Made by a program: the position numbers and the translations under genes
Origin: Kitasatospora cinereorecta
GTDB taxonomy: Bacteria > Actinomycetota > Actinomycetes > Streptomycetales > Streptomycetaceae
Reading direction: 5' to 3'
DNA: 64,000 nt
NCBI RefSeq assembly: GCF_024172095.1
Contig: NZ_JAMZDX010000003.1
Location: forward strand, 434,001 to 498,000
Part shown: positions 1 through 64,000 of the stretch, piece by piece
How positions within the stretch are numbered: position 1 is the first letter of the stretch
Layout: each line of letters opens with the position of its first letter
The notes under the pieces: generated by a model
The model's input: only the letters and a program-made list of their open reading frames with translations
The model's database searches: none
Told to the model about the DNA's origin: nothing

Positions 1-813
1 GTCGGCCTGCTCGGGGTAGACCGGCGGGTCGGAGAGGTTGTTGGAGGGCAGGTACGAGAGCAGGCTCTTGACGTACTCGACGGCCTCCTTCTCGTCGGCG
101 GCCAGGTAGTGCGCGTTGCCGGACTTGGTGTTGTGGGTCCGGGCGCCGCCCAGCTCCTCCATGCCGACGTCCTCGCCGGTGACGGTCTTGATGACGTCCG
201 GGCCGGTGATGAACATGTGCGAGGTCTGGTCGGCCATCACGACGAAGTCGGTGACGGCGGGGGAGTAGACCGCGCCGCCGGCGCAGGGGCCCATGATCAG
301 CGAGATCTGCGGGATCACGCCGGAGGCGTGCACGTTGCGGCGGAAGATCTCGCCGTACAGGCCGAGCGAGACCACGCCCTCCTGGATCCGGGCGCCGCCG
401 GAGTCGTTGATGCCGATCATCGGGCAGCCGGTCTTCAGGGCAAAGTCCATCACCTTGACGATCTTCTCGCCGAAGACCTCGCCGAGCGAGCCGCCGAACA
501 CGGTGAAGTCCTGGGCGAACACGGCGACCTGCCGGCCGTCGACGGTGCCGTAGCCGGTGACCACGCCGTCGCCGTACGGGCGGTTCTTCTCCTGCCCGAA
601 GTTGGTCGAGCGGTGCCGGGCGAACTCGTCGAACTCGACGAACGAGTCCTCGTCCAGCAGCTCCGCGATCCGCTCACGCGCCGTCAGCTTGCCCTTGGCG
701 TGCTGCTTCTCGACCGCCGCGGCGGAGCCGGAGTGCACCGCCGCGTCCAGCCGTCGATGCAGCTCGGCGAGCTTGCCGGCGGTGGTGTGGGGGTCGTACG
801 GGGCCTCGGTCAT
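1..813 (-). CDS. accB: Acyl-CoA carboxylase beta (carboxyltransferase) subunit, partial
   Basis: Transfers carboxyl from biotin to acetyl- or propionyl-CoA, giving malonyl- or methylmalonyl-CoA. The reading frame is open to the left edge, so only the first 271 of roughly 530 residues are present. Family signatures seen are KLTARERI near residue 35, [11 protein letters not shown], the oxyanion-hole region [13 protein letters not shown] and a second glycine-rich stretch [13 protein letters not shown]. The start ATG at 813 follows an AGGAGAG ribosome site (821-827) 7 bases upstream. It is divergent from birA, whose product biotinylates the partner alpha subunit. The symbol follows Streptomyces usage; pccB is equally possible because the specificity residues are not assessed here. 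Confidence 0.93.
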
Positions 814-1000
814 CCGGTGGCTCTCCTGGATCCTCGGGGCCGCGACCTGTCGCTGGACGGCTCCGGGCAGGGCGGCGCTGCGGTCTACCGTTGAGTAGCG
901 TAGCCATCGCGGGGCGTTTCCGGTTATGGCCATCGACACATCGAGTTAACGCGCGTTCTGCGGGACGATGGAGCGGCGTGCGGCCGGATAGCCTGACCAG

Positions 1001-1897
1001 GTGACCGACGCCGACCACCCCCGTCCCCGCCGCTCCGGACTCCGTGGCTTCGGCCACGCCGGTCCGTCCCCGTGGACCGATCTGGACCGACCCCCGCTGG
1101 ACGAGGCGGCGCTGCGCCGGGACCTGGTCCTGCCGGGCGCGCTGTGGACCGCGGTCGACGTGGTGGCCGAGACCGGCTCGACCAACTCCGACCTGGCCGC
1201 CCGGGCCCGCGACGGCGCGCCCGAGGGCGCGGTGCTGGTGGCCGAGTCGCAGAGCGCGGGCCGCGGCCGGCTCGACCGCCGCTGGAGCGCCCCGCCCCGC
1301 TCGGGCCTCTTCTTCTCCGTCCTGCTGCGCCCCGAGGGCGTGCCGGTCGAGCGGTACGGCTGGCTGCCGATCCTGGTCGGCACCGCCGCCGCGGCCACCC
1401 TCGGCCGGGTCGCCGAGATCGAGGTCGGCCTGAAGTGGCCGAACGACCTCCAGGTCACCGTGGACGGCGCGGAGCGCAAGCTCGGCGGCATCCTCACCGA
1501 GCTGAGCGGCGGCGCGGTGGTCGCCGGACTCGGCGTCAACGTCTCGCTGCGCGAGGCCGAGCTGCCGGTGCCGACCGCCGCCTCGCTCGCCCTGGCCGGG
1601 GCCGCGGTCACCGACCGGTCGACCCTGCTGCGGGCCGTGCTGCGGGAGTTCGCCGAGCTGTACGGCGAGTGGAAGGCGGCCGCCGGCGACCCGCACGCCA
1701 GCGGGCTGCTGCCCGCGTACACCGCCCGCTGCACCACGCTGGGCCGCCCGGTCCGGGTGCAGCTGCCGGGCGACCGGGAGCTGGTCGGCGAGGCGGTGGC
1801 GGTCGACGGGGACGGCCGGCTGGTGGTCCGCACCCCGGACGGCGTCCGGCACCCGGTCGCCGCCGGTGACGTGGTGCACGTCCGACCGCAGGGCTGA
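1001..1897 (+). CDS. birA: Biotin--[acetyl-CoA carboxylase] ligase
   Basis: Activates biotin as biotinyl-AMP and attaches it to the biotin carrier domain of acyl-CoA carboxylases in the cytoplasm. The 298-residue protein shows the biotin/ATP loop GRGRLDRRW (residues 87-95), STNSDL (60-65) and KWPNDL (145-150). A C-terminal SH3-like domain follows. There is no N-terminal helix-turn-helix, so this is a ligase and not a bifunctional repressor. The GTG start has no ribosome site, but a TAGCCT -10 box (989-994) ends 6 bases before it, suggesting a leaderless message (inference). It is divergent from the carboxylase gene it serves. Confidence 0.93.
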   Translation: MTDADHPRPRRSGLRGFGHAGPSPWTDLDRPPLDEAALRRDLVLPGALWTAVDVVAETGSTNSDLAARARDGAPEGAVLVAESQSAGRGRLDRRWSAPPRSGLFFSVLLRPEGVPVERYGWLPILVGTAAAATLGRVAEIEVGLKWPNDLQVTVDGAERKLGGILTELSGGAVVAGLGVNVSLREAELPVPTAASLALAGAAVTDRSTLLRAVLREFAELYGEWKAAAGDPHASGLLPAYTARCTTLGRPVRVQLPGDRELVGEAVAVDGDGRLVVRTPDGVRHPVAAGDVVHVRPQG

Positions 1898-2044
1898 TCC
1901 GACCGGATGCCCCGGATCGCGCGATTCCGTGCGAACATTCCACCTGGCAGGTGTGAGGCGCGCCACTGCTCCCTCCCGGGGGCTTGCGCGTCCGTGGACA
2001 GGCAGGACACGAGGCAAGTGCGGCGACCGCACGGGGACGGACCG

Positions 2045-3121
2045 GTGGCAGAGCAGGGCGGCAACGGCGACGACGGCAGGAACGGCGCGGGCGGCTCGAC
2101 GGGCGACCGCACCGTCGCGCTGGACCTGGAGCGGTTGATCCTCGACGCACCGCGCAGATACACGCCGTACCAGGCCGCCCGCGCCGCCGACGTCCCGATG
2201 GAGATGGCCACCCGCTTCTGGCGGGCGATGGGCTTCCCGGACATCGGCCAGTCCCGCGCCCTCACCGACAACGACGTGATCGCGCTGCGCCGGCTCGCCG
2301 GCCTGGTGGAGTCCGGGCTGCTCAGCGAGTCGATGGCGATCCAGGTGGCCCGTTCCACCGGCCAGACCACCGCCCGGCTGGCCGGCTGGCAGATGGACAC
2401 CTTCCTCGACAACCTCACCCAGTCCGTCGAGCCGGGCCTCACCCGCGCCGAGGTCGCCTACCCGCTGACCGAACTGCTGCTGCCCGAGCTGGAGCAGTTC
2501 CTGGTGTACGTCTGGCGCCGCCAGCTCGCCGCCGTCACCGGCCGGGTGGTGCAGGCCGCCGAGGACACCGAGATCACCAGCGGCAAGCTCGCCGTCGGCT
2601 TCGCCGACCTGGTCGGCTTCACCCGGCTGTCGCGCCGGCTGGAGGAGGAGGAGCTCGGCGAGCTGGTCGAGAGCTTCGAGAACTCCTGCTCCGACCTGAT
2701 CGCCGGCCAGGGGGGACGGGTCATCAAGACCCTCGGCGACGAGATCCTCTACGTCTCCGAGGACCCGGCGACCGCCGCCGAGATCGCCCTCGGCCTGGTC
2801 GAGACGCTGGCCAAGGACGACTCGATGCCCGCGCTGCGGGTCGGCATGGCGTTCGGCACCGTCACCTCGCGGATGGGCGACGTCTTCGGCACCACCGTCA
2901 ACCTGGCCAGCCGGCTCACCTCCATCGCGCCCAAGGACGCCGTCCTGGTCGACGGCGAGCTGGCCGCCGTCCTGGAGCAGAACGGCGTCGCCGTCTCCCC
3001 GGGCGAGCCGTCCGAGACCGACGCCAACCACCGCTTCCACCTCCAGCCGATGTGGCGCCGCCCGGTCCGCGGCCTCGGCCTGGTCGAGCCCTGGCTGCTC
3101 GGCCGCGCGCGGGCCGTCTGA
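2045..3121 (+). CDS. cya: Class III adenylate cyclase
   Basis: Makes cAMP from ATP. The N-terminal half (about 150 residues) is the conserved helical domain of actinomycete Cya proteins. The C-terminal half is a class III catalytic domain, with FADLVGFTRLS carrying the first metal-binding Asp (about D188) and KTLGDEILY the second (about D232). VFGTTVNLASRL follows. The length of 358 residues fits the Streptomyces family (near 380). GTG 2045 was chosen because a GGGGA ribosome site (2033-2037) precedes it. GTG 2018 and ATG 1907 are in-frame alternatives. In Streptomyces, cAMP acts through the Crp regulator in germination and antibiotic control. A CRP-like site occurs at 18417-18432. Confidence 0.9.
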   Translation: MAEQGGNGDDGRNGAGGSTGDRTVALDLERLILDAPRRYTPYQAARAADVPMEMATRFWRAMGFPDIGQSRALTDNDVIALRRLAGLVESGLLSESMAIQVARSTGQTTARLAGWQMDTFLDNLTQSVEPGLTRAEVAYPLTELLLPELEQFLVYVWRRQLAAVTGRVVQAAEDTEITSGKLAVGFADLVGFTRLSRRLEEEELGELVESFENSCSDLIAGQGGRVIKTLGDEILYVSEDPATAAEIALGLVETLAKDDSMPALRVGMAFGTVTSRMGDVFGTTVNLASRLTSIAPKDAVLVDGELAAVLEQNGVAVSPGEPSETDANHRFHLQPMWRRPVRGLGLVEPWLLGRARAV

Positions 3122-3221
3122 CCGCCACGGAAGAGCGGTGCGCGAGCCGTCCGGCCCGATCGCGGACAAATCGCCCTAATCTGGGTCCCGAGGACACTCG
3201 TACCCAGGGATGAGGCGATCG

Positions 3222-5042
3222 GTGAGCGAGGCGACCATGACCGAGGCGAGCCCGTCCGCGACCTCCACGCCCGACCTGCGGCTCCAGGCGGTGGTCGAAC
3301 TCGCCCAGGACATGGCCGGCGCCCTCACCCCGCTGGAGGCGGTCCGGGCCGCCGCCGTCCGCGCCACCTCCGCGCTGTCCGCCACCATGGCCGCCGTCTC
3401 GGTCTGGGACCGCGAGTCCGGACGGCTGCGGGTCCTGGTCAACCACGGCGACCTCGCCGCCGGCGAGGAGGAACTCCCCGAGGACGAGTCCTACCCCGTC
3501 GCCGACTTCCCCGAGATCGTCACCTACCTGGAAGAGCACTGGACCACCGGCCGGCTGCCCCGCGCCTGGGTCCAGACCGCCGAGGACGGCTCCCCGCCCG
3601 CCGGACTCTCCCACCCCGGCGCCGGCGCCTTCTGCCGCCAGCGCGCCGCCGGACTGCGCCGCCGCGGCCGCGAGTGCTGCCTGGTCGCCCCGATCGTGCT
3701 GCACGGCCAGGCCTGGGGCGAGCTGTACCTCGCCCGCGGCGCCGGCCTGCCGGTCTTCAGCGAGGACGACGCCCAGTACGCCACCCTGCTGGCCGCCCAG
3801 GTCTCCGCCGGCCTCGCCCAGACCGAACGCGTCGCCGACCTGCGCCGGCTCGCCTTCACCGACCCGCTCACCGGCCTCGCCAACCGCCGCGCGGTCGACG
3901 CCCGGCTGGACAGCGCCCTCGGCGCCCACAACCGGGACGGCACCGTGGTCTCCCTGGTGGTCTGCGACGTCAACGGCCTCAAGCGGGTCAACGACGAACT
4001 CGGCCACGAGATGGGTGACCGGCTGCTCGAACGCTTCGCCCACCAGCTCTCGCTCTCCGCCGCCAAACTGCCCGGCTCGCTCGCCGCCCGGCTCGGCGGC
4101 GACGAGTTCTGCCTGCTCGCCGAGGGCCAGCGGGCCGACGAAGTGGTCGCCGTCGCCGAGGAACTCTGCGCCCGCGCCCTCGAACTCACCGACGGCGAGG
4201 GCGTGGCCTGCGGCATCGCCTCCACCGGCGACTCGATCGGCCCGGTCACCACCGCCGACCGCCTGTTCCGCCTCGCCGACGCCGCCCAGTACCGGGCCAA
4301 GGCCGCCCGCGCCGCCCACCCCGTGGTGGCCGGCCGCAACCACGGACCCGGCTTCGCCCCCGACCCCACCGTGCTGCTCGCCGACGCCGCCGACCCGCAC
4401 CACCGCGCCGACGGCCGCCGCCCGGCCGGGCCCGGCGGCCGGGGCGGCACCGGCGACCGCCGCCGCTTCCGCGGCGCCGCCCACAGCGCGGACCCGGGCC
4501 AGCTGCTGGCCGCCGTCCTCACCGCCCTCGACCAGGGCGGCACCCAGCGCACCGCCCACCCCGCCGACACCCTCGCCCGGCTCGCCACCGTCGCCGAGAC
4601 CGCCGCCCGACTGCTCAACGCCGTCGCCTGGTGGATCTCCTACGTGCCGCCCGGCTCCCGGCTGATGCGCACCACCGAGCACGCCGTCTACCGGATGACC
4701 GGCGGCCCCGGCTCCAGCCGCGCCGTCACCCAGCGCGCCCAGATCGAGGCCCCCGACGCCGTCTTCGACCTCGGCCACTACCCGCTCACCCGGCGCGCCG
4801 TACACGGCGGGGCCTTCGCCCTGCGAGCCGGCGGCACCGCCAACGACGCCGCCGAGGAAGCCGTCATGGTGGTCAGCGGCTACAAGGCCATGGTCGCCGC
4901 CGGCGGCACCAACCCGGCGGGCGGCTGGCTCCTCGAACTCTTCGCCGACGACTCCACCCTCCCGCTCGGCCAGATCGCCCCCGCCCTCCGCGCCCTCGTC
5001 GCCGTCGCCCTCTCCGGCCCCTCCTCCCCACCCCCGGCCTGA
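3222..5042 (+). CDS. GAF-GGDEF diguanylate cyclase
   Basis: Predicted to make cyclic di-GMP from two GTP. The 606-residue soluble protein has an N-terminal GAF-like sensor (about 20-200), a GGDEF domain opening with DPLTGLANRR and carrying an intact GGDEF active site at residues 292-296, and a C-terminal region (about 420-600) that resembles a second GAF-like domain. The usual RxxD inhibitory site five residues before GGDEF is replaced by LPGS, so classical product inhibition is not expected. The GTG at 3222 follows a GAGG ribosome site by 6 bases; ATG 3210 and ATG 3237 are alternatives. A TAATCT -10-like box lies at 3177-3182. Streptomyces has several such cyclases controlling development; I do not assign a specific cdg name. 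Confidence 0.88.
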   Translation: MSEATMTEASPSATSTPDLRLQAVVELAQDMAGALTPLEAVRAAAVRATSALSATMAAVSVWDRESGRLRVLVNHGDLAAGEEELPEDESYPVADFPEIVTYLEEHWTTGRLPRAWVQTAEDGSPPAGLSHPGAGAFCRQRAAGLRRRGRECCLVAPIVLHGQAWGELYLARGAGLPVFSEDDAQYATLLAAQVSAGLAQTERVADLRRLAFTDPLTGLANRRAVDARLDSALGAHNRDGTVVSLVVCDVNGLKRVNDELGHEMGDRLLERFAHQLSLSAAKLPGSLAARLGGDEFCLLAEGQRADEVVAVAEELCARALELTDGEGVACGIASTGDSIGPVTTADRLFRLADAAQYRAKAARAAHPVVAGRNHGPGFAPDPTVLLADAADPHHRADGRRPAGPGGRGGTGDRRRFRGAAHSADPGQLLAAVLTALDQGGTQRTAHPADTLARLATVAETAARLLNAVAWWISYVPPGSRLMRTTEHAVYRMTGGPGSSRAVTQRAQIEAPDAVFDLGHYPLTRRAVHGGAFALRAGGTANDAAEEAVMVVSGYKAMVAAGGTNPAGGWLLELFADDSTLPLGQIAPALRALVAVALSGPSSPPPA

Positions 5043-5165
5043 CCCGTCGTCCGCGGTCGGCGGATTTTCGGCGTGCCACAGACGGGCAACAAGTCGGTAC
5101 GACGGTGTCGTTCGGGCGGGTGGCCGTGGGATGGTGTGGGGCCAGTCCGGAAATTGGAGGGGTGA

Positions 5166-5501
5166 ATGCGGACCAGACTCGCGGGGGCGCTGCTCTCGGT
5201 GGTGTTGGCGGTCGGCGGGGCGACGCTGGCCGGAGGGACGGCGCAGGCGGCGCCGCGGACGGCGGTGACGGCGGTTCAGCAGGCGCCGGCCGCAGCTCCC
5301 GCGGTGGCTCCGGCGGCCGCGCCGGCGGTGGCGCCGCAGGGCGACCACGCCAAGCAGTTGGCGGCGAAGGACAAGAAGAAGAAAAAGAAGAAGAGCGGCT
5401 TCTTCGGCAAGCTCATCGGCGGCGTGGTGGTCTTCGCGATCGTCGTGATCGTGCTCATTCTGGTGATCGTGCTGATCGTCCGTCGGAACCGGCGGAGCTG
5501 A
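5166..5501 (+). CDS. Small secreted or membrane-anchored Ala/Pro- and Lys-rich protein
   Basis: I do not recognise a family. The 111-residue product has an N-terminal signal peptide ending near AQA|AP (residues 26-30), then an Ala/Pro/Val-rich low-complexity stretch, then a run of seven lysines (codons 5373-5393). A C-terminal transmembrane helix of Val, Ile and Leu ends in RRNRRS. The layout suggests an exported protein anchored by its C-terminus with an Arg-rich cytoplasmic tail. A GGAGG ribosome site (5156-5160) precedes the ATG by 5 bases. Its last 47 bases overlap the end of fdhD on the other strand. Confidence 0.75.
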   Translation: MRTRLAGALLSVVLAVGGATLAGGTAQAAPRTAVTAVQQAPAAAPAVAPAAAPAVAPQGDHAKQLAAKDKKKKKKKSGFFGKLIGGVVVFAIVVIVLILVIVLIVRRNRRS

Positions 5502-6309
5502 CCCGGTCGGCGCGGGCGTAGACGTTGGCGCTGCGCCCGCGCAGGAACCCGACCAGGGTGAGCCCGAGTTCGTCGGCGAGATCCACCGCGAGCGAGGACG
5601 GCGCGGACACGGCGGCGAGCAGCGGTATCCCCGCCAGCGCCGCCTTCTGCGTCAGTTCGAACGAGGCCCGCCCGCTGACCATGAGCAGATGGCCGGTCAG
5701 CGGCAGCAGGCCCTCCCGGAGCGCCCAGCCGACCACCTTGTCGACCGCGTTGTGCCGGCCGACGTCCTCGCGGGCGCAGAGCAGCCGCCCGTCCGCGTCG
5801 AACAGTCCGGCGGCGTGCAGTCCGCCGGTGCTGTCGAAGGTGCGCTGGGCCTCGCGCAGGGTGTCCGGGAGGCCGTAGAGCACCTCGGGGGCGACGGTGA
5901 GGGCGTCGTCGGCGACCTTCCAGCGGCTGTGGGTGCGGACCGCCTCGACGGTGTCCCGGCCGCACAGGCCGCAGGCGCTGGTCATCAACAGGTTGCGGTG
6001 GGCGGAGAGCGGTGTCCCGCCGCCGCGCACCATCGCGTCGACCACGTTGTACGTGTTGGCGCCGTCCGCGTCGGTGCCCGCGCAGTAGCGCAGGGCGGCG
6101 AGCTGTCCGTGCTCGGCGACCAGGCCCTCGCCGACCAGGAAGCCGGCCACCAGGTCGAAGTCGTGGCCGGGGGTGCGCATGGTGACGGCGAGCGCCTCGC
6201 CGCCGACCCGGATCTCCAACGGCTCCTCGGCGGCCAGCGAGTCCGGCCGTGCGCCGCGCTCGTCGCCCCGCAGCCGTACCACCCGTCGCCGCACCGTCGA
6301 CCGTGCCAT
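5455..6309 (-). CDS. fdhD: Formate dehydrogenase accessory sulfurtransferase FdhD
   Basis: Delivers sulfur to the molybdenum cofactor of formate dehydrogenase, using a persulfide carried on a Cys pair. The 284-residue protein has the family's TPGHDFDLVAGFLVGEGL segment, the essential SACGLCG motif (C113, C116) and the C-terminal FLRGRSANVYA motif. Length matches the family. The ATG at 6309 has a GGAGGTG ribosome site 8 bases upstream. No formate dehydrogenase gene is visible nearby. It is divergent from hutH across 93 bases and convergent with, and overlapping, the small membrane protein gene. Confidence 0.93.
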   Translation of the reverse strand: MARSTVRRRVVRLRGDERGARPDSLAAEEPLEIRVGGEALAVTMRTPGHDFDLVAGFLVGEGLVAEHGQLAALRYCAGTDADGANTYNVVDAMVRGGGTPLSAHRNLLMTSACGLCGRDTVEAVRTHSRWKVADDALTVAPEVLYGLPDTLREAQRTFDSTGGLHAAGLFDADGRLLCAREDVGRHNAVDKVVGWALREGLLPLTGHLLMVSGRASFELTQKAALAGIPLLAAVSAPSSLAVDLADELGLTLVGFLRGRSANVYARADRVSSAGSDGRSARSPE

Positions 6310-6397
6310 GTCCGCACACCTCCAGGACCCACCATAGGGGGCGACGCCCACCCGGTGGACCAACGGTTGTCAGATGTCCATTCACCTGATTCGATTG

Positions 6398-6413
6398 TGC
6401 ATATGGATATGCA
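6398..6413. promoter_or_regulatory. Palindrome over the hutH start codon, with a motif shared with hutU
   Basis: TGCATAT-GG-ATATGCA is a 16-base inverted repeat spanning the hutH ATG (6403). It overlaps the string TGGATATGCACAGT (6404-6417), which matches TGGATATATTCAGT at the hutU promoter except for three central bases. This could be an operator, but part of the symmetry follows from coding for Met-Asp-Met-His. A possible -35 box, TTGTCA, lies at 6367-6372. Confidence 0.35.
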
Positions 6414-7962
6414 CAGTGTCGTCCAGGTCGGCAAGGCCGACGTCAGCGCCGAGGATGTCCTCGCCGTCGCCCGCGGCCTCGCCCGGGTGGAGATCGGTCC
6501 CGACGCCCAGGCCGAGATGGCCGCCGCCCGGGCCACCATCGACGCCCTGGCCGCCGAGCCCCGGCCGGTCTACGGCGTCTCCACCGGCTTCGGCGCCCTC
6601 GCGGTCCGCCACATCAGCCCCGAGCTGCGCGCCCAGCTGCAGCGCTCGCTGGTCCGCTCGCACGCGGCCGGCATGGGCCCGGTGGTCGAGCGCGAGGTGG
6701 TCCGCGCGCTGATGTTCCTGCGGATGAAGACCCTCGCCTCGGGCCGCACCGGCGTACGCCCGGTGGTCGCCGAGACGATGGCCGCGATCCTCAACGCCGG
6801 CATCACCCCGGCCGTGCGCGAGTTCGGCTCGCTGGGCTGCTCCGGCGACCTGGCGCCGCTGTCGCACTGCGCGCTGGTCCTGATGGGCGAGGGCACCGCC
6901 TTCGGCCCGGACGGCGCCGAGAAGGACGCCGCCGAGCTGCTCGCCGCCGCCGGCATCGAGCCGATCGAGCTGCTGGAGAAGGAGGGCCTGGCCCTCATCA
7001 ACGGCACCGACGGCATGCTCGGCATGCTGGTGATGGCGATCTCCGACCTGAGCCGCCTGTTCACCACCGCCGACATCACCGCCGCGATGAGCCTGGAGGC
7101 GCTGCTCGGCACCGACAAGGTGCTCGCCCCCGAGCTGCACGGCCCGATCCGCCCGCACCCGGGCCAGGCGCTGTCCGCCGCCAACATGCTGGCCGTGCTC
7201 AAGGGCTCCGGCCTCACCGGCCACCACCAGGACGACGCCCCGCGCGTCCAGGACGCCTACTCGATCCGCTGCGCCCCGCAGGTGGCCGGCGCCGGCCGGG
7301 ACACCCTGGCGCACGCCCGTACGGTCGCCGACCGCGAGCTGGCCGCCTCGGTCGACAACCCGGTGGTGCTGCCGGACGGCCGGGTGGAGTCCAACGGCAA
7401 CTTCCACGGCGCCCCGGTCGCGTACGTGCTGGACTTCCTCGCCATCGCCGCGGCCGACCTCGGCTCGATCTCCGAGCGCCGCACCGACCGGCTGCTCGAC
7501 AAGGCCCGCTCGCACGGCCTGCCGGCCTTCCTGGCCGACGACCCGGGCGTGGACTCCGGTCTGATGATCGCCCAGTACACCCAGGCCGCCCTGGTCAGCG
7601 AGAACAAGCGGCTCGCCGTCCCGGCCTCGGTGGACTCCATCCCCTCCTCGGCGATGCAGGAGGACCACGTCTCGATGGGCTGGTCCGCCGCCCGCAAGCT
7701 GCGCCAGGCGGTCGACAACCTGACCCGCATCCTGGCCGTCGAGCTGGTCGCCTCGTCCCGTGCGCTGGAGATCCGCGCCGAGGGCGGCAGCGGTCCGCTC
7801 GCCCCGGCCACCGTCGCGGCGATCGAGGCCGCCCGGGCGGCCGGCGTCGGCGGCCCGGGCCGCGACCGCTTCCTGTCGCCCGACCTGGAGGCCGCGGCCG
7901 CCCTGGTCGCCTCCGGCGAGCTGCTGGGTGCGGTCGAGCGGGTCACCGGCCCGCTGGCCTGA
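6403..7962 (+). CDS. hutH: Histidine ammonia-lyase
   Basis: First step of histidine use: removes ammonia from L-histidine to give urocanate. The 519-residue protein carries the segment GCSGDLAPLSH. Its Cys146-Ser147-Gly148 should cyclise to the catalytic MIO group, where many homologues have Ala-Ser-Gly. The Tyr-containing YGVSTGFG loop and the FHGAPVAYVLDF region are also present. The start MDMH matches Streptomyces HutH proteins. No ribosome site is evident and a palindrome covers the start codon. The other hut genes lie 3 kb downstream; between them are an RpiR regulator and small unrelated genes. Confidence 0.97.
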   Translation: MDMHSVVQVGKADVSAEDVLAVARGLARVEIGPDAQAEMAAARATIDALAAEPRPVYGVSTGFGALAVRHISPELRAQLQRSLVRSHAAGMGPVVEREVVRALMFLRMKTLASGRTGVRPVVAETMAAILNAGITPAVREFGSLGCSGDLAPLSHCALVLMGEGTAFGPDGAEKDAAELLAAAGIEPIELLEKEGLALINGTDGMLGMLVMAISDLSRLFTTADITAAMSLEALLGTDKVLAPELHGPIRPHPGQALSAANMLAVLKGSGLTGHHQDDAPRVQDAYSIRCAPQVAGAGRDTLAHARTVADRELAASVDNPVVLPDGRVESNGNFHGAPVAYVLDFLAIAAADLGSISERRTDRLLDKARSHGLPAFLADDPGVDSGLMIAQYTQAALVSENKRLAVPASVDSIPSSAMQEDHVSMGWSAARKLRQAVDNLTRILAVELVASSRALEIRAEGGSGPLAPATVAAIEAARAAGVGGPGRDRFLSPDLEAAAALVASGELLGAVERVTGPLA

Positions 7963-7984
7963 CCCGTCGCGGGGGCGGGTGGGC

Positions 7985-8347
7985 TCAGCCCCAGCCGCCC
8001 CCGCGCCGCTGCGGCAGCCGGTCGGCCAGCGCGCCGGCCACGTTGATGCCGACGATGCCGGCCCAGCAGACCACCAGGCCCGCGAGCTGGGCGGACTCGG
8101 CGGCGATGGCGGTCAGCGGGATGCCCATCACCAGCGAGAGGATCTGGACCGTGAACCGGCGGTTGCGGACCTTGTCCGCCGCGGGTGCCGGCGCCTGGGG
8201 CAGCGGGGCGTCCAGTCGGCTCTCCAGTCGGGCGATGAAGGAGTCGACCAGCTCGGCCTCGTACTCCTTGCCGAGGTCCTTGCGGGCCTGTAGCGCCGCG
8301 TTGAGGTCGTGCCGCAGGTCGTCCTTGCGAGTGTCCATGGCGACCAT
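7985..8347 (-). CDS. Small conserved membrane protein, two transmembrane helices
   Basis: No function is known to me. The 120-residue protein has a charged N-terminal half with a DLRHDLNAALQARKDLG segment that looks helical and could form a coiled coil. A Pro/Ala linker and two hydrophobic segments near the C-terminus follow (VQILSLVMGIPLTAIAA and LAGLVVCWAGIVGINVA). Similar short proteins are widespread in Streptomyces. ATG 8347 has a GGGAG ribosome site 5 bases upstream (8353-8357); ATG 8338 is the alternative. It is convergent with hutH, 22 bases away. Confidence 0.75.
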   Translation of the reverse strand: MVAMDTRKDDLRHDLNAALQARKDLGKEYEAELVDSFIARLESRLDAPLPQAPAPAADKVRNRRFTVQILSLVMGIPLTAIAAESAQLAGLVVCWAGIVGINVAGALADRLPQRRGGGWG

Positions 8348-8458
8348 CGTGGCTCCCGCCAACCACCCGCAACCACTGTCCCGGCGCGATTTCGGGGGCG
8401 GGTCAGGGACGAATCAGGGTCACCCCGGGGCCGCGCGGCCCGTCCCGCTGTACGAAAC

Positions 8459-8475
8459 GCCATTGCCCGCATGGC
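8459..8475. promoter_or_regulatory. Inverted repeat upstream of the RpiR-family regulator gene
   Basis: GCCAT-N7-ATGGC lies about 75 bases before the regulator's start codon. It could be a self-regulation site, but the arms are only 5 bases, so chance is possible. Confidence 0.25.
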
Positions 8476-8548
8476 AGGACTGCGCCACAGTCGTCCCAGC
8501 CGCCGCAGCCACCGGCGGCCGCCCAACCCGAGCGTGGAGGTACCGCTG

Positions 8549-9418
8549 ATGACAGCCCTGGACGAGACCGGCACGGTGGGGCCGTCCGCTCGACTGCTGC
8601 AGCTCTTCGAGGGCCACCGGCTGACCCCCACCCAGCGCCGGATCGCGCACTCCCTGGTCCGGCACGCCACCGAGGCGCCGTTCCTGTCGAGCGTCGAGGT
8701 CGCCGAACTGGCCGGCGTCAGCCAGCCCTCGGTCACCCGCTTCGCCGTCGCCCTCGGGTACGACGGCTACCCGGCGCTGCGCAAGCAGCTGCGCGAACTC
8801 GGCGCGGGGGAGGCCCCGGCGCCCGAGACCCCGGCCGACGCGGTGCGCAACGAGCACCAGCAGGCGGTGCTCGCCGAGATCGAGCACCTGCGCCACCTGG
8901 CCGAGCTGCTGGCCGACCCGGAGCCGATCGTGCGCGCCGCGCGGCTGCTCGCCGCCTCCCGGCCGCTGCCGGTGCTCGGCCTGCGGGCCGCCTCCGCGCA
9001 GGCCCGCGGCTTCGCCTACTTCGCGGCCAAGGTCCACCCGGACATCCGGCTGCTGGACGAGGGCGGCTCGATGCTCGCCGACCGGCTGGAGCAGGCCGCC
9101 GCGGCGGGCGCCACCGCGCTGCTCTGCTTCGCGCTGCCGCGCTACCCGCGCGAGCTGATGGAGGCGCTGGCGGTGGCCCGCGAGTGCGGGCTGACCGTCC
9201 TCACCGTCGCCGACTCCGCCTTCGCGCCGGTCGCCAAGCTCTCCGACCTGCTGCTGCCCGCCGCGGTCGGCCACGGCCTGGTGTTCGACACCGCGTGCGC
9301 GCCGATGATGCTCGGCCGGGTGCTGCTGCAGACCATGTGCGACGAACTGCCCGGCGCCGAGGCCAAGCTGGAGGCCATCGAGCAGTCGGCCGCGGCCCGC
9401 GGACTGTTCCTGGACTGA
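8549..9418 (+). CDS. MurR/RpiR-family transcriptional regulator
   Basis: A 289-residue DNA-binding protein with an N-terminal RpiR helix-turn-helix (LTPTQRRIAHSLVRHA then VAELAGVSQPSVTRFAVALGY) and a C-terminal sugar-isomerase (SIS) fold that normally binds a phosphosugar or another effector. The start ATG has a GTGGAGG ribosome site (8534-8540) 8 bases upstream. It lies between hutH and hutU on the same strand, so a role in controlling the hut genes is plausible. Nothing in the sequence proves this, and RpiR proteins usually sense sugar phosphates. Confidence 0.88.
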   Translation: MTALDETGTVGPSARLLQLFEGHRLTPTQRRIAHSLVRHATEAPFLSSVEVAELAGVSQPSVTRFAVALGYDGYPALRKQLRELGAGEAPAPETPADAVRNEHQQAVLAEIEHLRHLAELLADPEPIVRAARLLAASRPLPVLGLRAASAQARGFAYFAAKVHPDIRLLDEGGSMLADRLEQAAAAGATALLCFALPRYPRELMEALAVARECGLTVLTVADSAFAPVAKLSDLLLPAAVGHGLVFDTACAPMMLGRVLLQTMCDELPGAEAKLEAIEQSAAARGLFLD

Positions 9419-9434
9419 CGCCCGCCCGCCGTTG

Positions 9435-9926
9435 CTACGACCGGCCCGGGCGTTCCAGGGCGGCCTTCAGGCGGGCCAGGGTGGTCCGCATGCCGGCCCG
9501 GTTGACCCGCGCCCGGTCGGCGGGGCGGGTGGCGGTGAAGACCAGTCCGAGCAGCTCGGCCGGACGCCGGCCCCGGCCGGTGCGCAGGTCGCGCCAGTAC
9601 TCCGTGACCAGCGTGGAGCCGTCCCCGGTCGGCTCGAAGCGGTAGCCCCAGAGCGCCACCGGCAGGCCGAACGTCCCCACCCGGAACGCGAACTCCCGCC
9701 CCGGCGCGGCGACCGTCACCCGGCAGGTGGTGAACCACACCAGCGGCCCCTTGCGGTTGAAGCCGACGAACCGCGCCCCGGTCGGCAGCGGCCCCGACCG
9801 CGACCAGACCGCCCGGCACTCCGGGCTCCACTCGCCGGTCCGCCGCACCTCGGCCACCGCGCCGTACGCCGCGGCCGGTTCGACGGCCACCACGACGCTC
9901 TCCTCGACGGTCCACTCGCGTTCCAC
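9435..9926 (-). CDS. SRPBCC-family (polyketide cyclase/START-like) protein
   Basis: A 163-residue single-domain protein. It opens with WTVEESVVVAVEPAAAYGAVAEV and shows the SRPBCC pattern (REFAFRVGTFG, WGYRFEPTGDGSTLVTEYW, C-terminal helix). Such proteins bind hydrophobic ligands in a deep pocket; the ligand here is unknown. GTG 9926 was chosen because GGGAGGG (9933-9939) lies 6 bases upstream; an upstream GTG at 9941 overlaps that site. It is convergent with the RpiR gene, 16 bases apart. Confidence 0.82.
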   Translation of the reverse strand: MEREWTVEESVVVAVEPAAAYGAVAEVRRTGEWSPECRAVWSRSGPLPTGARFVGFNRKGPLVWFTTCRVTVAAPGREFAFRVGTFGLPVALWGYRFEPTGDGSTLVTEYWRDLRTGRGRRPAELLGLVFTATRPADRARVNRAGMRTTLARLKAALERPGRS

Positions 9927-10081
9927 AGCGGTCCCTCCCACGTTCGACCGGGTTCCCCGGGAATCTACCGCCGAGTAGCCCGCGGCGGGCCGGATCGCGG
10001 TGACCGTATCGTCACGTTGCCGACCGGCCCGCAGCGGGCATCCCCTCCACAGGAGCTGAACGGCTGGACGGGGGGTCCGCG

Positions 10082-10507
10082 ATGCGTCCGATCCATCAGA
10101 TGAGACTGACCGGCAGACTCGGCTCGGGTGCGGACGAGTGGTCCTGCCCGGCGTGCGGGCGGCGGATCGCGCTGCGCCGGCCTCCGCACCCGGAGATCAC
10201 CGTGCTCGACCCGGGCGACGAGGGCGCCGTCCACATCGGGGTGCTGGAGCCCGACTCCGCCGCCGCGGCCGCGGCCGCCGAGAAGTACGGCGTGGGCCCG
10301 ATCCAGGAGATCCCGCGCCCGCCCCGCACCGCCGGCTCCCGGCGCCGCGACCGCGCGGCCGCGGCCGAGTCCGGCGCCGGGTCCAACTCCGATTCCGGCT
10401 CCGAGGCGACCGGGTCCGACTCCGAGCCCGATGCCGAGCCGGACGCCGCCGACCGCCGCTGGCTCGCCGAGATCGGCATCGACTGGGACGGCGACGAAGC
10501 CGCCTGA
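10082..10507 (+). CDS. Hypothetical protein with a CPACG zinc-ribbon half
   Basis: Function not recognised. The 141-residue product has one CPACG pair near residue 22, an Arg/Pro-rich middle and a Ser/Asp/Glu-rich acidic stretch. It ends with RRWLAEIGIDWDGDE. A single Cys pair could form half of a zinc site in a dimer. The ATG follows a G-rich stretch (GGGGGG, 7 bases before) that may act as ribosome site. Coding bias is normal for the genome. Confidence 0.65.
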   Translation: MRPIHQMRLTGRLGSGADEWSCPACGRRIALRRPPHPEITVLDPGDEGAVHIGVLEPDSAAAAAAAEKYGVGPIQEIPRPPRTAGSRRRDRAAAAESGAGSNSDSGSEATGSDSEPDAEPDAADRRWLAEIGIDWDGDEAA

Positions 10508-10612
10508 CCGTCCGCCCGCGCCGTTTCTCATCCGCCATCGGCTGCGGTCCACCACCTGCCCGGCGCAGACTGGAAAGCGCTCGGTCGTGCGCTCCCTGGC
10601 AGGTGATCGAGG

Positions 10613-10993
10613 ATGAGGCACTACTGGAACCACGGGCCCCACGGCGGTTGGTCGTGGGTGGTGCCCGGCATCACCGTTCTGCTGCTCTGGCTGGTGCTGG
10701 TCGCCGTGCTGGTGCTGCTGTGGCGGATCCTCTCGCGCCGTGGCGGCGCGGCCGCCGCGGCCCCGCCCTGGGGCCGTGCGCCGGCAGCGCCCGGTGCGGA
10801 GCAGACGCTGGCGGAGCGGCTCGCCCGCGGCGAGATCGACGTGGACGACTACCACGCGCGGCTGGCCGCCCTGCGCGCCACCGGCCCCCCGCCCCCAGCC
10901 GGGGCCGCCCCACCACCACCGGACCATCCCCCCGAGCCGCCACCCCCCGGCCCCCCACCCCCCGAGCCGCCACCCCCCGGCTCGTACCCCTAG
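10613..10993 (+). CDS. SHOCT-domain membrane protein with a proline-rich tail
   Basis: The 126-residue protein has one N-terminal transmembrane helix (about residues 16-38). A short SHOCT domain follows (AEQTLAERLARGEIDVDDYHARLAAL) and then a Pro-rich tail. The tail is partly encoded by a 30-base tandem unit: the 20 bases at 10931-10950 recur exactly at 10961-10980. SHOCT domains are short C-terminal oligomerisation modules of unknown detail. AGGTGAT and GAGG precede the ATG. It sits ahead of hutU but has no evident metabolic link. Confidence 0.78.
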   Translation: MRHYWNHGPHGGWSWVVPGITVLLLWLVLVAVLVLLWRILSRRGGAAAAAPPWGRAPAAPGAEQTLAERLARGEIDVDDYHARLAALRATGPPPPAGAAPPPPDHPPEPPPPGPPPPEPPPPGSYP

Positions 10994-11009
10994 CCAGCCC
11001 GATCCTGTT

Positions 11010-11039
11010 TGGATATATTCAGTCGCGTAGGCACTGAAT
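11010..11039 (+). promoter_or_regulatory. hutU promoter and overlapping operator candidate
   Basis: A strong -10 box, TATATT (11014-11019), lies 46 bases before the hutU ATG. A perfect 7-base inverted repeat, ATTCAGT-N9-ACTGAAT (11017-11023 and 11033-11039), overlaps its end and the expected transcription start. That is where a repressor would act. TGGATATATTCAGT (11010-11023) resembles TGGATATGCACAGT at hutH. The -35 region is weak. Confidence 0.55.
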
Positions 11040-11065
11040 GAAATCATCCGCAAGGAGGCTGGGCC

Positions 11066-12733
11066 ATGGCAGAGCAGGTGAGCGGACCGCGCGAGGTGCG
11101 GGCGGCACGGGGCACGAAGCTGACGGCGCAGGGCTGGCAGCAGGAAGCCGCCATGCGGATGCTGATGAACAACCTCGACCCCGAGGTCGCCGAGCACCCC
11201 TCCAAGCTGGTGGTCTACGGCGGCACCGGCAAGGCGGCCCGCGACTGGCGCTCGTACGACGCCATGGTCCGCACCCTGCAGAACCTGAAGCAGGACGAGA
11301 CCATGCTGGTCCAGTCCGGCCGCCCGGTCGGCGTGATGCAGACCCACGAGTGGGCGCCGCGGGTGCTGATCGCCAACTCCAACCTGGTCGGCGACTGGGC
11401 CAACTGGGAGGAGTTCCGCCGCCTGGAGTCGCTGGGCCTCACCATGTACGGCCAGATGACCGCCGGGTCCTGGATCTACATCGGCACCCAGGGCATCCTC
11501 CAGGGCACGTACGAGACCTTCGGCGCCGTCGCGGCGAAGAAGTTCAACAACACCCTCGAGGGCACCATCACCCTCACCGCCGGCCTCGGCGGCATGGGCG
11601 GCGCCCAGCCGCTGGCCGTCACCATGAACGGCGGCGTCGCGATCTGCATCGACTGCGACCCGTCCCGGATCGCCCGCCGGATCGAGCACCGCTACCTGGA
11701 CGTCGAGGCGAAGAACCTGGACCACGCGCTCCAGCTCGCCACCGAGGCCCGGGACAAGAAGCAGCCGCTCTCGATCGGCCTGCTGGGCAACGCCGCCGAG
11801 CTGTTCCCGCAGCTGCTCGCGATGGACGCGCCGATCGACATCGTCACCGACCAGACCAGCGCCCACGACCCGCTGAGCTACCTGCCGATCGGTGTCGACT
11901 TCGACGACATGGCCTCCTACGCGGCCGAGAAGCCGGAGGAGTTCACCCAGCGCTCGCGCGAGTCGATGGCCCGCCACGTCGAGGCGATGGTCGGCTTCCA
12001 GGACCGCGGCGCCGAGGTCTTCGACTACGGCAACTCGATCCGCGGCGAGGCCCAGCTCGCGGGCTACGACCGGGCGTTCGCCTTCCCGGGCTTCGTCCCG
12101 GCGTACATCCGCCCGCTGTTCTGCGAGGGCAAGGGCCCGTTCCGCTGGGCCGCGCTGTCCGGTGACGCGCAGGACATCTACAAGACCGACAAGGCCGTGC
12201 TCGACCTCTTCCCGGAGAACGAGTCGCTGCACCGCTGGATCAAGATGGCCCAGGAGAAGGTCCACTTCCAGGGCCTCCCGGCGCGCATCTGCTGGCTCGG
12301 CTACGGCGAGCGCGACAAGGCGGGCGAGCGCTTCAACGACATGGTGGCGAGTGGCGAGCTGTCCGCCCCGATCGTGATCGGCCGCGACCACCTGGACTGC
12401 GGTTCGGTCGCCTCCCCGTACCGCGAGACCGAGGCGATGCTCGACGGCTCGGACGCCATCGCCGACTGGCCGCTGCTCAACGCCATGGTCAACGTGGCCT
12501 CCGGCGCCTCCTGGGTCTCCATCCACCACGGCGGCGGCGTCGGCATCGGCCGCTCGATCCACGCCGGTCAGGTCACCGTCGCCGACGGCACCGCGCTGGC
12601 CGGCGAGAAGATCCGCCGGGTGCTCACCAACGACCCGGGCATGGGCGTCATCCGCCACGTCGACGCCGGCTACGACCGGGCCGTCGAGGTCGCGGACGAG
12701 CGCGGCGTGCGCGTCCCCATGGGCGAGCTGTGA
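11066..12733 (+). CDS. hutU: Urocanate hydratase
   Basis: Second step of histidine use: adds water to urocanate to give imidazolone propionate, with tightly bound NAD+. The 555-residue length is standard. The NAD-binding [10 protein letters not shown] (about residue 173) and the signature region around [12 protein letters not shown] are seen. The conserved C-terminal [15 protein letters not shown] and [11 protein letters not shown] are also present. AAGGAGG lies just before the ATG at 11066. It heads a tight operon: the next start overlaps its stop by 4 bases. A promoter and inverted repeat lie directly upstream. Confidence 0.97.
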
Positions 12734-13941
12734 CCGACACCTTCGAAGGGATGTGGGCGGAGCTGCTCCCGGTGGGCCGCTCCGCCTCCTCCGGCGGCTA
12801 CCGGCGGTTCGCCTGGAACTCCGCCGACGCCGAGTGCCGCGCCTGGTTCGAGGAGCAGGCGCGGGCCCGCGGCCTGACGTACGAGCTGGACCGCAACGGC
12901 AACCAGTGGGCCTGGCTCGGCGACCCGCAGGCCGGCGGCGCCGTGGTGACCGGCTCGCACCTGGACTCCGTCCCGGACGGCGGCGCCTTCGACGGCCCGC
13001 TCGGCGTGGTCTCCTCCTTCGCCGCCCTGGACGAACTCCGCGCCCGCGGCGCCGAGTTCGCCAAGCCGCTGGCGATCGTCAACTTCGGCGACGAGGAGGG
13101 CGCCCGCTTCGGGGTGGCCTGCATCGGCTCCCGGTTGACGGCCGGCGTGCTCTCCCCGGAGCAGGCGTACGAGCTGCGCGACGCCGACGGCGTCCGGCTG
13201 CCCGACGCGATGGAGCGGGCCGGCTACGACCCGACCGCGATCGGTGCCGACACCGACCGGCTCGGCCGGATCGGCGCCTTCGTCGAGCTCCACGTCGAGC
13301 AGGGCCGCTACCTGGCCGAGGACCGACCGGTCGGGGTGGCCAGTGCGATCTGGCCGCACGGCCGCTGGCGCTTCGACTTCCACGGCGAGGCCAACCACGC
13401 CGGCACCACCCGGATCGAGGACCGCCGCGACCCGATGCTGACCTTCGCCAACACGGTGCTGTCCGCCCGGAAGAAGGCCGGCCTGGCCGGGGCGCTGGCC
13501 ACCTTCGGCAAGGTCGCCGTCGAGCCGAACGGCACCAACGCGATCGCCTCGCTGGTCCGCGGCTGGCTGGACTCCCGGGCCGCCGACGAGGCCACCCTGA
13601 CCGCGCTGGTCGCCGAGATCGAGCGCGCGGCGTCGGAACGTGGCGAGCGTGACGGCGTCCGGGTCGAGCTGACCCGCGAGTCCTACACCCCGGTGGTCGA
13701 CTTCGACGGCCCGCTGCGCGACCGGCTGGCCAAGGTCCTCGGCGGCGTCCCGGTGCTGCCCACCGGTGCGGGACACGACGCCGGAATCCTCGCATCGGCC
13801 GTCCCGACCGCCATGCTGTTCGTACGTAACCCGAGCGGTGTCTCGCACTCCCCGGCCGAGCACGCCGAGGTCGCCGACTGCCTGGCCGGCGTCACCGCCC
13901 TCGCCGACGTACTGGAGGACCTCGCATGTCAGCCGTCGTGA
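12730..13941 (+). CDS. M20-family amidohydrolase (allantoate amidohydrolase-like), probable formylglutamate deformylase of the hut operon
   Basis: A 403-residue zinc-dependent amidohydrolase of the allantoate/N-carbamoyl-amino-acid hydrolase family. Metal and catalytic residues are visible: [11 protein letters not shown] (H77, D79), GDEEGARFG (E122, E123), ELHVEQG (H188) and GAGHDAG (H349). Database relatives are usually called allantoate amidohydrolase. Here it is translationally coupled to hutU (GTGA overlap) and overlaps hutF by 16 bases. HutF yields N-formyl-L-glutamate, and no HutG deformylase is seen, so I infer that this enzyme removes the formyl group. That assignment is inference. 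Confidence 0.88.
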
Positions 13942-15278
13942 CGTACTGGGCCGAACACGCCTGGCTGCCGCACGTCAACGGCCCGGTCGTGGAACGGGAC
14001 GTGCTGATCGCCGTCGGCCCGGGCGGCCGGATCGCCAAGGTGACCCCGGACAGCGGGCCCTGCCCGTCGGGCGCGATCCGGCTCGGCGGTCTGGTGCTGC
14101 CCGGCCACGCCAACGCCCACTCGCACGCCTTCCACCGCGCGCTGCGCGGCAACGTGCAGGTCGGCTCCGGCACCTTCTGGACCTGGCGCGACACCATGTA
14201 CCGGTTCGCCGGCGCGCTCGACCCGGACAGCTACCTGGAGCTGGCCACCGCGGTGTACGCCGAGATGGCGCTGGCCGGCATCACCGCCGTCGGCGAGTTC
14301 CACTACCTCCACCACGCGCCGGGCGGCGTCCGCTACGACAACCCCAACGCGATGGGCGAGGCGCTGATCGAGGCCGCCCTGCGGGCCGGCATCCGGATCA
14401 CCCTGCTCGACACCTGCTACCTCTCCTCCGGCTTCGGCGCCGAGCCGACCAAGCCGCAGCTGCGGTTCAGCGACGGCGACGCCGACAGCTGGGCCGAGCG
14501 GATCAGCGAGCTCAAGCCCGCCGAGCACGCCCGGATCGGCGCCGCCGTGCACTCGGTCCGCGCCGTCCCGGCCGAGCAGCTGGGCACCGTCGCGCACTGG
14601 GCCGTCATGCGCAAGGCCCCGCTGCACGTCCACCTCTCCGAGCAGACCGCCGAGAACGACGCCTGCCTCGCCGCGCACGGGGTCACCCCGACCCGGCTGC
14701 TCGGCGACCACGGCGTGCTCGGCCCCCGCACCTCGGTGGTGCACGCCACCCACCTGACCGACGAGGACATCCACCTGCTGTCGGACACCTCGACCGTCGT
14801 CTGCATGTGCCCGACCACCGAACGGGACCTCGCCGACGGCATCGGCCCGGCCCGCCGCCTGGCGAGCTCCGGCTGCCCGATCACCCTCGGCAGCGACAGC
14901 CACGCCGTCATCGACCCGTTCGAGGAGGCGCGGGCGCTGGAGCTCGACGAGCGGCTGCGCACCCGCACCCGCGGGCACTGGACCGCCAACGCGCTGCTCC
15001 GCGCCTCCACCGAGGACGGCCACGCCTCGCTCGGCTGGTCCGAGGCCGGCCGGATCGAGGCCGGCTCGCTCGCCGACTTCTGCGCCGTCGCCCTCGACAC
15101 CGTCCGCACCGCCGGTCCCCGGCCCGCGCTCGGCGCCGAGATCGCCGTCTTCGCCGCCTCCGCCGCCGACGTCCGCCACGTGGTGGTCGGCGGCCGCCAC
15201 ATCGTCAAGGACGGCGTCCACCAGCTCGTCCCGGACGTACCGAAGGCACTCGCCGAAGCCATCGCCGCCCTGCAATAA
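13926..15278 (+). CDS. hutF: Formimidoylglutamate deiminase
   Basis: Hydrolyses N-formimino-L-glutamate to N-formyl-L-glutamate and ammonia. The 450-residue amidohydrolase-superfamily protein has the metal-binding HANAHSHAFHRAL near residue 60. It also has VHVHLSEQTAEN (metal His), VVHATHLTDEDI and the catalytic Asp in LGSDSHAVIDPFEE. Length and motifs fit HutF rather than guanine deaminase. It starts inside the end of the M20 gene (16-base overlap), so the two are probably translated together. A long hairpin repeat separates it from hutI. Confidence 0.93.
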   Translation: MSAVVTYWAEHAWLPHVNGPVVERDVLIAVGPGGRIAKVTPDSGPCPSGAIRLGGLVLPGHANAHSHAFHRALRGNVQVGSGTFWTWRDTMYRFAGALDPDSYLELATAVYAEMALAGITAVGEFHYLHHAPGGVRYDNPNAMGEALIEAALRAGIRITLLDTCYLSSGFGAEPTKPQLRFSDGDADSWAERISELKPAEHARIGAAVHSVRAVPAEQLGTVAHWAVMRKAPLHVHLSEQTAENDACLAAHGVTPTRLLGDHGVLGPRTSVVHATHLTDEDIHLLSDTSTVVCMCPTTERDLADGIGPARRLASSGCPITLGSDSHAVIDPFEEARALELDERLRTRTRGHWTANALLRASTEDGHASLGWSEAGRIEAGSLADFCAVALDTVRTAGPRPALGAEIAVFAASAADVRHVVVGGRHIVKDGVHQLVPDVPKALAEAIAALQ

Positions 15279-15292
15279 ACGTTCACCCCTGA

Positions 15293-15367
15293 AGGGGCGC
15301 GAGGAACTGCGCGCGGCGGAAGGCTTCGACGTGTGCCCTCCCGCTGCGCGCAGTTCCTCGCGCCCCT
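15293..15367. repeat. Dispersed palindromic element, copy 1 (22-bp perfect stem)
   Basis: A perfect 22-base inverted repeat (15293-15314 and 15346-15367) encloses a 31-base loop between hutF and hutI. The first 21 bases of its left arm also form the left arm of the hairpin at 55518-55593. As RNA it would be a very strong hairpin and could lower hutI expression relative to hutF. It lacks a U-tract. Similar palindromes are common between genes in Streptomyces (established in general; copy number not checked). Confidence 0.8.
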
Positions 15368-15396
15368 GGGTTGACCAATCCTGAAGGATCACCCAG

Positions 15397-16563
15397 TTGA
15401 GCCTCCTCATCACCAACGTCGGCAGCCTGGTCACCAACGACCCCTCCCACGGCACCGGCCCGCTGGGCCTCCTCGCCGACGCCGCCGTGGTCGTCGAGGG
15501 CGAGCGGATCGCGTGGGTCGGCCCCGCCGCGTCCGCGCCCGCCGCGGACGAGCGGTTCGACGCCGCGGGCCGGGCGCTGCTGCCCGGCTTCGTCGACTCG
15601 CACGCCCACCTGGTCTTCGCCGGCGACCGCACCGCCGAGTTCAACGCCCGGATGTCCGGCCAGGCGTACACCGCCGGCGGTATCCGTACGACGGTGGCGG
15701 CCACCCGCGCCGCCACCGACGCCGAGCTGGACGCCAATGTGCTCCGGTTCGTCACCGAGGCGCTGCGCCAGGGCACCACCACCGTGGAGTGCAAGTCCGG
15801 CTACGGCCTCACCGTCGAGGACGAGGCCCGCGCGCTGCGGATCGCGGCCGCGCACACCCCGGAGACCACGTACCTGGGCGCGCACGTGGTCGCCCCCGAG
15901 TTCGCCGACGACCCGGCGGGGTACGTCGACCTGGTGACCGGCGCGATGCTGGACGCGTGCGCCCCGCACGCCCGCTGGGTGGACGTGTTCTGCGAGCGCG
16001 GCGCCTTCGACGGCGACCAGGCGCGGGCCGTGCTGACGGCCGGCGCGAAGCGCGGCCTGCTGCCGCGGGTGCACGCCAACCAGCTGTCGTACGGCCCCGG
16101 CGTGCAACTGGCGGTCGAGCTGGGCGCGGCGTCGGCGGACCACTGCACCCACCTGACCGACGAGGACGTGGCGGCACTCGCGGGCAGTGACACGGTGGCG
16201 ACCCTGCTGCCCGGCGCCGAGTTCTCCACCCGGGCCGCGTACCCCGACGCCCGGCGGCTGCTGGACGCGGGGGCGACGGTGGCGCTGTCCACCGACTGCA
16301 ACCCGGGCTCCAGCTTCACCACCTCGATGGCGTTCTGCCTGGCGGTGGCCGTCCGCGAGATGGGGATGACCCCGGACGAGGCGGTGCACGCGGCCACCGC
16401 CGGCGGCGCCCGCGCGCTGCGCCGGACCGATGTCGGCACGCTCGCCCCCGGCGCCCGCGCCGACCTGCTGCTGCTGGACGCGCCGTCGCACGTCCACCTG
16501 GCCTACCGTCCGGGCGTCCCGCTCACCGCGGCGGTCTGGCGCGCGGGCGTCCGCGCCGTCTGA
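15397..16563 (+). CDS. hutI: Imidazolonepropionase
   Basis: Third step of histidine use: hydrolyses imidazolone-5-propionate to N-formimino-L-glutamate. The 388-residue amidohydrolase shows the metal motif [22 protein letters not shown] and [36 protein letters not shown] and STDCNPGSS follow, all typical of HutI. The start is TTG at 15397, supported by GAAGGA 8 bases upstream. A rare TTG start together with the upstream hairpin may keep its level low. A 21-bp terminator hairpin follows. Confidence 0.96.
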
Positions 16564-16581
16564 GCGGTCCGCACCGAACGC

Positions 16582-16628
16582 GACGGGAACGGCCCGGCAC
16601 CCACCAGGGGTGCCGGGCCGTTCCCGTC
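16582..16628. terminator. Bidirectional terminator between hutI and the peptide transporter
   Basis: Perfect 21-base stem (16582-16602 and 16608-16628) with a 5-base loop, between convergent genes. There is no U-run, as is usual for actinomycete terminators. Confidence 0.85.
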
Positions 16629-16643
16629 ATGCGTCGTGGTGCG

Positions 16644-18152
<1,509 letters not shown>

Positions 18153-18540
18153 GTGTAGTGGTTCCTTGCCTGACTTCGTCCGCCAAGGGGGGTGGAGGCG
18201 GACGGGGACTCAGCCACTGTACGTGTCGTGTTTGCCTGACATGTGCCGACAAAAGGCACAATTTAGGTAAAGCACCCCAATGGGCGAGTGTGACATTCGT
18301 TGGCCGGAGAGCGAATCTTCCTTCGAACCAAAGGCCCAACGCTAACATTTTCACCCGAGGGCCTCGCAAACCGGCTTCGGCGCGGACCTGGCAGCCCGTG
18401 GATAACGATCACGCTCTGTGAACTACTTCACAGCATCACTCGGCCGCCCGGGGCCCCTCGCCACCCCCGCAGGTCATGCGGAGGTCAAGGCCGCCATCGC
18501 CCTCTGATCAGGGACGGCGCGGCGGTCTACCATCCCCCTT
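18153..18540. promoter_or_regulatory. Divergent 388-base control region, peptide transporter / two-component system
   Basis: No gene is seen. It is AT-richer than its surroundings. It contains the inverted repeat TGTGCC-N7-GGCACA (18242-18260), about 90 bases from the transporter start. A CRP-like palindrome lies at 18417-18432. A -10 box TACCAT (18528-18533) ends 7 bases before the response-regulator ATG. Confidence 0.6.
18417..18432. promoter_or_regulatory. CRP-like binding site
   Basis: TGTGA-ACTACT-TCACA fits the canonical CRP half-sites (TGTGA-N6-TCACA) exactly, and the symmetry extends to CTGTGAA/TTCACAG. It lies 109-124 bases before the response-regulator start. Streptomyces encodes a Crp protein and this window encodes the cAMP-making Cya. 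Binding itself is inferred. Confidence 0.5.
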
Positions 18541-19215
<675 letters not shown>

Positions 19216-19226
19216 GCACCACCGGC

Positions 19227-20471
19227 GTGAAGCGCAGGATGATCAACTCACTGCTGGGCGTCGTCCTGGTGGTGGTCGCGGTGTTCTGCGTACCGCTGGC
19301 CCTGATCGAGAAGCAGTCCATCGTCAACGCGGCCAACGACCGGGTCGACGCCGCCGCCGTCCGGGTGCTCGGCCTGGTCGAGAGCCGGCTCGCCGCGGGG
19401 GAGCCGGTCACCGGGGAGAAGTTCGCCGCCCAGGTCACCGACGGCTCCTTTGTCACCGTCGACATCCCCGGCCAGCCGCTGATCGCGGCCGGCCGGCCGG
19501 TCGACGGACCGGCGCTGACCGCCACCGAGGAGGGCGCCAGCGGGGAGACGGTCACCGTCTCGCAGTCCCGCACCGACGTCGACCACGAGATCGGCAACAT
19601 GCTGCTGCTGCTCGGCGTGGTTGCGCTGCTCGCCGTCCAGGCCGCGGTGGCCCTCGCGGTCTGGCAGGCCAAGCGCCTCGCCCGGCCGCTCACCGACCTC
19701 GCCGAGACCGCCGAACGGCTCGGCTCCGGCGACCCCCGCCCGCAGGGCCGCCGCTACGACGTCCCCGAACTCGACCGGATCGCCGAGGTGCTGGACACCA
19801 GCGCCGAACGGATCGCCCGGATGCTCACCGCCGAGCGCCGGCTCGCCGCCGACGCCTCCCACCAGCTGCGCACCCCGCTCACCGCGCTCTCCATGCGCCT
19901 GGAGGAGATCACCGCGCTCGCCGAGGAGCCGGACACCGTCCGCGAGGAGGCCACCATCGGTCTCCAGCAGGTCGAGCGGCTCACCGACGTGGTCCAGCGG
20001 CTGCTCACCAACCAGCGCGACCCCAACAGCCCGACCGCAGTCACCTTCCAGCTCGACGACGTGATCAAGCAGCAGGTGGAGGAGTGGGGGCCGACCCTGC
20101 GCGAGGGCGGCCGCCGGCTGGTGATCGAGGGGCTGCAGGGCGCCGAGGTGATCGGCACCCCCGGGACGGTCGCCCAGGTGCTGGCCACCCTGATCGAGAA
20201 CTCGCTCATGCACGGCGACGGCACCATCACCGTCCGGGTCCGCCGCTCGGGCACCTCGGTGGTCACCGAGGTCCAGGACGAGGGCGCCGGCGTCCCGCCC
20301 GCGCTCGGCAACCGGGTCTTCGAACGCGCGGTCAGCGGCCGCAACTCCACCGGCATCGGCCTCGCCGTCGCCCGCGACCTCGCCGAGGCCGACGGCGGGC
20401 GCCTGGAACTGCTCTCGCTGCACCCGCCGGTCTTCGCCCTGTTCGTGGCGCACAGCCGCGAGGACGACTGA
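19227..20471 (+). CDS. Sensor histidine kinase
   Basis: Partner of the preceding response regulator. The 414-residue membrane kinase has transmembrane helix 1 (about residues 6-27) and a small extracytoplasmic domain of about 95 residues. Helix 2 (about 125-150), HAMP, and a HisKA dimerisation domain with phospho-acceptor H212 ([13 protein letters not shown]) follow. The HATPase domain has an N-box [10 protein letters not shown] and glycine boxes DEGAGVP and [13 protein letters not shown] 19227 is chosen; ATG 19239 is an alternative. The extracellular domain is too small and divergent to name a ligand. Confidence 0.93.
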
Positions 20472-20499
20472 GCGACTGGCTGCGGCAGGCCCGCCGGGC

Positions 20500-21021
20500 T
20501 CAGTTGGTGTACGCGGGCCGGTCCTCGGCGGCCAGCAGCAGCTCGGCCTCGGCCACGATCTCCGGCTCCTCCAGGTCGGGCAGCGCCTTGAACACCCAGG
20601 TGCGGTAGGAGACGAACCGGAAGACCGTGGCCACCGCCAGGCCGGCCACCTTGGCGCCCAGCTGCTCGTAGTGCGAGTCCAGGCCGAGCACGTACACCGA
20701 GAAGCCCAGCACACCGGTCTCGATCAGCATGCCGATGCCGCTGAACAGCAGGAACAGCGTGATCTCGCGCTTGCGGGAGGCTGCGTCGCGGTCCTTGTAC
20801 AGCCAGTAGCGGTAGCCGAGGTAGTTGGTGGCGATCGCCACCACGGTCGCCGCGATGTTGGAGCGCAGCGACGCCAGGCCCAGCCCGTTGACGCAGATCC
20901 AGAACACCGCGAAGTTGACGACCACGCCGGAGAGGCCGATCAGGGCGAAGCCGACCGCCTCCAGGGAGACGCCTCGCATCCGCTGGTTCAACGAGGGGCG
21001 CGGCTCCGTGCTGGTCGTCAT
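20500..21021 (-). CDS. GtrA-family membrane protein
   Basis: A 173-residue protein with four transmembrane helices in the GtrA/DPMS pattern: [17 protein letters not shown], then [11 protein letters not shown], then two more, ending with [12 protein letters not shown]. GtrA proteins are thought to move or present polyprenyl-linked sugars for cell-surface glycosylation. ATG 21021 has GGAGA about 9 bases upstream. It is divergent from purK, with about 112 bases between. Confidence 0.88.
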
Positions 21022-21133
21022 CGCGGCGGTCTCCGTATCGGCGCAGGAACGGGAGAGCGGAAATTCCGGCTCGGCCAACCAGGCTACCCGCGTGGATACG
21101 GCACCTCCTACCCGCCCGGATATCCTGGGCTGC

Positions 21134-22291
21134 GTGACTCACCCGGGCAACACAACCTTTCCAGTGGTCGGCATGATCGGCGGCGGGCAGCTCGCCCGCA
21201 TGGCACACCAGGCGGGGATCCCGCTCGGCATCCGGTTCAAGCTCCTCGCGGACACCCCCCAGGACTCCGCCTCGCAGGTCGTCGGCGACACCGTCCTCGG
21301 CGACTACCGCGACCTCGACACCCTCCGCCGCTTCGCGTCCGGCTGCGACGTGGTCACCTTCGACCACGAGCACGTACCGACCGAGCACCTGCGCGCGCTC
21401 CAGGCCGAGGGCATCGCCGTCCGGCCCGGCCCCGACGCGCTGGTCAACGCCCAGGACAAGGGCGTGATGCGGGCCAGGCTGGACTCCATCGGCGTCCCCT
21501 GCCCCCGGCACCGGATCGTCGCCGACCCGGCCGACGTCACCGCCTTCGCCGAGGAGGGCACCGGCTACCCGGTGGTCCTGAAGACCGTCCGCGGCGGCTA
21601 CGACGGCAAGGGCGTCTGGGTGATCGACAGCGAGGCCGAGGCCCACGCCCCCTTCCTGGCCGGCGTCCCCGTGCTCGCCGAGGAGAAGGTCGACTTCGTC
21701 CGCGAGCTGGCCGCCAACGTGGTCCGCTCGCCCAGCGGCCAGGCCGTCGCCTACCCCGTGGTGGAGAGCGTCCAGGAGAACGGCGTCTGCGCCGAGGTCA
21801 CCGCGCCCGCCCCCGACCTGGACCCGGCGCTGTCCGACGAGGCCCAGCAGCTCGCCCTGCGGATCGCCGGCGACCTCGACATCACCGGCCACCTCGCGGT
21901 CGAGCTGTTCCAGACCCGCGACGGCCGGATCCTGGTCAACGAGCTGGCCATGCGGCCGCACAACTCCGGTCACTGGACCCAGGACGGCGCGGTCACCTCG
22001 CAGTTCGAGAACCACCTGCGGGCCGTCCTCGACCTCCCGCTCGGCGACCCCCGCCCGCGCGCCAAGTGGACCGTGATGGTCAACGTGCTCGGCGGCGACT
22101 ACCCCGACATGTACCACGCCTTCCTGCACTGCATGGCCCGCGACCCGGGCCTGAAGATCCACATGTACGGGAAGGACGTGAAGCCCGGCCGCAAGGTCGG
22201 CCACGTCAACGTCTTCGGGGACGACCTCGACGACGTCCGCGAGCGCGCCCGTCACGCGGCCGCCTACCTGCGAGGAACCATCACCGAATGA
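21134..22291 (+). CDS. purK: N5-carboxyaminoimidazole ribonucleotide synthase
   Basis: Purine synthesis: ATP-dependent carboxylation of AIR to N5-CAIR. The 385-residue ATP-grasp protein begins with the nucleotide-binding [11 protein letters not shown]. It shows [11 protein letters not shown], the ATP-grasp lysine region [16 protein letters not shown], and [14 protein letters not shown]. The GTG at 21134 has a TATCCT -10 box (21121-21126) ending 7 bases before it and no ribosome site, so the message is probably leaderless (inference). Its stop overlaps the purE start. Confidence 0.96.
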
Positions 22292-22809
22292 CCACTCCCC
22301 TTATCGGCATCGTCATGGGCTCGGACTCCGACTGGCCCGTGATGGAGGCGGCCGCCCAGGCCCTCGACGAGTTCGAGGTCCCCTACGAGGTGGACGTGGT
22401 CTCCGCCCACCGGATGCCCCGCGAGATGGTCGCCTACGGCGAGCAGGCCCACGCCCGCGGCCTCAAGGCGATCATCGCCGGCGCCGGCGGCGCCGCCCAC
22501 CTGCCGGGCATGCTCGCCTCGGTGACCCCGCTGCCGGTCATCGGCGTCCCCGTCCCGCTGCGCTACCTCGACGGCATGGACAGCCTGATGTCGATCGTGC
22601 AGATGCCCGCCGGCGTGCCGGTGGCCACCGTCTCGATCGCCGGCGCCCGCAACGCCGGCCTGCTCGCGGTCCGGATGCTCGCCGCCTTCGACCGCGAACT
22701 CGCCGAGAAGATGGTCGAGTTCCAGGCCGAGCTGAACAACCAGGCCACCGAGAAGGGCCGCAAGCTGCGCGCCAAGGTCGCGGGCAGCTCCTTCGGCTTC
22801 GGCAAGTAG
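22288..22809 (+). CDS. purE: N5-carboxyaminoimidazole ribonucleotide mutase
   Basis: Purine synthesis: converts N5-CAIR, made by PurK, to CAIR. The 173-residue class I PurE shows [13 protein letters not shown] (phosphate loop), SAHRMP with the catalytic His, [11 protein letters not shown] and the [11 protein letters not shown] segment. The start ATG lies within the ATGA overlap with purK, so the two proteins are made together. Confidence 0.97.
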
Positions 22810-22846
22810 CTTCAGCGCGTCGTCCGGCGCGTAGTAGAACGGGGGC

Positions 22847-24022
22847 ATGACCCCCGAACTGCTCGACCGCGCCAGGGCCGTCCTCCGCAACACCCCCGTG
22901 GTGGACGGCCACAACGACCTCCCCTGGGCGATGCGCGCCCAGGCCGGCTACGACCTCGACGCCGTCGACCTGACGGCCGACCAGAGCAGCCGACTGCACA
23001 CCGACTTCGCCCGCCTCACCGCCGGCGGGGTCGGTGCGCAGTTCTGGTCGGTGTACGTCCCGGCCGAGTTGGCCGGCGACCACGCGGTCAGCGCCACGCT
23101 GGAGCAGATCGACTTCGTCCGGATGCTCACCGAGCGCTACCCCGACCGGCTGCGCCTCGCCCTCACCGCCGACGACCTGGAGCAGGCCCGCGCCGAGGGC
23201 CGGATCGCCTCCCTGATGGGCGCCGAGGGCGGCCACTCCATCGACTGCTCGCTCGCCACCCTGCGCGCACTCCACCGGCTCGGCGTCCGCTACCTGACGC
23301 TCACCCACAACTCCAACCTCCCCTGGGCCGACTCCGCCACCGACGAACCCGTCGCCGGCGGGCTCACCGCCTTCGGCGAGGAGGTCGTCCGGGAGATGAA
23401 CCGGCTCGGCATGCTGGTCGACCTCTCGCACGTCTCCGCCGACACCATGCGGGCCGCCCTGCGGGTCAGCGAGGCCCCGGTGGTCTTCTCCCACTCCTCC
23501 GCCCGCGCCGTCTGCGACCACCCGCGGAACATCCCCGACGACGTACTCGCCCAACTCCCCGCCAACGGCGGCGTGGCGATGGCGACCTTCGTCCCCAAGT
23601 TCATCCTGCCCGCCGCCATCGAGTGGACCCTCGCCGCCGACGCCAACATGCGGGCCAACGGCTTCCACCCGCTGGAGACCACGCCCGCCGCGATGGACGT
23701 CCAGCGCGCGTACGAAGCCGCCCACCCCCGCCCGCTGGCCACCGCCGCCACCGTCGCCGACCACCTCGACCACATGCGCGACGTCGCCGGCATCGACCAC
23801 ATCGGCATCGGCGGCGACTACGACGGCACCGCCTTCACCCCGGCCGGCCTCGACGACGTCGCCGGCTACCCCAACCTGATCGCCGAACTCCTCCACCGCG
23901 GCTGGTCCGAGACCGACCTGGGGAAGCTCACCTGGCACAACGCCGTCCGCGTCCTGCGCGACGCGGAGACGGTCGCGGCGCGCCTGCAGGCGACGCGGCG
24001 GCCCTCGATCATGAAGGGCTGA
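22847..24022 (+). CDS. Renal-dipeptidase-like membrane dipeptidase (M19 family)
   Basis: Zinc enzyme that hydrolyses dipeptides; some members accept L-D peptides. The 391-residue protein has the M19 signature DGHNDLPW (H22, D24 bind metal), MGAEGGHS with the bridging Glu, and VDLSHVS and [15 protein letters not shown] supplying the other metal His residues. [10 protein letters not shown] closes the site. It lacks a signal peptide, so it is probably cytoplasmic. It resembles the structurally studied S. coelicolor dipeptidase encoded beside purE. The gene starts 37 bases after purE and may be co-transcribed. Confidence 0.94.
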
Positions 24023-24069
24023 CTCCGGCCCGTGTACGTCTTGACCTTGACCCTGGGGGAGACGGGAGC

Positions 24070-24909
24070 GTGAACGTCGTGGAGGACGACGAACTCCTGG
24101 CCATCGGCGCGTTCGCCCGCCGGGCCAGGCTCTCGCAGAAGGCCCTGCGCCTGTACGACCGCCAGGGCCTGCTGCCGCCCGACCGGGTCGATCCGGTCAC
24201 CGGCTACCGGTACTACCGGGCGAGCCGGTTGGCCGAGGCACGCCTGATCGTGCGGTTGCGCGGGCTGGACATGCCGCTGGCCACCGTCGCCGAGGTGCTG
24301 GCCCTGCCGGGCGAGCAGGCGGCGGAGGCGGTCGCCGGGTACTGGGAGTCCGTCGAACGGCGGCTCGCCGCACAGCGCGAGCTCGCCGCCTACCTCCGCA
24401 TCCAACTGTCAGGTGATGAGGGGATGATGGACATGTACGAGATCCAGCAGCGCGAGGTGCGGGAGCAGCTGGTGCTGATCGAGCAGCGCAACGCCAGGCC
24501 GGAGGACCTGCCGACGTGGATCCCGGCGGCGACCGACCGGCTGGTGGCGCTCGCGGCGCAGCACGGGGGAGTGTTCGACCACCCGTTCGTGGTCTACCAC
24601 GGCGAGGTGACCGAGGACAGCGACGGTCCGGTGGAGGTGTGCGTGCCGATCGACCCGGCGCGGGCGGCCGAGGTGACGGCGGCGCACCGGATCGAGCCGG
24701 CGCACCGCGAGGCGTACACCCGGATCACCAAGGCGCAGGTCCAGTACCCGCAGATCCTGGCCGCCTACGACGCCGTCCACCACTGGATCGGCAAGCAGGG
24801 CCTCGACGTCGGGGCCGATCCCCGCGAGGTCTACTTCGCCGACTGGGGCCCGGCCGGCCCGGCCGACGAGGTCTGCGACATCGCCTTCCCGATCGGCGTG
24901 CAGCCCTAG
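24070..24909 (+). CDS. MerR-family regulator with a GyrI-like ligand domain
   Basis: A 279-residue regulator of the BmrR/TipA type. The N-terminal MerR winged helix-turn-helix reads LLAIGAFARRARLSQKALRLYDRQGLL and TGYRYYRASRL. A dimerisation helix and a GyrI-like effector domain (about 120-279) follow, which in relatives binds drug-like cations. GTG 24070 follows GGGAG; GTG 24079 is also possible. No transporter lies directly next to it, so its target is unknown. Confidence 0.88.
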   Translation: MNVVEDDELLAIGAFARRARLSQKALRLYDRQGLLPPDRVDPVTGYRYYRASRLAEARLIVRLRGLDMPLATVAEVLALPGEQAAEAVAGYWESVERRLAAQRELAAYLRIQLSGDEGMMDMYEIQQREVREQLVLIEQRNARPEDLPTWIPAATDRLVALAAQHGGVFDHPFVVYHGEVTEDSDGPVEVCVPIDPARAAEVTAAHRIEPAHREAYTRITKAQVQYPQILAAYDAVHHWIGKQGLDVGADPREVYFADWGPAGPADEVCDIAFPIGVQP

Positions 24910-24915
24910 CGGACC

Positions 24916-25323
24916 CTAGAGCAGCGGCAGCTCGATCGCCGGGCACTTGTCCATGACCATGTCGAGTCCGGCGTCGGTGGTGCGCTGGTAGGCGGCCTCG
25001 TCGATCACGTCGAGCTGGAACCAGACCGCCTTGGCGCCCACCGCCACGGCCTGGTCGGCGATGTCGCCGGCCAGGTCGGAGTTGACGAAGACGTCGACCA
25101 CGTCGACGGGGAAGGGGATGTCGGCCAGGGTGGCGTACCCGGGCTCGCCGAGGACGGTCTCCGCCTTCGGGTGCACCGGGACCACCCGCTTGCCGGCCCG
25201 CTGCAGCACCCGGGCGACGCCGTGCGCGGCGCGCCGGGTGTTGTTGGACAGCCCGACCACCGCCCAGGTGTCGCCCGTCTCCTTGAGGATCCGCCGGACC
25301 GTCGCGTCGTTGCCGTAGCTCAT
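24916..25323 (-). CDS. CoA-binding domain protein
   Basis: A 135-residue single-domain protein of the YccU/CoA-binding Rossmann family. It has WAVVGLSNNTRRAAHGVARVL (nucleotide loop), VVPVHPKAETVLG, VDVVDVFVNS and the C-terminal MVMDKCPAIE with a conserved Cys. These proteins bind CoA; no reaction is established. The ATG lacks a clear ribosome site. It is convergent with the MerR gene, 6 bases apart. Confidence 0.87.
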   Translation of the reverse strand: MSYGNDATVRRILKETGDTWAVVGLSNNTRRAAHGVARVLQRAGKRVVPVHPKAETVLGEPGYATLADIPFPVDVVDVFVNSDLAGDIADQAVAVGAKAVWFQLDVIDEAAYQRTTDAGLDMVMDKCPAIELPLL

Positions 25324-25365
25324 GGACGGTTCAACGACCCGGCGGCCCGGCTCATTCCGGGCCGG

Positions 25366-26706
25366 TCACTCCCCGGGGCGGCCCATCGCCCGGTAGCTCC
25401 AGCCGGCGGCGCGCCAGCGGGGGCCGTCGAGCACGTTGCGCCCGTCGAGCAGCCGGCGCTCGGCGACCACGGCGCCGACCTCGGCCGGGTCGAGGTCGCG
25501 GAACTCCTGCCACTCGGTCAGGTGCAGCACGACATGGGCGCCCTCGCAGGCCTCCAGCGCGCTGTCCGCGTACGCGAGGCTGGGGAACATCTTGCGGGCG
25601 TTGTCCACGGCCTTGGGGTCGTAGACGGTGACCTGGGCGCCCTGGAGCTGGATCTGCCCGGCGACGTTGAGCGCCGGCGAGTCGCGGATGTCGTCCGAGT
25701 TGGGCTTGAAGGCGGCGCCGAGCACGGCCACCCGGCGGCCGAGGAAGCCGCCGCCGCACTGCTCGCGGGCCAGCTCGACCATCCGGGAGCGGCGCCGCAT
25801 GTTGATCGAGTCCACCTCGCGCAGGAAGGTGAGCGCCTGGTCGGCGCCGAGCTCGCCGGCCCGGGCCATGAAGGCACGGATGTCCTTGGGCAGGCAGCCG
25901 CCGCCGAAGCCGAGGCCGGCGTTCAGGAACTTGCCGCCGATCCGCTCGTCGTAGGAGAGCGCCTTGCTGAGCTGGACCACGTCCGCGCCGGCGCTCTCGC
26001 AGACCTCGGCCATCGCGTTGATGAATGAGATCTTGGTGGCCAGGAAGGAATTGGCGGCGGCCTTCACCAGCTCGGCGGTGGCGAAGTCGGTGACGACGAA
26101 CGGGACGCCCTCGGCGACCGGGGTCGCGTACACCTCGCGCAGCAGCTGCTCGGCCCGCTCGCTGCGGACGCCGACCACCAGCCGGTCGGGGTGCAGGGTG
26201 TCGCCGACGGCGTAGCCCTCGCGCAGGAACTCGGGGTTCCAGGCCAGCTCGGCGCCCTCGCCGGCCGGGGCCAGCACGGCGAGCCGCTCGGCCAGCCGAC
26301 CCGCGCTGCCGACCGGCACGGTGGACTTGCCGACCACCAGGGTGGGCCGGGCCAGGTGCGGGGCGAGCGAGTCCAGGGCCGCCTCGACGTAACTCATGTC
26401 GGCGGCGAACTCGCCCTTGCGCTGCGGGGTGTTCACACAGATGAAGTGGACGTCGCCGAACTCCGCGACCTCCTCGTAGGAGGTGGTGAAGCGCAGCCGG
26501 CCGGTCGAGCCCTCGTGCCCCGGGACGTGCTTCACCAGCAGTTCGGCCAGTCCGGGCTCGTACATCGGGACCCGGCCCGCGGAGAGCATGGCGATCTTCT
26601 CCGGGTCGATGTCCAGGCCGAGCACCTCGAAGCCCAGCTCGGCCATGCACGCGGCGTGCGTCGCGCCGAGGTAGCCGGTACCGATCACGGTGATGCGGAG
26701 GGCCAC
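25366..26706 (-). CDS. ugd: UDP-glucose 6-dehydrogenase (UDP-glucose/GDP-mannose dehydrogenase family)
   Basis: Oxidises UDP-glucose twice with NAD+ to UDP-glucuronate, a precursor of cell-surface glycans. The 446-residue protein shows the Rossmann motif GTGYLGATHAA (9-19), the cap motif CVNTPQRKG (90-98), GKSTVPVGS, and the active-site Cys271 in GFGGGCLPKD (266-275). The GTG at 26706 follows AAGGGGAAG. It is divergent from an LCP gene, matching a role in making the glycan that LCP enzymes attach. GDP-mannose or UDP-ManNAc as substrate cannot be excluded. Confidence 0.9.
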   Translation of the reverse strand: MALRITVIGTGYLGATHAACMAELGFEVLGLDIDPEKIAMLSAGRVPMYEPGLAELLVKHVPGHEGSTGRLRFTTSYEEVAEFGDVHFICVNTPQRKGEFAADMSYVEAALDSLAPHLARPTLVVGKSTVPVGSAGRLAERLAVLAPAGEGAELAWNPEFLREGYAVGDTLHPDRLVVGVRSERAEQLLREVYATPVAEGVPFVVTDFATAELVKAAANSFLATKISFINAMAEVCESAGADVVQLSKALSYDERIGGKFLNAGLGFGGGCLPKDIRAFMARAGELGADQALTFLREVDSINMRRRSRMVELAREQCGGGFLGRRVAVLGAAFKPNSDDIRDSPALNVAGQIQLQGAQVTVYDPKAVDNARKMFPSLAYADSALEACEGAHVVLHLTEWQEFRDLDPAEVGAVVAERRLLDGRNVLDGPRWRAAGWSYRAMGRPGE

Positions 26707-26930
26707 GTGCTTCCCCTTGTCGCTCGGGTGGTCGGGCCGCCTGTGGGTGCCGGCGACCGCAGCCACCGATGGTATCCGCCCGCCAGGGCGCTGCGAAGGC
26801 GCGCGGGATGCACCGGGGGCGCCCATCGGTGGTCCGGCGGATAACGAATCGGGGTACGGAGCGTTTCGGCCGCGTCCGGAGTTTGCCAAGCCGCCGGTGG
26901 GCGGCGGCCTTCGGCGGAACAATGCCGCAC

Positions 26931-28103
26931 ATGGATGCGAAGGAGCACGAGGACGAACCGACCGGACTGAGCCTCTTCGACGACCCGGACGATCCGGACG
27001 ACCCCGACGAGGACGGCTCCGACGGCTCCGACGGCCCCGAGGGGTCGGACGGCTCCGAGCAGGCCGAGACGCGCCGCAGGCGCCGTAGCCGCCGCCTGCT
27101 GGTGTGGACCCTGGCGGTGCTGCTGGTCCTGCTCGGGGGCGGTGTCGGCGGCCTCTACTGGACGGCCGAGCACTACGCGTCCTCGGTCGAACGCATCCCG
27201 AACGCGTTCCCCACCGTGCCGGAGTCCGAGCAGCCGAAGCCGGTCCCGCACGCCGGTCAGACCTTCCTGCTGGTGGGCCTGGATGCCCGCTCGGACGTCC
27301 CCACCACCGGCGCCACCGCCAAGGCCCCGGCGTGGAAGGAGGGTGCCCAGCGCAGCGACACCATGATGCTGATGCACATATCGGCCGACCGGAAGAGCGT
27401 CGCGGTGGTCTCGATCGCCCGTGACACCTGGGTGGACATCCCCGGCCACGGCAAGTCGAAGATCAACGCCGCCTACTCCTGGGGCGGTCCGCCGCTGATG
27501 GTGCAGACCGTGCAGAACCTCACCGGCATCCGGATCGACCACGTCGCGGTGATCGACTGGAACGGTTTCAAGGCGCTCACCGACGCCGTCGGCGGAGTCG
27601 ACATCACCATTCCCAAGACCATCGAGGCGCGCGGCGACGCCCGCCAGTGGGACCAGGGCACCCACCACATGGACGGCGCCGAGGCCCTGCTGTACGTCCG
27701 CGAGCGGCACGGCCTGCCCAACGGCGACCTGGACCGCACCAAGCGCCAGCAGAACTTCCTGCGCGCGCTGATGAACCAGACCATGAACTCCGGCACCCTC
27801 TCCAACCCGAGCCGCCTCGCCGGCCTGCTGCAGAGCGTCGGCGACGTGGTCAGCGTCGACGACCGGCTGAGCAACACCGACCTGTACGACCTGGGCTGGA
27901 GCATGCGCGACCTGCGGGCGGACGGCGTCCGCTTCATGAACGCGCCGTTCGGCGGCTACGGCGACGAGGGCGGCCAGGCCGTGGTCTACCTGGACAGCGG
28001 CGCGGCCGACCCGCTCTGGGCGGCGATGCGAAATGACCGGATGGACGACTACCTCGCCCAGCACGCGACCAGCAGCGACACCCTCGGCGAGTCGGTCCGC
28101 TGA
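26931..28103 (+). CDS. LytR-CpsA-Psr (LCP) family protein, copy 1
   Basis: Predicted glycopolymer-peptidoglycan ligase on the outer face of the membrane. The 390-residue protein has a cytoplasmic N-terminus that is strikingly acidic (Asp-Pro and Gly-Ser-Asp repeats, residues 9-45), an Arg-rich patch and one transmembrane helix (about 57-78). The LCP domain has LLVGLDAR, QRSDTMMLMHI, SIARDTWVDIP and KINAAY, with the phosphate-binding Arg and Asp residues present. No LytR_C domain follows. ATG 26922 is an alternative start 9 bases upstream. Confidence 0.92.
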   Translation: MDAKEHEDEPTGLSLFDDPDDPDDPDEDGSDGSDGPEGSDGSEQAETRRRRRSRRLLVWTLAVLLVLLGGGVGGLYWTAEHYASSVERIPNAFPTVPESEQPKPVPHAGQTFLLVGLDARSDVPTTGATAKAPAWKEGAQRSDTMMLMHISADRKSVAVVSIARDTWVDIPGHGKSKINAAYSWGGPPLMVQTVQNLTGIRIDHVAVIDWNGFKALTDAVGGVDITIPKTIEARGDARQWDQGTHHMDGAEALLYVRERHGLPNGDLDRTKRQQNFLRALMNQTMNSGTLSNPSRLAGLLQSVGDVVSVDDRLSNTDLYDLGWSMRDLRADGVRFMNAPFGGYGDEGGQAVVYLDSGAADPLWAAMRNDRMDDYLAQHATSSDTLGESVR

Positions 28104-28137
28104 CCCGGGTCGGGTCCCGAAACGCCCGGCCGGTCCC

Positions 28138-28166
28138 TATATTGGATCTACTTAACGGTAATTAAC
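28138..28166 (+). promoter_or_regulatory. Promoter and phased direct repeat upstream of the acyl-CoA dehydrogenase gene
   Basis: TATATT (28138-28143) is a good -10 box. Just downstream, TTAAC occurs twice, at 28152-28156 and 28162-28166, exactly 10 bases apart on one DNA face. A regulator binding there would block transcription. The factor is unknown; TetR-type FadR proteins are candidates. Confidence 0.45.
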
Positions 28167-28182
28167 CTGAGGGGCGAGACAG

Positions 28183-29364
28183 ATGGCGGGCAACTCCGGA
28201 GCGGACTTCGACCTTTTCCGTCTCTCCGAGGAGCACGAGATGCTCCGGGAGTCGGTGCGTTCGCTGGCGGAGGCGAAGATCGCGCCGTTCGCCGCGGAGG
28301 TGGACGAGCAGGGCCGCTTCCCGCAGGAGGCGCTGGACGCGCTGCAGGGCAACGACCTGCACGCGGTGCACGTGCCGGAGGAGTACGGCGGCGCGGGCGC
28401 GGACGCGCTGGCCACCGTGCTGGTGATCGAGGAGGTCGCCCGGGTGTGCGCCTCGTCCTCGCTGATCCCCGCGGTCAACAAGCTCGGCTCGCTGCCGGTC
28501 CAGCTGTCCGGCTCGGAGGAGCTGAAGGCCAAGTACCTGGGCGCGCTCGCCCGCGGCGAGGGCATGTTCTCCTACTGCCTGTCCGAGCCCGAGGCCGGCT
28601 CCGACGCCGCCGGGATGAAGACCCGCGCGGTGCGCGACGGCGACTTCTGGGTCCTCAACGGCGTCAAGCGGTGGATCACCAACGCCGGCGTCTCCGAGTA
28701 CTACACCGTCATGGCCGTCACCGACCCCGAGCTGCGCTCGCGCGGCATCTCCGCGTTCGTGGTCGAGAAGGCCGACGAGGGCGTGTCCTTCGGCGCCCCG
28801 GAGAAGAAGCTCGGCATCAAGGGCTCGCCGACCCGCGAGGTCTACTTCGACAACGTCCGGATCCCCGCCGACCGCATGATCGGCGCCGAGGGCACCGGCT
28901 TCGCCACCGCGATGAAGACCCTCGACCACACCCGCGTCACCATCGCCGCCCAGGCCATCGGCATCGCCCAGGGCGCCCTCGACTACGCCAAGGGCTACGT
29001 CAAGGAGCGCAAGCAGTTCGGCAAGGCCATCGCCGAGTTCCAGGGCGTCCAGTTCATGCTCGCCGACATGGCCATGAAGCTGGAGGCCGCCCGCCAGCTC
29101 ACCTACGCCGCCGCCGCGCGCTCCGAACGAGTGTCGAGGGCCCAGCGCACCGACGGCGACCTGACCTTCTTCGGCGCCGCGGCCAAGTGCTTCGCCTCGG
29201 ACGTGGCGATGGAGATCACCACCGACGCCGTCCAGCTGCTCGGCGGCTACGGCTACACCCGCGACTACCCGGTCGAGCGGATGATGCGCGACGCCAAGAT
29301 CACCCAGATCTACGAGGGCACCAACCAGGTCCAGCGCATCGTCATGGCCCGCAACCTCCCGTAG
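28183..29364 (+). CDS. Short-chain acyl-CoA dehydrogenase
   Basis: FAD enzyme that oxidises acyl-CoA to enoyl-CoA in fatty-acid or branched-chain degradation. The 393-residue protein has the acyl-CoA dehydrogenase signatures CLSEPEAGSDAAGMKTRA and KRWITNAG, FAD contact QLLGGYGYTRDYPVER, and the catalytic Glu near residue 378 in QIYEGTNQVQR, as in short-chain enzymes. A RERKQFGK-type segment (VKERKQFGKAIAEFQ) is present. It is a single gene with its own promoter, ended by a 25-bp hairpin. Confidence 0.95.
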   Translation: MAGNSGADFDLFRLSEEHEMLRESVRSLAEAKIAPFAAEVDEQGRFPQEALDALQGNDLHAVHVPEEYGGAGADALATVLVIEEVARVCASSSLIPAVNKLGSLPVQLSGSEELKAKYLGALARGEGMFSYCLSEPEAGSDAAGMKTRAVRDGDFWVLNGVKRWITNAGVSEYYTVMAVTDPELRSRGISAFVVEKADEGVSFGAPEKKLGIKGSPTREVYFDNVRIPADRMIGAEGTGFATAMKTLDHTRVTIAAQAIGIAQGALDYAKGYVKERKQFGKAIAEFQGVQFMLADMAMKLEAARQLTYAAAARSERVSRAQRTDGDLTFFGAAAKCFASDVAMEITTDAVQLLGGYGYTRDYPVERMMRDAKITQIYEGTNQVQRIVMARNLP

Positions 29365-29392
29365 TCTCCCGCAGCCCCGACCGGGCCGCACT

Positions 29393-29448
29393 GCGCGACG
29401 AAGACCGCCCCTCCGGATGTGTGTCCGGAGGGGCGGTCTTCGTCGCGC
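29393..29448. terminator. Bidirectional terminator, acyl-CoA dehydrogenase / LCP copy 2
   Basis: Perfect 25-base stem (29393-29417 and 29424-29448) with a 6-base loop TGTGTG between convergent genes. Confidence 0.88.
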
Positions 29449-29453
29449 GGGCC

Positions 29454-30878
29454 TCACTTGGTGTCGGGCACCGCCGTGTCGTTCTTCAGCGCGTCGAAGA
29501 CCGCCTTCGACTTGGTCGGGTCCCACTTCACCGCGGACTCGCCGGTCGGGGTGTGGAAGTCCGGGTTGCCGATCGGCACCGTGATGGACTTCCCGTCGCC
29601 GCTGGTGACGCCCTTCATCGACAGGAACAGCGAGCCGAGGTCGGTCAGGCCGGCGTCGTCGTCCACGATCAGGGTGCCGAGGCCGGAGGAGACCATCGGG
29701 TAGAAGGTGAACGGGTCGAGCAGGGCGGCCGGGGAGGCGGCCTGCTTCGCCAGTGCGCTGAGGAACTTCTGCTGGTTGCGCATCCGGCCCAGGTCCTGGT
29801 CGGCCATCTGGTGCCGCTGCCGGACGAAGGCCAGCGACTGCGCGCCGGTCAGGGTCTGGCAGCCGGCCTTCAGGTTGAGGCCGGAGTCCTTGTCGGAGAC
29901 GTCCTTGTCGATGCACATGTCCACACCGCCGACCGAGTCGACGATGCCGACGAACCCGGCGAAGCCGATCTCCGCGTAGTGGTCGATGTGGAGGCCGGTG
30001 TTGGTCTCGACGGTCTGCACGAGCAGGCGGCCGCCGCCGGTGTTGAAGGCGGCGTTGATCTTCCGGGTGGCGGCCGGGACGGTCTTGCCGCTGCCGCTGG
30101 TGTCCGTGTGCTGCGGGATCTGCACCCAGGAGTCGCGCGGGATCGACATCAGCGTGTTCCCGTGGTCGCCCACGTGCAGGATCATCATCGAGTCGCTGCG
30201 CTTGCCCTCGGCGGAGCCGGTGTGCAGCGAGTCCTCCTGGGCGTCGGTGAGCCCCTGGCGGCTGTCCGAGCCGACGATCAGCCAGTTGGTGCCCTTGCCG
30301 GCGGCCGGCCGGCCGGGGTAGTCGGCCAGCACGTTCTCGTGGTTGAGCTTGGAGTCCGCCCAGAAGTAGGTGCCGACACCGGTCGCGATCAGCGCGCCGA
30401 CCAGCGCCAGCAGCGAGACCTTGACGATCCGGCGGCGCGGCCAGCGCGAGCGGGCGGCCGCACCGGGCGCGGCCGGTCCGTTCGGACCGCCGGGCGCGGC
30501 GGGCCCCTGCGGCGGCTGCCCCTGGCCGGGACGGCCGTACGGTGCCTGCCCGGGGACCACCGGCTGCCCGTACCCGGCCGGCCGGCCCTGCTGCCCGCCC
30601 TGTGCCTGCCCGCCCTGCGCCTGCCCGCCCTGGGCCTGCCCGGCCATCGGGTCGACCAACGTCCGGTCGAGACCGCCGCCGGCCCCGCCCGCCTGCGGGG
30701 GTCGGCCAGCTCCCTGCGCCGGCCGGGAGAGCGGCACACCCGGCCCGCGCGGGTTCAGCCCCGGGGGCAGCGGCGGCTCCGCGGATCCGCCGCCGTAGCC
30801 CTGACCGGCGTCGCCCCGACCCGCGCCGCCCCGACCGTTCGAGCCGCCGCCCGGGCGGTCCTCCTGCCAGTTGTTCAT
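29454..30878 (-). CDS. LytR-CpsA-Psr (LCP) family protein, copy 2
   Basis: Predicted glycopolymer-peptidoglycan ligase. The 474-residue protein has a long Gly/Pro/Gln-rich cytoplasmic N-terminus (about 145 residues) with a QAQGG tandem repeat. One transmembrane helix near 152-175 follows, then an LCP domain with WLIVGSDSRQG, KRSDSMMILHVGDHG, SIPRDSWVQIP and RKINAAFNTGG. There is no LytR_C domain and no C-terminal Cys. The start ATG 30878 lacks a ribosome site; CATCCT lies 7 bases before it, compatible with a leaderless message. The stop is 5 bases from a terminator stem. Confidence 0.92.
   Translation of the reverse strand: MNNWQEDRPGGGSNGRGGAGRGDAGQGYGGGSAEPPLPPGLNPRGPGVPLSRPAQGAGRPPQAGGAGGGLDRTLVDPMAGQAQGGQAQGGQAQGGQQGRPAGYGQPVVPGQAPYGRPGQGQPPQGPAAPGGPNGPAAPGAAARSRWPRRRIVKVSLLALVGALIATGVGTYFWADSKLNHENVLADYPGRPAAGKGTNWLIVGSDSRQGLTDAQEDSLHTGSAEGKRSDSMMILHVGDHGNTLMSIPRDSWVQIPQHTDTSGSGKTVPAATRKINAAFNTGGGRLLVQTVETNTGLHIDHYAEIGFAGFVGIVDSVGGVDMCIDKDVSDKDSGLNLKAGCQTLTGAQSLAFVRQRHQMADQDLGRMRNQQKFLSALAKQAASPAALLDPFTFYPMVSSGLGTLIVDDDAGLTDLGSLFLSMKGVTSGDGKSITVPIGNPDFHTPTGESAVKWDPTKSKAVFDALKNDTAVPDTK
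30591..30645. repeat. 15-base tandem repeat in LCP copy 2
   Basis: The unit CTGCCCGCCCTGNGC repeats about 3.5 times in frame and encodes QAQGG repeats in the intracellular N-terminus. Copies differ by single bases. Confidence 0.75.
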
Positions 30879-31001
30879 GGGGGGAAGGATGCCCGAAACC
30901 GGTGGTCCCCAGTGGTCCGGGGACCCGTGCAGGGCCTGTTGTAGCCGTTTTGATGCAGGGGGCGGACGGTTCCGCGCAATGTTCACCTGACGGAACCAAC
31001 C

Positions 31002-31031
31002 TTGACCCGCCGAAACCGCCCGTGCTTGCAT
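31002..31031 (+). promoter_or_regulatory. Promoter of leaderless leader peptide 1
   Basis: TTGACC (31002-31007), 18-base spacer, TTGCAT (31026-31031), then 7 bases to the ATG at 31039. The geometry is identical to the promoter at 49079-49108. Confidence 0.6.
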
Positions 31032-31038
31032 TTCCGGC

Positions 31039-31116
31039 ATGGAGCAGCGCGAGATCCTCACCCGTCGACGCCACGTCGACCTGGGAAGAGTGTCCGGTTC
31101 GCTGTGTCGTGGCTGA
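31039..31116 (+). CDS. Putative leader peptide, RRHVDLxRV type, upstream of FMN reductase
   Basis: A 25-codon reading frame ending RRRHVDLGRVSGSLCRG and TGA. The RRHVDLxRVxxxLCR pattern recurs in short Streptomyces peptides annotated as putative leader peptides ahead of sulfur-metabolism genes (established as an annotation class; I recall it and did not search). It has no ribosome site but sits 7 bases from a -10 box, so it should be translated from a leaderless RNA. The single Cys codon is the rare TGT. A hairpin and then the FMN reductase gene follow within 71 bases, so translation of the peptide may set reductase expression. Confidence 0.7.
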   Translation: MEQREILTRRRHVDLGRVSGSLCRG

Positions 31117-31148
31117 GCCCGCCCGCCGCCCGACACCCCTCCCGCCCC

Positions 31149-31165
31149 GGTGCCCCGAAGGCACC
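31149..31165 (+). promoter_or_regulatory. Hairpin between leader peptide 1 and its downstream gene
   Basis: GGTGCC-CCGAA-GGCACC forms a 6-bp stem 9 bases before the ribosome site. Its CACC (31162-31165) could instead pair with GGTG (31177-31180), which overlaps that ribosome site, giving two exclusive folds. This switch is inferred, not shown. Confidence 0.4.
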
Positions 31166-31186
31166 GACCACCCCGAGGTGAACTCC

Positions 31187-31753
31187 ATGGCCACCGTCCT
31201 GTCCGTCTCCGGCTCGCCGTCCCGGACCTCCCGCACCACCCGGCTGCTGCGCCACGTCGACGCCCGGCTCGCCGCCCACGGGCACGAGGTGATCCCGCTG
31301 GAGGCACGCGAGCTGCCCGCCGAGGCGCTGCTCGGCGCCGACACCTCCCACCCCGAGCTGGCCCGCGCCCTGGAGCTCTTCGAGCAGGCGGACGGCGTGG
31401 TGATCGGCACCCCGGTCTACAAGGCCGCCTACTCCGGCCTGCTCAAGGCCCTGCTGGACGTGCTGCCGCAGTACGGGCTGCGCGGCAAGGCAGTGCTGCC
31501 GCTGGCCACCGGCGGCTCCACCGCGCACGTGCTCGCGGTGGACTACGCGCTGCGGCCGGTGCTGAGCTCCATGGGGGCCGGGCACGTCACCCAGGGCTGG
31601 TTCGTTCTCGACCGTGACATCACGGTGCGGGAGGACGGCTCCACCGCGATCGAGCGCGAGACGGACGTGCTGCTCACACCGGTGGTGGACGCCTTCGCGG
31701 CGGCGCTTCCCCGGCCGCTCCGGGTGCCCGCGCAGGCCGCCGCCCGGGCCTGA
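31187..31753 (+). CDS. NAD(P)H-dependent FMN reductase (SsuE type)
   Basis: Supplies reduced FMN to two-component monooxygenases such as those releasing sulfite from sulfonates. The 188-residue flavodoxin-like protein has VLSVSGSPSRTSRTTRLL (FMN phosphate loop), GVVIGTPVYKAAYSGLLKALLD and LPLATGGSTAHVLAVDYAL. These match SsuE/MsuE proteins. GAGG precedes the ATG by 8 bases. The leader peptide upstream supports a sulfur role. No SsuD monooxygenase or sulfonate transporter lies beside it. Confidence 0.88.
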   Translation: MATVLSVSGSPSRTSRTTRLLRHVDARLAAHGHEVIPLEARELPAEALLGADTSHPELARALELFEQADGVVIGTPVYKAAYSGLLKALLDVLPQYGLRGKAVLPLATGGSTAHVLAVDYALRPVLSSMGAGHVTQGWFVLDRDITVREDGSTAIERETDVLLTPVVDAFAAALPRPLRVPAQAAARA

Positions 31754-31867
31754 CCCCGAGGGCGTCCCCCTGGTCCCCTAGGGGTAGCCCGCGCGCAGCC
31801 CGTACATCTCCCGGTGTCCCCCCTTCCTCCCGGGGGACGATGACCCGCCGACCGGCCATCTCCTACG

Positions 31868-31993
31868 GTGGTGTCCAACCCCGCAGACCCCCCGCCGGAT
31901 GGTGGTGCTGGCACCAGTCCCAAGACGGATGCCTCCACCATTCCGCGGCCCGGGTCGCAGCCGCCAGGCTTGGGGCGAACGGGTGGACACCAC
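31868..31993. promoter_or_regulatory. Upstream region of the ABC exporter with 10-base inverted repeat
   Basis: GTGGTGTCCA (31868-31877) and TGGACACCAC (31984-31993) are exact complements 106 bases apart. The second ends just before the ribosome site TTGAGGAG. TACGGT (31864-31869) is a possible -10 box. Function is not known. Confidence 0.3.
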
Positions 31994-32008
31994 ATTGAGG
32001 AGATTCCA

Positions 32009-32779
32009 GTGACGACGGCAGCGAAGGCCGTGCAGACAACCGGTACCACCGCGGCATCCGCGCGGCAGGTCACCAAGACGTACGGTGCCGGGGAGACCCG
32101 GGTCACGGCGCTGGACTCGGTCGATGTGGACATCCAGCGGGGCCGCTTCACCGCGATCATGGGTCCGTCCGGCTCCGGCAAGTCGACCCTGATGCACTGC
32201 CTGGCCGGGCTCGACACGGTGACCGAGGGGCGGATCTGGATCGGCGACGCCGAGATCACCGGGCTGAAGGACAAGCAGCTCACCAAGCTCCGCCGCGACA
32301 AGATCGGCTTCATCTTCCAGGCGTTCAACCTGCTCCCGACCCTGAACGCGCTGGAGAACATCACGCTGCCGATGGACATCGCCGGCCGCAAGCCCGACAA
32401 GGCCTGGCTCGACCAGGTGGTCGAGACGGTCGGCCTCGCCGACCGGCTGAAGCACCGCCCGACCCAGCTGTCCGGCGGCCAGCAGCAGCGCGTCGCGGTG
32501 GCCCGGGCGCTGGCCGCCCGACCGGAGATCATCTTCGGTGACGAGCCCACCGGCAACCTCGACTCCCGCTCCGGGGCCGAGGTGCTGACCTTCCTGCGCC
32601 GCTCGGTCGACGAGCTGGGCCAGACCATCGTGATGGTCACCCACGACCCGGTCGCCGCCGGCTACGCGGACCGCGTGCTGTTCCTCGCCGACGGCGCCAT
32701 CGTCGACGAGATGCTCGCCCCCACCGCCGACTCCGTCCTCGAGCGCATGCGCCGTTTCGACGGCAAGCGCACCAGCTGA
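32009..32779 (+). CDS. ABC transporter ATP-binding protein (MacB/LolD type)
   Basis: ATPase for the FtsX-type permease that follows. The 256-residue protein has Walker A GPSGSGKST, Q-loop FIFQAFNLLPTLNALENI, signature LSGGQQQRVAVARAL, Walker B EIIFGDEPTGNLD and switch VTHDP. The spelling NLDSRSGAEV is typical of the MacB/LolD group. GTG 32009 follows TTGAGGAGA. The permease begins 16 bases after its stop. Confidence 0.94.
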   Translation: MTTAAKAVQTTGTTAASARQVTKTYGAGETRVTALDSVDVDIQRGRFTAIMGPSGSGKSTLMHCLAGLDTVTEGRIWIGDAEITGLKDKQLTKLRRDKIGFIFQAFNLLPTLNALENITLPMDIAGRKPDKAWLDQVVETVGLADRLKHRPTQLSGGQQQRVAVARALAARPEIIFGDEPTGNLDSRSGAEVLTFLRRSVDELGQTIVMVTHDPVAAGYADRVLFLADGAIVDEMLAPTADSVLERMRRFDGKRTS

Positions 32780-32795
32780 CGCGGGGTCGGGAATC

Positions 32796-35360
32796 ATGCT
32801 GCTCAAGACCTCACTGCGGAGCTTCTTCGCCCACAAGGGCCGGATGGTGCTCTCCCTGCTGGCCGTCGTCCTCTCGGTGGCCTTCGTCTCCGGCACCCTG
32901 GTGTTCTCCAACACCGCCACCGCCACCTTCGACCGGCTCTTCGCCTCCACCGCCTCCGACCTCACCGTCCGCCAGGCCGTCGACAAGCTCGCCGCCGACG
33001 CCCACCAGGGCGGCAAGACGCGGACGGTCCCGGTCGACACCCAGCGCAAGGTGGCCGCCGAACCCGGCGTGAAGGCCGCCATCGGCTCGGTCTTCACCGA
33101 GACCGCCACCCTGGTCAACCCGGCCACCAACAAGTCGGTCAGCCCCACCGGCGGTGCCCCGACCCTGGCCGGCAACTGGACGGACTCCCCGCGCAAGTCG
33201 GTCGACATCACCTCCGGCCACGCCCCGCAGGGCTCCGACCAGATCGTGCTGGACGCGGACACCGCCAAGAAGTCCGACCTCGGCGTCGGCGGCCACCTCC
33301 GGGTGGTCACCATGACCGGCAACTACGACTTCACCATCTCCGGCATCGCCACCTTCCGCACCACCAACCCGGGCGCCGCCCTGGCGTTCATGGACACCCC
33401 GACCTCGCAGAAGGTCCTGCTCGGCGAGACCGCCTACACCTCCATCGAGGTCTTCGGCGACGGCTCCCGGACGGACGACCAGCTCAAGACGGCCGCCCTG
33501 GCCGACCTGGGCAGCGGCTACGAGGCCAAGACCGCCGCCGAGCAGAAGGACGAGAACGCCAAGGGCGTCGGCTCCTTCCTCGGCTTCATGAAGTACGCGA
33601 TGCTCGGCTTCGCCGCCATCTCCCTGCTGGTCGGCGGCTTCCTGATCATCAACACCTTCTCCATGCTGGTCGCCCAGCGCACCCGGGAGATCGGCCTGCT
33701 GCGCGCCATCGGCGGCAGCCGCCGACAGGTCAACCGCTCGGTGCTGATCGAGGCGCTGATCCTCGGCGTGCTCGGCTCCACCCTCGGCCTCGGCGCCGGC
33801 CTCGGCCTCGCCGAGCTGCTCATCCAGCTGATGAAGGCGGTCGGGATGAACCTCGACGCCTCCTCGCTGGAGATCACCTGGACGGTCCCGGTCGCCTCCT
33901 ACCTGGTCGGCATCCTGATCACCGTGCTGGCGGCCTGGATCCCGGCCCGCCGGGCCGGGAAGATCTCCCCGATGGCCGCCCTGCGCGACCACGGCACCCC
34001 GGCCGAGGCCGCCGCCAACCGGATCCGCGCCGCCGTCGGCATCGTGGTCACCGGGATCGGCGCGGCCGCCCTCACCGGCGCCGGCTCGGTCGACTCGGCC
34101 GCCAACGGCGGCATGCTGCTGGGCGTCGGCGTGGTCTTCACACTGATCGGCTTCGTGGTGCTCGGCCCGCTGCTGGCCACCGGCATCGTCCGGGTGCTCG
34201 GCGCCGCCCTGCCCGCCCTGTTCGGCCCGTCCGGCAAGCTTGCCCAGCGCAACGCCATGCGCAACCCGCGGCGTACCGGTGCCACCGCCGCCGCCCTGAT
34301 GATCGGTCTGGCGCTGGTCTCCGGCGCCTCGGTCGTCACCTCCTCGATGGTGAGCTCCGCCAAGGCCAAGGTCGACAAGTCGGTCGGCGCCGACTACGGC
34401 ATCAACTCCCGCGGCTCCAGCTTCACCCCGGCGATGGTGGACGCGGTCCGCGCCACCAAGGGCCTCACCGCGGTCACCGAGCAGAAGTCCCTGCCGGCCC
34501 GCGTCACCGGCCCCGACGGCAAGGCCGCCGAGACCGAGGTGCTCGCGGTCACCGCGGCCACCTTCGGCGAGAACTTCAAGCTCCCGGTCGTCTCCGGCAA
34601 CACCGACACCGCCCTCGCCGGTGGGATCGCCTTCCCGGAGGGCTTCGCCACCGACCACAACCTCAAGGTCGGCGACTCCGTCTCGATCGAGTACGCCGGC
34701 GGCCGCACCCAGAGCCTGACCGTCGGTGCCGTCACCGAGAAGGGCAGCCTCTTCGACGGGCCGTTCACCACCATCGAGACCGTCGGCAAGGCCGTCCCGG
34801 CCGCCGACCTGCCGGCCGACGAGTCCCTCTACGGCAAGGCAGCCGCCGGCGCCGACAAGGCGACCGTCCTGGCCGACCTGCAGAAGTCCATGGAGCAGTA
34901 CCCGCAGGTCGTCGTGCTGGACCAGGCCGGCTACAAGGACCTGATCCAGCAGCAGGTCAACCAGCTGCTGTACATGGTCTACGGCCTGCTCGGCCTGGCG
35001 ATCGTGGTCGCGGTCCTCGGTGTGGTCAACACCCTGGCGCTGTCGGTGGTCGAGCGCACCCGGGAGATCGGCCTGCTCCGCGCGATCGGCCTCTCCCGGC
35101 GCCAGCTGCGCCGGATGGTCCGCCTGGAGTCGGTGGTGATCGCCCTCTTCGGCGCCGTCCTCGGCACCGGTCTCGGCCTCGGCTGGGGCATCACCGCGCG
35201 CCAGGTGCTGGCCGGCCAGGGCCTGGAGATCCTGACCGTCCCCACCGGCACCATCGTCACGATCCTGGTCGGCTCGGCGGTGGTCGGCCTCCTCGCCGCC
35301 CTCGTCCCCGCCTTCCGGGCCGCCCGGATGAACATCCTGGCCGCCATCGCCACGGACTGA
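32796..35360 (+). CDS. FtsX/MacB-type ABC transporter permease with two FtsX domains
   Basis: Membrane half of the exporter. The 854-residue protein has an N-terminal membrane anchor (about residues 17-40), a large extracytoplasmic domain and an FtsX domain (about 265-400). A central membrane pair, a second extracytoplasmic domain and a second FtsX domain at the C-terminus follow. The hallmark RTREIGLLRAIG occurs twice (near residues 294 and 756), showing internal duplication. Such exporters often move lipoproteins, peptides or antimicrobial compounds. No two-component system is adjacent, so the substrate cannot be named. Confidence 0.93.
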   Translation: MLLKTSLRSFFAHKGRMVLSLLAVVLSVAFVSGTLVFSNTATATFDRLFASTASDLTVRQAVDKLAADAHQGGKTRTVPVDTQRKVAAEPGVKAAIGSVFTETATLVNPATNKSVSPTGGAPTLAGNWTDSPRKSVDITSGHAPQGSDQIVLDADTAKKSDLGVGGHLRVVTMTGNYDFTISGIATFRTTNPGAALAFMDTPTSQKVLLGETAYTSIEVFGDGSRTDDQLKTAALADLGSGYEAKTAAEQKDENAKGVGSFLGFMKYAMLGFAAISLLVGGFLIINTFSMLVAQRTREIGLLRAIGGSRRQVNRSVLIEALILGVLGSTLGLGAGLGLAELLIQLMKAVGMNLDASSLEITWTVPVASYLVGILITVLAAWIPARRAGKISPMAALRDHGTPAEAAANRIRAAVGIVVTGIGAAALTGAGSVDSAANGGMLLGVGVVFTLIGFVVLGPLLATGIVRVLGAALPALFGPSGKLAQRNAMRNPRRTGATAAALMIGLALVSGASVVTSSMVSSAKAKVDKSVGADYGINSRGSSFTPAMVDAVRATKGLTAVTEQKSLPARVTGPDGKAAETEVLAVTAATFGENFKLPVVSGNTDTALAGGIAFPEGFATDHNLKVGDSVSIEYAGGRTQSLTVGAVTEKGSLFDGPFTTIETVGKAVPAADLPADESLYGKAAAGADKATVLADLQKSMEQYPQVVVLDQAGYKDLIQQQVNQLLYMVYGLLGLAIVVAVLGVVNTLALSVVERTREIGLLRAIGLSRRQLRRMVRLESVVIALFGAVLGTGLGLGWGITARQVLAGQGLEILTVPTGTIVTILVGSAVVGLLAALVPAFRAARMNILAAIATD

Positions 35361-35375
35361 CACCCGTCGCACCAC

Positions 35376-35428
35376 CACGCCGAGGGGCGTGGGGCTCTGC
35401 CCGGCAGAGCCCCACGCCCCTCGGCGTG
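35376..35428. terminator. Terminator after the ABC exporter
   Basis: Two exactly complementary 26-base arms (35376-35401 and 35403-35428) meet at a single unpaired base. It lies between convergent transcription units. Confidence 0.85.
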
Positions 35429-35541
35429 TCACTCAGCGGCGCGGGGACCTGCGCGAACCGGCAGACTCGGCGGCGCGCTCCGGACGTTCCCGAACACCCC
35501 GCCCACCAAGCCCCATCCAGCCGCCGGGTGCCGCCGGGCGC

Positions 35542-37119
35542 CTAGGACGAGCAGCCGATCGCCGCCCCGGTCTCCGCCACCACCGCTGCACCGCTCGCGC
35601 TGACCGCCGCTGTGGGCGTACCCGTGGGCGCGGAACCGGCCACCCCCGCCACGCCCCGGTAGTCGGTCCCCGCCACCACCTCCAGGGTGGCCCCGAGCCC
35701 CGACACCGCCACCAGCTCGGCGCCCGGCAGGGCGGCGGCCAGCGTCTTCACCGACTCGTCCCACCGCGGGTCGTACCGCACCACCGTCCGGACGGCCGAC
35801 GGCGTCCCGCTGCCCGGGTGCGGTGAGGGCGCACCAGCGGCGTTGGACGGGGTCCCGGTGGTCGCGAAGCCGGCCTTCCGCAGGTCGCTATCGACCCGGG
35901 ATCCGAGCCCCTGCACGCCCGTCCCGTTGAGCACCTGCACCCGGATCTGCCCGGGCGCCACCGTCCCGGCCGCCATCGGCGACGCGGCGGCCCCCGCCGC
36001 CGAGCCGGCCCCACCGTTCGCCCCCTCCGTGCCCCCCGAGCCCGCCGGGCGGCCGGTCAGCGGACGCCCCTGCCGGACCGCCTCGAACAGCGCCTTGGCC
36101 CCCTTCTCGTCCCATTTCACCGCCGACCCCCACCCCGGGGCCTGGTAGTCGAGATCGGCGAGCGGGACGGTGGCGAAGTCGGCGTTGGAGGCGGAGAGGT
36201 CCTTCAACCGGGTGGCGAGGCTCAGCAGGTCACCGGAGGAGAGGTCCTTGTCGGCCTTGACGGAGGCCAGCACGCTGTTCGCCACCCCGGCCAGCCGGGC
36301 CGGGTCGAGCAGCAGCCCGCCGGAGGCGGCCTGGTGCAGCAGTTGGGCCAGCAGGCGCTGCTGGCGGTGCATCCGGCCGAGGTCCGAGGTGCCGTCGACG
36401 TGTCGGGCCCGGACGTACTTGAGCGCTCCCGCCCCGTCGAGGCGGGTGGTGCCGGCCGGCAGGTCGAGTCCGGAGTAGTCGTCCTTGAGCGGCTTGGTGG
36501 TGCACACCTCCACCCCGCCGAGCGCGTCGACCGCGGCGACGAAGCCGAGGAAGTTGACCTGCAGGTAGTGGTCGATCCGCAGGCCGGTGTTCTGCTCGAC
36601 GGTCCGTACGGTGAGTGGTGCGCCGCCCATCCCGTACGCGGCGTTGATCTTCCCCTTGCCGGCCGGGACCTGCCGGCCGGTCGCCGGGTCCTGGTGGGCG
36701 GGGATGTCGACGTAGGAGTCGCGGGGGATGGAGACCACACTGGCCCGGCCGCCGTCGTCGGCGAGCTGGACGACCATCATGGTGTCGGTGCAGTGGCAGG
36801 ACTCGCCGCCGGCGTGCAGCACGTTCTTCAGGGTGTGCTCGGGGATGCCGTCCCGGTCGTCGGTGCCGACCACCAGGAAGGTGGTCATTCCGTCGTCGGT
36901 GGGTCGGCCCCGGTCGCCGTCGAAGGCGTCGACCCGGCCGATGGAGTCGCCGATCCCGTGCAGGACCGCCCAGCCACCGCCGGAGGTGGCCAGGACGGCC
37001 AGTGAGACGGTGCCCGCCGCCCAGCGGCCCCAGCGGCGGCCGGGGGACTGCGGGGGGTCGTACGGCGGCGGGTCGTACGGCGGCGGGGCGGAGCGGTCGT
37101 ACGGCGCGGTACGGGGCAT
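35542..37119 (-). CDS. LCP family protein with LytR_C domain, copy 3
   Basis: Predicted glycopolymer-peptidoglycan ligase, 525 residues. A Pro/Tyr-rich cytoplasmic tail leads to one transmembrane helix (about 31-53). The LCP domain has FLVVGTDDRDG, HCTDTMMVVQLADDG, SIPRDSYVDIP and GKINAAY. A Gly/Ala linker and a LytR_C domain beginning IRVQVLNGTGVQGLGS follow, then an Ala/Val-rich tail ending IGCSS. The ATG at 37119 has TACCAT 7 bases upstream. GGAGG abuts the start codon, too close to act as a normal ribosome site, so a leaderless message is likely. Confidence 0.92.
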   Translation of the reverse strand: MPRTAPYDRSAPPPYDPPPYDPPQSPGRRWGRWAAGTVSLAVLATSGGGWAVLHGIGDSIGRVDAFDGDRGRPTDDGMTTFLVVGTDDRDGIPEHTLKNVLHAGGESCHCTDTMMVVQLADDGGRASVVSIPRDSYVDIPAHQDPATGRQVPAGKGKINAAYGMGGAPLTVRTVEQNTGLRIDHYLQVNFLGFVAAVDALGGVEVCTTKPLKDDYSGLDLPAGTTRLDGAGALKYVRARHVDGTSDLGRMHRQQRLLAQLLHQAASGGLLLDPARLAGVANSVLASVKADKDLSSGDLLSLATRLKDLSASNADFATVPLADLDYQAPGWGSAVKWDEKGAKALFEAVRQGRPLTGRPAGSGGTEGANGGAGSAAGAAASPMAAGTVAPGQIRVQVLNGTGVQGLGSRVDSDLRKAGFATTGTPSNAAGAPSPHPGSGTPSAVRTVVRYDPRWDESVKTLAAALPGAELVAVSGLGATLEVVAGTDYRGVAGVAGSAPTGTPTAAVSASGAAVVAETGAAIGCSS

Positions 37120-37304
37120 CCTCCGGATGGTAGGGGCCCGACCGGTCCTTTCCGGGGACGGCGCGCCGCCCGTCGGCCGGGTCGGCAAAACGTTCCCTCG
37201 GGGCGGGCGCACACCGGGGCCGCACACGATCCACACAGCCCGGGATGTGGTCGGGGCCACCCGCATCTGACAAGGCCAGGGCCGCGCCGGTACGCTCGGG
37301 CGCG

Positions 37305-38339
37305 ATGAACACCAAGGCTGCTGAGGAGCTGCCGGCGGTCTCCGTGATCATGCCGGTGCTCAACGAGGAACGTCACCTCCGTACCGCCGTCCGGCGCATC
37401 CTGGAACAGGAGTACGCGGGCGACCTCGAGGTGGTGATCGCGCTCGGCCCGTCCACCGACCGGACCGACGAGATCGCCGCGGAACTCGTGGCCGAGGACC
37501 CGCGGGTCCGTACCGTGCCGAACCCCACCGGCCGGACCCCTGCGGGCCTCAACGCCGCGATCCGCGCCTCGCGCCACCCGATCGTGGTCCGGGTCGACGG
37601 CCACGGCCTGCTGACGCCCGGGTACATCGCCACCGCGGTCCGCCTGCTGGACGAGATGGACGCCGCCAACGTCGGCGGCATCATGTTCGCCGAGGGTGAG
37701 ACCGAGTGGGAGAAGGCGGTCGCCGCCGCCATGACCTCCAAGATCGGCGTCGGCAACGCGGCCTTCCACACCGGTGGCCTGGCCGGCCCGGCCGACACCG
37801 TCTACCTGGGCGTCTTCCGCCGCGAGGTGCTGGCCCGGCAGGGCGGCTACAACGAGGAGTTCATCCGCGCCCAGGACTGGGAGCTGAACTACCGCATCCG
37901 CCAGGACGGCGGCCTGGTCTGGTTCACCCCGCAGCTCAAGGTGACCTACCGTCCCCGGCCGAGCGTCCGGGCGCTGGCGAAGCAGTACAAGGACTACGGC
38001 CGCTGGCGCCGGGTGGTGACCCGCTACCACCGGGGCTCGGTCAACCTGCGCTACCTGGCCCCGCCGAGCGCCCTGCTCGCCGTGGTGCTGGGCCTGGTGC
38101 TGGGCGTCGCGGTGCACCCCGCCTTCCTGGCGCTGCCGGCCGGCTACCTGCTGGGGATCCTCGGCGGTTCGGTGGTCGAGGGCCGCGGCCTGTCCCTGCG
38201 GGCTCGGCTCCAGCTGCCGGTCGCGCTGGTCACCATGCATCTGAGCTGGGGTTTCGGCTTCCTGACCTCCCCGCGCTCGCTGGCCCGGAAGGTGATCGAC
38301 AGCAAGGCCCCGACCCCGATGGCGCCGGCCCACCCGTAG
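37305..38339 (+). CDS. Family 2 glycosyltransferase, membrane-attached
   Basis: A 344-residue GT-A glycosyltransferase. VSVIMPVLNEERHL opens the nucleotide-sugar fold and VIALGPSTDRTDE follows. VVRVDGHGLLTPGY holds the metal-binding DxH motif, and AQDWELNYRIRQDGG the acceptor-side acid. Two hydrophobic segments lie at the C-terminus (about 248-285) plus a further one. Donor and acceptor are not predictable. TACGCT (37291-37296) ends 8 bases before the ATG, suggesting a leaderless start. It is divergent from LCP copy 3. Confidence 0.9.
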   Translation: MNTKAAEELPAVSVIMPVLNEERHLRTAVRRILEQEYAGDLEVVIALGPSTDRTDEIAAELVAEDPRVRTVPNPTGRTPAGLNAAIRASRHPIVVRVDGHGLLTPGYIATAVRLLDEMDAANVGGIMFAEGETEWEKAVAAAMTSKIGVGNAAFHTGGLAGPADTVYLGVFRREVLARQGGYNEEFIRAQDWELNYRIRQDGGLVWFTPQLKVTYRPRPSVRALAKQYKDYGRWRRVVTRYHRGSVNLRYLAPPSALLAVVLGLVLGVAVHPAFLALPAGYLLGILGGSVVEGRGLSLRARLQLPVALVTMHLSWGFGFLTSPRSLARKVIDSKAPTPMAPAHP

Positions 38340-38421
38340 TCACCGGTTCCCGCGCGTAGGTCCCGCCGCGTACTCGCCGGTTCCCCCGCGCCCCCGCCCG
38401 CCCGACCGCTATCGTCGCGGC

Positions 38422-39042
38422 ATGGGGAGCACCGAGGGGGTGTCGGCCGCCCGGATCGAGCCGAGCGCGGACGTCGACGAGCGGGCCGAGATCGGCCCGG
38501 GCAGTACGGTCTGGCACCTGGCGCAGGTCCGCGAGCACGCCCGGATCGGCGCCGACTGCATCGTCGGGCGCGGCGCGTACGTCGGTCCGGGGGTCCGGAT
38601 CGGCGACCGGGTGAAGCTGCAGAACCACGCGCTGGTCTACGAGCCGGCCGTGGTCGAGGACGGGGTGTTCGTCGGCCCGGCGGCCGTGCTCACCAATGAC
38701 CTCTACCCGCGCTCGGTGGATGTGGACGGCCGGCTCAAGCGCGGCGACGACTGGCACGCGCGCGGGGTGACCCTGCGCGAGGGCTGCTCGATCGGCGGCC
38801 GCGCGGTGCTGGTCGCCGGGGTGACGGTGGGCCGCTGGGCGCTGGTCGCGGCCGGCGCGGTGGTCCACCGGGACGTCCCGGACTTCGCCCTGGTGGCCGG
38901 CGTCCCGGCCCGGCGGATCAAGTGGGTCGGCCGGGCCGGCGAGCCGCTGGAGGACGTCGGCGACGGCCGCTGGCGCTGTCCGCGCACCGGCGAGCAGTAC
39001 GTCGAGAAGGACGGCCTGCTCGCCGAAGCCGCGGAGCGCTGA
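38422..39042 (+). CDS. Left-handed beta-helix acyltransferase (WbpD-like N-acetyltransferase)
   Basis: A 206-residue hexapeptide-repeat enzyme. The imperfect [LIV]-G-x4 repeats run from about residue 20 to 160, for example AEIGPGSTVWHLAQVREHARIG. They form the coil that binds acetyl-CoA. The WHLAQVREHARIG segment resembles sugar N-acetyltransferases such as WbpD/WlbB. Near the C-terminus, VAGVPARRIKWVG is the usual family end. TATCGT lies 6 bases before the ATG, again a leaderless pattern. Its place among LCP genes suggests sugar precursor modification. It is convergent with LCP copy 4, 13 bases apart. Confidence 0.87.
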   Translation: MGSTEGVSAARIEPSADVDERAEIGPGSTVWHLAQVREHARIGADCIVGRGAYVGPGVRIGDRVKLQNHALVYEPAVVEDGVFVGPAAVLTNDLYPRSVDVDGRLKRGDDWHARGVTLREGCSIGGRAVLVAGVTVGRWALVAAGAVVHRDVPDFALVAGVPARRIKWVGRAGEPLEDVGDGRWRCPRTGEQYVEKDGLLAEAAER

Positions 39043-39055
39043 CCCGGCACCGGCC

Positions 39056-40636
39056 TCACTGCTTCAGCGTGCCGGTCTTCCCCTGGGTGCAGCTGGTGTC
39101 GTCGCCCTGATGGACCTTCACGTCCGTCGGTACGGCGCTGGGCACGGCAACCGGCGCCGCGGCGCCGCCGCCCGCCGCAGGGGCCTGGAAGTCCGTGCCC
39201 AGGGTGACGGTGACCCCGCGCCCCGAGCCGCCCGCGACGACCGCCGACGCGGGCAGGCCGAGCGCGGTGGCGACCGCCTCGGCGGCCGGCTTCTGGTCGG
39301 CCTGGGCGTAGCGGACGGTGCTCCGGGCGGTCCTGCCGGTGTCCGATCCGGGGGAGGCCTGGTAACCGAGTCCGCCGAGGGTCTTGGCGGTGCTGGTGGC
39401 GACCATCCCGCGGCCGGTGCCGTTGACCACGGTGACGTTCACCGAGGCCGGGTTGACCCCCGTCGCGGCGGCGGGAGCGGCCGGTGCCGACGAGCCCGCG
39501 TCCGGTGAGCCGGACGGTGCGGCGGCCCCGCCGGTGTGGTCCTCGTCGCCGGACAGCGTCCGGTCGGCCAGGATCAACGCGAACAGCTGGTCGGCCTTCG
39601 GCTGCACCATCTCGGCCTTGCCGCGCAGGTCCGGGTCGGGGTCGTCGGTGGTGTACGCCATCACCGGCTGGACGAAGGAGACGTCGGCCGGCTTGACGTT
39701 GCGCAGGTCGGTGGCGAGTCCGACCAGCTTGGTGGTGCCGGCGATCGGGTCGTCCACGGTGATCGACTTGGTCGCCGCCTCGATCACCGGGAAGGCCTTG
39801 GTCGGGTCGAGCAGCGTGCCCTGCGCGGTGATCTTGCGCAGCAGCGAGGAGAGGAACGCCCGCTGCATGGAGAACCGGCCGATCGCGCTGCCGTCCTGCA
39901 CCCCGTGGCGGGTCCGGACGAACTGCAGTCCCTGTTCCCCCGTCAGGTGGCTCTGCCCGGCGGGCAGGTCGAGGTGGGAGTCCGGGTCCTTGATCGCGGT
40001 GCACAGGTCGACGTCCACCCCGCCCACCGCGTCGGTCAGCTCCTTGACGCCCTCGAAGTTGACCAGCGCGTAGTGGTCGATCTTGAGCTTGGTGATCGAC
40101 TGGACGGTGTCGGTGACGCAGCCGGGGCCGCCGCGCCCGAGCGCCTCGTTCAACGGCCGGTGCTTCTTGGCGGGGTAGACCTTGCCGTCCGGCGAGGTGC
40201 ACTTGGGGAGGTCGACCAGCGAGTCGCGCGGCAGGTCGAGCGCGACGGCGGCCCGGCGGTCCGGGTAGACGTGCAGCAGGATGTTGACGTCGTTGTTGCC
40301 GTCGCCGGTGTTCTGCCGGTCGCCGTACGCGCCGTTCAGGCCCTTCCGGCTGTCGGTGCCGATGATCAGGATGTTCATCGCCACCCGGCCCTGGGCGTCC
40401 GCCTGTCCGGCCGGGGGCGGGGCGTTGCCGGCGCCGAGCGGGGCGTGCGAGATGTTGGCGTCCAGGTGCCGGACGTACAGGTAGGCGCCGCCGCAGCCGG
40501 CCACCACCACCAGTCCGGTGGTGAGGGCGACGGGCCGCAGCCAGCGCCGGACACCGCTCGGCCGGCGCCGGCGCCGCCCGCCGCGGGAGCGCCGTCCGGC
40601 TCCGGGTATCTCCCGCACCGATTGGTCGATCGTCAT
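39056..40636 (-). CDS. LCP family protein with LytR_C domain, copy 4
   Basis: Predicted glycopolymer-peptidoglycan ligase, 526 residues. An Arg-rich N-terminus precedes one transmembrane helix (about 34-55) that contains VAGCGGAY. The LCP domain has ILIIGTDSRKG, NNDVNILLHVYPDRR, DLPRDSLVDLP and RPLNEALGRGGPGC. LytR_C begins VNVTVVNGTGRGM, and a tail carries DTSCTQG close to the C-terminus. The RSD motif is NND here, a small departure from the other copies. No clear ribosome site was found for ATG 40636. Confidence 0.91.
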   Translation of the reverse strand: MTIDQSVREIPGAGRRSRGGRRRRRPSGVRRWLRPVALTTGLVVVAGCGGAYLYVRHLDANISHAPLGAGNAPPPAGQADAQGRVAMNILIIGTDSRKGLNGAYGDRQNTGDGNNDVNILLHVYPDRRAAVALDLPRDSLVDLPKCTSPDGKVYPAKKHRPLNEALGRGGPGCVTDTVQSITKLKIDHYALVNFEGVKELTDAVGGVDVDLCTAIKDPDSHLDLPAGQSHLTGEQGLQFVRTRHGVQDGSAIGRFSMQRAFLSSLLRKITAQGTLLDPTKAFPVIEAATKSITVDDPIAGTTKLVGLATDLRNVKPADVSFVQPVMAYTTDDPDPDLRGKAEMVQPKADQLFALILADRTLSGDEDHTGGAAAPSGSPDAGSSAPAAPAAATGVNPASVNVTVVNGTGRGMVATSTAKTLGGLGYQASPGSDTGRTARSTVRYAQADQKPAAEAVATALGLPASAVVAGGSGRGVTVTLGTDFQAPAAGGGAAAPVAVPSAVPTDVKVHQGDDTSCTQGKTGTLKQ

Positions 40637-40721
40637 ACCGATGACCACGTTCCGGCGGGCAACTTGGTTACGGCCGGGACGACTTCGTAGCGAAGTCAGG
40701 ACGGAGTGCGAACGATCCCGA

Positions 40722-42446
40722 TCACTTGGCGCACAGGTTCTCGTCGTCGGCCTGCACCCGCTGCAGGTCCTTCGGCGCCTCGGTCGGCACCGCCGCGGCG
40801 GGCGCGCCGCCACCGGCGCCGTAGTCCTTGCCCAGCGTCACGACCAGCGCGTCCTTGGCGCCCAGCTTGGAGCTCTGCTGCGCGGCGGTGTCCGGCAGCC
40901 CCAGGGCCGCGGCCAGCGCCGCCGCCTGGTCGGCCTTGCCCGCCGGATAGGAGATCACACTGGCGGCGCTCGGCTCGGCGTTGCTGCCGGGACCGGCCTG
41001 GGTGAAGCCCTTGCCCTGGAGCGCGGTGACCGCCTTGGCGGCCTGCCCGGTGGTCCCGGTGCCGTTGCGGACGGTGACCCGCACGCTCTTGGCGTCCACC
41101 TGCGGGGCGGCTGGCGCCTCGGTGGTGGGCGCGGCGGAGGGTGCGGCGGCCGCGCTCGCGTCGGCCTGACCGGGGACGTCGGTGAGCGACTTGTCCCCGG
41201 CGATCATCCCGAAGAGCTGCTTGGCGTCCGGCTCCTTGAGGACCAGTCGGCCGCTCTCGCCCTTCTCGGTGGAGTCCAGCACCGGCACCGTGGTGAAGGT
41301 GATGTTCTTGGTGTTGACGCTGCTGAGGTCGAGCGCCAGGTCCTTGAGCTTGTTGACGTCGTTGATCTTGGAGTCGACGGTCAGCGCCTTGGTGGCGGCG
41401 TCCGCGAGGTTCCACAGCTTGGTCGGGCTGGTCAGGGTGTCGCTGCTCTTGATCTTGCGGATCATCGAGCTGATGAACTGCTGCTGCAGCGGAATGCGGG
41501 TCAGGTCGCCGCCGTACCCGACCGCGTGGCGGGTGCGGACGAAGGCCAGCGCCTCGTCGCCCTGCACCACGTGCTTGCCCTTGGACATCTTCAGGTGCGA
41601 GTCGGGGTCGTTGATGTCCTTGGCCGCGCACACCTCGACGCCGCCGACGGCGGTGGAGAGCGTCTTCACGGCCTCGAAGTTGACCATCATGAAGTGGTCG
41701 ATGTGGATGCCGGTCATCTTCTCGACCGTCGTCCAGGTGCAGCCCGGGTCGCGGCCCTCCTGGCCGAGGCTCTCGTTGAACATCGCCCGGGCCGTGCCGG
41801 CGATCTTCTTCGTGCCGGTCTGGCACTCCGGGATCGGCACCATCAGGTCGCGCGGGATGGACATCACCGTCGCGTTGGAGCGGTCCTTGGAGACGTGGAA
41901 CAGCAGCGTGGTGTCGGCGTGCCCGGGGCTGCCCTCGTCGCCGTACTCGCGGCCCAGGCCGACCCGGCTGTCGGTGCCGATCACCAGGATGTTCATCGCA
42001 CCCTCGGCCGCCTTCGGACGGTCGGCGTCATTGCCGACCTGGACCTCGACCGAGGAGATGTTCTTGTTGAAGTGCTGGTACGCGTAGTACGCGCCGCCGC
42101 AGCCGGCCACCAGGACCAGCGCGGCCACGCCGGCGGTCCACTTCAGCGCCCGGCGGCGGCGCGGCTTGCCGGCCTTCCCGCCGCGGCGGCGGGCCGCCCG
42201 GCCACCGGGACCGTCGTCGCCGCCGGAGCGAGGGCCGTCATCGGGCCCGGAGCGCTCCGGCGTGGCGCCGGGCGCGGTCCGCGGCGTGCGGGGGGACATC
42301 GGGGTGCGCGCGGCCGGGACGGTGGCCGCGGTCAGGTCGAGGCGGAACTCGCCGGTCTCCGGGTCGAGCACCCACTGATCGGCCGGGTCGATGTCCTGGG
42401 GGAACGAGTCCGCCAGGTTGTTCCGGTTCCGGTGTCCGCTGTTCAC
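40722..42446 (-). CDS. LCP family protein with LytR_C domain, copy 5
   Basis: Predicted glycopolymer-peptidoglycan ligase, 574 residues. A long charged N-terminus contains DQWVLDPETGEFRLDL. The transmembrane helix (about 101-123) again contains VAGCGGAY. LCP motifs are ILVIGTDSRVG, HADTTLLFHVSKD, SIPRDLMVPIP and RAMFNESL. LytR_C begins VRVTVRNGTGTTG, and the end reads QADDENLCAK. GTG 42446 is chosen because TAGGGT (42454-42459) lies 7 bases upstream, a leaderless arrangement. It shares layout and helix motif with copy 4, indicating duplication. Confidence 0.91.
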   Translation of the reverse strand: MNSGHRNRNNLADSFPQDIDPADQWVLDPETGEFRLDLTAATVPAARTPMSPRTPRTAPGATPERSGPDDGPRSGGDDGPGGRAARRRGGKAGKPRRRRALKWTAGVAALVLVAGCGGAYYAYQHFNKNISSVEVQVGNDADRPKAAEGAMNILVIGTDSRVGLGREYGDEGSPGHADTTLLFHVSKDRSNATVMSIPRDLMVPIPECQTGTKKIAGTARAMFNESLGQEGRDPGCTWTTVEKMTGIHIDHFMMVNFEAVKTLSTAVGGVEVCAAKDINDPDSHLKMSKGKHVVQGDEALAFVRTRHAVGYGGDLTRIPLQQQFISSMIRKIKSSDTLTSPTKLWNLADAATKALTVDSKINDVNKLKDLALDLSSVNTKNITFTTVPVLDSTEKGESGRLVLKEPDAKQLFGMIAGDKSLTDVPGQADASAAAAPSAAPTTEAPAAPQVDAKSVRVTVRNGTGTTGQAAKAVTALQGKGFTQAGPGSNAEPSAASVISYPAGKADQAAALAAALGLPDTAAQQSSKLGAKDALVVTLGKDYGAGGGAPAAAVPTEAPKDLQRVQADDENLCAK

Positions 42447-42594
42447 CCCGGACACCCTAGACGAGCCGGAAGCTCGGTCCCCCCGTCCTGTGACACCCCT
42501 CACGCGAAGGATGGGTGCTAAATGGGGCAATCCGTCTGACATCTCTTCACACCGCCCGCGCAACTCCGTGACCGGCCGGGGACCATTCCCGAGG

Positions 42595-44034
42595 TCAGTG
42601 CAGTGCGCAGACGTCCTGGTCGGCCGTCCGGCCCTCCAGCGTCGGACTCGTTCCGGGGACCCCGCTCGCGGAGGCTGACGGCACCCCGGTCGGCGCACCG
42701 GTCGGCACCCCGCTCGGCGCATCGCTAGGCCCGGAGCCCGGTTCGGAGCCCGGTTCGGAGCCCGGCCCGGAGCCGGGCCCGGGGGTCGGCTCGGCGCTCC
42801 CGGCGGCGCCCGGCACCGTGTCCACGCCGGTCCCCACCGCGTCCGCGCCGGCCGCCACGCTCGCGCCCGCCCGCACGCCCGGGTCGCCGCCGGGGCTCGC
42901 ACCACCGGGGCTCGCACCGCCGGGACTCGCGCCGCCCCCGCCGGGCCCGGGGCTCTGACTCGGGCCCGGCACCACCTCCACCTGCCGGTCCGCCCGCAGC
43001 ATCGCGAACAGCTGGTCGGTCTGCGGCTGCACGAACTCGTCCCGGTTCGCGTCGAGCCGGTACGCGCGGCGCGGCACGGTGAGGAACGCCACGTTGGCCG
43101 GCGACATCCCGCGCACCTCCTGCGCCAGGTCGTACAGCGAGCCGAGCGAGCTCAGCCCCGGGTCGGCCTTGATCGCCGAGGTGGCCGCGTCCAGCAGGGG
43201 CCACAGCCGGGCCGGGTTGAACAGCACGCCCTGCGACTGCACCTTGCGCAGCAGCGAGGCCAGGAACTGCTGCTGACGGCCCATCCGCTGGGTGTCGCTG
43301 CCGTTGCCGATCGACTCCCGCACCCGGACGTAGCCGAGCGCCTGTTCCCCGTGCAGCACCTGCCGCCCGGCGGGCAGGTCCAGTTGCGCGTCCCGGTCGT
43401 GGATCGGCTGCGGGACGCAGACCTCCACGCCGCCGACCGCGTCGACCATCTTCTTGAAGCCGGTGAAGTCCAGGATCAGGTGGTGGTCGATCCGGATGCC
43501 GGTGAGCCGCTCCACGGTCCGGATGGTGCACGCCGGGCCGCCGGTCTCGAACGCCAGGTTGAACTGGGTGAACGCCGGCCGGGTCCGGCCGCCGTCCGGC
43601 AGGTCGCAGGCCGGCACGTTCACCATCACGTCGCGCGGGATGGAGACCGCCGACGCGTGGTGCCGGTCGGCGGCCAGGTGCAGCAGGATCGTGGTGTCCG
43701 AGCGCTGCCCGCCGGAGCCGCCGTACGCGCTGTTGGCGCCGCTGCGGTCGTCGCTCCCGATCAGCAGGATGTTCTCCGCCTCGGTGGCGCCCCGGTCCGG
43801 CCGGTCGCTGGCCCGGCCGAGCAGCGTCCCGGTCACCCGGTCGGTCCCGATGTTGCCGTTCAGCTTCCGGTACGCGAGCCACGCCAGCGTCCCGGTGGTG
43901 AGCATGGCCAGCGTCAGCACGCCGCCGGTCAGCGCCAGCCAGTGCCGGCGCACGAAGGAACGGCGGGCGAACGCGCGGCGCCCCCCGTCCTGGTCGGCCG
44001 GGGGGCGCGCGCCGGTGTTCTGCTCCTCTGCCAT
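42595..44034 (-). CDS. LCP family protein with low-complexity C-terminus, copy 6
   Basis: Predicted glycopolymer-peptidoglycan ligase, 479 residues. A short basic N-terminus and one transmembrane helix (about 32-54) precede the LCP domain, which has ILLIGSDDRSG, QRSDTTILLHLAADRH, SIPRDVMVNVP and QFNLAFETGGPAC. The LytR_C domain is missing. In its place is a Gly/Ser/Pro-rich stretch with in-frame repeats (GGASP three times, GSEP twice). It still ends TADQDVCALH, like copy 5. The gene follows the TIGR03089 gene by 36 bases, suggesting one transcript. Confidence 0.91.
   Translation of the reverse strand: MAEEQNTGARPPADQDGGRRAFARRSFVRRHWLALTGGVLTLAMLTTGTLAWLAYRKLNGNIGTDRVTGTLLGRASDRPDRGATEAENILLIGSDDRSGANSAYGGSGGQRSDTTILLHLAADRHHASAVSIPRDVMVNVPACDLPDGGRTRPAFTQFNLAFETGGPACTIRTVERLTGIRIDHHLILDFTGFKKMVDAVGGVEVCVPQPIHDRDAQLDLPAGRQVLHGEQALGYVRVRESIGNGSDTQRMGRQQQFLASLLRKVQSQGVLFNPARLWPLLDAATSAIKADPGLSSLGSLYDLAQEVRGMSPANVAFLTVPRRAYRLDANRDEFVQPQTDQLFAMLRADRQVEVVPGPSQSPGPGGGGASPGGASPGGASPGGDPGVRAGASVAAGADAVGTGVDTVPGAAGSAEPTPGPGSGPGSEPGSEPGSGPSDAPSGVPTGAPTGVPSASASGVPGTSPTLEGRTADQDVCALH
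42735..42945. repeat. In-frame short repeats in LCP copy 6
   Basis: Two blocks: GSEP units (about 42735-42770) and GGASP units (about 42890-42945). They code for a flexible extracellular linker and could vary in number between strains. Confidence 0.6.
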
Positions 44035-44070
44035 CGCGGGATCACTACCCCGCGGGCCGGGACGGGGGGA

Positions 44071-44862
44071 TCAGCCGAGACGAAGAGTCACTCGTTCGGA
44101 GTCGATCCGCTTCTCCCACTGCTCGTCGGTCAGCTTCTCCGAGTTCCGGCAGAGCACCACCGAGGCGCCCGCCGCCAGCGGGGCCAGCAGCCCGGCCTCC
44201 AGGCCGCTCCAGTCGTCGAAGGAGAGCGTCGACAGCACCCGGCTCTCGGTCCCGAGGCCGAGCCGCGCGGCACCCTCACGGGCCAGCGCGACCGCCTGCT
44301 CACCGGTCAGCTTCAGCGCCAGCCCGTCCACCAGGGTCTCCAGCGCCGGGGCCTGCGGGTCCACCGGGGAGTACGGGGCGAAGCGGTCGCCCTGGCCGGG
44401 CACCTCGGCGGCGTAGTCGAGGAAGCCGTCCGGTCGCTGCGGGAACCGCCCGCCCAGCGGGCGCAGCGCGAGCGCCACCCGCTCGCCCGAGCACTCGTGC
44501 GCCGCCGTCAGCCCGTCCGGCCCGCTGACCACCAGGTCGGCCTCGGCCGGATCGCCGCCCGGCACCGCGGTGACGCCCACCGACCAGCAGGCCAGCAGCC
44601 ACACCGCGGTCTGCCAGTGCGCCGGCAGCAGCAGCGACGCCCGGTCGTCCGGACCGGCGTTCAGCTCGTCCTGCAGCAGGTTGGACGTCTTGGCGACCCA
44701 GTTGTCGAACGTCTTCGCCGACAGTTCGACTCTCTCGCCGGTCGAATCGTCGTAGAAGGTGATCAGGGGGCGGGACGGATCGGCATCGGGGGCCCCGGCG
44801 CGCAGATAGGCGTGCAGCAGCTCGGCGGGCGTGCGGGCGTCGGCAGCGAAGAGCGCAGTCAT
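44071..44862 (-). CDS. TIGR03089 family protein (partial adenylation-domain fold)
   Basis: A 263-residue protein of the actinobacterial TIGR03089 family. It resembles only the N-terminal part of AMP-binding (adenylate-forming) enzymes: LITFYDDSTGERVELSAKTFDNWV, LLPAHWQTAVWLLACWSVG and GAARLGLG. It lacks the signature P-loop and the C-terminal lid, so catalysis is doubtful. The family occurs beside LCP or glycosyl genes in actinomycetes. ATG 44862 has AGGGTGGA upstream, overlapping a TAGGGT -10-like box. It probably heads a transcript with LCP copy 6. Confidence 0.88.
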   Translation of the reverse strand: MTALFAADARTPAELLHAYLRAGAPDADPSRPLITFYDDSTGERVELSAKTFDNWVAKTSNLLQDELNAGPDDRASLLLPAHWQTAVWLLACWSVGVTAVPGGDPAEADLVVSGPDGLTAAHECSGERVALALRPLGGRFPQRPDGFLDYAAEVPGQGDRFAPYSPVDPQAPALETLVDGLALKLTGEQAVALAREGAARLGLGTESRVLSTLSFDDWSGLEAGLLAPLAAGASVVLCRNSEKLTDEQWEKRIDSERVTLRLG

Positions 44863-45028
44863 GGTGCGGTCCACCCTAATCCCTGCGAGCCCGCGCCCGG
44901 GAGACCACCGGCCCCCTCTCCACAGCACCTCCCACACCCCCGCCGCACCCCCGCCGCGCCCCGCTGCCCGGCGCGGCGCGATCCTCCGTATCGTTCTCCC
45001 CGAGGTTCGCGGAAGGCGGTGGCACGGC

Positions 45029-45946
45029 ATGCCCCAGGCGGTACGGCGTTGGCGGCCGGGCTACCCGCTCGACCTCGGCCGCACCCTGTTCCCGCTGCGC
45101 CACGGCCCGGCCGACCCGGCCTACCGGAGCACGCCCGACGGCGCGTTCTGGCGCGCCTCCCGGACCCCGGCCGGCCCCGGCACCCTGCGCCTCGCGCCCG
45201 CCGCCGCGGGCGAGGTCGAGGCCCAGGCGTGGGGCCCCGGCGCCGACTGGCTGCTCGACCGCGTCCCGCAGCTGCTCGGCGCCGACGACGACCCGGCCGC
45301 CCTGCTGCTCCCGCCCGGCCCGCTGCGCGAGGCCCAGCGCTCGTACCCGGGCCTGCGGCTGGGCCGCACCGGCCTGGTGATGGAGTCGCTGATCCCCTCG
45401 ATCCTGGAGCAGAAGGTCACCACCGACGAGGCGTACCGCGCCTGGCGCACCCTGCTGCGCGACTTCGGCACCCCCGCCCCCGGCCCGGCCGGCGCGCAGG
45501 GGATGCGGGTGGCGCCCTCGGCCCGCGAGTGGGCGCTGATCCCGAGCTGGGAGTGGCACCGGGCGGGCGTCGACCCGAAGCGGTCGGCCACCGTGGTCCG
45601 GGCGGCCCGGCTGGCCGCGCGCCTGGAGGAGGCGTCCGGCTTCGACCACGAGCAGGCGTTCGCCCGACTCACCGCCGTCCCCGGGATCGGGATCTGGACG
45701 GCCGCGGAGACGCTGCAGCGCTCCAACGGGGACGCGGACGCCGTCTCGGTCGGCGACTTCCACCTGCCCAACCTGGTCGGCTGGGCCCTCGCCGGCCGCC
45801 CGCGCAGCGACGACGCCCAGATGCTCGAACTGCTGGAGCCGTTCCGCCCGCACCGCTACCGGGTCTGCCGGCTGCTGCGGCTGACGGCCTCGCACGCCCC
45901 GCGCTACGGCCCCCGCCTGACCCCGAACGACCACCGCCACCGCTAA
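45029..45946 (+). CDS. DNA-3-methyladenine glycosylase 2 family protein (AlkA-like)
   Basis: Base-excision repair: removes alkylated bases from DNA. The 305-residue protein has an N-terminal AlkA-type beta domain and a helix-hairpin-helix-GPD domain. ESLIPSILEQKVTTDEA precedes it; LTAVPGIGIWTAAETL is the hairpin. VSVGDFHLPNLVGWAL carries the catalytic Asp. ATG 45029 has GGAAGG about 12 bases upstream. It is divergent from the TIGR03089 gene and convergent with cofE, 10 bases apart. Confidence 0.9.
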   Translation: MPQAVRRWRPGYPLDLGRTLFPLRHGPADPAYRSTPDGAFWRASRTPAGPGTLRLAPAAAGEVEAQAWGPGADWLLDRVPQLLGADDDPAALLLPPGPLREAQRSYPGLRLGRTGLVMESLIPSILEQKVTTDEAYRAWRTLLRDFGTPAPGPAGAQGMRVAPSAREWALIPSWEWHRAGVDPKRSATVVRAARLAARLEEASGFDHEQAFARLTAVPGIGIWTAAETLQRSNGDADAVSVGDFHLPNLVGWALAGRPRSDDAQMLELLEPFRPHRYRVCRLLRLTASHAPRYGPRLTPNDHRHR

Positions 45947-45956
45947 TACGATCCGG

Positions 45957-47243
45957 TCAGCGCACGGTGAGATACGCCTCCGCGTCGCGGGCGGGCCGGT
46001 GGCGCGGGCTCTCGGCGGGGCGTCCGACCGCGACGGCGCCCATCGGGTCCCAGGTCTCCGGCAGGTCGAGCACCGCCCGTACGGTGTCGCGGCAGAACAT
46101 GGTGGAGGACACCCACGCCGAGCCGTAGCCCTCGCCGGCCAGGGTGACCAGCAGGTTCTGCACGGCGGCGCCGATCGCCACGGTGAACATCTCCCGCTCG
46201 GCGGCGCTCCGCCGCGGGTCGGGGTACTCGTGCGAGCCGTCCATCACCAGGCAGGGCACCACCAGGTACGGCGCGGCGCGCAGCACGTTGCCGCGGGCGG
46301 TGCGGCGGGCGATCTTCTCCTCGTCCCAGCCGTCCAGTTCGCGCAGGTCGCGCTGCCAGGCGGCGAGCATGGCGTCGAGCAGCCGCTCCCGGACGTCGGC
46401 CGATTCGAGCAGGACGAAGCGCCAGGGGGTGGTGTGGTGCGGGGCGGGTGCGGTGACCGCGGCGGCGACCGCGCGGCGGACGGCGGCGGGGTCGACCGGT
46501 TCGGCGGTGAAGGCGCGGACGGTCCGGCGGAGGGTGACGGCCTGCCGCAGCGCCTCCGAGGTGCCGAGCCGGAACATGTCGTCCGCGGCGGGCCGGATCA
46601 GTGCGCGGGCGCCGTCGCCGTCCTCGGTGGTGACCAGCGCGCCGAGGCCGCGGACCACGGCGACGGGGGTGCCGGTGGCCTTGCCCTTGACCAGGTCGCC
46701 GGCGGCGGCCAGTTCGTCGGCGGTGGCGGTGACGGTCAGGGTGAGTTCGTTGCCGTGGGCGTCGCGGCGGCCGCGGTGGTCGGCCAGGACGGCGAGGCCG
46801 GCGGCGCCGATCGCCACGTCGGTGAGGCCGTTGCGCCAGGGCCGCCCGAAGGTGTCGGTGACGACGACGGCGAGCCGGCGTCCGGTGAGCTGCTGCAGCC
46901 GGGCGCGCAGCGCGCGGGCGGAGGCGTCCGGGTCCTCGGGCAGCAGCAGGACGGTGCCGGGCGGGGTGTTGGAGGCGTCGACGCCGGCGGCGGCGAGCAC
47001 CAGGCCGTTGCGGTTCTCGACGATCCGGGCGGCGCCGCGGCGGGCGACCAGCCGGACGGTCTCGGCGTCGATCGCCGCCTCCCGGTCGGCGGCCCGGAGG
47101 ATCCGCCCCTCCGCCTTGCTGACGATCTTCGAGGTGACCAGCAGGATGTCGCCGTCCTCGTACGAGCCGGCCTTGGCGATCAGCTCGGCCAGGTCGGCGC
47201 CGGGCTCGATCTCCGGCAGCCCCTCGACCGGCAGCACCCTCAC
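45957..47243 (-). CDS. fbiB: Bifunctional coenzyme F420:L-glutamate ligase / FMN-dependent reductase (CofE-FbiB)
   Basis: Adds glutamates to F420-0 and, through its second domain, finishes coenzyme F420. The 428-residue fusion has an N-terminal CofE domain (about 1-240: [53 protein letters not shown]). The C-terminal domain is nitroreductase-like (about 250-428: [43 protein letters not shown]). This two-domain form is typical of actinobacteria. The GTG overlaps the cofD stop (GTGA), and GGAGG lies upstream. Confidence 0.95.
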
Positions 47244-48199
47244 GCCCGGACCTCCGCGGCCAGCGCCAGCGCGGCCCGGGCCATCCCGGCGGTCGCGGGG
47301 ACGTCGCTCATCAGCAGCGGGACGGCCCGGCAGCGGATGCCGGCCGCCTCCACGCCGGCGACCGCCTCGGCGTCGGAGTCGTCGACCAGCCAGCCGTCCA
47401 GCAGCTCGGACCCGTAGTGCCGGGCGACCGCCTCGGCCGAGGTCTCCACGCCGACCGCGGCCAGCACCTTGTCGGCCATGCCGCGCACCGGCGCCCCGCC
47501 GATGATGGGGGAGAGCCCCACCACCGGCGCGGAGGCGTCGCTGACGGCCTGTCGGATGCCGGGGACGGCCAGGATGGTGCCGATCGACACCACCGGGTTG
47601 GACGGGGGCAGCAGGATCACGTCCGCGGCGGCGATCGCCTCCAGCACGCCGGGCGCCGGCTTCGCGGTGTCCGCGCCGACCGGGATGATCGCCTCGGCGT
47701 CGACCGCGGCGTGCAGCCGCACCCAGTACTCCTGGAAGTGGACCACCCGCGGGCCAGCCTCGTCGGTGATCCGGACGTGGGTCTCGACCCGGTCGTCGCT
47801 CATCGGGATCAGCCGTACGCCGGGCCGCCAGCGCACGCAGAGCGCCTCGGTGACCTGGCTCAGGCTGTAGCCGGCCGAGAGCATCTGGCTGCGCACGAGG
47901 TGGGTGGCGAAGTCGCGGTCGCCGAGCCCGAACCACTCGGGGCCGACGCCGTACTCCTTCATCTCCGCCTTGATCGACCAGGTCTCGTCGGTCCGGCCCC
48001 AGCCCTGGTCCTCGTTGATGCCGCCGCCGAGGGTGTACATCACGGTGTCCAGGTCGGGGCAGACCTTCAGCCCGTAGAGGTGGATGTCGTCCCCGGTGTT
48101 GCCGATGACGGTGATCTCGTCGCCGGGGGCGACGGCCTCCTTCAGCCCGCGCAGGAAGCGCGCCCCACCGATTCCGCCTGCCAGTGCCACGATCCGCAT
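47240..48199 (-). CDS. fbiA: 2-phospho-L-lactate (or PEP) transferase, F420 biosynthesis
   Basis: Joins the activated 3-carbon unit (LPPG or EPPG) to the deazaflavin Fo to give F420-0 or dehydro-F420-0. The 319-residue protein begins [18 protein letters not shown], the CofD Rossmann loop. It continues with [31 protein letters not shown] and [17 protein letters not shown] 48199 follows AGGA by 9 bases; ATG 48208 is in frame. It is coupled to fbiB by a 4-base overlap. Upstream, cysteine dioxygenase ends 5 bases away. Confidence 0.95.
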
Positions 48200-48204
48200 G
48201 GGGA

Positions 48205-48852
48205 TCATCCTGCCAGGCGGTCGCGCACTTCCTCGCTCGCCCGGCGCTCGTCCGCGCCGTACTGGTTCATCTCGACCAGGCCCGGCGTGTAGAGGTGGAT
48301 GCTCACCGCGGGCTCCAGCGCCGCGTTGACCACCTCGTGCAGATAGCCGGAGGAGTACACCCGCTGCCGGCCGGGGGCCAGCACCCGCGAGTCCTCGCCC
48401 TCGCCGGTCAGCGAGCGCTCGACCAGGGCGCCCTGCACCACGGTCATCACACCGGCGGCGGCGCCGTGGTCGTGGAAGCCGGTGGACTGGCCGGGCAGCC
48501 AGCTGAGCAGCCACACCTCGTACCCGGGGCCGGTCTCCAGCCGGGCGTACCAGCGGGTCAGCGCGTCGTAGCGGACCAGCGGCTCCCACCGGGACCGGTC
48601 GGCGGCGATCTCGCGGACCAGTCGGGCGTAGTCGCCGATCCCGGTCGGGTGGGCGGGCAGGTCGGTGCGGGCCAGGTGCGGGAAGGCGAGCGGGTCGCCG
48701 GCGATGGACACGTCGCTCAGCCCGTCCGCCCAGTCGGCGGGTGCGGGTGCGGGTGCGGGCGCGGGGGCGACGGCCGCGGCGGCGGGGAGGGGGATGCGGG
48801 CGACGGGCTTGTTGCGATCGCGGTTGCGCTTGCGGAGTCGGGGCATTCGCAC
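48205..48852 (-). CDS. Cysteine dioxygenase family protein (cupin)
   Basis: Predicted to oxidise L-cysteine to cysteine sulfinate with iron and oxygen. The 215-residue protein has a basic and Ala/Pro-rich N-terminus (about 40 residues) and a cupin with the iron ligands H127 and H129 ([11 protein letters not shown]) and H172 ([11 protein letters not shown]). These match bacterial type I cysteine dioxygenases. GTG 48852 has GAGGA about 9 bases upstream; ATG 48846 is an alternative. A 32-codon Cys-rich leader frame and a 9-bp hairpin lie between its promoter and start. The product may feed sulfur disposal or taurine-like pathways. Confidence 0.88.
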
Positions 48853-48869
48853 GGTCTGACGTCCTCGGG

Positions 48870-48897
48870 AGTCGGCTGTTGGCTGGAGCAGCCGACT
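48870..48897 (-). promoter_or_regulatory. Hairpin before the cysteine dioxygenase ribosome site
   Basis: AGTCGGCTG-N10-CAGCCGACT forms a 9-bp perfect stem that ends 3 bases before GAGGAC. It lies between the Cys-rich leader frame and the gene, where an attenuator would be. Confidence 0.5.
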
Positions 48898-48972
48898 GCG
48901 CGGAGCGTCAGGGGGGACTGTCGCGCGCGGGCGGCCTCTGATCCGGGGCGGCGCGCGGTGGGACGCGGGCGC

Positions 48973-49071
48973 CTAGATACAGCGGTGACAGCGGCGACAA
49001 CAGGAGGACGAGCTCGCGGCAGCACGGAACACCGCCGGGCGGCGGCTCTCGGGTGCGGCGAACTCTGACAT
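48973..49071 (-). CDS. Putative polycysteine leader peptide upstream of cysteine dioxygenase
   Basis: A 32-codon frame from ATG 49071 to TAG 48973, ending SSSSCCRRCHRCI. All four Cys codons are TGT, the rarer Cys codon in such genomes, and fall in the last eight positions. There is no ribosome site; the promoter's -10 box ends 7 bases before ATG, so the RNA should be leaderless. In mycobacteria, leaderless polycysteine frames sense cysteine and attenuate the downstream gene (established). The same logic is inferred here. The gap to the cysteine dioxygenase start is 120 bases. Confidence 0.65.
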   Translation of the reverse strand: MSEFAAPESRRPAVFRAAASSSSCCRRCHRCI

Positions 49072-49078
49072 GCGTGCA

Positions 49079-49108
49079 AGCAGACCGCACGGGGCGGGGG
49101 CGTGTCAA
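49079..49108 (-). promoter_or_regulatory. Promoter of the polycysteine leader
   Basis: On the minus strand: TTGACA (49108-49103), an 18-base spacer, TCTGCT (49084-49079), then 7 bases to ATG 49071. The -35 box is a perfect consensus. The -35/spacer/-10/start distances equal those of the leader at 31039. Confidence 0.6.
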
Positions 49109-49515
49109 CCCGATCTGGCGGACATTCAGGTCACTTCACTCCTGAACCACCGGATGGGGTGATAAATCACCCTCTATGTTTCGATGCGAAGATCGCCGGG
49201 AAGGGAGGCGGTGACCCCATTGGTCCAGGGAGTCCCGGGCAACCGGATCGGCCACCCCAGGCGTCTTCCTTCACCCAGGGGGTGGCGCGCGGACCCGTGT
49301 TGACGGCAGGTCAACAACCAGGCCGGATGTCCGGGTTGTCCGGATATGTACACTAATCGTGAAGGCTTGGTTCCGGGGAGTGAATCCTCGGCCCAATACC
49401 AGAGCTCGGCTTGACTGGGCCAGAGTGACGCAACTGTAATTTCCCTCGTGTCGTTCCGCCGCTCCAGGCAACGGCAACCACGGGGACGCCAAGAGGGGCA
49501 GAGGAGGCGCGCCAG
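49109..49515 (+). promoter_or_regulatory. whiB upstream control region
   Basis: About 400 bases without a gene. It contains a BldD-like inverted repeat (49157-49172), a second inverted repeat TGTTGAC-N5-GTCAACA (49298-49316), and a promoter TTGACT (49411-49416)-N18-TGTAAT (49435-49440). whiB in Streptomyces has more than one promoter (established). Which of these elements belongs to which promoter is not known. Confidence 0.6.
49157..49172. promoter_or_regulatory. BldD-like box upstream of whiB
   Basis: GGGTGAT-AA-ATCACCC matches the published BldD pattern AGTGA-Nm-TCACC closely (GGTGA-N4-TCACC). BldD with c-di-GMP represses sporulation genes, and whiB is a recorded BldD target in Streptomyces. 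Binding here is inferred. Confidence 0.5.
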
Positions 49516-49788
49516 ATGAGCGAGCTCTTTGAGCTGTTGATCGGTGAGGACATCGCGGAGGACGAGGAGGAGCTCGGCTGGCAGGAGCGCGCGCTGTGCG
49601 CCCAGACCGACCCCGAGTCCTTCTTCCCCGAGAAGGGCGGCTCCACCCGGGAGGCCAAGAAGGTCTGCCTCGCCTGCGAGGTCCGGTCCGAGTGCCTGGA
49701 GTACGCCCTCGCCAACGACGAGCGCTTCGGCATCTGGGGCGGCCTGTCCGAGCGTGAGCGCCGACGCCTGAAGAAGAGCGCGGTCTGA
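49516..49788 (+). CDS. whiB: WhiB sporulation regulator, iron-sulfur transcription factor
   Basis: Works with WhiA to switch on cell division genes when aerial hyphae form spores. The 90-residue protein has the four Cys that hold a [4Fe-4S] cluster (C28, C51, C54, C60), the turn GIWGG (72-76) and a basic C-terminus ERRRLKKSAV for DNA contact. The stretch from LGWQERALCAQTD onward matches Streptomyces WhiB almost residue for residue. GAGGAGG lies 8 bases before the ATG. Upstream elements include a likely BldD box. Confidence 0.96.
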   Translation: MSELFELLIGEDIAEDEEELGWQERALCAQTDPESFFPEKGGSTREAKKVCLACEVRSECLEYALANDERFGIWGGLSERERRRLKKSAV

Positions 49789-49977
49789 CCGCCGGGCAGC
49801 ACCACCTGCCCCGTGCCGGCGCCTCACCTGGTGGTGGGGCGCTTTCGCATGTCCGCACACCCTGCTCCCGGCTTCCCTCCCCCTCTTGCACACACTCCGA
49901 GGGCAACGAGGTCACCCGGAGCCGTTAGTGTGGTGCGTCATCTGCCGTCAAACCCGAACCGGTGGTCCGCGCACCCG

Positions 49978-52900
49978 ATGACTGTCTACAGCCACCAGAG
50001 CGGCTTCTCCGCTGCCAGGCCGCCCGCGTATCCGCGCCATCTGGTCACCGCGGTGATCGTTTCGCACGACGGCGCCCGCTGGCTCCCCCAGGCCCTGGCC
50101 GGCCTGCTCGGCCAGGACCGCCAGGTGCAGCGCATCCTGGCCGTGGACACCGGCTCCACCGACGCCTCCCCCCAACTGCTGCAGGACCACCTCGGCGAAT
50201 GGCTGCCCGAGAGCGGCCCGCTGATCCTCGGCCGCCGCTCCGGCTTCGGCAAGGCGGTCGGCGAGGCGGTCTTCAACAGCGCCCCGCTGCGCCCCGAGGA
50301 CCTCAGCTACAGCCTCGACCCCTCCGGCTACGACCCGGTCACCGGCGGCTGGGACGACTTCGGCGACCCGCTCGGCGCCGAGGACGACCTCGGCCGCGGC
50401 GGCCCCCGGGAGAGCACGCCCGTCGAGTGGCTCTGGCTGCTGCACGACGACTGCGAACCGCAGACCGACGCCCTGCGCCGCCTGCTCCAGGTCGCCGACT
50501 CCACCCCGAGCGCCGCCGTGGTCGGCCCCAAGCTGCGCAGCTGGTACGACCGGCGCCAACTGCTCGAGGTCGGCGTCACCATCGCCCGCTCCGGCCGCCG
50601 CTGGACCGGCCTGGACCGCCGCGAGCAGGACCAGGGCCAGCACGACCAGGTCCGCCCGGTGCTCTCCGTCTCCACCGCGGGCATGCTGGTCCGCCGCGAC
50701 GTCTTCGAGGAGCTCGGCGGCTTCGACAAGGCGCTCCCGCTGATGCGGGACGACATCGACTTCTGCTGGCGGGTCAACGCCGCCGGCCACCGCGTGGTGA
50801 TCGCCCCCGACGCCGTGCTGCGGCACGCCGAGGCGGCCAGCCGCGAGCGCCGGGCCATCGACTGCGCCTCCGCCCACCCGCACCGGGTCGACAAGGCCGG
50901 CGCCGTCTACACCCTGCTCGCCAACTCCAAGGGCACGCTCTTCCCGTACGTGCTGCTCCGGCTGGTCCTCGGCACCCTGCTGCGGGTGATCGCCAACCTG
51001 GTCGGCAAGGACCCGCGCCAGGCGTACGACGAGGTCGCCGGCCTCAACCACGAACTCATCCGGCTGCCCCGCCTGCTGGCCGCGCGCTCGCGCCGCAAGC
51101 GCACCCGCGCGGTCGACGCGCTGGACGACCGCACCCTCTTCCCGGCCCCCGGTGCCACCGCGCGCCTCGCCGTCGAGAACGCCGTCGCCTCGCTCGGCAT
51201 CGGCGGCGGCGACGACACCGGCGGCCGGCACGGCTCGGTGGAGTCCGGGCCGGGCGACGAGGACGCCGACGACCTGGTGGTCGAGCAGTTCGCGCTGATC
51301 AAGAAGCTCGCCCGGCGCCCCGCGCCGGTGCTGTTCACCGCACTGCTGCTGTTCGCCCTGGCGGCCGGCCGCAACCTGATCGGCAGCGGCCTCCTGCAGG
51401 GCGGCGCCCTGCTGCCCGCCGCCGACGGCGCCTCCGGCCTCTGGTCCATGTACGCCGACTCCTGGCACCCGGTCGGCACCGGATCCACCGCCGCGTCGCC
51501 GCCCTACCTGGCGGTGCTCTCGATCCTGTCCTGGGCGCTGTTCGGCAACGCCGACCTGGCCGTCACCGTGATCGTCCTGCTCGCCGTACCGCTGGCCGCG
51601 GTCAGCGCGTACCTGGTCTCCCGGCCGCTGATCCAGTCCAAGCTGGTCCGCTCCTGGGCCAGCGCCACCTACGCGCTGCTGCCCGCCGCGACCGGCGCCC
51701 TCGCGCAGGGCCGGATCGGCACCGCGGTGGTGGCCGTGCTGCTGCCGCCGCTGGCCCGCGCCGCCGCCATCACCGCCGGCCTCGGCATCCGCGCCGAGAC
51801 CGCCGCCCGCGGCGGCCGCCCCGGCTGGCGGTCGGCCTGGATGGCCGTGCTGATGCTCACCGTCTGCACCGCCTTCGTCCCGCTGACCTGGGCCATAGCG
51901 CTCCCGCTCTGCCTGGCCGCCCTGGTCCACGCGGTGCTGCGCGGCGGGGCGTTCGGCTCCGGCGGGCAGGCGCTGCGCCTGCTCGGCCTGCGCGTCGTGG
52001 TGATCCTCGGCGTCCCCGTGCTGGTGCTCGCTCCCTGGTCGCTGCACGTCCTGGCGCACCCCTCCCGGCTGCTGCTGGAGGCCGGCGTGGCCGGCTTCAA
52101 CGGTCCGTCGGCCGGTTCGCTCGGCCTGGTCCTGGTGAACCCGGGCGGCGCCGGCGTACCGCCGATCTGGCTCTCCGTCGGCATCGTCCTGGCCGCCCTG
52201 GCCGCCCTGCTGCGCGCCGACCGCCGCCGCGCGGTGCTGGCCGCCTGGGGCGCCGCCGCCGCCGGACTGGTCTTCGCCGTGGTGGTGGCCGGTACCACCG
52301 TCACCCCCGCCTCCGGCGGCCCGGCCACCGGCGCCTGGGCCGGCCCGGCCACCCTGCTCGCCGGCGTGGCCCTGCTCGCCGCGGCCGCGATCGGCGCCGA
52401 CGGCGCCAACGCCCGCGTCTCCGGCATCGCCTTCGGCTGGCGCCAGCCGGTCGCCGCGCTGGTCCTCGCCACGGCCGTGCTCGCCCCGTTCGGCACCGCC
52501 GTGTGGTGGGCGATCGTCGGCGCGGACGGCCCGCTGCACCGCGCCCCGGCCGCCCAGGTGCCCGCGTTCGTCGCCGAGGAGGCCGACACCGTCGACCGGG
52601 CCCGCACCCTGGTGCTGACCGGCGACGCCGACGCCGCCTCGGTCCGGTACGCCCTGGTCCGCGGCGCCGGACTGACCCTCGGTCAGGCCGAGGCCACCGT
52701 CGACGCCCGGGCCGACCAGGGCCTCGGCGCGCTGACCGGCAAGCTGCTGGCCGGCTCCGGCGGCGACCAGGCCCGCGCCCTGGCCGGGTACGGCATCGGC
52801 TACGTCGAGGTCAAGGACCCGATGATCGCCAAGGTCGGCGACGTGCTGGACACCACCCCGGGCCTGATCCGGCTGTCCAAGGACAACGGCATCGCGCTGT

Positions 52901-53838
52901 GGCGGGTCACCGGCGCCCCCGGCGCCCGGGCCGTCATCACCGCGCCGAACGCCGCCCCGGTCCAGATCCCGGCCGGCGCCCACGACATCTGGACGGACAT
53001 CCCGGCCGGAGCCGGCGAGCGCACCCTGCGCCTTGCCGAGCAGGCCGACCCCGACTGGCAGGCCACGCTGGACGGCAAGCCGCTGGAGTCGGTCACCGTC
53101 GACGGCTGGGCCCAGGGCTTCAAGCTCCCCGCCGAGGGCGGAAAGCTCGACGTCACCCGTACCGGCAGCCTGCTGCACACCGGCTGGATCGCCGCCCAAC
53201 TGCTGCTCGGCGCCACCGTCCTGGTGCTCGCCCTGCCCGGCCGGCGCAACCACAACGACGACGACCTGCCGGAGGAGGTGGTCGCCGCCCAGGCGCTGGC
53301 CGCCGCCGCCCAGGCCCAGGCCCCCGCCCCGGGCAGCCGCCGCGCCCGCCGGCTCGCCGAGCGCGGCGAGGGCGAGGACGGCGCCGAGCAGGAGGCCGGC
53401 GTCTACACCGCCGCCGTCCCGGTCCAGGCCGCTGCCGAACCCGAGCCCGAGCCCGCCTACGCCGCCGACGAGGACGCCTACGCCGACCCGTACCAGGCCG
53501 ACCCCTACCAGGGCGCCTACCAGGGCGGCGACGGCTACGGCTACGACCCGTACGCGGCCCAGCAGCCGGTCGGCGCGCCCTACCAGCAGCCCGGCCAGGA
53601 CGGCGGCTACGTCGACCAGTACGCCCCGTACGGCTACGAGCAGCAGCCTGCCGCGCCCGGCTACGAACAGCAGCAGCCCGCCGCGCCCGGCTGGGGCGAC
53701 CCCGCGCAGAACGCCGGCTGGGCGGACCCGCACGCCCAGCAGCAGCCGTGGGTGCCGGGTCAGCCGCAGCACGAGACGTACTACGACCCCAACGACCCCT
53801 ATGGCGGCCACCCCGGCCCGCACGGAACGGGGAACTGA
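49978..53838 (+). CDS. Giant membrane protein with family 2 glycosyltransferase domain
   Basis: A 1286-residue protein. Residues 20-400 form a GT2 domain: VTAVIVSHDGARWLPQALAGL, LAVDTGSTDAS, WLWLLHDDCEP (DxD-like metal site) and LMRDDIDFCWRVNAAGH. About 12 transmembrane helices follow (about 450-870), then an extracytoplasmic region and another helix. The cytoplasmic tail is Gln/Tyr/Pro/Gly-rich (about 1120-1286). Orthologues sit beside whiB in Streptomyces; the role is probably cell-envelope glycan assembly. ATG 49978 is chosen; TAGTGT (49926-49931) could be its -10 box. GTG 49933 is in frame but too close to that box. Confidence 0.88.
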   Translation: MTVYSHQSGFSAARPPAYPRHLVTAVIVSHDGARWLPQALAGLLGQDRQVQRILAVDTGSTDASPQLLQDHLGEWLPESGPLILGRRSGFGKAVGEAVFNSAPLRPEDLSYSLDPSGYDPVTGGWDDFGDPLGAEDDLGRGGPRESTPVEWLWLLHDDCEPQTDALRRLLQVADSTPSAAVVGPKLRSWYDRRQLLEVGVTIARSGRRWTGLDRREQDQGQHDQVRPVLSVSTAGMLVRRDVFEELGGFDKALPLMRDDIDFCWRVNAAGHRVVIAPDAVLRHAEAASRERRAIDCASAHPHRVDKAGAVYTLLANSKGTLFPYVLLRLVLGTLLRVIANLVGKDPRQAYDEVAGLNHELIRLPRLLAARSRRKRTRAVDALDDRTLFPAPGATARLAVENAVASLGIGGGDDTGGRHGSVESGPGDEDADDLVVEQFALIKKLARRPAPVLFTALLLFALAAGRNLIGSGLLQGGALLPAADGASGLWSMYADSWHPVGTGSTAASPPYLAVLSILSWALFGNADLAVTVIVLLAVPLAAVSAYLVSRPLIQSKLVRSWASATYALLPAATGALAQGRIGTAVVAVLLPPLARAAAITAGLGIRAETAARGGRPGWRSAWMAVLMLTVCTAFVPLTWAIALPLCLAALVHAVLRGGAFGSGGQALRLLGLRVVVILGVPVLVLAPWSLHVLAHPSRLLLEAGVAGFNGPSAGSLGLVLVNPGGAGVPPIWLSVGIVLAALAALLRADRRRAVLAAWGAAAAGLVFAVVVAGTTVTPASGGPATGAWAGPATLLAGVALLAAAAIGADGANARVSGIAFGWRQPVAALVLATAVLAPFGTAVWWAIVGADGPLHRAPAAQVPAFVAEEADTVDRARTLVLTGDADAASVRYALVRGAGLTLGQAEATVDARADQGLGALTGKLLAGSGGDQARALAGYGIGYVEVKDPMIAKVGDVLDTTPGLIRLSKDNGIALWRVTGAPGARAVITAPNAAPVQIPAGAHDIWTDIPAGAGERTLRLAEQADPDWQATLDGKPLESVTVDGWAQGFKLPAEGGKLDVTRTGSLLHTGWIAAQLLLGATVLVLALPGRRNHNDDDLPEEVVAAQALAAAAQAQAPAPGSRRARRLAERGEGEDGAEQEAGVYTAAVPVQAAAEPEPEPAYAADEDAYADPYQADPYQGAYQGGDGYGYDPYAAQQPVGAPYQQPGQDGGYVDQYAPYGYEQQPAAPGYEQQQPAAPGWGDPAQNAGWADPHAQQQPWVPGQPQHETYYDPNDPYGGHPGPHGTGN

Positions 53839-53844
53839 CCCGCC

Positions 53845-55506
53845 ATGAAGAAGCCCAACCTCAAGGCTCCGAGCCTCAAGGCCCCGAACCTCAAGGCCCC
53901 CAAGCTCAGCGGGCTCAAGACGCCCGACCTGGGCGCCATCGCCGGCGGCAGCCGCACCGGGCAGTCCCTGCTGGCCGGCGCCGCGGTGCTGGCCCTGGTC
54001 TTCGGCGTCGCCGAGCTGCGCTCCCCGGTCACCAAGGCCGCCACCGGGCACGGCAGCGGGGCCACCACCACCCAGGTCGAGCGGACCTCACTGGTCTGCC
54101 AGCCCCCCACCCAGGGCCTGATCGGCTCGACCACGTACACGATGTTCACCCCGGGCGGGGCGAGCGCCACGGACGGCACCGCCGTCCTCAACGACGTCAC
54201 CCCCCAGTCGGTCGCCGCCGCCCAGGCCCCGGCCGCCCAGGCCGCGCCCCAGCCCTCCGGCAGCGGCGCCCCGGCGAGCGGAGCCCCCGCCGCGCCCCAG
54301 GCCGCCGACGCCCGGCTGACCGCCACCAAGCCCGGCGTCCCGGCCGCCGGCCCGGCCGCCAACGGCGAGGCCGCCCCCGGCGCCTTCGCGGTGGCCGCCG
54401 GCGCGTACGCCCCGGGCTTCACCATCACCCAGACCACCTCGTCCGAGCAGGCCGGACCGGCCCTCTCCGGCGTCGACTGCATGCCCTCGGGCACCAACTT
54501 CTGGTTCGCCGGCGCCGGTACCGGCACCAGCGACCGGGTCGACTACGTGACCCTGGTCAACGCCGACCCGGTGCCCGCCGTGGTCGACGTGCGGATGTAC
54601 GGCGACAAGGGCCTGATCGACAACGAGCTGGCCACCGGCATCGCGGTCGCCCCCGGCAGCGCCCAGTCCATCCGCCTGCCCGGCCTCACCAAGGGCCCGG
54701 TCAACGACCTCGCCATCAACGTGGTCGCCCGCAGCGGCCGGGTCGGGGCCGGGGTGCACGCCCTGGACGGCCCGCGCGGCGCCGACTGGCTCCAGCCCTC
54801 CGCCGACCCGGCGCCCAGCGTCACCATCCCCGGCGTCCCCGCCGACACCGCCTCCGCCCGCCTGGTGGTCGCCGCCCCCGGCGAGGACGACGCCGACCTG
54901 AAGATCCAGGTCTCCGGCAAGAACGGCTGGATCACCCCGGCCGGCCACGAGACCATCCACGTCAAGGCCGGCATGGTGGAGGCGGTCGACCTCGGCCCGT
55001 TCACCCACGGCGAGTCCAGCGCGGTCAAGCTCACCCCCAGCGACCCGGCCCACCCCTCCCCGGTCGTCGCCGGCCTGCGGGTGGACCGCACCAACAAGGG
55101 CAAGTCCGACGCCGCCTGGCTCTCCGGCGCCGCCCCGATCGGCGCCCGCGCCAGCATCGCCGACAACCGGGCCGGCCAGTCCGTGCTGCTGCTCACCGCG
55201 GTGGACGGCGAGGCCAAGGTGAAGGTCAGCGCCTCCGCCGGCAGCGGCGGCGGCACCCCGGTGGTCAAGGAGGTCCCGGTCCCCGCCGGCGCCACTGTCC
55301 AGGTCGACGGCATCGAGCCCGCGGGCCTCAACGGCCCCTACGGCATCACCGTGGAGACCGAGTCCGGCGGCCCCGTCACCGCCGCCCGGATCCTCACCAT
55401 CCCGGTCAAGGACGTCCCCGCCTTCACCGTCCAGGAACTCCGCGACGACCACTCCACCGTCCGCATCCCCGCCACCGCCGACGACCCCGGCGTCGTGGTC
55501 GGCTGA
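53845..55506 (+). CDS. DUF5719 family protein, membrane-anchored
   Basis: A 553-residue protein of unknown function. The N-terminus has four LKAP-type repeats (residues 6-20), then one transmembrane helix (about 40-58). A large extracytoplasmic region with Ala/Pro-rich segments and several beta-rich units follows (DYVTLVNADPVPAVVDVRMYG and similar). There are two Cys, in SLVCQPP and GVDCMPS, which could form a disulfide. It starts 6 bases after the glycosyltransferase stop and is its constant neighbour in actinomycetes, so the two probably act together. Confidence 0.85.
   Translation: MKKPNLKAPSLKAPNLKAPKLSGLKTPDLGAIAGGSRTGQSLLAGAAVLALVFGVAELRSPVTKAATGHGSGATTTQVERTSLVCQPPTQGLIGSTTYTMFTPGGASATDGTAVLNDVTPQSVAAAQAPAAQAAPQPSGSGAPASGAPAAPQAADARLTATKPGVPAAGPAANGEAAPGAFAVAAGAYAPGFTITQTTSSEQAGPALSGVDCMPSGTNFWFAGAGTGTSDRVDYVTLVNADPVPAVVDVRMYGDKGLIDNELATGIAVAPGSAQSIRLPGLTKGPVNDLAINVVARSGRVGAGVHALDGPRGADWLQPSADPAPSVTIPGVPADTASARLVVAAPGEDDADLKIQVSGKNGWITPAGHETIHVKAGMVEAVDLGPFTHGESSAVKLTPSDPAHPSPVVAGLRVDRTNKGKSDAAWLSGAAPIGARASIADNRAGQSVLLLTAVDGEAKVKVSASAGSGGGTPVVKEVPVPAGATVQVDGIEPAGLNGPYGITVETESGGPVTAARILTIPVKDVPAFTVQELRDDHSTVRIPATADDPGVVVG
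53861..53908. repeat. 15-base tandem repeat at the start of the DUF5719 gene
   Basis: CTCAAGGCYCC-type units repeat about three times in frame, encoding LKAPS, LKAPN and LKAPK. Confidence 0.6.
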
Positions 55507-55517
55507 CGAGAACCCGG

Positions 55518-55593
55518 AGGGGCGCGAGGAACTGCGCGACCGGCCACGGCTCCACGTGAGTGCATGGCCGGTCGCGCAGTTCCCCGCGCCCCT
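55518..55593. repeat. Dispersed palindromic element, copy 2 (29-bp stem)
   Basis: Arms 55518-55546 and 55565-55593 are complementary except for one A-C mismatch, around an 18-base loop. It shares its first 21 left-arm bases with the element at 15293-15367. It lies between convergent genes and probably acts as terminator for both. Confidence 0.8.
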
Positions 55594-55604
55594 ACTGGTT
55601 GGCC

Positions 55605-56063
55605 CTATTCGTCGCCGTACCGCGGATCGATCGAGTCCGGCGACAGCCCCAACAGCTCCGCCACCTGCTCGATCAGGATCTCGTGCACCAGCGCAGCCCG
55701 GTCCTCCCGCGACTTCGCCCGGATCTCCACCGGCCGCCGGTAGACCAGGATCCGGCTCTTGCGCCCCTGCCGCCCCGGGATCACCCGCCCGAGCGGTACC
55801 CCGTCCGGATCCGGCTCGCCCTTGCCGGGCAGCGGCACCTCCAGGACGGCGAACTCCACGTCCTCCAGCTGCGGCCAGCGCCGTACCAGCCGCTCCATCG
55901 ACTCCCGCACGTAGTCGTCGAAGAGCTCCGACCGCGTCAGCGAGATCGGCACCTGGGGCGGTGCCAGCGGCCCGCGCAGGCCGCGCCCGTGCCGGTCGCG
56001 GTGCCGGGGGCGGCGCGGTGGCCCGCTCGGCGACTGGGGTGTCGAGGGTGTCGAGCTGTCCAT
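55605..56063 (-). CDS. Zincin-like metallopeptidase-family protein with altered HExxH motif
   Basis: A 152-residue protein of the minimal zincin (PF06262-like) family. A charged N-terminus leads to VPISLTRSELFDDYVRESMERL, then VEFAVLEVPLP, RILVYRRPVEIRA and the helix ALVHEILIEQVAELLG. The usual HExxHH is HEILIE here: the first His and Glu remain but the second His is Glu. This makes zinc peptidase activity doubtful. ATG 56063 is chosen. Function in actinomycetes is unknown. Confidence 0.82.
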   Translation of the reverse strand: MDSSTPSTPQSPSGPPRRPRHRDRHGRGLRGPLAPPQVPISLTRSELFDDYVRESMERLVRRWPQLEDVEFAVLEVPLPGKGEPDPDGVPLGRVIPGRQGRKSRILVYRRPVEIRAKSREDRAALVHEILIEQVAELLGLSPDSIDPRYGDE

Positions 56064-56193
56064 ATCAGTGTCGAGAGTAGTCCCTGACCGCCGGGAAGTG
56101 GACCATCTCGGCACTGCGCGTAGCCACCCGAAGACACGCTCGGTGGGGGAGGGTCTTCGCGGGCCGGTCGGGAGTGCGGTACCGTCCACCCTC

Positions 56194-56559
56194 GTGAGCT
56201 CTGTACGTCGTTGTTCGCGGACCGCGTGCGGCCGTCCGGCCGTGGCGACGCTGACGTACGTCTACGCCGACTCCACCGCCGTGCTGGGCCCGCTCGCCAC
56301 CTACGCCGAACCGCACTGCTACGACCTCTGCGCCGAGCACGCCGAGCGGCTGACCGCCCCGCGCGGCTGGGAGGTGGTGCGCCTGGCCGCCGACGCCGGC
56401 CCGGTCCGCCGCACCAGCGACGACCTGGAGGCGCTGGCGAACGCCGTCCGCGAGGCGGCCCGCCCGCAGGAGCGCACCGCGCCCCTGCGGCCCGGTCCGG
56501 CCGAGGGCGAGAGCGGCCGCCGCGGCCATCTGCGGGTCCTCCGCTCGCCCGAGAACTGA
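56194..56559 (+). CDS. DUF3499 family protein
   Basis: A 121-residue actinobacterial protein of unknown function. The conserved part is VRRCSRTACGRPAVATLTYVYADSTAVLGPLATYAEPHCYDLCAEHAERLTAPRGWEVVRL in family terms; here it spans residues 4-64. It has two Cys pairs (RCSRTAC and CYDLC) likely to bind zinc. GTG 56194 is chosen because TACCGT (56180-56185) lies 8 bases before it, a leaderless arrangement. It precedes manB, as in related genomes. Confidence 0.88.
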   Translation: MSSVRRCSRTACGRPAVATLTYVYADSTAVLGPLATYAEPHCYDLCAEHAERLTAPRGWEVVRLAADAGPVRRTSDDLEALANAVREAARPQERTAPLRPGPAEGESGRRGHLRVLRSPEN

Positions 56560-56648
56560 GCCGCGGCCGCCCCGACGGCCGAGCCCGGACGCCTCCGCCC
56601 GGTACAGTGCCCCTCGACCGAGCACGACGTACATCCGGGAGCAGTCAG

Positions 56649-58058
56649 GTGCGGGACCTCAAGCAGCTTGTGAAGGCCTACGACGTCCGGGGCACCGTGC
56701 CCGACCAGTGGGACGAGTCGCTGGCCCGCGCCTTCGGCGCCGCCTTCGTCCGCGTCCTGGGCGACGCCGCCGGCGCGCCCGTCCGGGCGATCGTGGTCGG
56801 CCACGACATGCGCCCCTCCTCCCCGTCGCTCACCCGGGCGTTCGCCGAGGGCGCCGCCGGGTACGGCGCGGACGTGGTCGAGATCGGCCTGTGCTCCACC
56901 GACCAGCTGTACTACGCCTCCGGCAGCCTGGACCTGCCCGGCGCGATGTTCACCGCCAGCCACAACCCGGCCGAGTACAACGGCATCAAGCTGTGCAAGG
57001 CCGGCGCCGCCCCGGTCGGCCAGGACACCGGCCTGTCCGACATCCGCGAGCTGGTCGAGTCCTGGCTGGACGAGGACGGCGCCGTCACCGTCCCGGCCGC
57101 GCCCGAGGGCACCGTCCCCGGCACGCTGTCCGCCCAGGACACCCTGGCCGGCTACACCGAGCACCTGCGCTCGCTGGTCGACCTGACCGCGATCCGCCCG
57201 CTGAAGGTCGCGGTCGACGCCGGCAACGGCATGGGCGGCCACACCGTGCCGACTGTCTTCGCCGGCCTGCCGATCGACCTCGTCCCGATGTACTTCGAGC
57301 TGGACGGCACCTTCCCCAACCACGAGGCCAACCCGCTCGACCCGAAGAACCTGGTCGACCTGCAGGCCAAGGTCCGCGAGGTGGGCGCCGACCTGGGCCT
57401 GGCCTTCGACGGCGACGCCGACCGCTGCTTCGTGGTGGACGAGAACGGCGACCCGGTCTCCCCGTCCGCGATCACCGCCCTGGTCGCCGAGCGCGAGATC
57501 GCCCGCGCCCGCAAGGCCGGCGAGGACGAGCCGACCGTCATCCACAACCTGATCACCTCCTGGAGCGTCCCCGAGGTGGTCCGCGAGCTCGGCGCCGTCC
57601 CGGTCCGCACCCGCGTCGGTCACTCGTTCATCAAGCAGGAGATGGCCGTCACCGACGCCGTCTTCGGCGGCGAGCACTCCGCGCACTACTACTTCCGCGA
57701 CTTCTGGCGCGCCGACACCGGCATGCTGGCCGCGCTGCACGTGCTCGCGGCGCTCGGCGGCCAGCCGGAGACCCTCTCCGCGCTCACCGCCCGCTACAAC
57801 CGCTACGCGGCCTCCGGCGAGATCAACTCGACCGTGGCCGACCAGCAGGCCCGCACCGAGGCGGTCCGTGCCGCGTACGCCGGCGGCGAGGACGTCAGCG
57901 TCGACGAGCTCGACGGCCTGACCGTGGCCGGGAAGGACTGGTGGTTCAACCTGCGCGCCTCCAACACCGAGCCGCTGCTGCGCCTCAACGTCGAGGCCAA
58001 GGACCCGGCCCGGATGGCCGAACTGCGCGACGGCGTCCTGGCCATCGTCCGCGCCTGA
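56649..58058 (+). CDS. manB: Phosphomannomutase/phosphoglucomutase
   Basis: Interconverts hexose 6- and 1-phosphates, supplying GDP-mannose or UDP-glucose for glycans and lipid-linked sugars. The 469-residue protein has the phospho-Ser loop TASHNPAEYNG (S104), the metal loop FDGDADRC, the sugar loop GGEHSAHYYF and the phosphate loop RASNTEPLLR. GGAG lies 8 bases before GTG 56649. It leads a run with the Trm112-like and isomerase-like genes. Confidence 0.95.
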   Translation: MRDLKQLVKAYDVRGTVPDQWDESLARAFGAAFVRVLGDAAGAPVRAIVVGHDMRPSSPSLTRAFAEGAAGYGADVVEIGLCSTDQLYYASGSLDLPGAMFTASHNPAEYNGIKLCKAGAAPVGQDTGLSDIRELVESWLDEDGAVTVPAAPEGTVPGTLSAQDTLAGYTEHLRSLVDLTAIRPLKVAVDAGNGMGGHTVPTVFAGLPIDLVPMYFELDGTFPNHEANPLDPKNLVDLQAKVREVGADLGLAFDGDADRCFVVDENGDPVSPSAITALVAEREIARARKAGEDEPTVIHNLITSWSVPEVVRELGAVPVRTRVGHSFIKQEMAVTDAVFGGEHSAHYYFRDFWRADTGMLAALHVLAALGGQPETLSALTARYNRYAASGEINSTVADQQARTEAVRAAYAGGEDVSVDELDGLTVAGKDWWFNLRASNTEPLLRLNVEAKDPARMAELRDGVLAIVRA

Positions 58059-58153
58059 TGCGTCCCGGAGTGCCCCGGCCGGTAGGGTTGCCACCGGCCG
58101 GGGTACTCCTATGTCCCGGAGACCCCCGTTCGAATCTGGAGAGCCCGAACGCC

Positions 58154-58336
58154 ATGAGCCTGCCGCCCTTCCTGCTGGAGATCCTGGTCTGCCCGCAGTG
58201 CCACGCCCCGCTCGCCGAGAGCGCCGGGGACGAGGACCGCGAGCTGCGCTGCACCGCGGAGAGCTGCGGCCTGGTCTATCCGGTCCGCGACGGCATCCCC
58301 GTCCTCCTCGTCGACGAGGCCCGCCGCCCCTCCTGA
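58154..58336 (+). CDS. Trm112-family zinc-ribbon protein
   Basis: A 60-residue protein with two Cys pairs (CPQC near residue 13 and CTAESC near 33) forming a zinc ribbon, followed by LVYPVRDGIPVLLVDEA. In other organisms Trm112 activates methyltransferases. The bacterial role is unproven. It lies between manB and the isomerase-like gene in an order conserved among actinomycetes. Confidence 0.88.
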   Translation: MSLPPFLLEILVCPQCHAPLAESAGDEDRELRCTAESCGLVYPVRDGIPVLLVDEARRPS

Positions 58337-58367
58337 CGTCCCTTCGGTAGCCGCTGGAGGCCCGCGC

Positions 58368-59531
58368 ATGCTCGACGACTCACTGCTCGACGATCCGGCC
58401 GGTCTGCAGCGGGCCGACCGGCAGCACGCGCTGCTCGCCCTCGCCGGGGCGGGCGCGCGGGTCCGGATCGCGCTGCGACTCGCCGCGACGGCCGGCGTCA
58501 ACGGGCTGCGCCCGGACGGCCGGCCGCGCACCGTCCTGGTGGCCGGCCACGGCAGCGTGCTGACCGCCGCCGGCGTGCTCGCCGCGGTGACGGTGCCCAG
58601 CTGCCAGGCGGTCCCGCTGCCCCCGGCCGACATCCGGCCCTCCGCGCCGTACTACACCGACGGCCAGTCCTGGCAGCTGCCCGGCTGGGCCGGACCGCTC
58701 GACCTGATCGTGGTGGCCAGCTCGGGCGGCCGCGAGGGCGGCCTGATCAACCTCGCCGAGCAGGCGTACGCCCGCGGCTGCGCCATCGCCGTGATCGCCC
58801 CCGAGGGCAGCGAGCTGGCCGAGGCCGCCCTCCAGGTCCGCGCCCTGCCGCTGCCGTACGCGCCCAGCGGGATCGAGCCGGACGACGAGGGCGCCGAGCC
58901 CGACCTGCCGCCCGAGGACCCGGCGGCGCTCTGGGCCTTCCTCGCCCCGCTGCTCGCGCTCGCCGATCGGATCGGCGTCGCGCAGGTGGCACCCGGTGCG
59001 CTGGAGGCCGTCGCCGACCGGCTGGACGAGGTGGCGGTCCGCTGCCGCCCGGACGCCGAGGCGTACGGCAACCCCGCCAAGGGCCTGGCCGGGCAGCTCG
59101 CCGACACCGTTCCACTGCTGTGGGCCGACAGCCCGGTGACCGCCGCCGTCGCGGCGCGGTTCGCCGCCATGCTGGCCGACCAGGCCGGAATGCCCGCCTC
59201 CACCGGGTTGCTGCCGCAGGCGCTCACCGCCCACCGGGGCATGTTCAGCGGCCGGCTGGGCGCCGCCGGTGTCGACCCGGACGACTTCTTCCGCGACCGC
59301 GTCGACGAGCCGGGCCCGCTCCAGCTGCAGGTGGTGCTGCTGCGGCACACCCCGGGCGTCGAGGAGCTGGAGGAGCCCGGTTACGCGGTGTCCCGAGCCC
59401 GGCGACTGGCCGACGCCCACGAGGTCCGGCTCACCGAGTACACCTCCAGCGTCGAGGAGCCGCTCGGCGCACTCGCCGAACTGGTCGGCCTCACCGACTT
59501 CGCCGCCGTCTACCTGGGCCTCGCCACCTAG
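58368..59531 (+). CDS. SIS-domain protein of the phosphoglucose/phosphomannose isomerase type
   Basis: A 387-residue protein with an SIS fold (about 45-240) and the C-terminal half typical of bifunctional phosphoglucose/phosphomannose isomerases (about 240-387). The region LDLIVVASSGGREGGLINLAEQA resembles the phosphosugar loop. Homologues in actinomycetes may lack activity. TGGAGG lies about 9 bases before ATG 58368. Its place after manB fits mannose-phosphate metabolism. I see no separate manA next to it. Confidence 0.85.
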   Translation: MLDDSLLDDPAGLQRADRQHALLALAGAGARVRIALRLAATAGVNGLRPDGRPRTVLVAGHGSVLTAAGVLAAVTVPSCQAVPLPPADIRPSAPYYTDGQSWQLPGWAGPLDLIVVASSGGREGGLINLAEQAYARGCAIAVIAPEGSELAEAALQVRALPLPYAPSGIEPDDEGAEPDLPPEDPAALWAFLAPLLALADRIGVAQVAPGALEAVADRLDEVAVRCRPDAEAYGNPAKGLAGQLADTVPLLWADSPVTAAVAARFAAMLADQAGMPASTGLLPQALTAHRGMFSGRLGAAGVDPDDFFRDRVDEPGPLQLQVVLLRHTPGVEELEEPGYAVSRARRLADAHEVRLTEYTSSVEEPLGALAELVGLTDFAAVYLGLAT

Positions 59532-59638
59532 GCACTCGCACCCGGAGCCACGATGGGCGGTCGCCGCCGGACGCGAGTGCCTCGGGGACCTGACGCCGCG
59601 ATAGGGTCCCCACGGCATACCCAACGGGAGGTAAAGAC

Positions 59639-60613
59639 GTGAGCACCGAAGGCGGCACCAAGGCACTGGTCGCGGCACTGTCCGCGAACCTGGGCATCGC
59701 GCTCAGCAAGTTCGTGGCCTTCGCCTTCTCCGGCTCCTCCTCGATGCTCGCCGAGGGCGTCCACTCGGTCGCGGACTCCGGCAACCAGGTGCTGCTGCTG
59801 ATCGGCGGCAAGCGCGCCCAGCGCGAGGCCACCCCGGAGCACCCCTTCGGCTTCGGGCGCGAGCGGTACATCTACGCCTTCCTGGTCTCCATCGTGCTGT
59901 TCAGCGTCGGCGGCATGTTCGCCGTCTACGAGGGCTACGAGAAGATCGCCCACCCGCACGAGCTGGAGAACTGGTACTGGCCGATCGGCGTCCTGCTGTT
60001 CGCCGTCGCGCTGGAGGGCTGGTCGTTCTGGACCGCCTTCAAGGAGGCGGGCAAGGACAAGGGCGGCCACGACTGGACCGCGTACATCCGCCGGGCCAAG
60101 GCCCCCGAGCTGCCGGTGGTGCTGCTGGAGGACACCGGCGCGCTGATCGGCCTGGTGCTGGCGCTGATCGGCGTCGGCCTCACCGTGATCACCGGCAACG
60201 GCGTGTGGGACGGCGTCGGCACCCTGTGCATCGGCCTGCTGCTGATCGTGATCGCGCTGGTCCTCGCCCTGGAGACCAAGTCGCTGCTGATCGGCGAGTC
60301 CGCCCACCACGAGGTGGTCGCCGAGATCCGGGACGCGCTGGTCGACCACGACACCGTCAGCGACGTCATCCACATGCGCACCCTCCACCTCGGCCCGGAG
60401 GAACTGCTGGTCGCCGCGAAGATCGCGGTCAATGCGGAGGACAGTGCGGCACAGGTCGCCGAGGCCATCGACCAGGCCGAGGCCCGGATCCGGCGCGCCG
60501 TGCCGATCGCCCGGGTGATCTACCTGGAGCCGGACATCTACAGCGCCGAGAAGGCCGCGGCCGGCCCCGACCCCGAGGCCACCCCCGGCGGGCGCGGCCC
60601 GAACACGCACTGA
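59639..60613 (+). CDS. Cation diffusion facilitator family transporter
   Basis: Exports divalent metal such as Zn2+ or Mn2+ in exchange for protons. The 324-residue protein has six transmembrane helices. The metal site in helix 2 is HSVADSGNQ and in helix 5 EDTGALIG, where many relatives have HxxxD. A cytoplasmic domain (about 215-305) follows. The HPFGFGRERY loop is typical. GGGAGG precedes GTG 59639. The altered helix 5 residues resemble the SLC30A9-like branch, so the substrate is uncertain. Confidence 0.9.
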   Translation: MSTEGGTKALVAALSANLGIALSKFVAFAFSGSSSMLAEGVHSVADSGNQVLLLIGGKRAQREATPEHPFGFGRERYIYAFLVSIVLFSVGGMFAVYEGYEKIAHPHELENWYWPIGVLLFAVALEGWSFWTAFKEAGKDKGGHDWTAYIRRAKAPELPVVLLEDTGALIGLVLALIGVGLTVITGNGVWDGVGTLCIGLLLIVIALVLALETKSLLIGESAHHEVVAEIRDALVDHDTVSDVIHMRTLHLGPEELLVAAKIAVNAEDSAAQVAEAIDQAEARIRRAVPIARVIYLEPDIYSAEKAAAGPDPEATPGGRGPNTH

Positions 60614-62242
<1,629 letters not shown>

Positions 62243-62269
62243 TCCTCACTCGTACGGCACCCGTACGAC

Positions 62270-62307
62270 GGCGTGAGCCCGGTGCCCCCCGGCACCGGGC
62301 TCACGCC
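62270..62307. terminator. Terminator after ahcY
   Basis: Perfect 17-base stem (62270-62286 and 62291-62307), 4-base loop CCCC, followed by TTT. It lies between convergent genes. Confidence 0.9.
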
Positions 62308-62324
62308 TTTCCCCGCTCGGGACC

Positions 62325-63443
62325 TCAGCCCGGGAAGTCCGTCGTCCACTGGCTCGGGTCGGTGCCCAGCAGGGTCACCCGCTCCAGCACGCCCGCCGGA
62401 CCGCCGGCCGGGTCGAGCATCGCCGGGGACTGGAACACCCGCACACAGACCTTCGCGCCCTTGTCCGTCCGGCAGGTCGCCGTGTCGGACGGACTGAGCG
62501 GCGGGGGCGTGCCCTCCAACCCCGGAGGGGCGGGGTGCAGCACCGGAGCCTCACCGTCCGGGGTCACCGTGATGCCGAAGTACTGGTCCGGCCCGGCCGA
62601 GTAGCCGATCTCGTACGTCCACCAGGACTTCCCCTGGACGGTCATCCGCTCGAACGACACCCCGGTCACCGTGAACGCCGCCGGCATCCCGGCGAGCTTC
62701 GCGGGCAGCGGCACGGAACGCTTCCCGAGGTGCACGTCCCGGGCGATCCGCAACGGCACCTGCTCCCGGTCGGCCTTCGCCAGGTACTGGCACGTCACCT
62801 CCAGCCAGCGCCCGTCCGGCCCCCGCCAGCGCAGGATCACATCGTCCGTCCCCTGCCCGTTCGTGACCCAGTACGCCTCGCTCCCGTTCACGTCCGGCGC
62901 CGGGGACTTCACACCCTGCTGCGCCAGCGAGGTCTGCGACACCTCGGGCACGACCCCGGGCGGGTACACCTTCAGCCGGTAGATCGGCGTGAACCCGGTC
63001 TTCCCGTAGACGTCGGCCCGCACGTCCGCCCCGTACTGCGCCTGTTGGTACCGCTCGCCGTTCGCATCGTCCGGCAGCCACCCGAAGTCCGCCTCCGGGC
63101 TCAGCGCGTCGTGCCCGTTGTGCGGCGCCTGCGACCCGGACGCCGCCGCGCCCGTGCCGAGCGGCACCGGATGCCTGCCGGTCGGCGAGGGCGCCGACGG
63201 CGATGCCGAGGGCCCGGCCGGACCGGCCGGGAGCGGCGCCGGGCCGCCACCGGGGCGCAGCGACACCACCGCGCTCACCGCCAGCACCATGGCCACCGTC
63301 GTCCCCACCACACCAAGCCGGCGTCGCCGCAGCCGGGCCCGCCCGGTCCGCGCGGCCAGCTCCACATCCACCCTGCTCGTCGGCACCGCACCCTCCACCA
63401 GCCCGGCCAGCCGCTCCCGCAGACCGTCGATGTCCTCGTTCAT
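62325..63443 (-). CDS. Membrane-anchored protein coupled to a SigE-type sigma factor (possible anti-sigma)
   Basis: I do not recognise the family. The 372-residue protein has a cytoplasmic N-terminus of about 45 residues (MNEDIDGLRERLAGLVEGAVP...), one transmembrane helix (about 43-62), a Pro/Ser/Ala-rich linker and a folded extracytoplasmic domain. Two Cys lie near the end (TATCRTDKGAKVCVRV). The ATG overlaps the sigma-factor stop (ATGA). The layout suggests a membrane anti-sigma or sensor, but the N-terminus lacks a zinc HxxxCxxC motif, so this is inference. Confidence 0.75.
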   Translation of the reverse strand: MNEDIDGLRERLAGLVEGAVPTSRVDVELAARTGRARLRRRRLGVVGTTVAMVLAVSAVVSLRPGGGPAPLPAGPAGPSASPSAPSPTGRHPVPLGTGAAASGSQAPHNGHDALSPEADFGWLPDDANGERYQQAQYGADVRADVYGKTGFTPIYRLKVYPPGVVPEVSQTSLAQQGVKSPAPDVNGSEAYWVTNGQGTDDVILRWRGPDGRWLEVTCQYLAKADREQVPLRIARDVHLGKRSVPLPAKLAGMPAAFTVTGVSFERMTVQGKSWWTYEIGYSAGPDQYFGITVTPDGEAPVLHPAPPGLEGTPPPLSPSDTATCRTDKGAKVCVRVFQSPAMLDPAGGPAGVLERVTLLGTDPSQWTTDFPG

Positions 63444-63946
63444 CCCCCGGCCCTCCCTGCCCGCAGTGCCGCCGAGCCGCGCAGCGCGTCCAGCGCCCGC
63501 GAGCTCTGGCTCTTCACGTTGCCGCTGGAACACCCCATCGCCTCCGCGGTCTGCTCGACCGAGAGGTCGCAGAAGTAGCGCAGCACTACGGTCGCCCGCT
63601 GCCGCGGCGGCAGCGCCGCCAGTGCCTGGCGCAGGTCCAGCGCCGCGTCCAGGTCCGCCCCCGTCGCGACCCCGTCGGCAGCCTCGAATCCGGTCCGGGT
63701 CCGCCGCCACCAGGACGTCCGCTGCTCGGCCAGGAACGTGTTCACCAGCACCGTCCGGGCATAGCCGTCCAGGTTCTCCGCCCGGGCCGCCCGCGACCAG
63801 TTGGTGTAGAGCTTGGTGATGCTCTCCTGGACCAGGTCGTCCGCCCGATGCCAGTCCGCGCAGAGCAGGTACGCCACGTTGCGCAGCCACGCCGCCCTGG
63901 AGCCCACGTACGCGGTGAAGTCGACGTCTCGCGACTCCTTCGCCAT
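63440..63946 (-). CDS. SigE-family RNA polymerase sigma factor
   Basis: An ECF sigma factor, 168 residues, of the streptomycete SigE-family (TIGR02983-like). Region 2 has FTAYVGSRAAWLRNVAYLLCADWHRADDLVQESITKLYTNW-type sequence (residues about 10-50). Region 4 has LDLRQALAALPPRQRATVVLRYFCDLSVEQTAEAMGCSSGNVKSQSSRAL, in parts, near 105-155. GGAGGGG lies about 7 bases before ATG 63946. Its stop overlaps the start of the membrane protein gene. Its own promoter lies at or beyond the right edge; target promoters are not identified. Confidence 0.93.
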   Translation of the reverse strand: MAKESRDVDFTAYVGSRAAWLRNVAYLLCADWHRADDLVQESITKLYTNWSRAARAENLDGYARTVLVNTFLAEQRTSWWRRTRTGFEAADGVATGADLDAALDLRQALAALPPRQRATVVLRYFCDLSVEQTAEAMGCSSGNVKSQSSRALDALRGSAALRAGRAGG

Positions 63947-64000
63947 CCCAGGCCCCTCCCTCCCTCGTCCGGCGTCCGCCCACGCGGTCACCGCCTCACT

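Follow-up and report, generated by a model that had tools for sequence, protein, structure and literature searches.

Runs of codons for a single amino acid in a short leader ORF are a textbook device of biosynthetic genes, which are switched on when that amino acid runs short. The locus described here raises the question of what such a leader does when the gene that follows encodes an enzyme that destroys the amino acid. In the window (the whole stretch of 64,000 nucleotides that was analyzed), sequence inspection and comparison with relatives identified a minus-strand ORF of 32 codons plus TAG (49071–48973), placed between a cysteine dioxygenase gene (cdo) and a divergent whiB-family gene (49516–49788, plus strand). 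Its peptide is MSEFAAPESRRPAVFRAAASSSSCCRRCHRCI, and the C-terminal end, SSSSCCRRCHRCI, carries a CC-RR-C-HR-C tail (48979–49002, minus strand), which is the conserved part of the ORF and in which all four Cys codons are TGT. This is the same frame, with the same four TGT codons, that a first-pass annotation had described as an attenuator-like polycysteine leader ahead of cdo, and the comparisons reported below lend that proposal strong support. We assign a probability of about 0.7 to the reading that the ORF is a cis-acting Cys-codon leader, transcribed from its own promoter and controlling cdo, whichever the sign of its response.

The downstream gene (48205–48852, minus strand) starts with GTG at 48852 and encodes a protein of 215 amino acids. 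The first-pass annotation had taken the target to be a cysteine-degrading enzyme, and the product was indeed identified as a cysteine dioxygenase by its matches to the Pfam domain CDO_I (3.4e-17; 62.9 bits against a curated cut-off of 23) and to solved cysteine dioxygenases (1.4e-17). A Shine-Dalgarno sequence, GAGGA (48862–48866, minus strand), was read in the sequence and is aligned in relatives. The target therefore falls within cysteine metabolism but is catabolic, whereas the known targets of polycysteine leaders are biosynthetic. Within a few bases after cdo (48199–48205, minus strand) lies what we take to be an fbiA/cofD-like gene for F420 biosynthesis, and because it follows so closely, the leader may affect that gene too.

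A comparison spanning Kitasatospora, Streptomyces, and Streptacidiphilus revealed that the frame is conserved. A Cys-tailed ORF occupies the same place in all 30 Kitasatospora genomes examined, including the source genome, and precedes cdo in nearly all other Streptomycetaceae loci, where the leaders have diverged (for example, MSEQRAHSESLVTELRRAASALCCRCS, or the Streptomyces form MLANLALTSTGSAGSHGAARARCSCCRCSSC). A short ATG-initiated ORF with at least four Cys codons among its last 12 was present at 111 of 122 loci, whereas the same criterion was satisfied by none on the reverse strand and by one of 1220 dinucleotide shuffles. Note that the 122 loci are those where a leader had been recognized beforehand, and that they are related, so the counts do not represent independent events. 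Two loci that the first filter had missed (L057 and L067) also carry a Cys-tailed ORF, and none was found by the criteria used at L051, L068, L125, and L132. Judged by these sequence comparisons, the Cys-tailed ORF before cdo is more than a product of chance.

The pattern of substitution indicates what selection preserves. When 43 distinct ORFs from Kitasatospora were compared, the proportion of comparisons that showed a difference in codons other than those for Cys was 0.29 at position 1, 0.28 at position 2, and 0.21 at position 3. The first two positions thus vary as freely as the third, which implies that the peptide itself is hardly constrained. In these same ORFs, the first Cys codon is TGT in 43 of 43 and the second in 41 of 43. 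Across 102 leaders, TGT outnumbers TGC by 378 to 107 (78% TGT), whereas 61 TGT and 444 TGC codons (12% TGT) were counted in the cdo and whiB segments at those loci, and only 11% of the other leader codons end in T. What is conserved is therefore the frame, the stop, and the Cys codons, and not the remaining amino acids. This pattern fits a codon-reading device and fits neither a functional peptide nor a sensor that acts through the nascent chain. An arrest peptide was also considered and was rejected because the 43 Kitasatospora ORFs lack conserved amino acids beyond the Cys codons.

The promoter of the leader is equally distinctive. A −35 box, TTGACA (49103–49108, minus strand), occurs without a mismatch in 98 of the 100 distinct homologous promoters compared. 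It is followed after 18 nucleotides by a −10-like box, TCTGCT (49079–49084, minus strand; family consensus T[C/G]TnCT), which in turn lies 7 nucleotides before the leader ATG at 49071. The spacer measures 18 nucleotides in 76 of these 98 promoters and 17 nucleotides in 22, the gap to the ATG is 7 nucleotides in 88 of 98, and the geometry as a whole is retained in approximately 98 of 100. All three elements named by the first-pass annotation (a perfect TTGACA, an 18-base spacer, and an ATG 7 bases on) were read in the sequence. The −35 box and the spacing proved to be conserved, but the −10 element did not hold up as a standard TANNNT box, since relatives carry C or G there: position 2 is C or G, and essentially never A, in about all of the 98 homologous promoters, whereas the S. 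lividans −10 consensus is TAnnnT (PMC8079986). A sigma-70 scan made no call on the leader promoter. An activator or an alternative sigma factor is a possible explanation for the odd box. When tested genomes were searched with the promoter pattern plus an ATG at this spacing for more leaders of the same type, the cdo locus was the sole match in them, and one further match in the source genome had a different spacing. The conserved geometry predicts a leaderless message, with the ATG at or beside the 5′ end of the RNA. Leaderless mRNAs arise from approximately 21% of primary start sites in S. coelicolor (PMC4895711).

The RNA between the leader stop and the cdo ribosome site (48870–48972, minus strand) is a C-rich spacer with no U-run terminator. 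Spacers of the family span 33 to 269 nucleotides (median 104) and contain 49% C and 27% G. Their C/G ratio of 1.79, compared with 1.26 in upstream DNA, represents only a moderate excess of C. A trp-type attenuator with a terminator hairpin and U-run was rejected as a candidate because TTTTT occurs in none of 93 spacers and no intrinsic terminator was called on the cdo strand.

Two local hairpins are present in this region. One, GGCGC...GCGCC (48949–48973, minus strand), is anchored on the leader stop, with the final base of TAG serving as its first G, and its 5-bp stem was seen in all 25 distinct sequences from Kitasatospora. Loci of the Streptacidiphilus type form differently paired stems at the leader stop (GGGCCTGAC/GTCGGGCCC). 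The other is the 9-bp hairpin that the first-pass annotation had placed ahead of the cdo ribosome site; it was found at 48897–48870 (minus strand; AGTCGGCTG/CAGCCGACT) and ends 3 nucleotides before the Shine-Dalgarno sequence. All 45 Kitasatospora sequences have a stem of 5 bp or more near this site, usually with the core CGGCTG/CAGCCG, and some of them have longer paired versions. The leader RNA of the window folds locally better than its shuffles (z −2.58). However, the cross-genus comparison yielded only local hairpins, with a weak signal outside Kitasatospora. In the comparison across Streptomycetaceae, the frame and the TGT codons proved to be conserved, and the downstream structures were not conserved across genera. 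A search of Rfam returned one chance match (E 0.23), located outside the leader region, and none above the gathering score.

We envision that transcription would start at or beside the leader ATG, and that a ribosome would load on the leaderless 5′ end and read the run of TGT codons just before the stop. If charged Cys-tRNA is short, the ribosome would be expected to pause on these codons and occupy the hairpin at the stop codon together with the beginning of the C-rich spacer, whereas if charged Cys-tRNA is ample, it would complete the leader and depart. The downstream RNA would then meet one of two fates: Rho-type termination or closure of the cdo start in one case, and an open, full-length message in the other. 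Rho-dependent termination at the cdo leader would be compatible with this model. In E. coli tnaC, the peptide and free tryptophan stall the ribosome when the amino acid is abundant, which is not a response to codon shortage; the likeness is that a ribosome lingering where the cdo leader ends could likewise shield a C-rich Rho-loading region. When a paused ribosome was modeled, opening the cdo start became cheaper by approximately 3 to 5 kcal/mol for the window and its closest relatives (for example, from 14.6 to 11.3–11.6 kcal/mol), a result that favors expression in cysteine shortage. Over 45 Kitasatospora sequences, however, the modeled pause left the cdo start as accessible as before (means of 10.6 versus 10.7–11.0 kcal/mol), and a stalled ribosome that switches the cdo start was rejected as a candidate for want of a consistent effect. 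Because of this inconsistency, the anatomy fixes neither the switch nor its sign.

Cys-codon leaders themselves are not new. Leaderless polycysteine short ORFs, a kind known as cysteine-responsive attenuators, occur in mycobacteria (Canestrari et al. 2020, as cited in PMC13236596 and PMC9094748). They resemble the cdo leader in having a leaderless-type start (predicted for the cdo leader), a short ORF with Cys codons just before the stop, and a cysteine-related gene downstream without an intrinsic terminator, and they differ from it in peptide sequence and in that the target of the cdo leader degrades cysteine. Another set of predicted leader peptides precedes the cys and cbs operons of Mycobacterium, Propionibacterium, and Bifidobacterium (PMC1262725). 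These likewise have runs of Cys codons beside the stop and no conserved terminator, and Rho was proposed to act there, but the operons are biosynthetic and Streptomyces cdo lies outside their coverage. The metL leader before metNIQ in S. lividans (MSTTSDRTPATEATTTPGARCMCRRMCAF; PMC8079986) shares with the cdo leader a leaderless message (predicted in the case of cdo), a Cys-containing tail, and no typical terminator; however, it precedes a transport operon and is methionine dependent according to that report.

Closer likenesses were found among leaders that match NCBIfam NF042934, a cis_reg_atten model (putative leader peptide, RxHVDLxRVxSALC). cdo leaders of the Streptacidiphilus type match the model at its core motif: they contain RSLHVELRRAASALC, close to the core GRLHVDLRRVASAIC, and the similarity reaches p ~2e-4 in composition shuffles for most of them. 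The corresponding values are 0.0002 to 0.004 for three Kitasatospora leaders and 0.027 for the window peptide, and most Streptomyces cdo leaders exhibit no similarity. The window peptide is not a member of NF042934 at the curated 27-bit cut-off; compared with the model, it has lost the HxDL part, has gained a longer Cys tail, and obtains no score. The other whiB-linked cdo leaders tested gave no match either. In the source genome, where NF042934, PF05995, and PF01507 served to sample Cys leaders, those of the NF042934 type precede cysI (sulfite reductase), cysO-cysM, an ssuA-like gene, and an ssuE-like gene. On the basis of these similarities, the cdo leader seems to derive from a type of leader placed before biosynthetic genes. 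The window itself contains a second Cys leader, MEQREILTRRRHVDLGRVSGSLCRG (31039–31116, plus strand), which is of the NF042934 type (34 bits) and lies 70 nucleotides before a gene for an SsuE-like FMN reductase; its match to the mycobacterial Ms5788A leader family, at 3e-6, is below the family cut-off.

Coupling of cdo to Cys leaders is recurrent. All three clear cdo paralogues of the source genome carry Cys leaders of different sequence, those of the other two being VGHLDLRLFRRTHLDTVRYAGCLCCRPAV and MKPGTILVCRLHVDLRRQASDMCAR (loci L165 and L166, on other contigs). In a family that resembles Mycobacteriales, a placement that is a guess, very short ORFs that end in ECCR lie just before cdo (L186, L188, L192, L194, and L196). 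Acidobacterial cdo genes are preceded by ORFs of the MAF...CCRCDQPLVG type (L137, L140, L142, L143, L145, L147, and L148) with a conserved promoter-like box, TTGACCCGATTCTT...ATGCTAGCGTC, whose exact motif, in the two genomes found to contain it, is exclusive to the cdo locus. The leaders of these last two groups are unrelated to that of the window, and it is together with the three paralogues that they establish the recurrence.

Two alternatives to a codon-reading leader were weighed. The short frame could be a by-product without a regulatory role, with the conserved promoter serving cdo alone; the promoter is indeed the most conserved DNA of the region, and translation of the ORF is a prediction. 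We consider this very improbable, because the frame, stop, and TGT codons survive large sequence change, shuffles almost never yield a Cys-tailed ORF, and unrelated Cys leaders recur before other cdo genes. Slightly less remote, yet still improbable, is a nascent Cys-rich peptide that stalls within the ribosome tunnel on sensing oxidation or metal, as has been proposed for copper-responsive leader peptides that contain Cys. Clusters of Cys residues bind metal and oxidize easily, cysteine dioxygenase is an iron enzyme, and cdo mRNA responds to H2O2 (PMC4991794). Against this, the leader peptide is unconserved apart from its Cys residues, and a peptide sensor could not perceive the preference for TGT over TGC.

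For a leader that reads Cys codons, there remains the sign of the response. The first-pass annotation held that the logic should be inverted, so that ample cysteine turns cdo on. In such an attenuator, cysteine shortage would stall the leader ribosome and shut cdo off, which suits an enzyme made only when cysteine needs removal; the opposite arrangement, a cysteine-destroying enzyme switched on in cysteine shortage, is physiologically odd. A keratin-rich feather medium raises cdo1 50-fold and cdo2 8-fold in SCUT-3 (PMC7181669), which is in keeping with inversion. So is the finding that whiB-linked cdo leaders mostly have at least four Cys codons, compared with one or two in biosynthetic leaders of the same genome, a difference that would make sense if cdo had to be the first to shut off as cysteine declines. 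However, S. coelicolor RNA-seq data reveal that H2O2 raises SCO3035 by 6.5-fold and SCO5772 by 8-fold, and that cysNDCHI, cysM, ssuABC, and metNIQ rise together with them (PMC4991794). SCO3035 is the counterpart of this cdo by gene order only, lying beside the whiB gene SCO3034, and SCO5772 is annotated as a putative cysteine dioxygenase (PMC3087709). Both cdo genes of S. shaoguanensis are likewise up at 96 h, jointly with cysD/N/C/H (PMC12763843). Co-induction with cysteine biosynthesis suggests that cdo shares the sign of the biosynthetic genes, although the H2O2 response could be an indirect effect, and the apparent ancestry from biosynthetic leaders likewise suggests the usual polarity. 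Furthermore, spacers of 33 to 269 nucleotides offer no obvious route by which a ribosome that finishes the leader could open the cdo start, and neither folding models nor hairpin comparison revealed an anatomy that makes a stalled ribosome inhibitory. Thus, co-induction and kinship oppose the claim of inversion. We lean modestly toward the usual polarity, wherein cysteine shortage turns cdo on, and regard the inverted sign as rather unlikely. The compound proposal that Cys leaders were put before cdo several times independently with inverted sign, such that shortage shuts the degrading enzyme off, is slightly more doubtful still. The probability left over from the two signs falls to some other behavior.

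The first-pass annotation knew of no description of this case, and our search of an incomplete literature library found no paper on a Cys-codon leader before cysteine dioxygenase. Cys-codon leaders being already known in mycobacteria, what appears new is their placement before this gene. Throughout an antibiotic-rich family, the same codon-run device precedes an enzyme that destroys the amino acid being sensed, and a Cys leader before cdo apparently arose more than once. If the sign is inverted, the leader would be an attenuator with reversed logic, fitted to a catabolic gene. If the usual sign holds, a cysteine-destroying enzyme would be made in times of scarcity, and the purpose of bacterial cysteine dioxygenase would need to be rethought.
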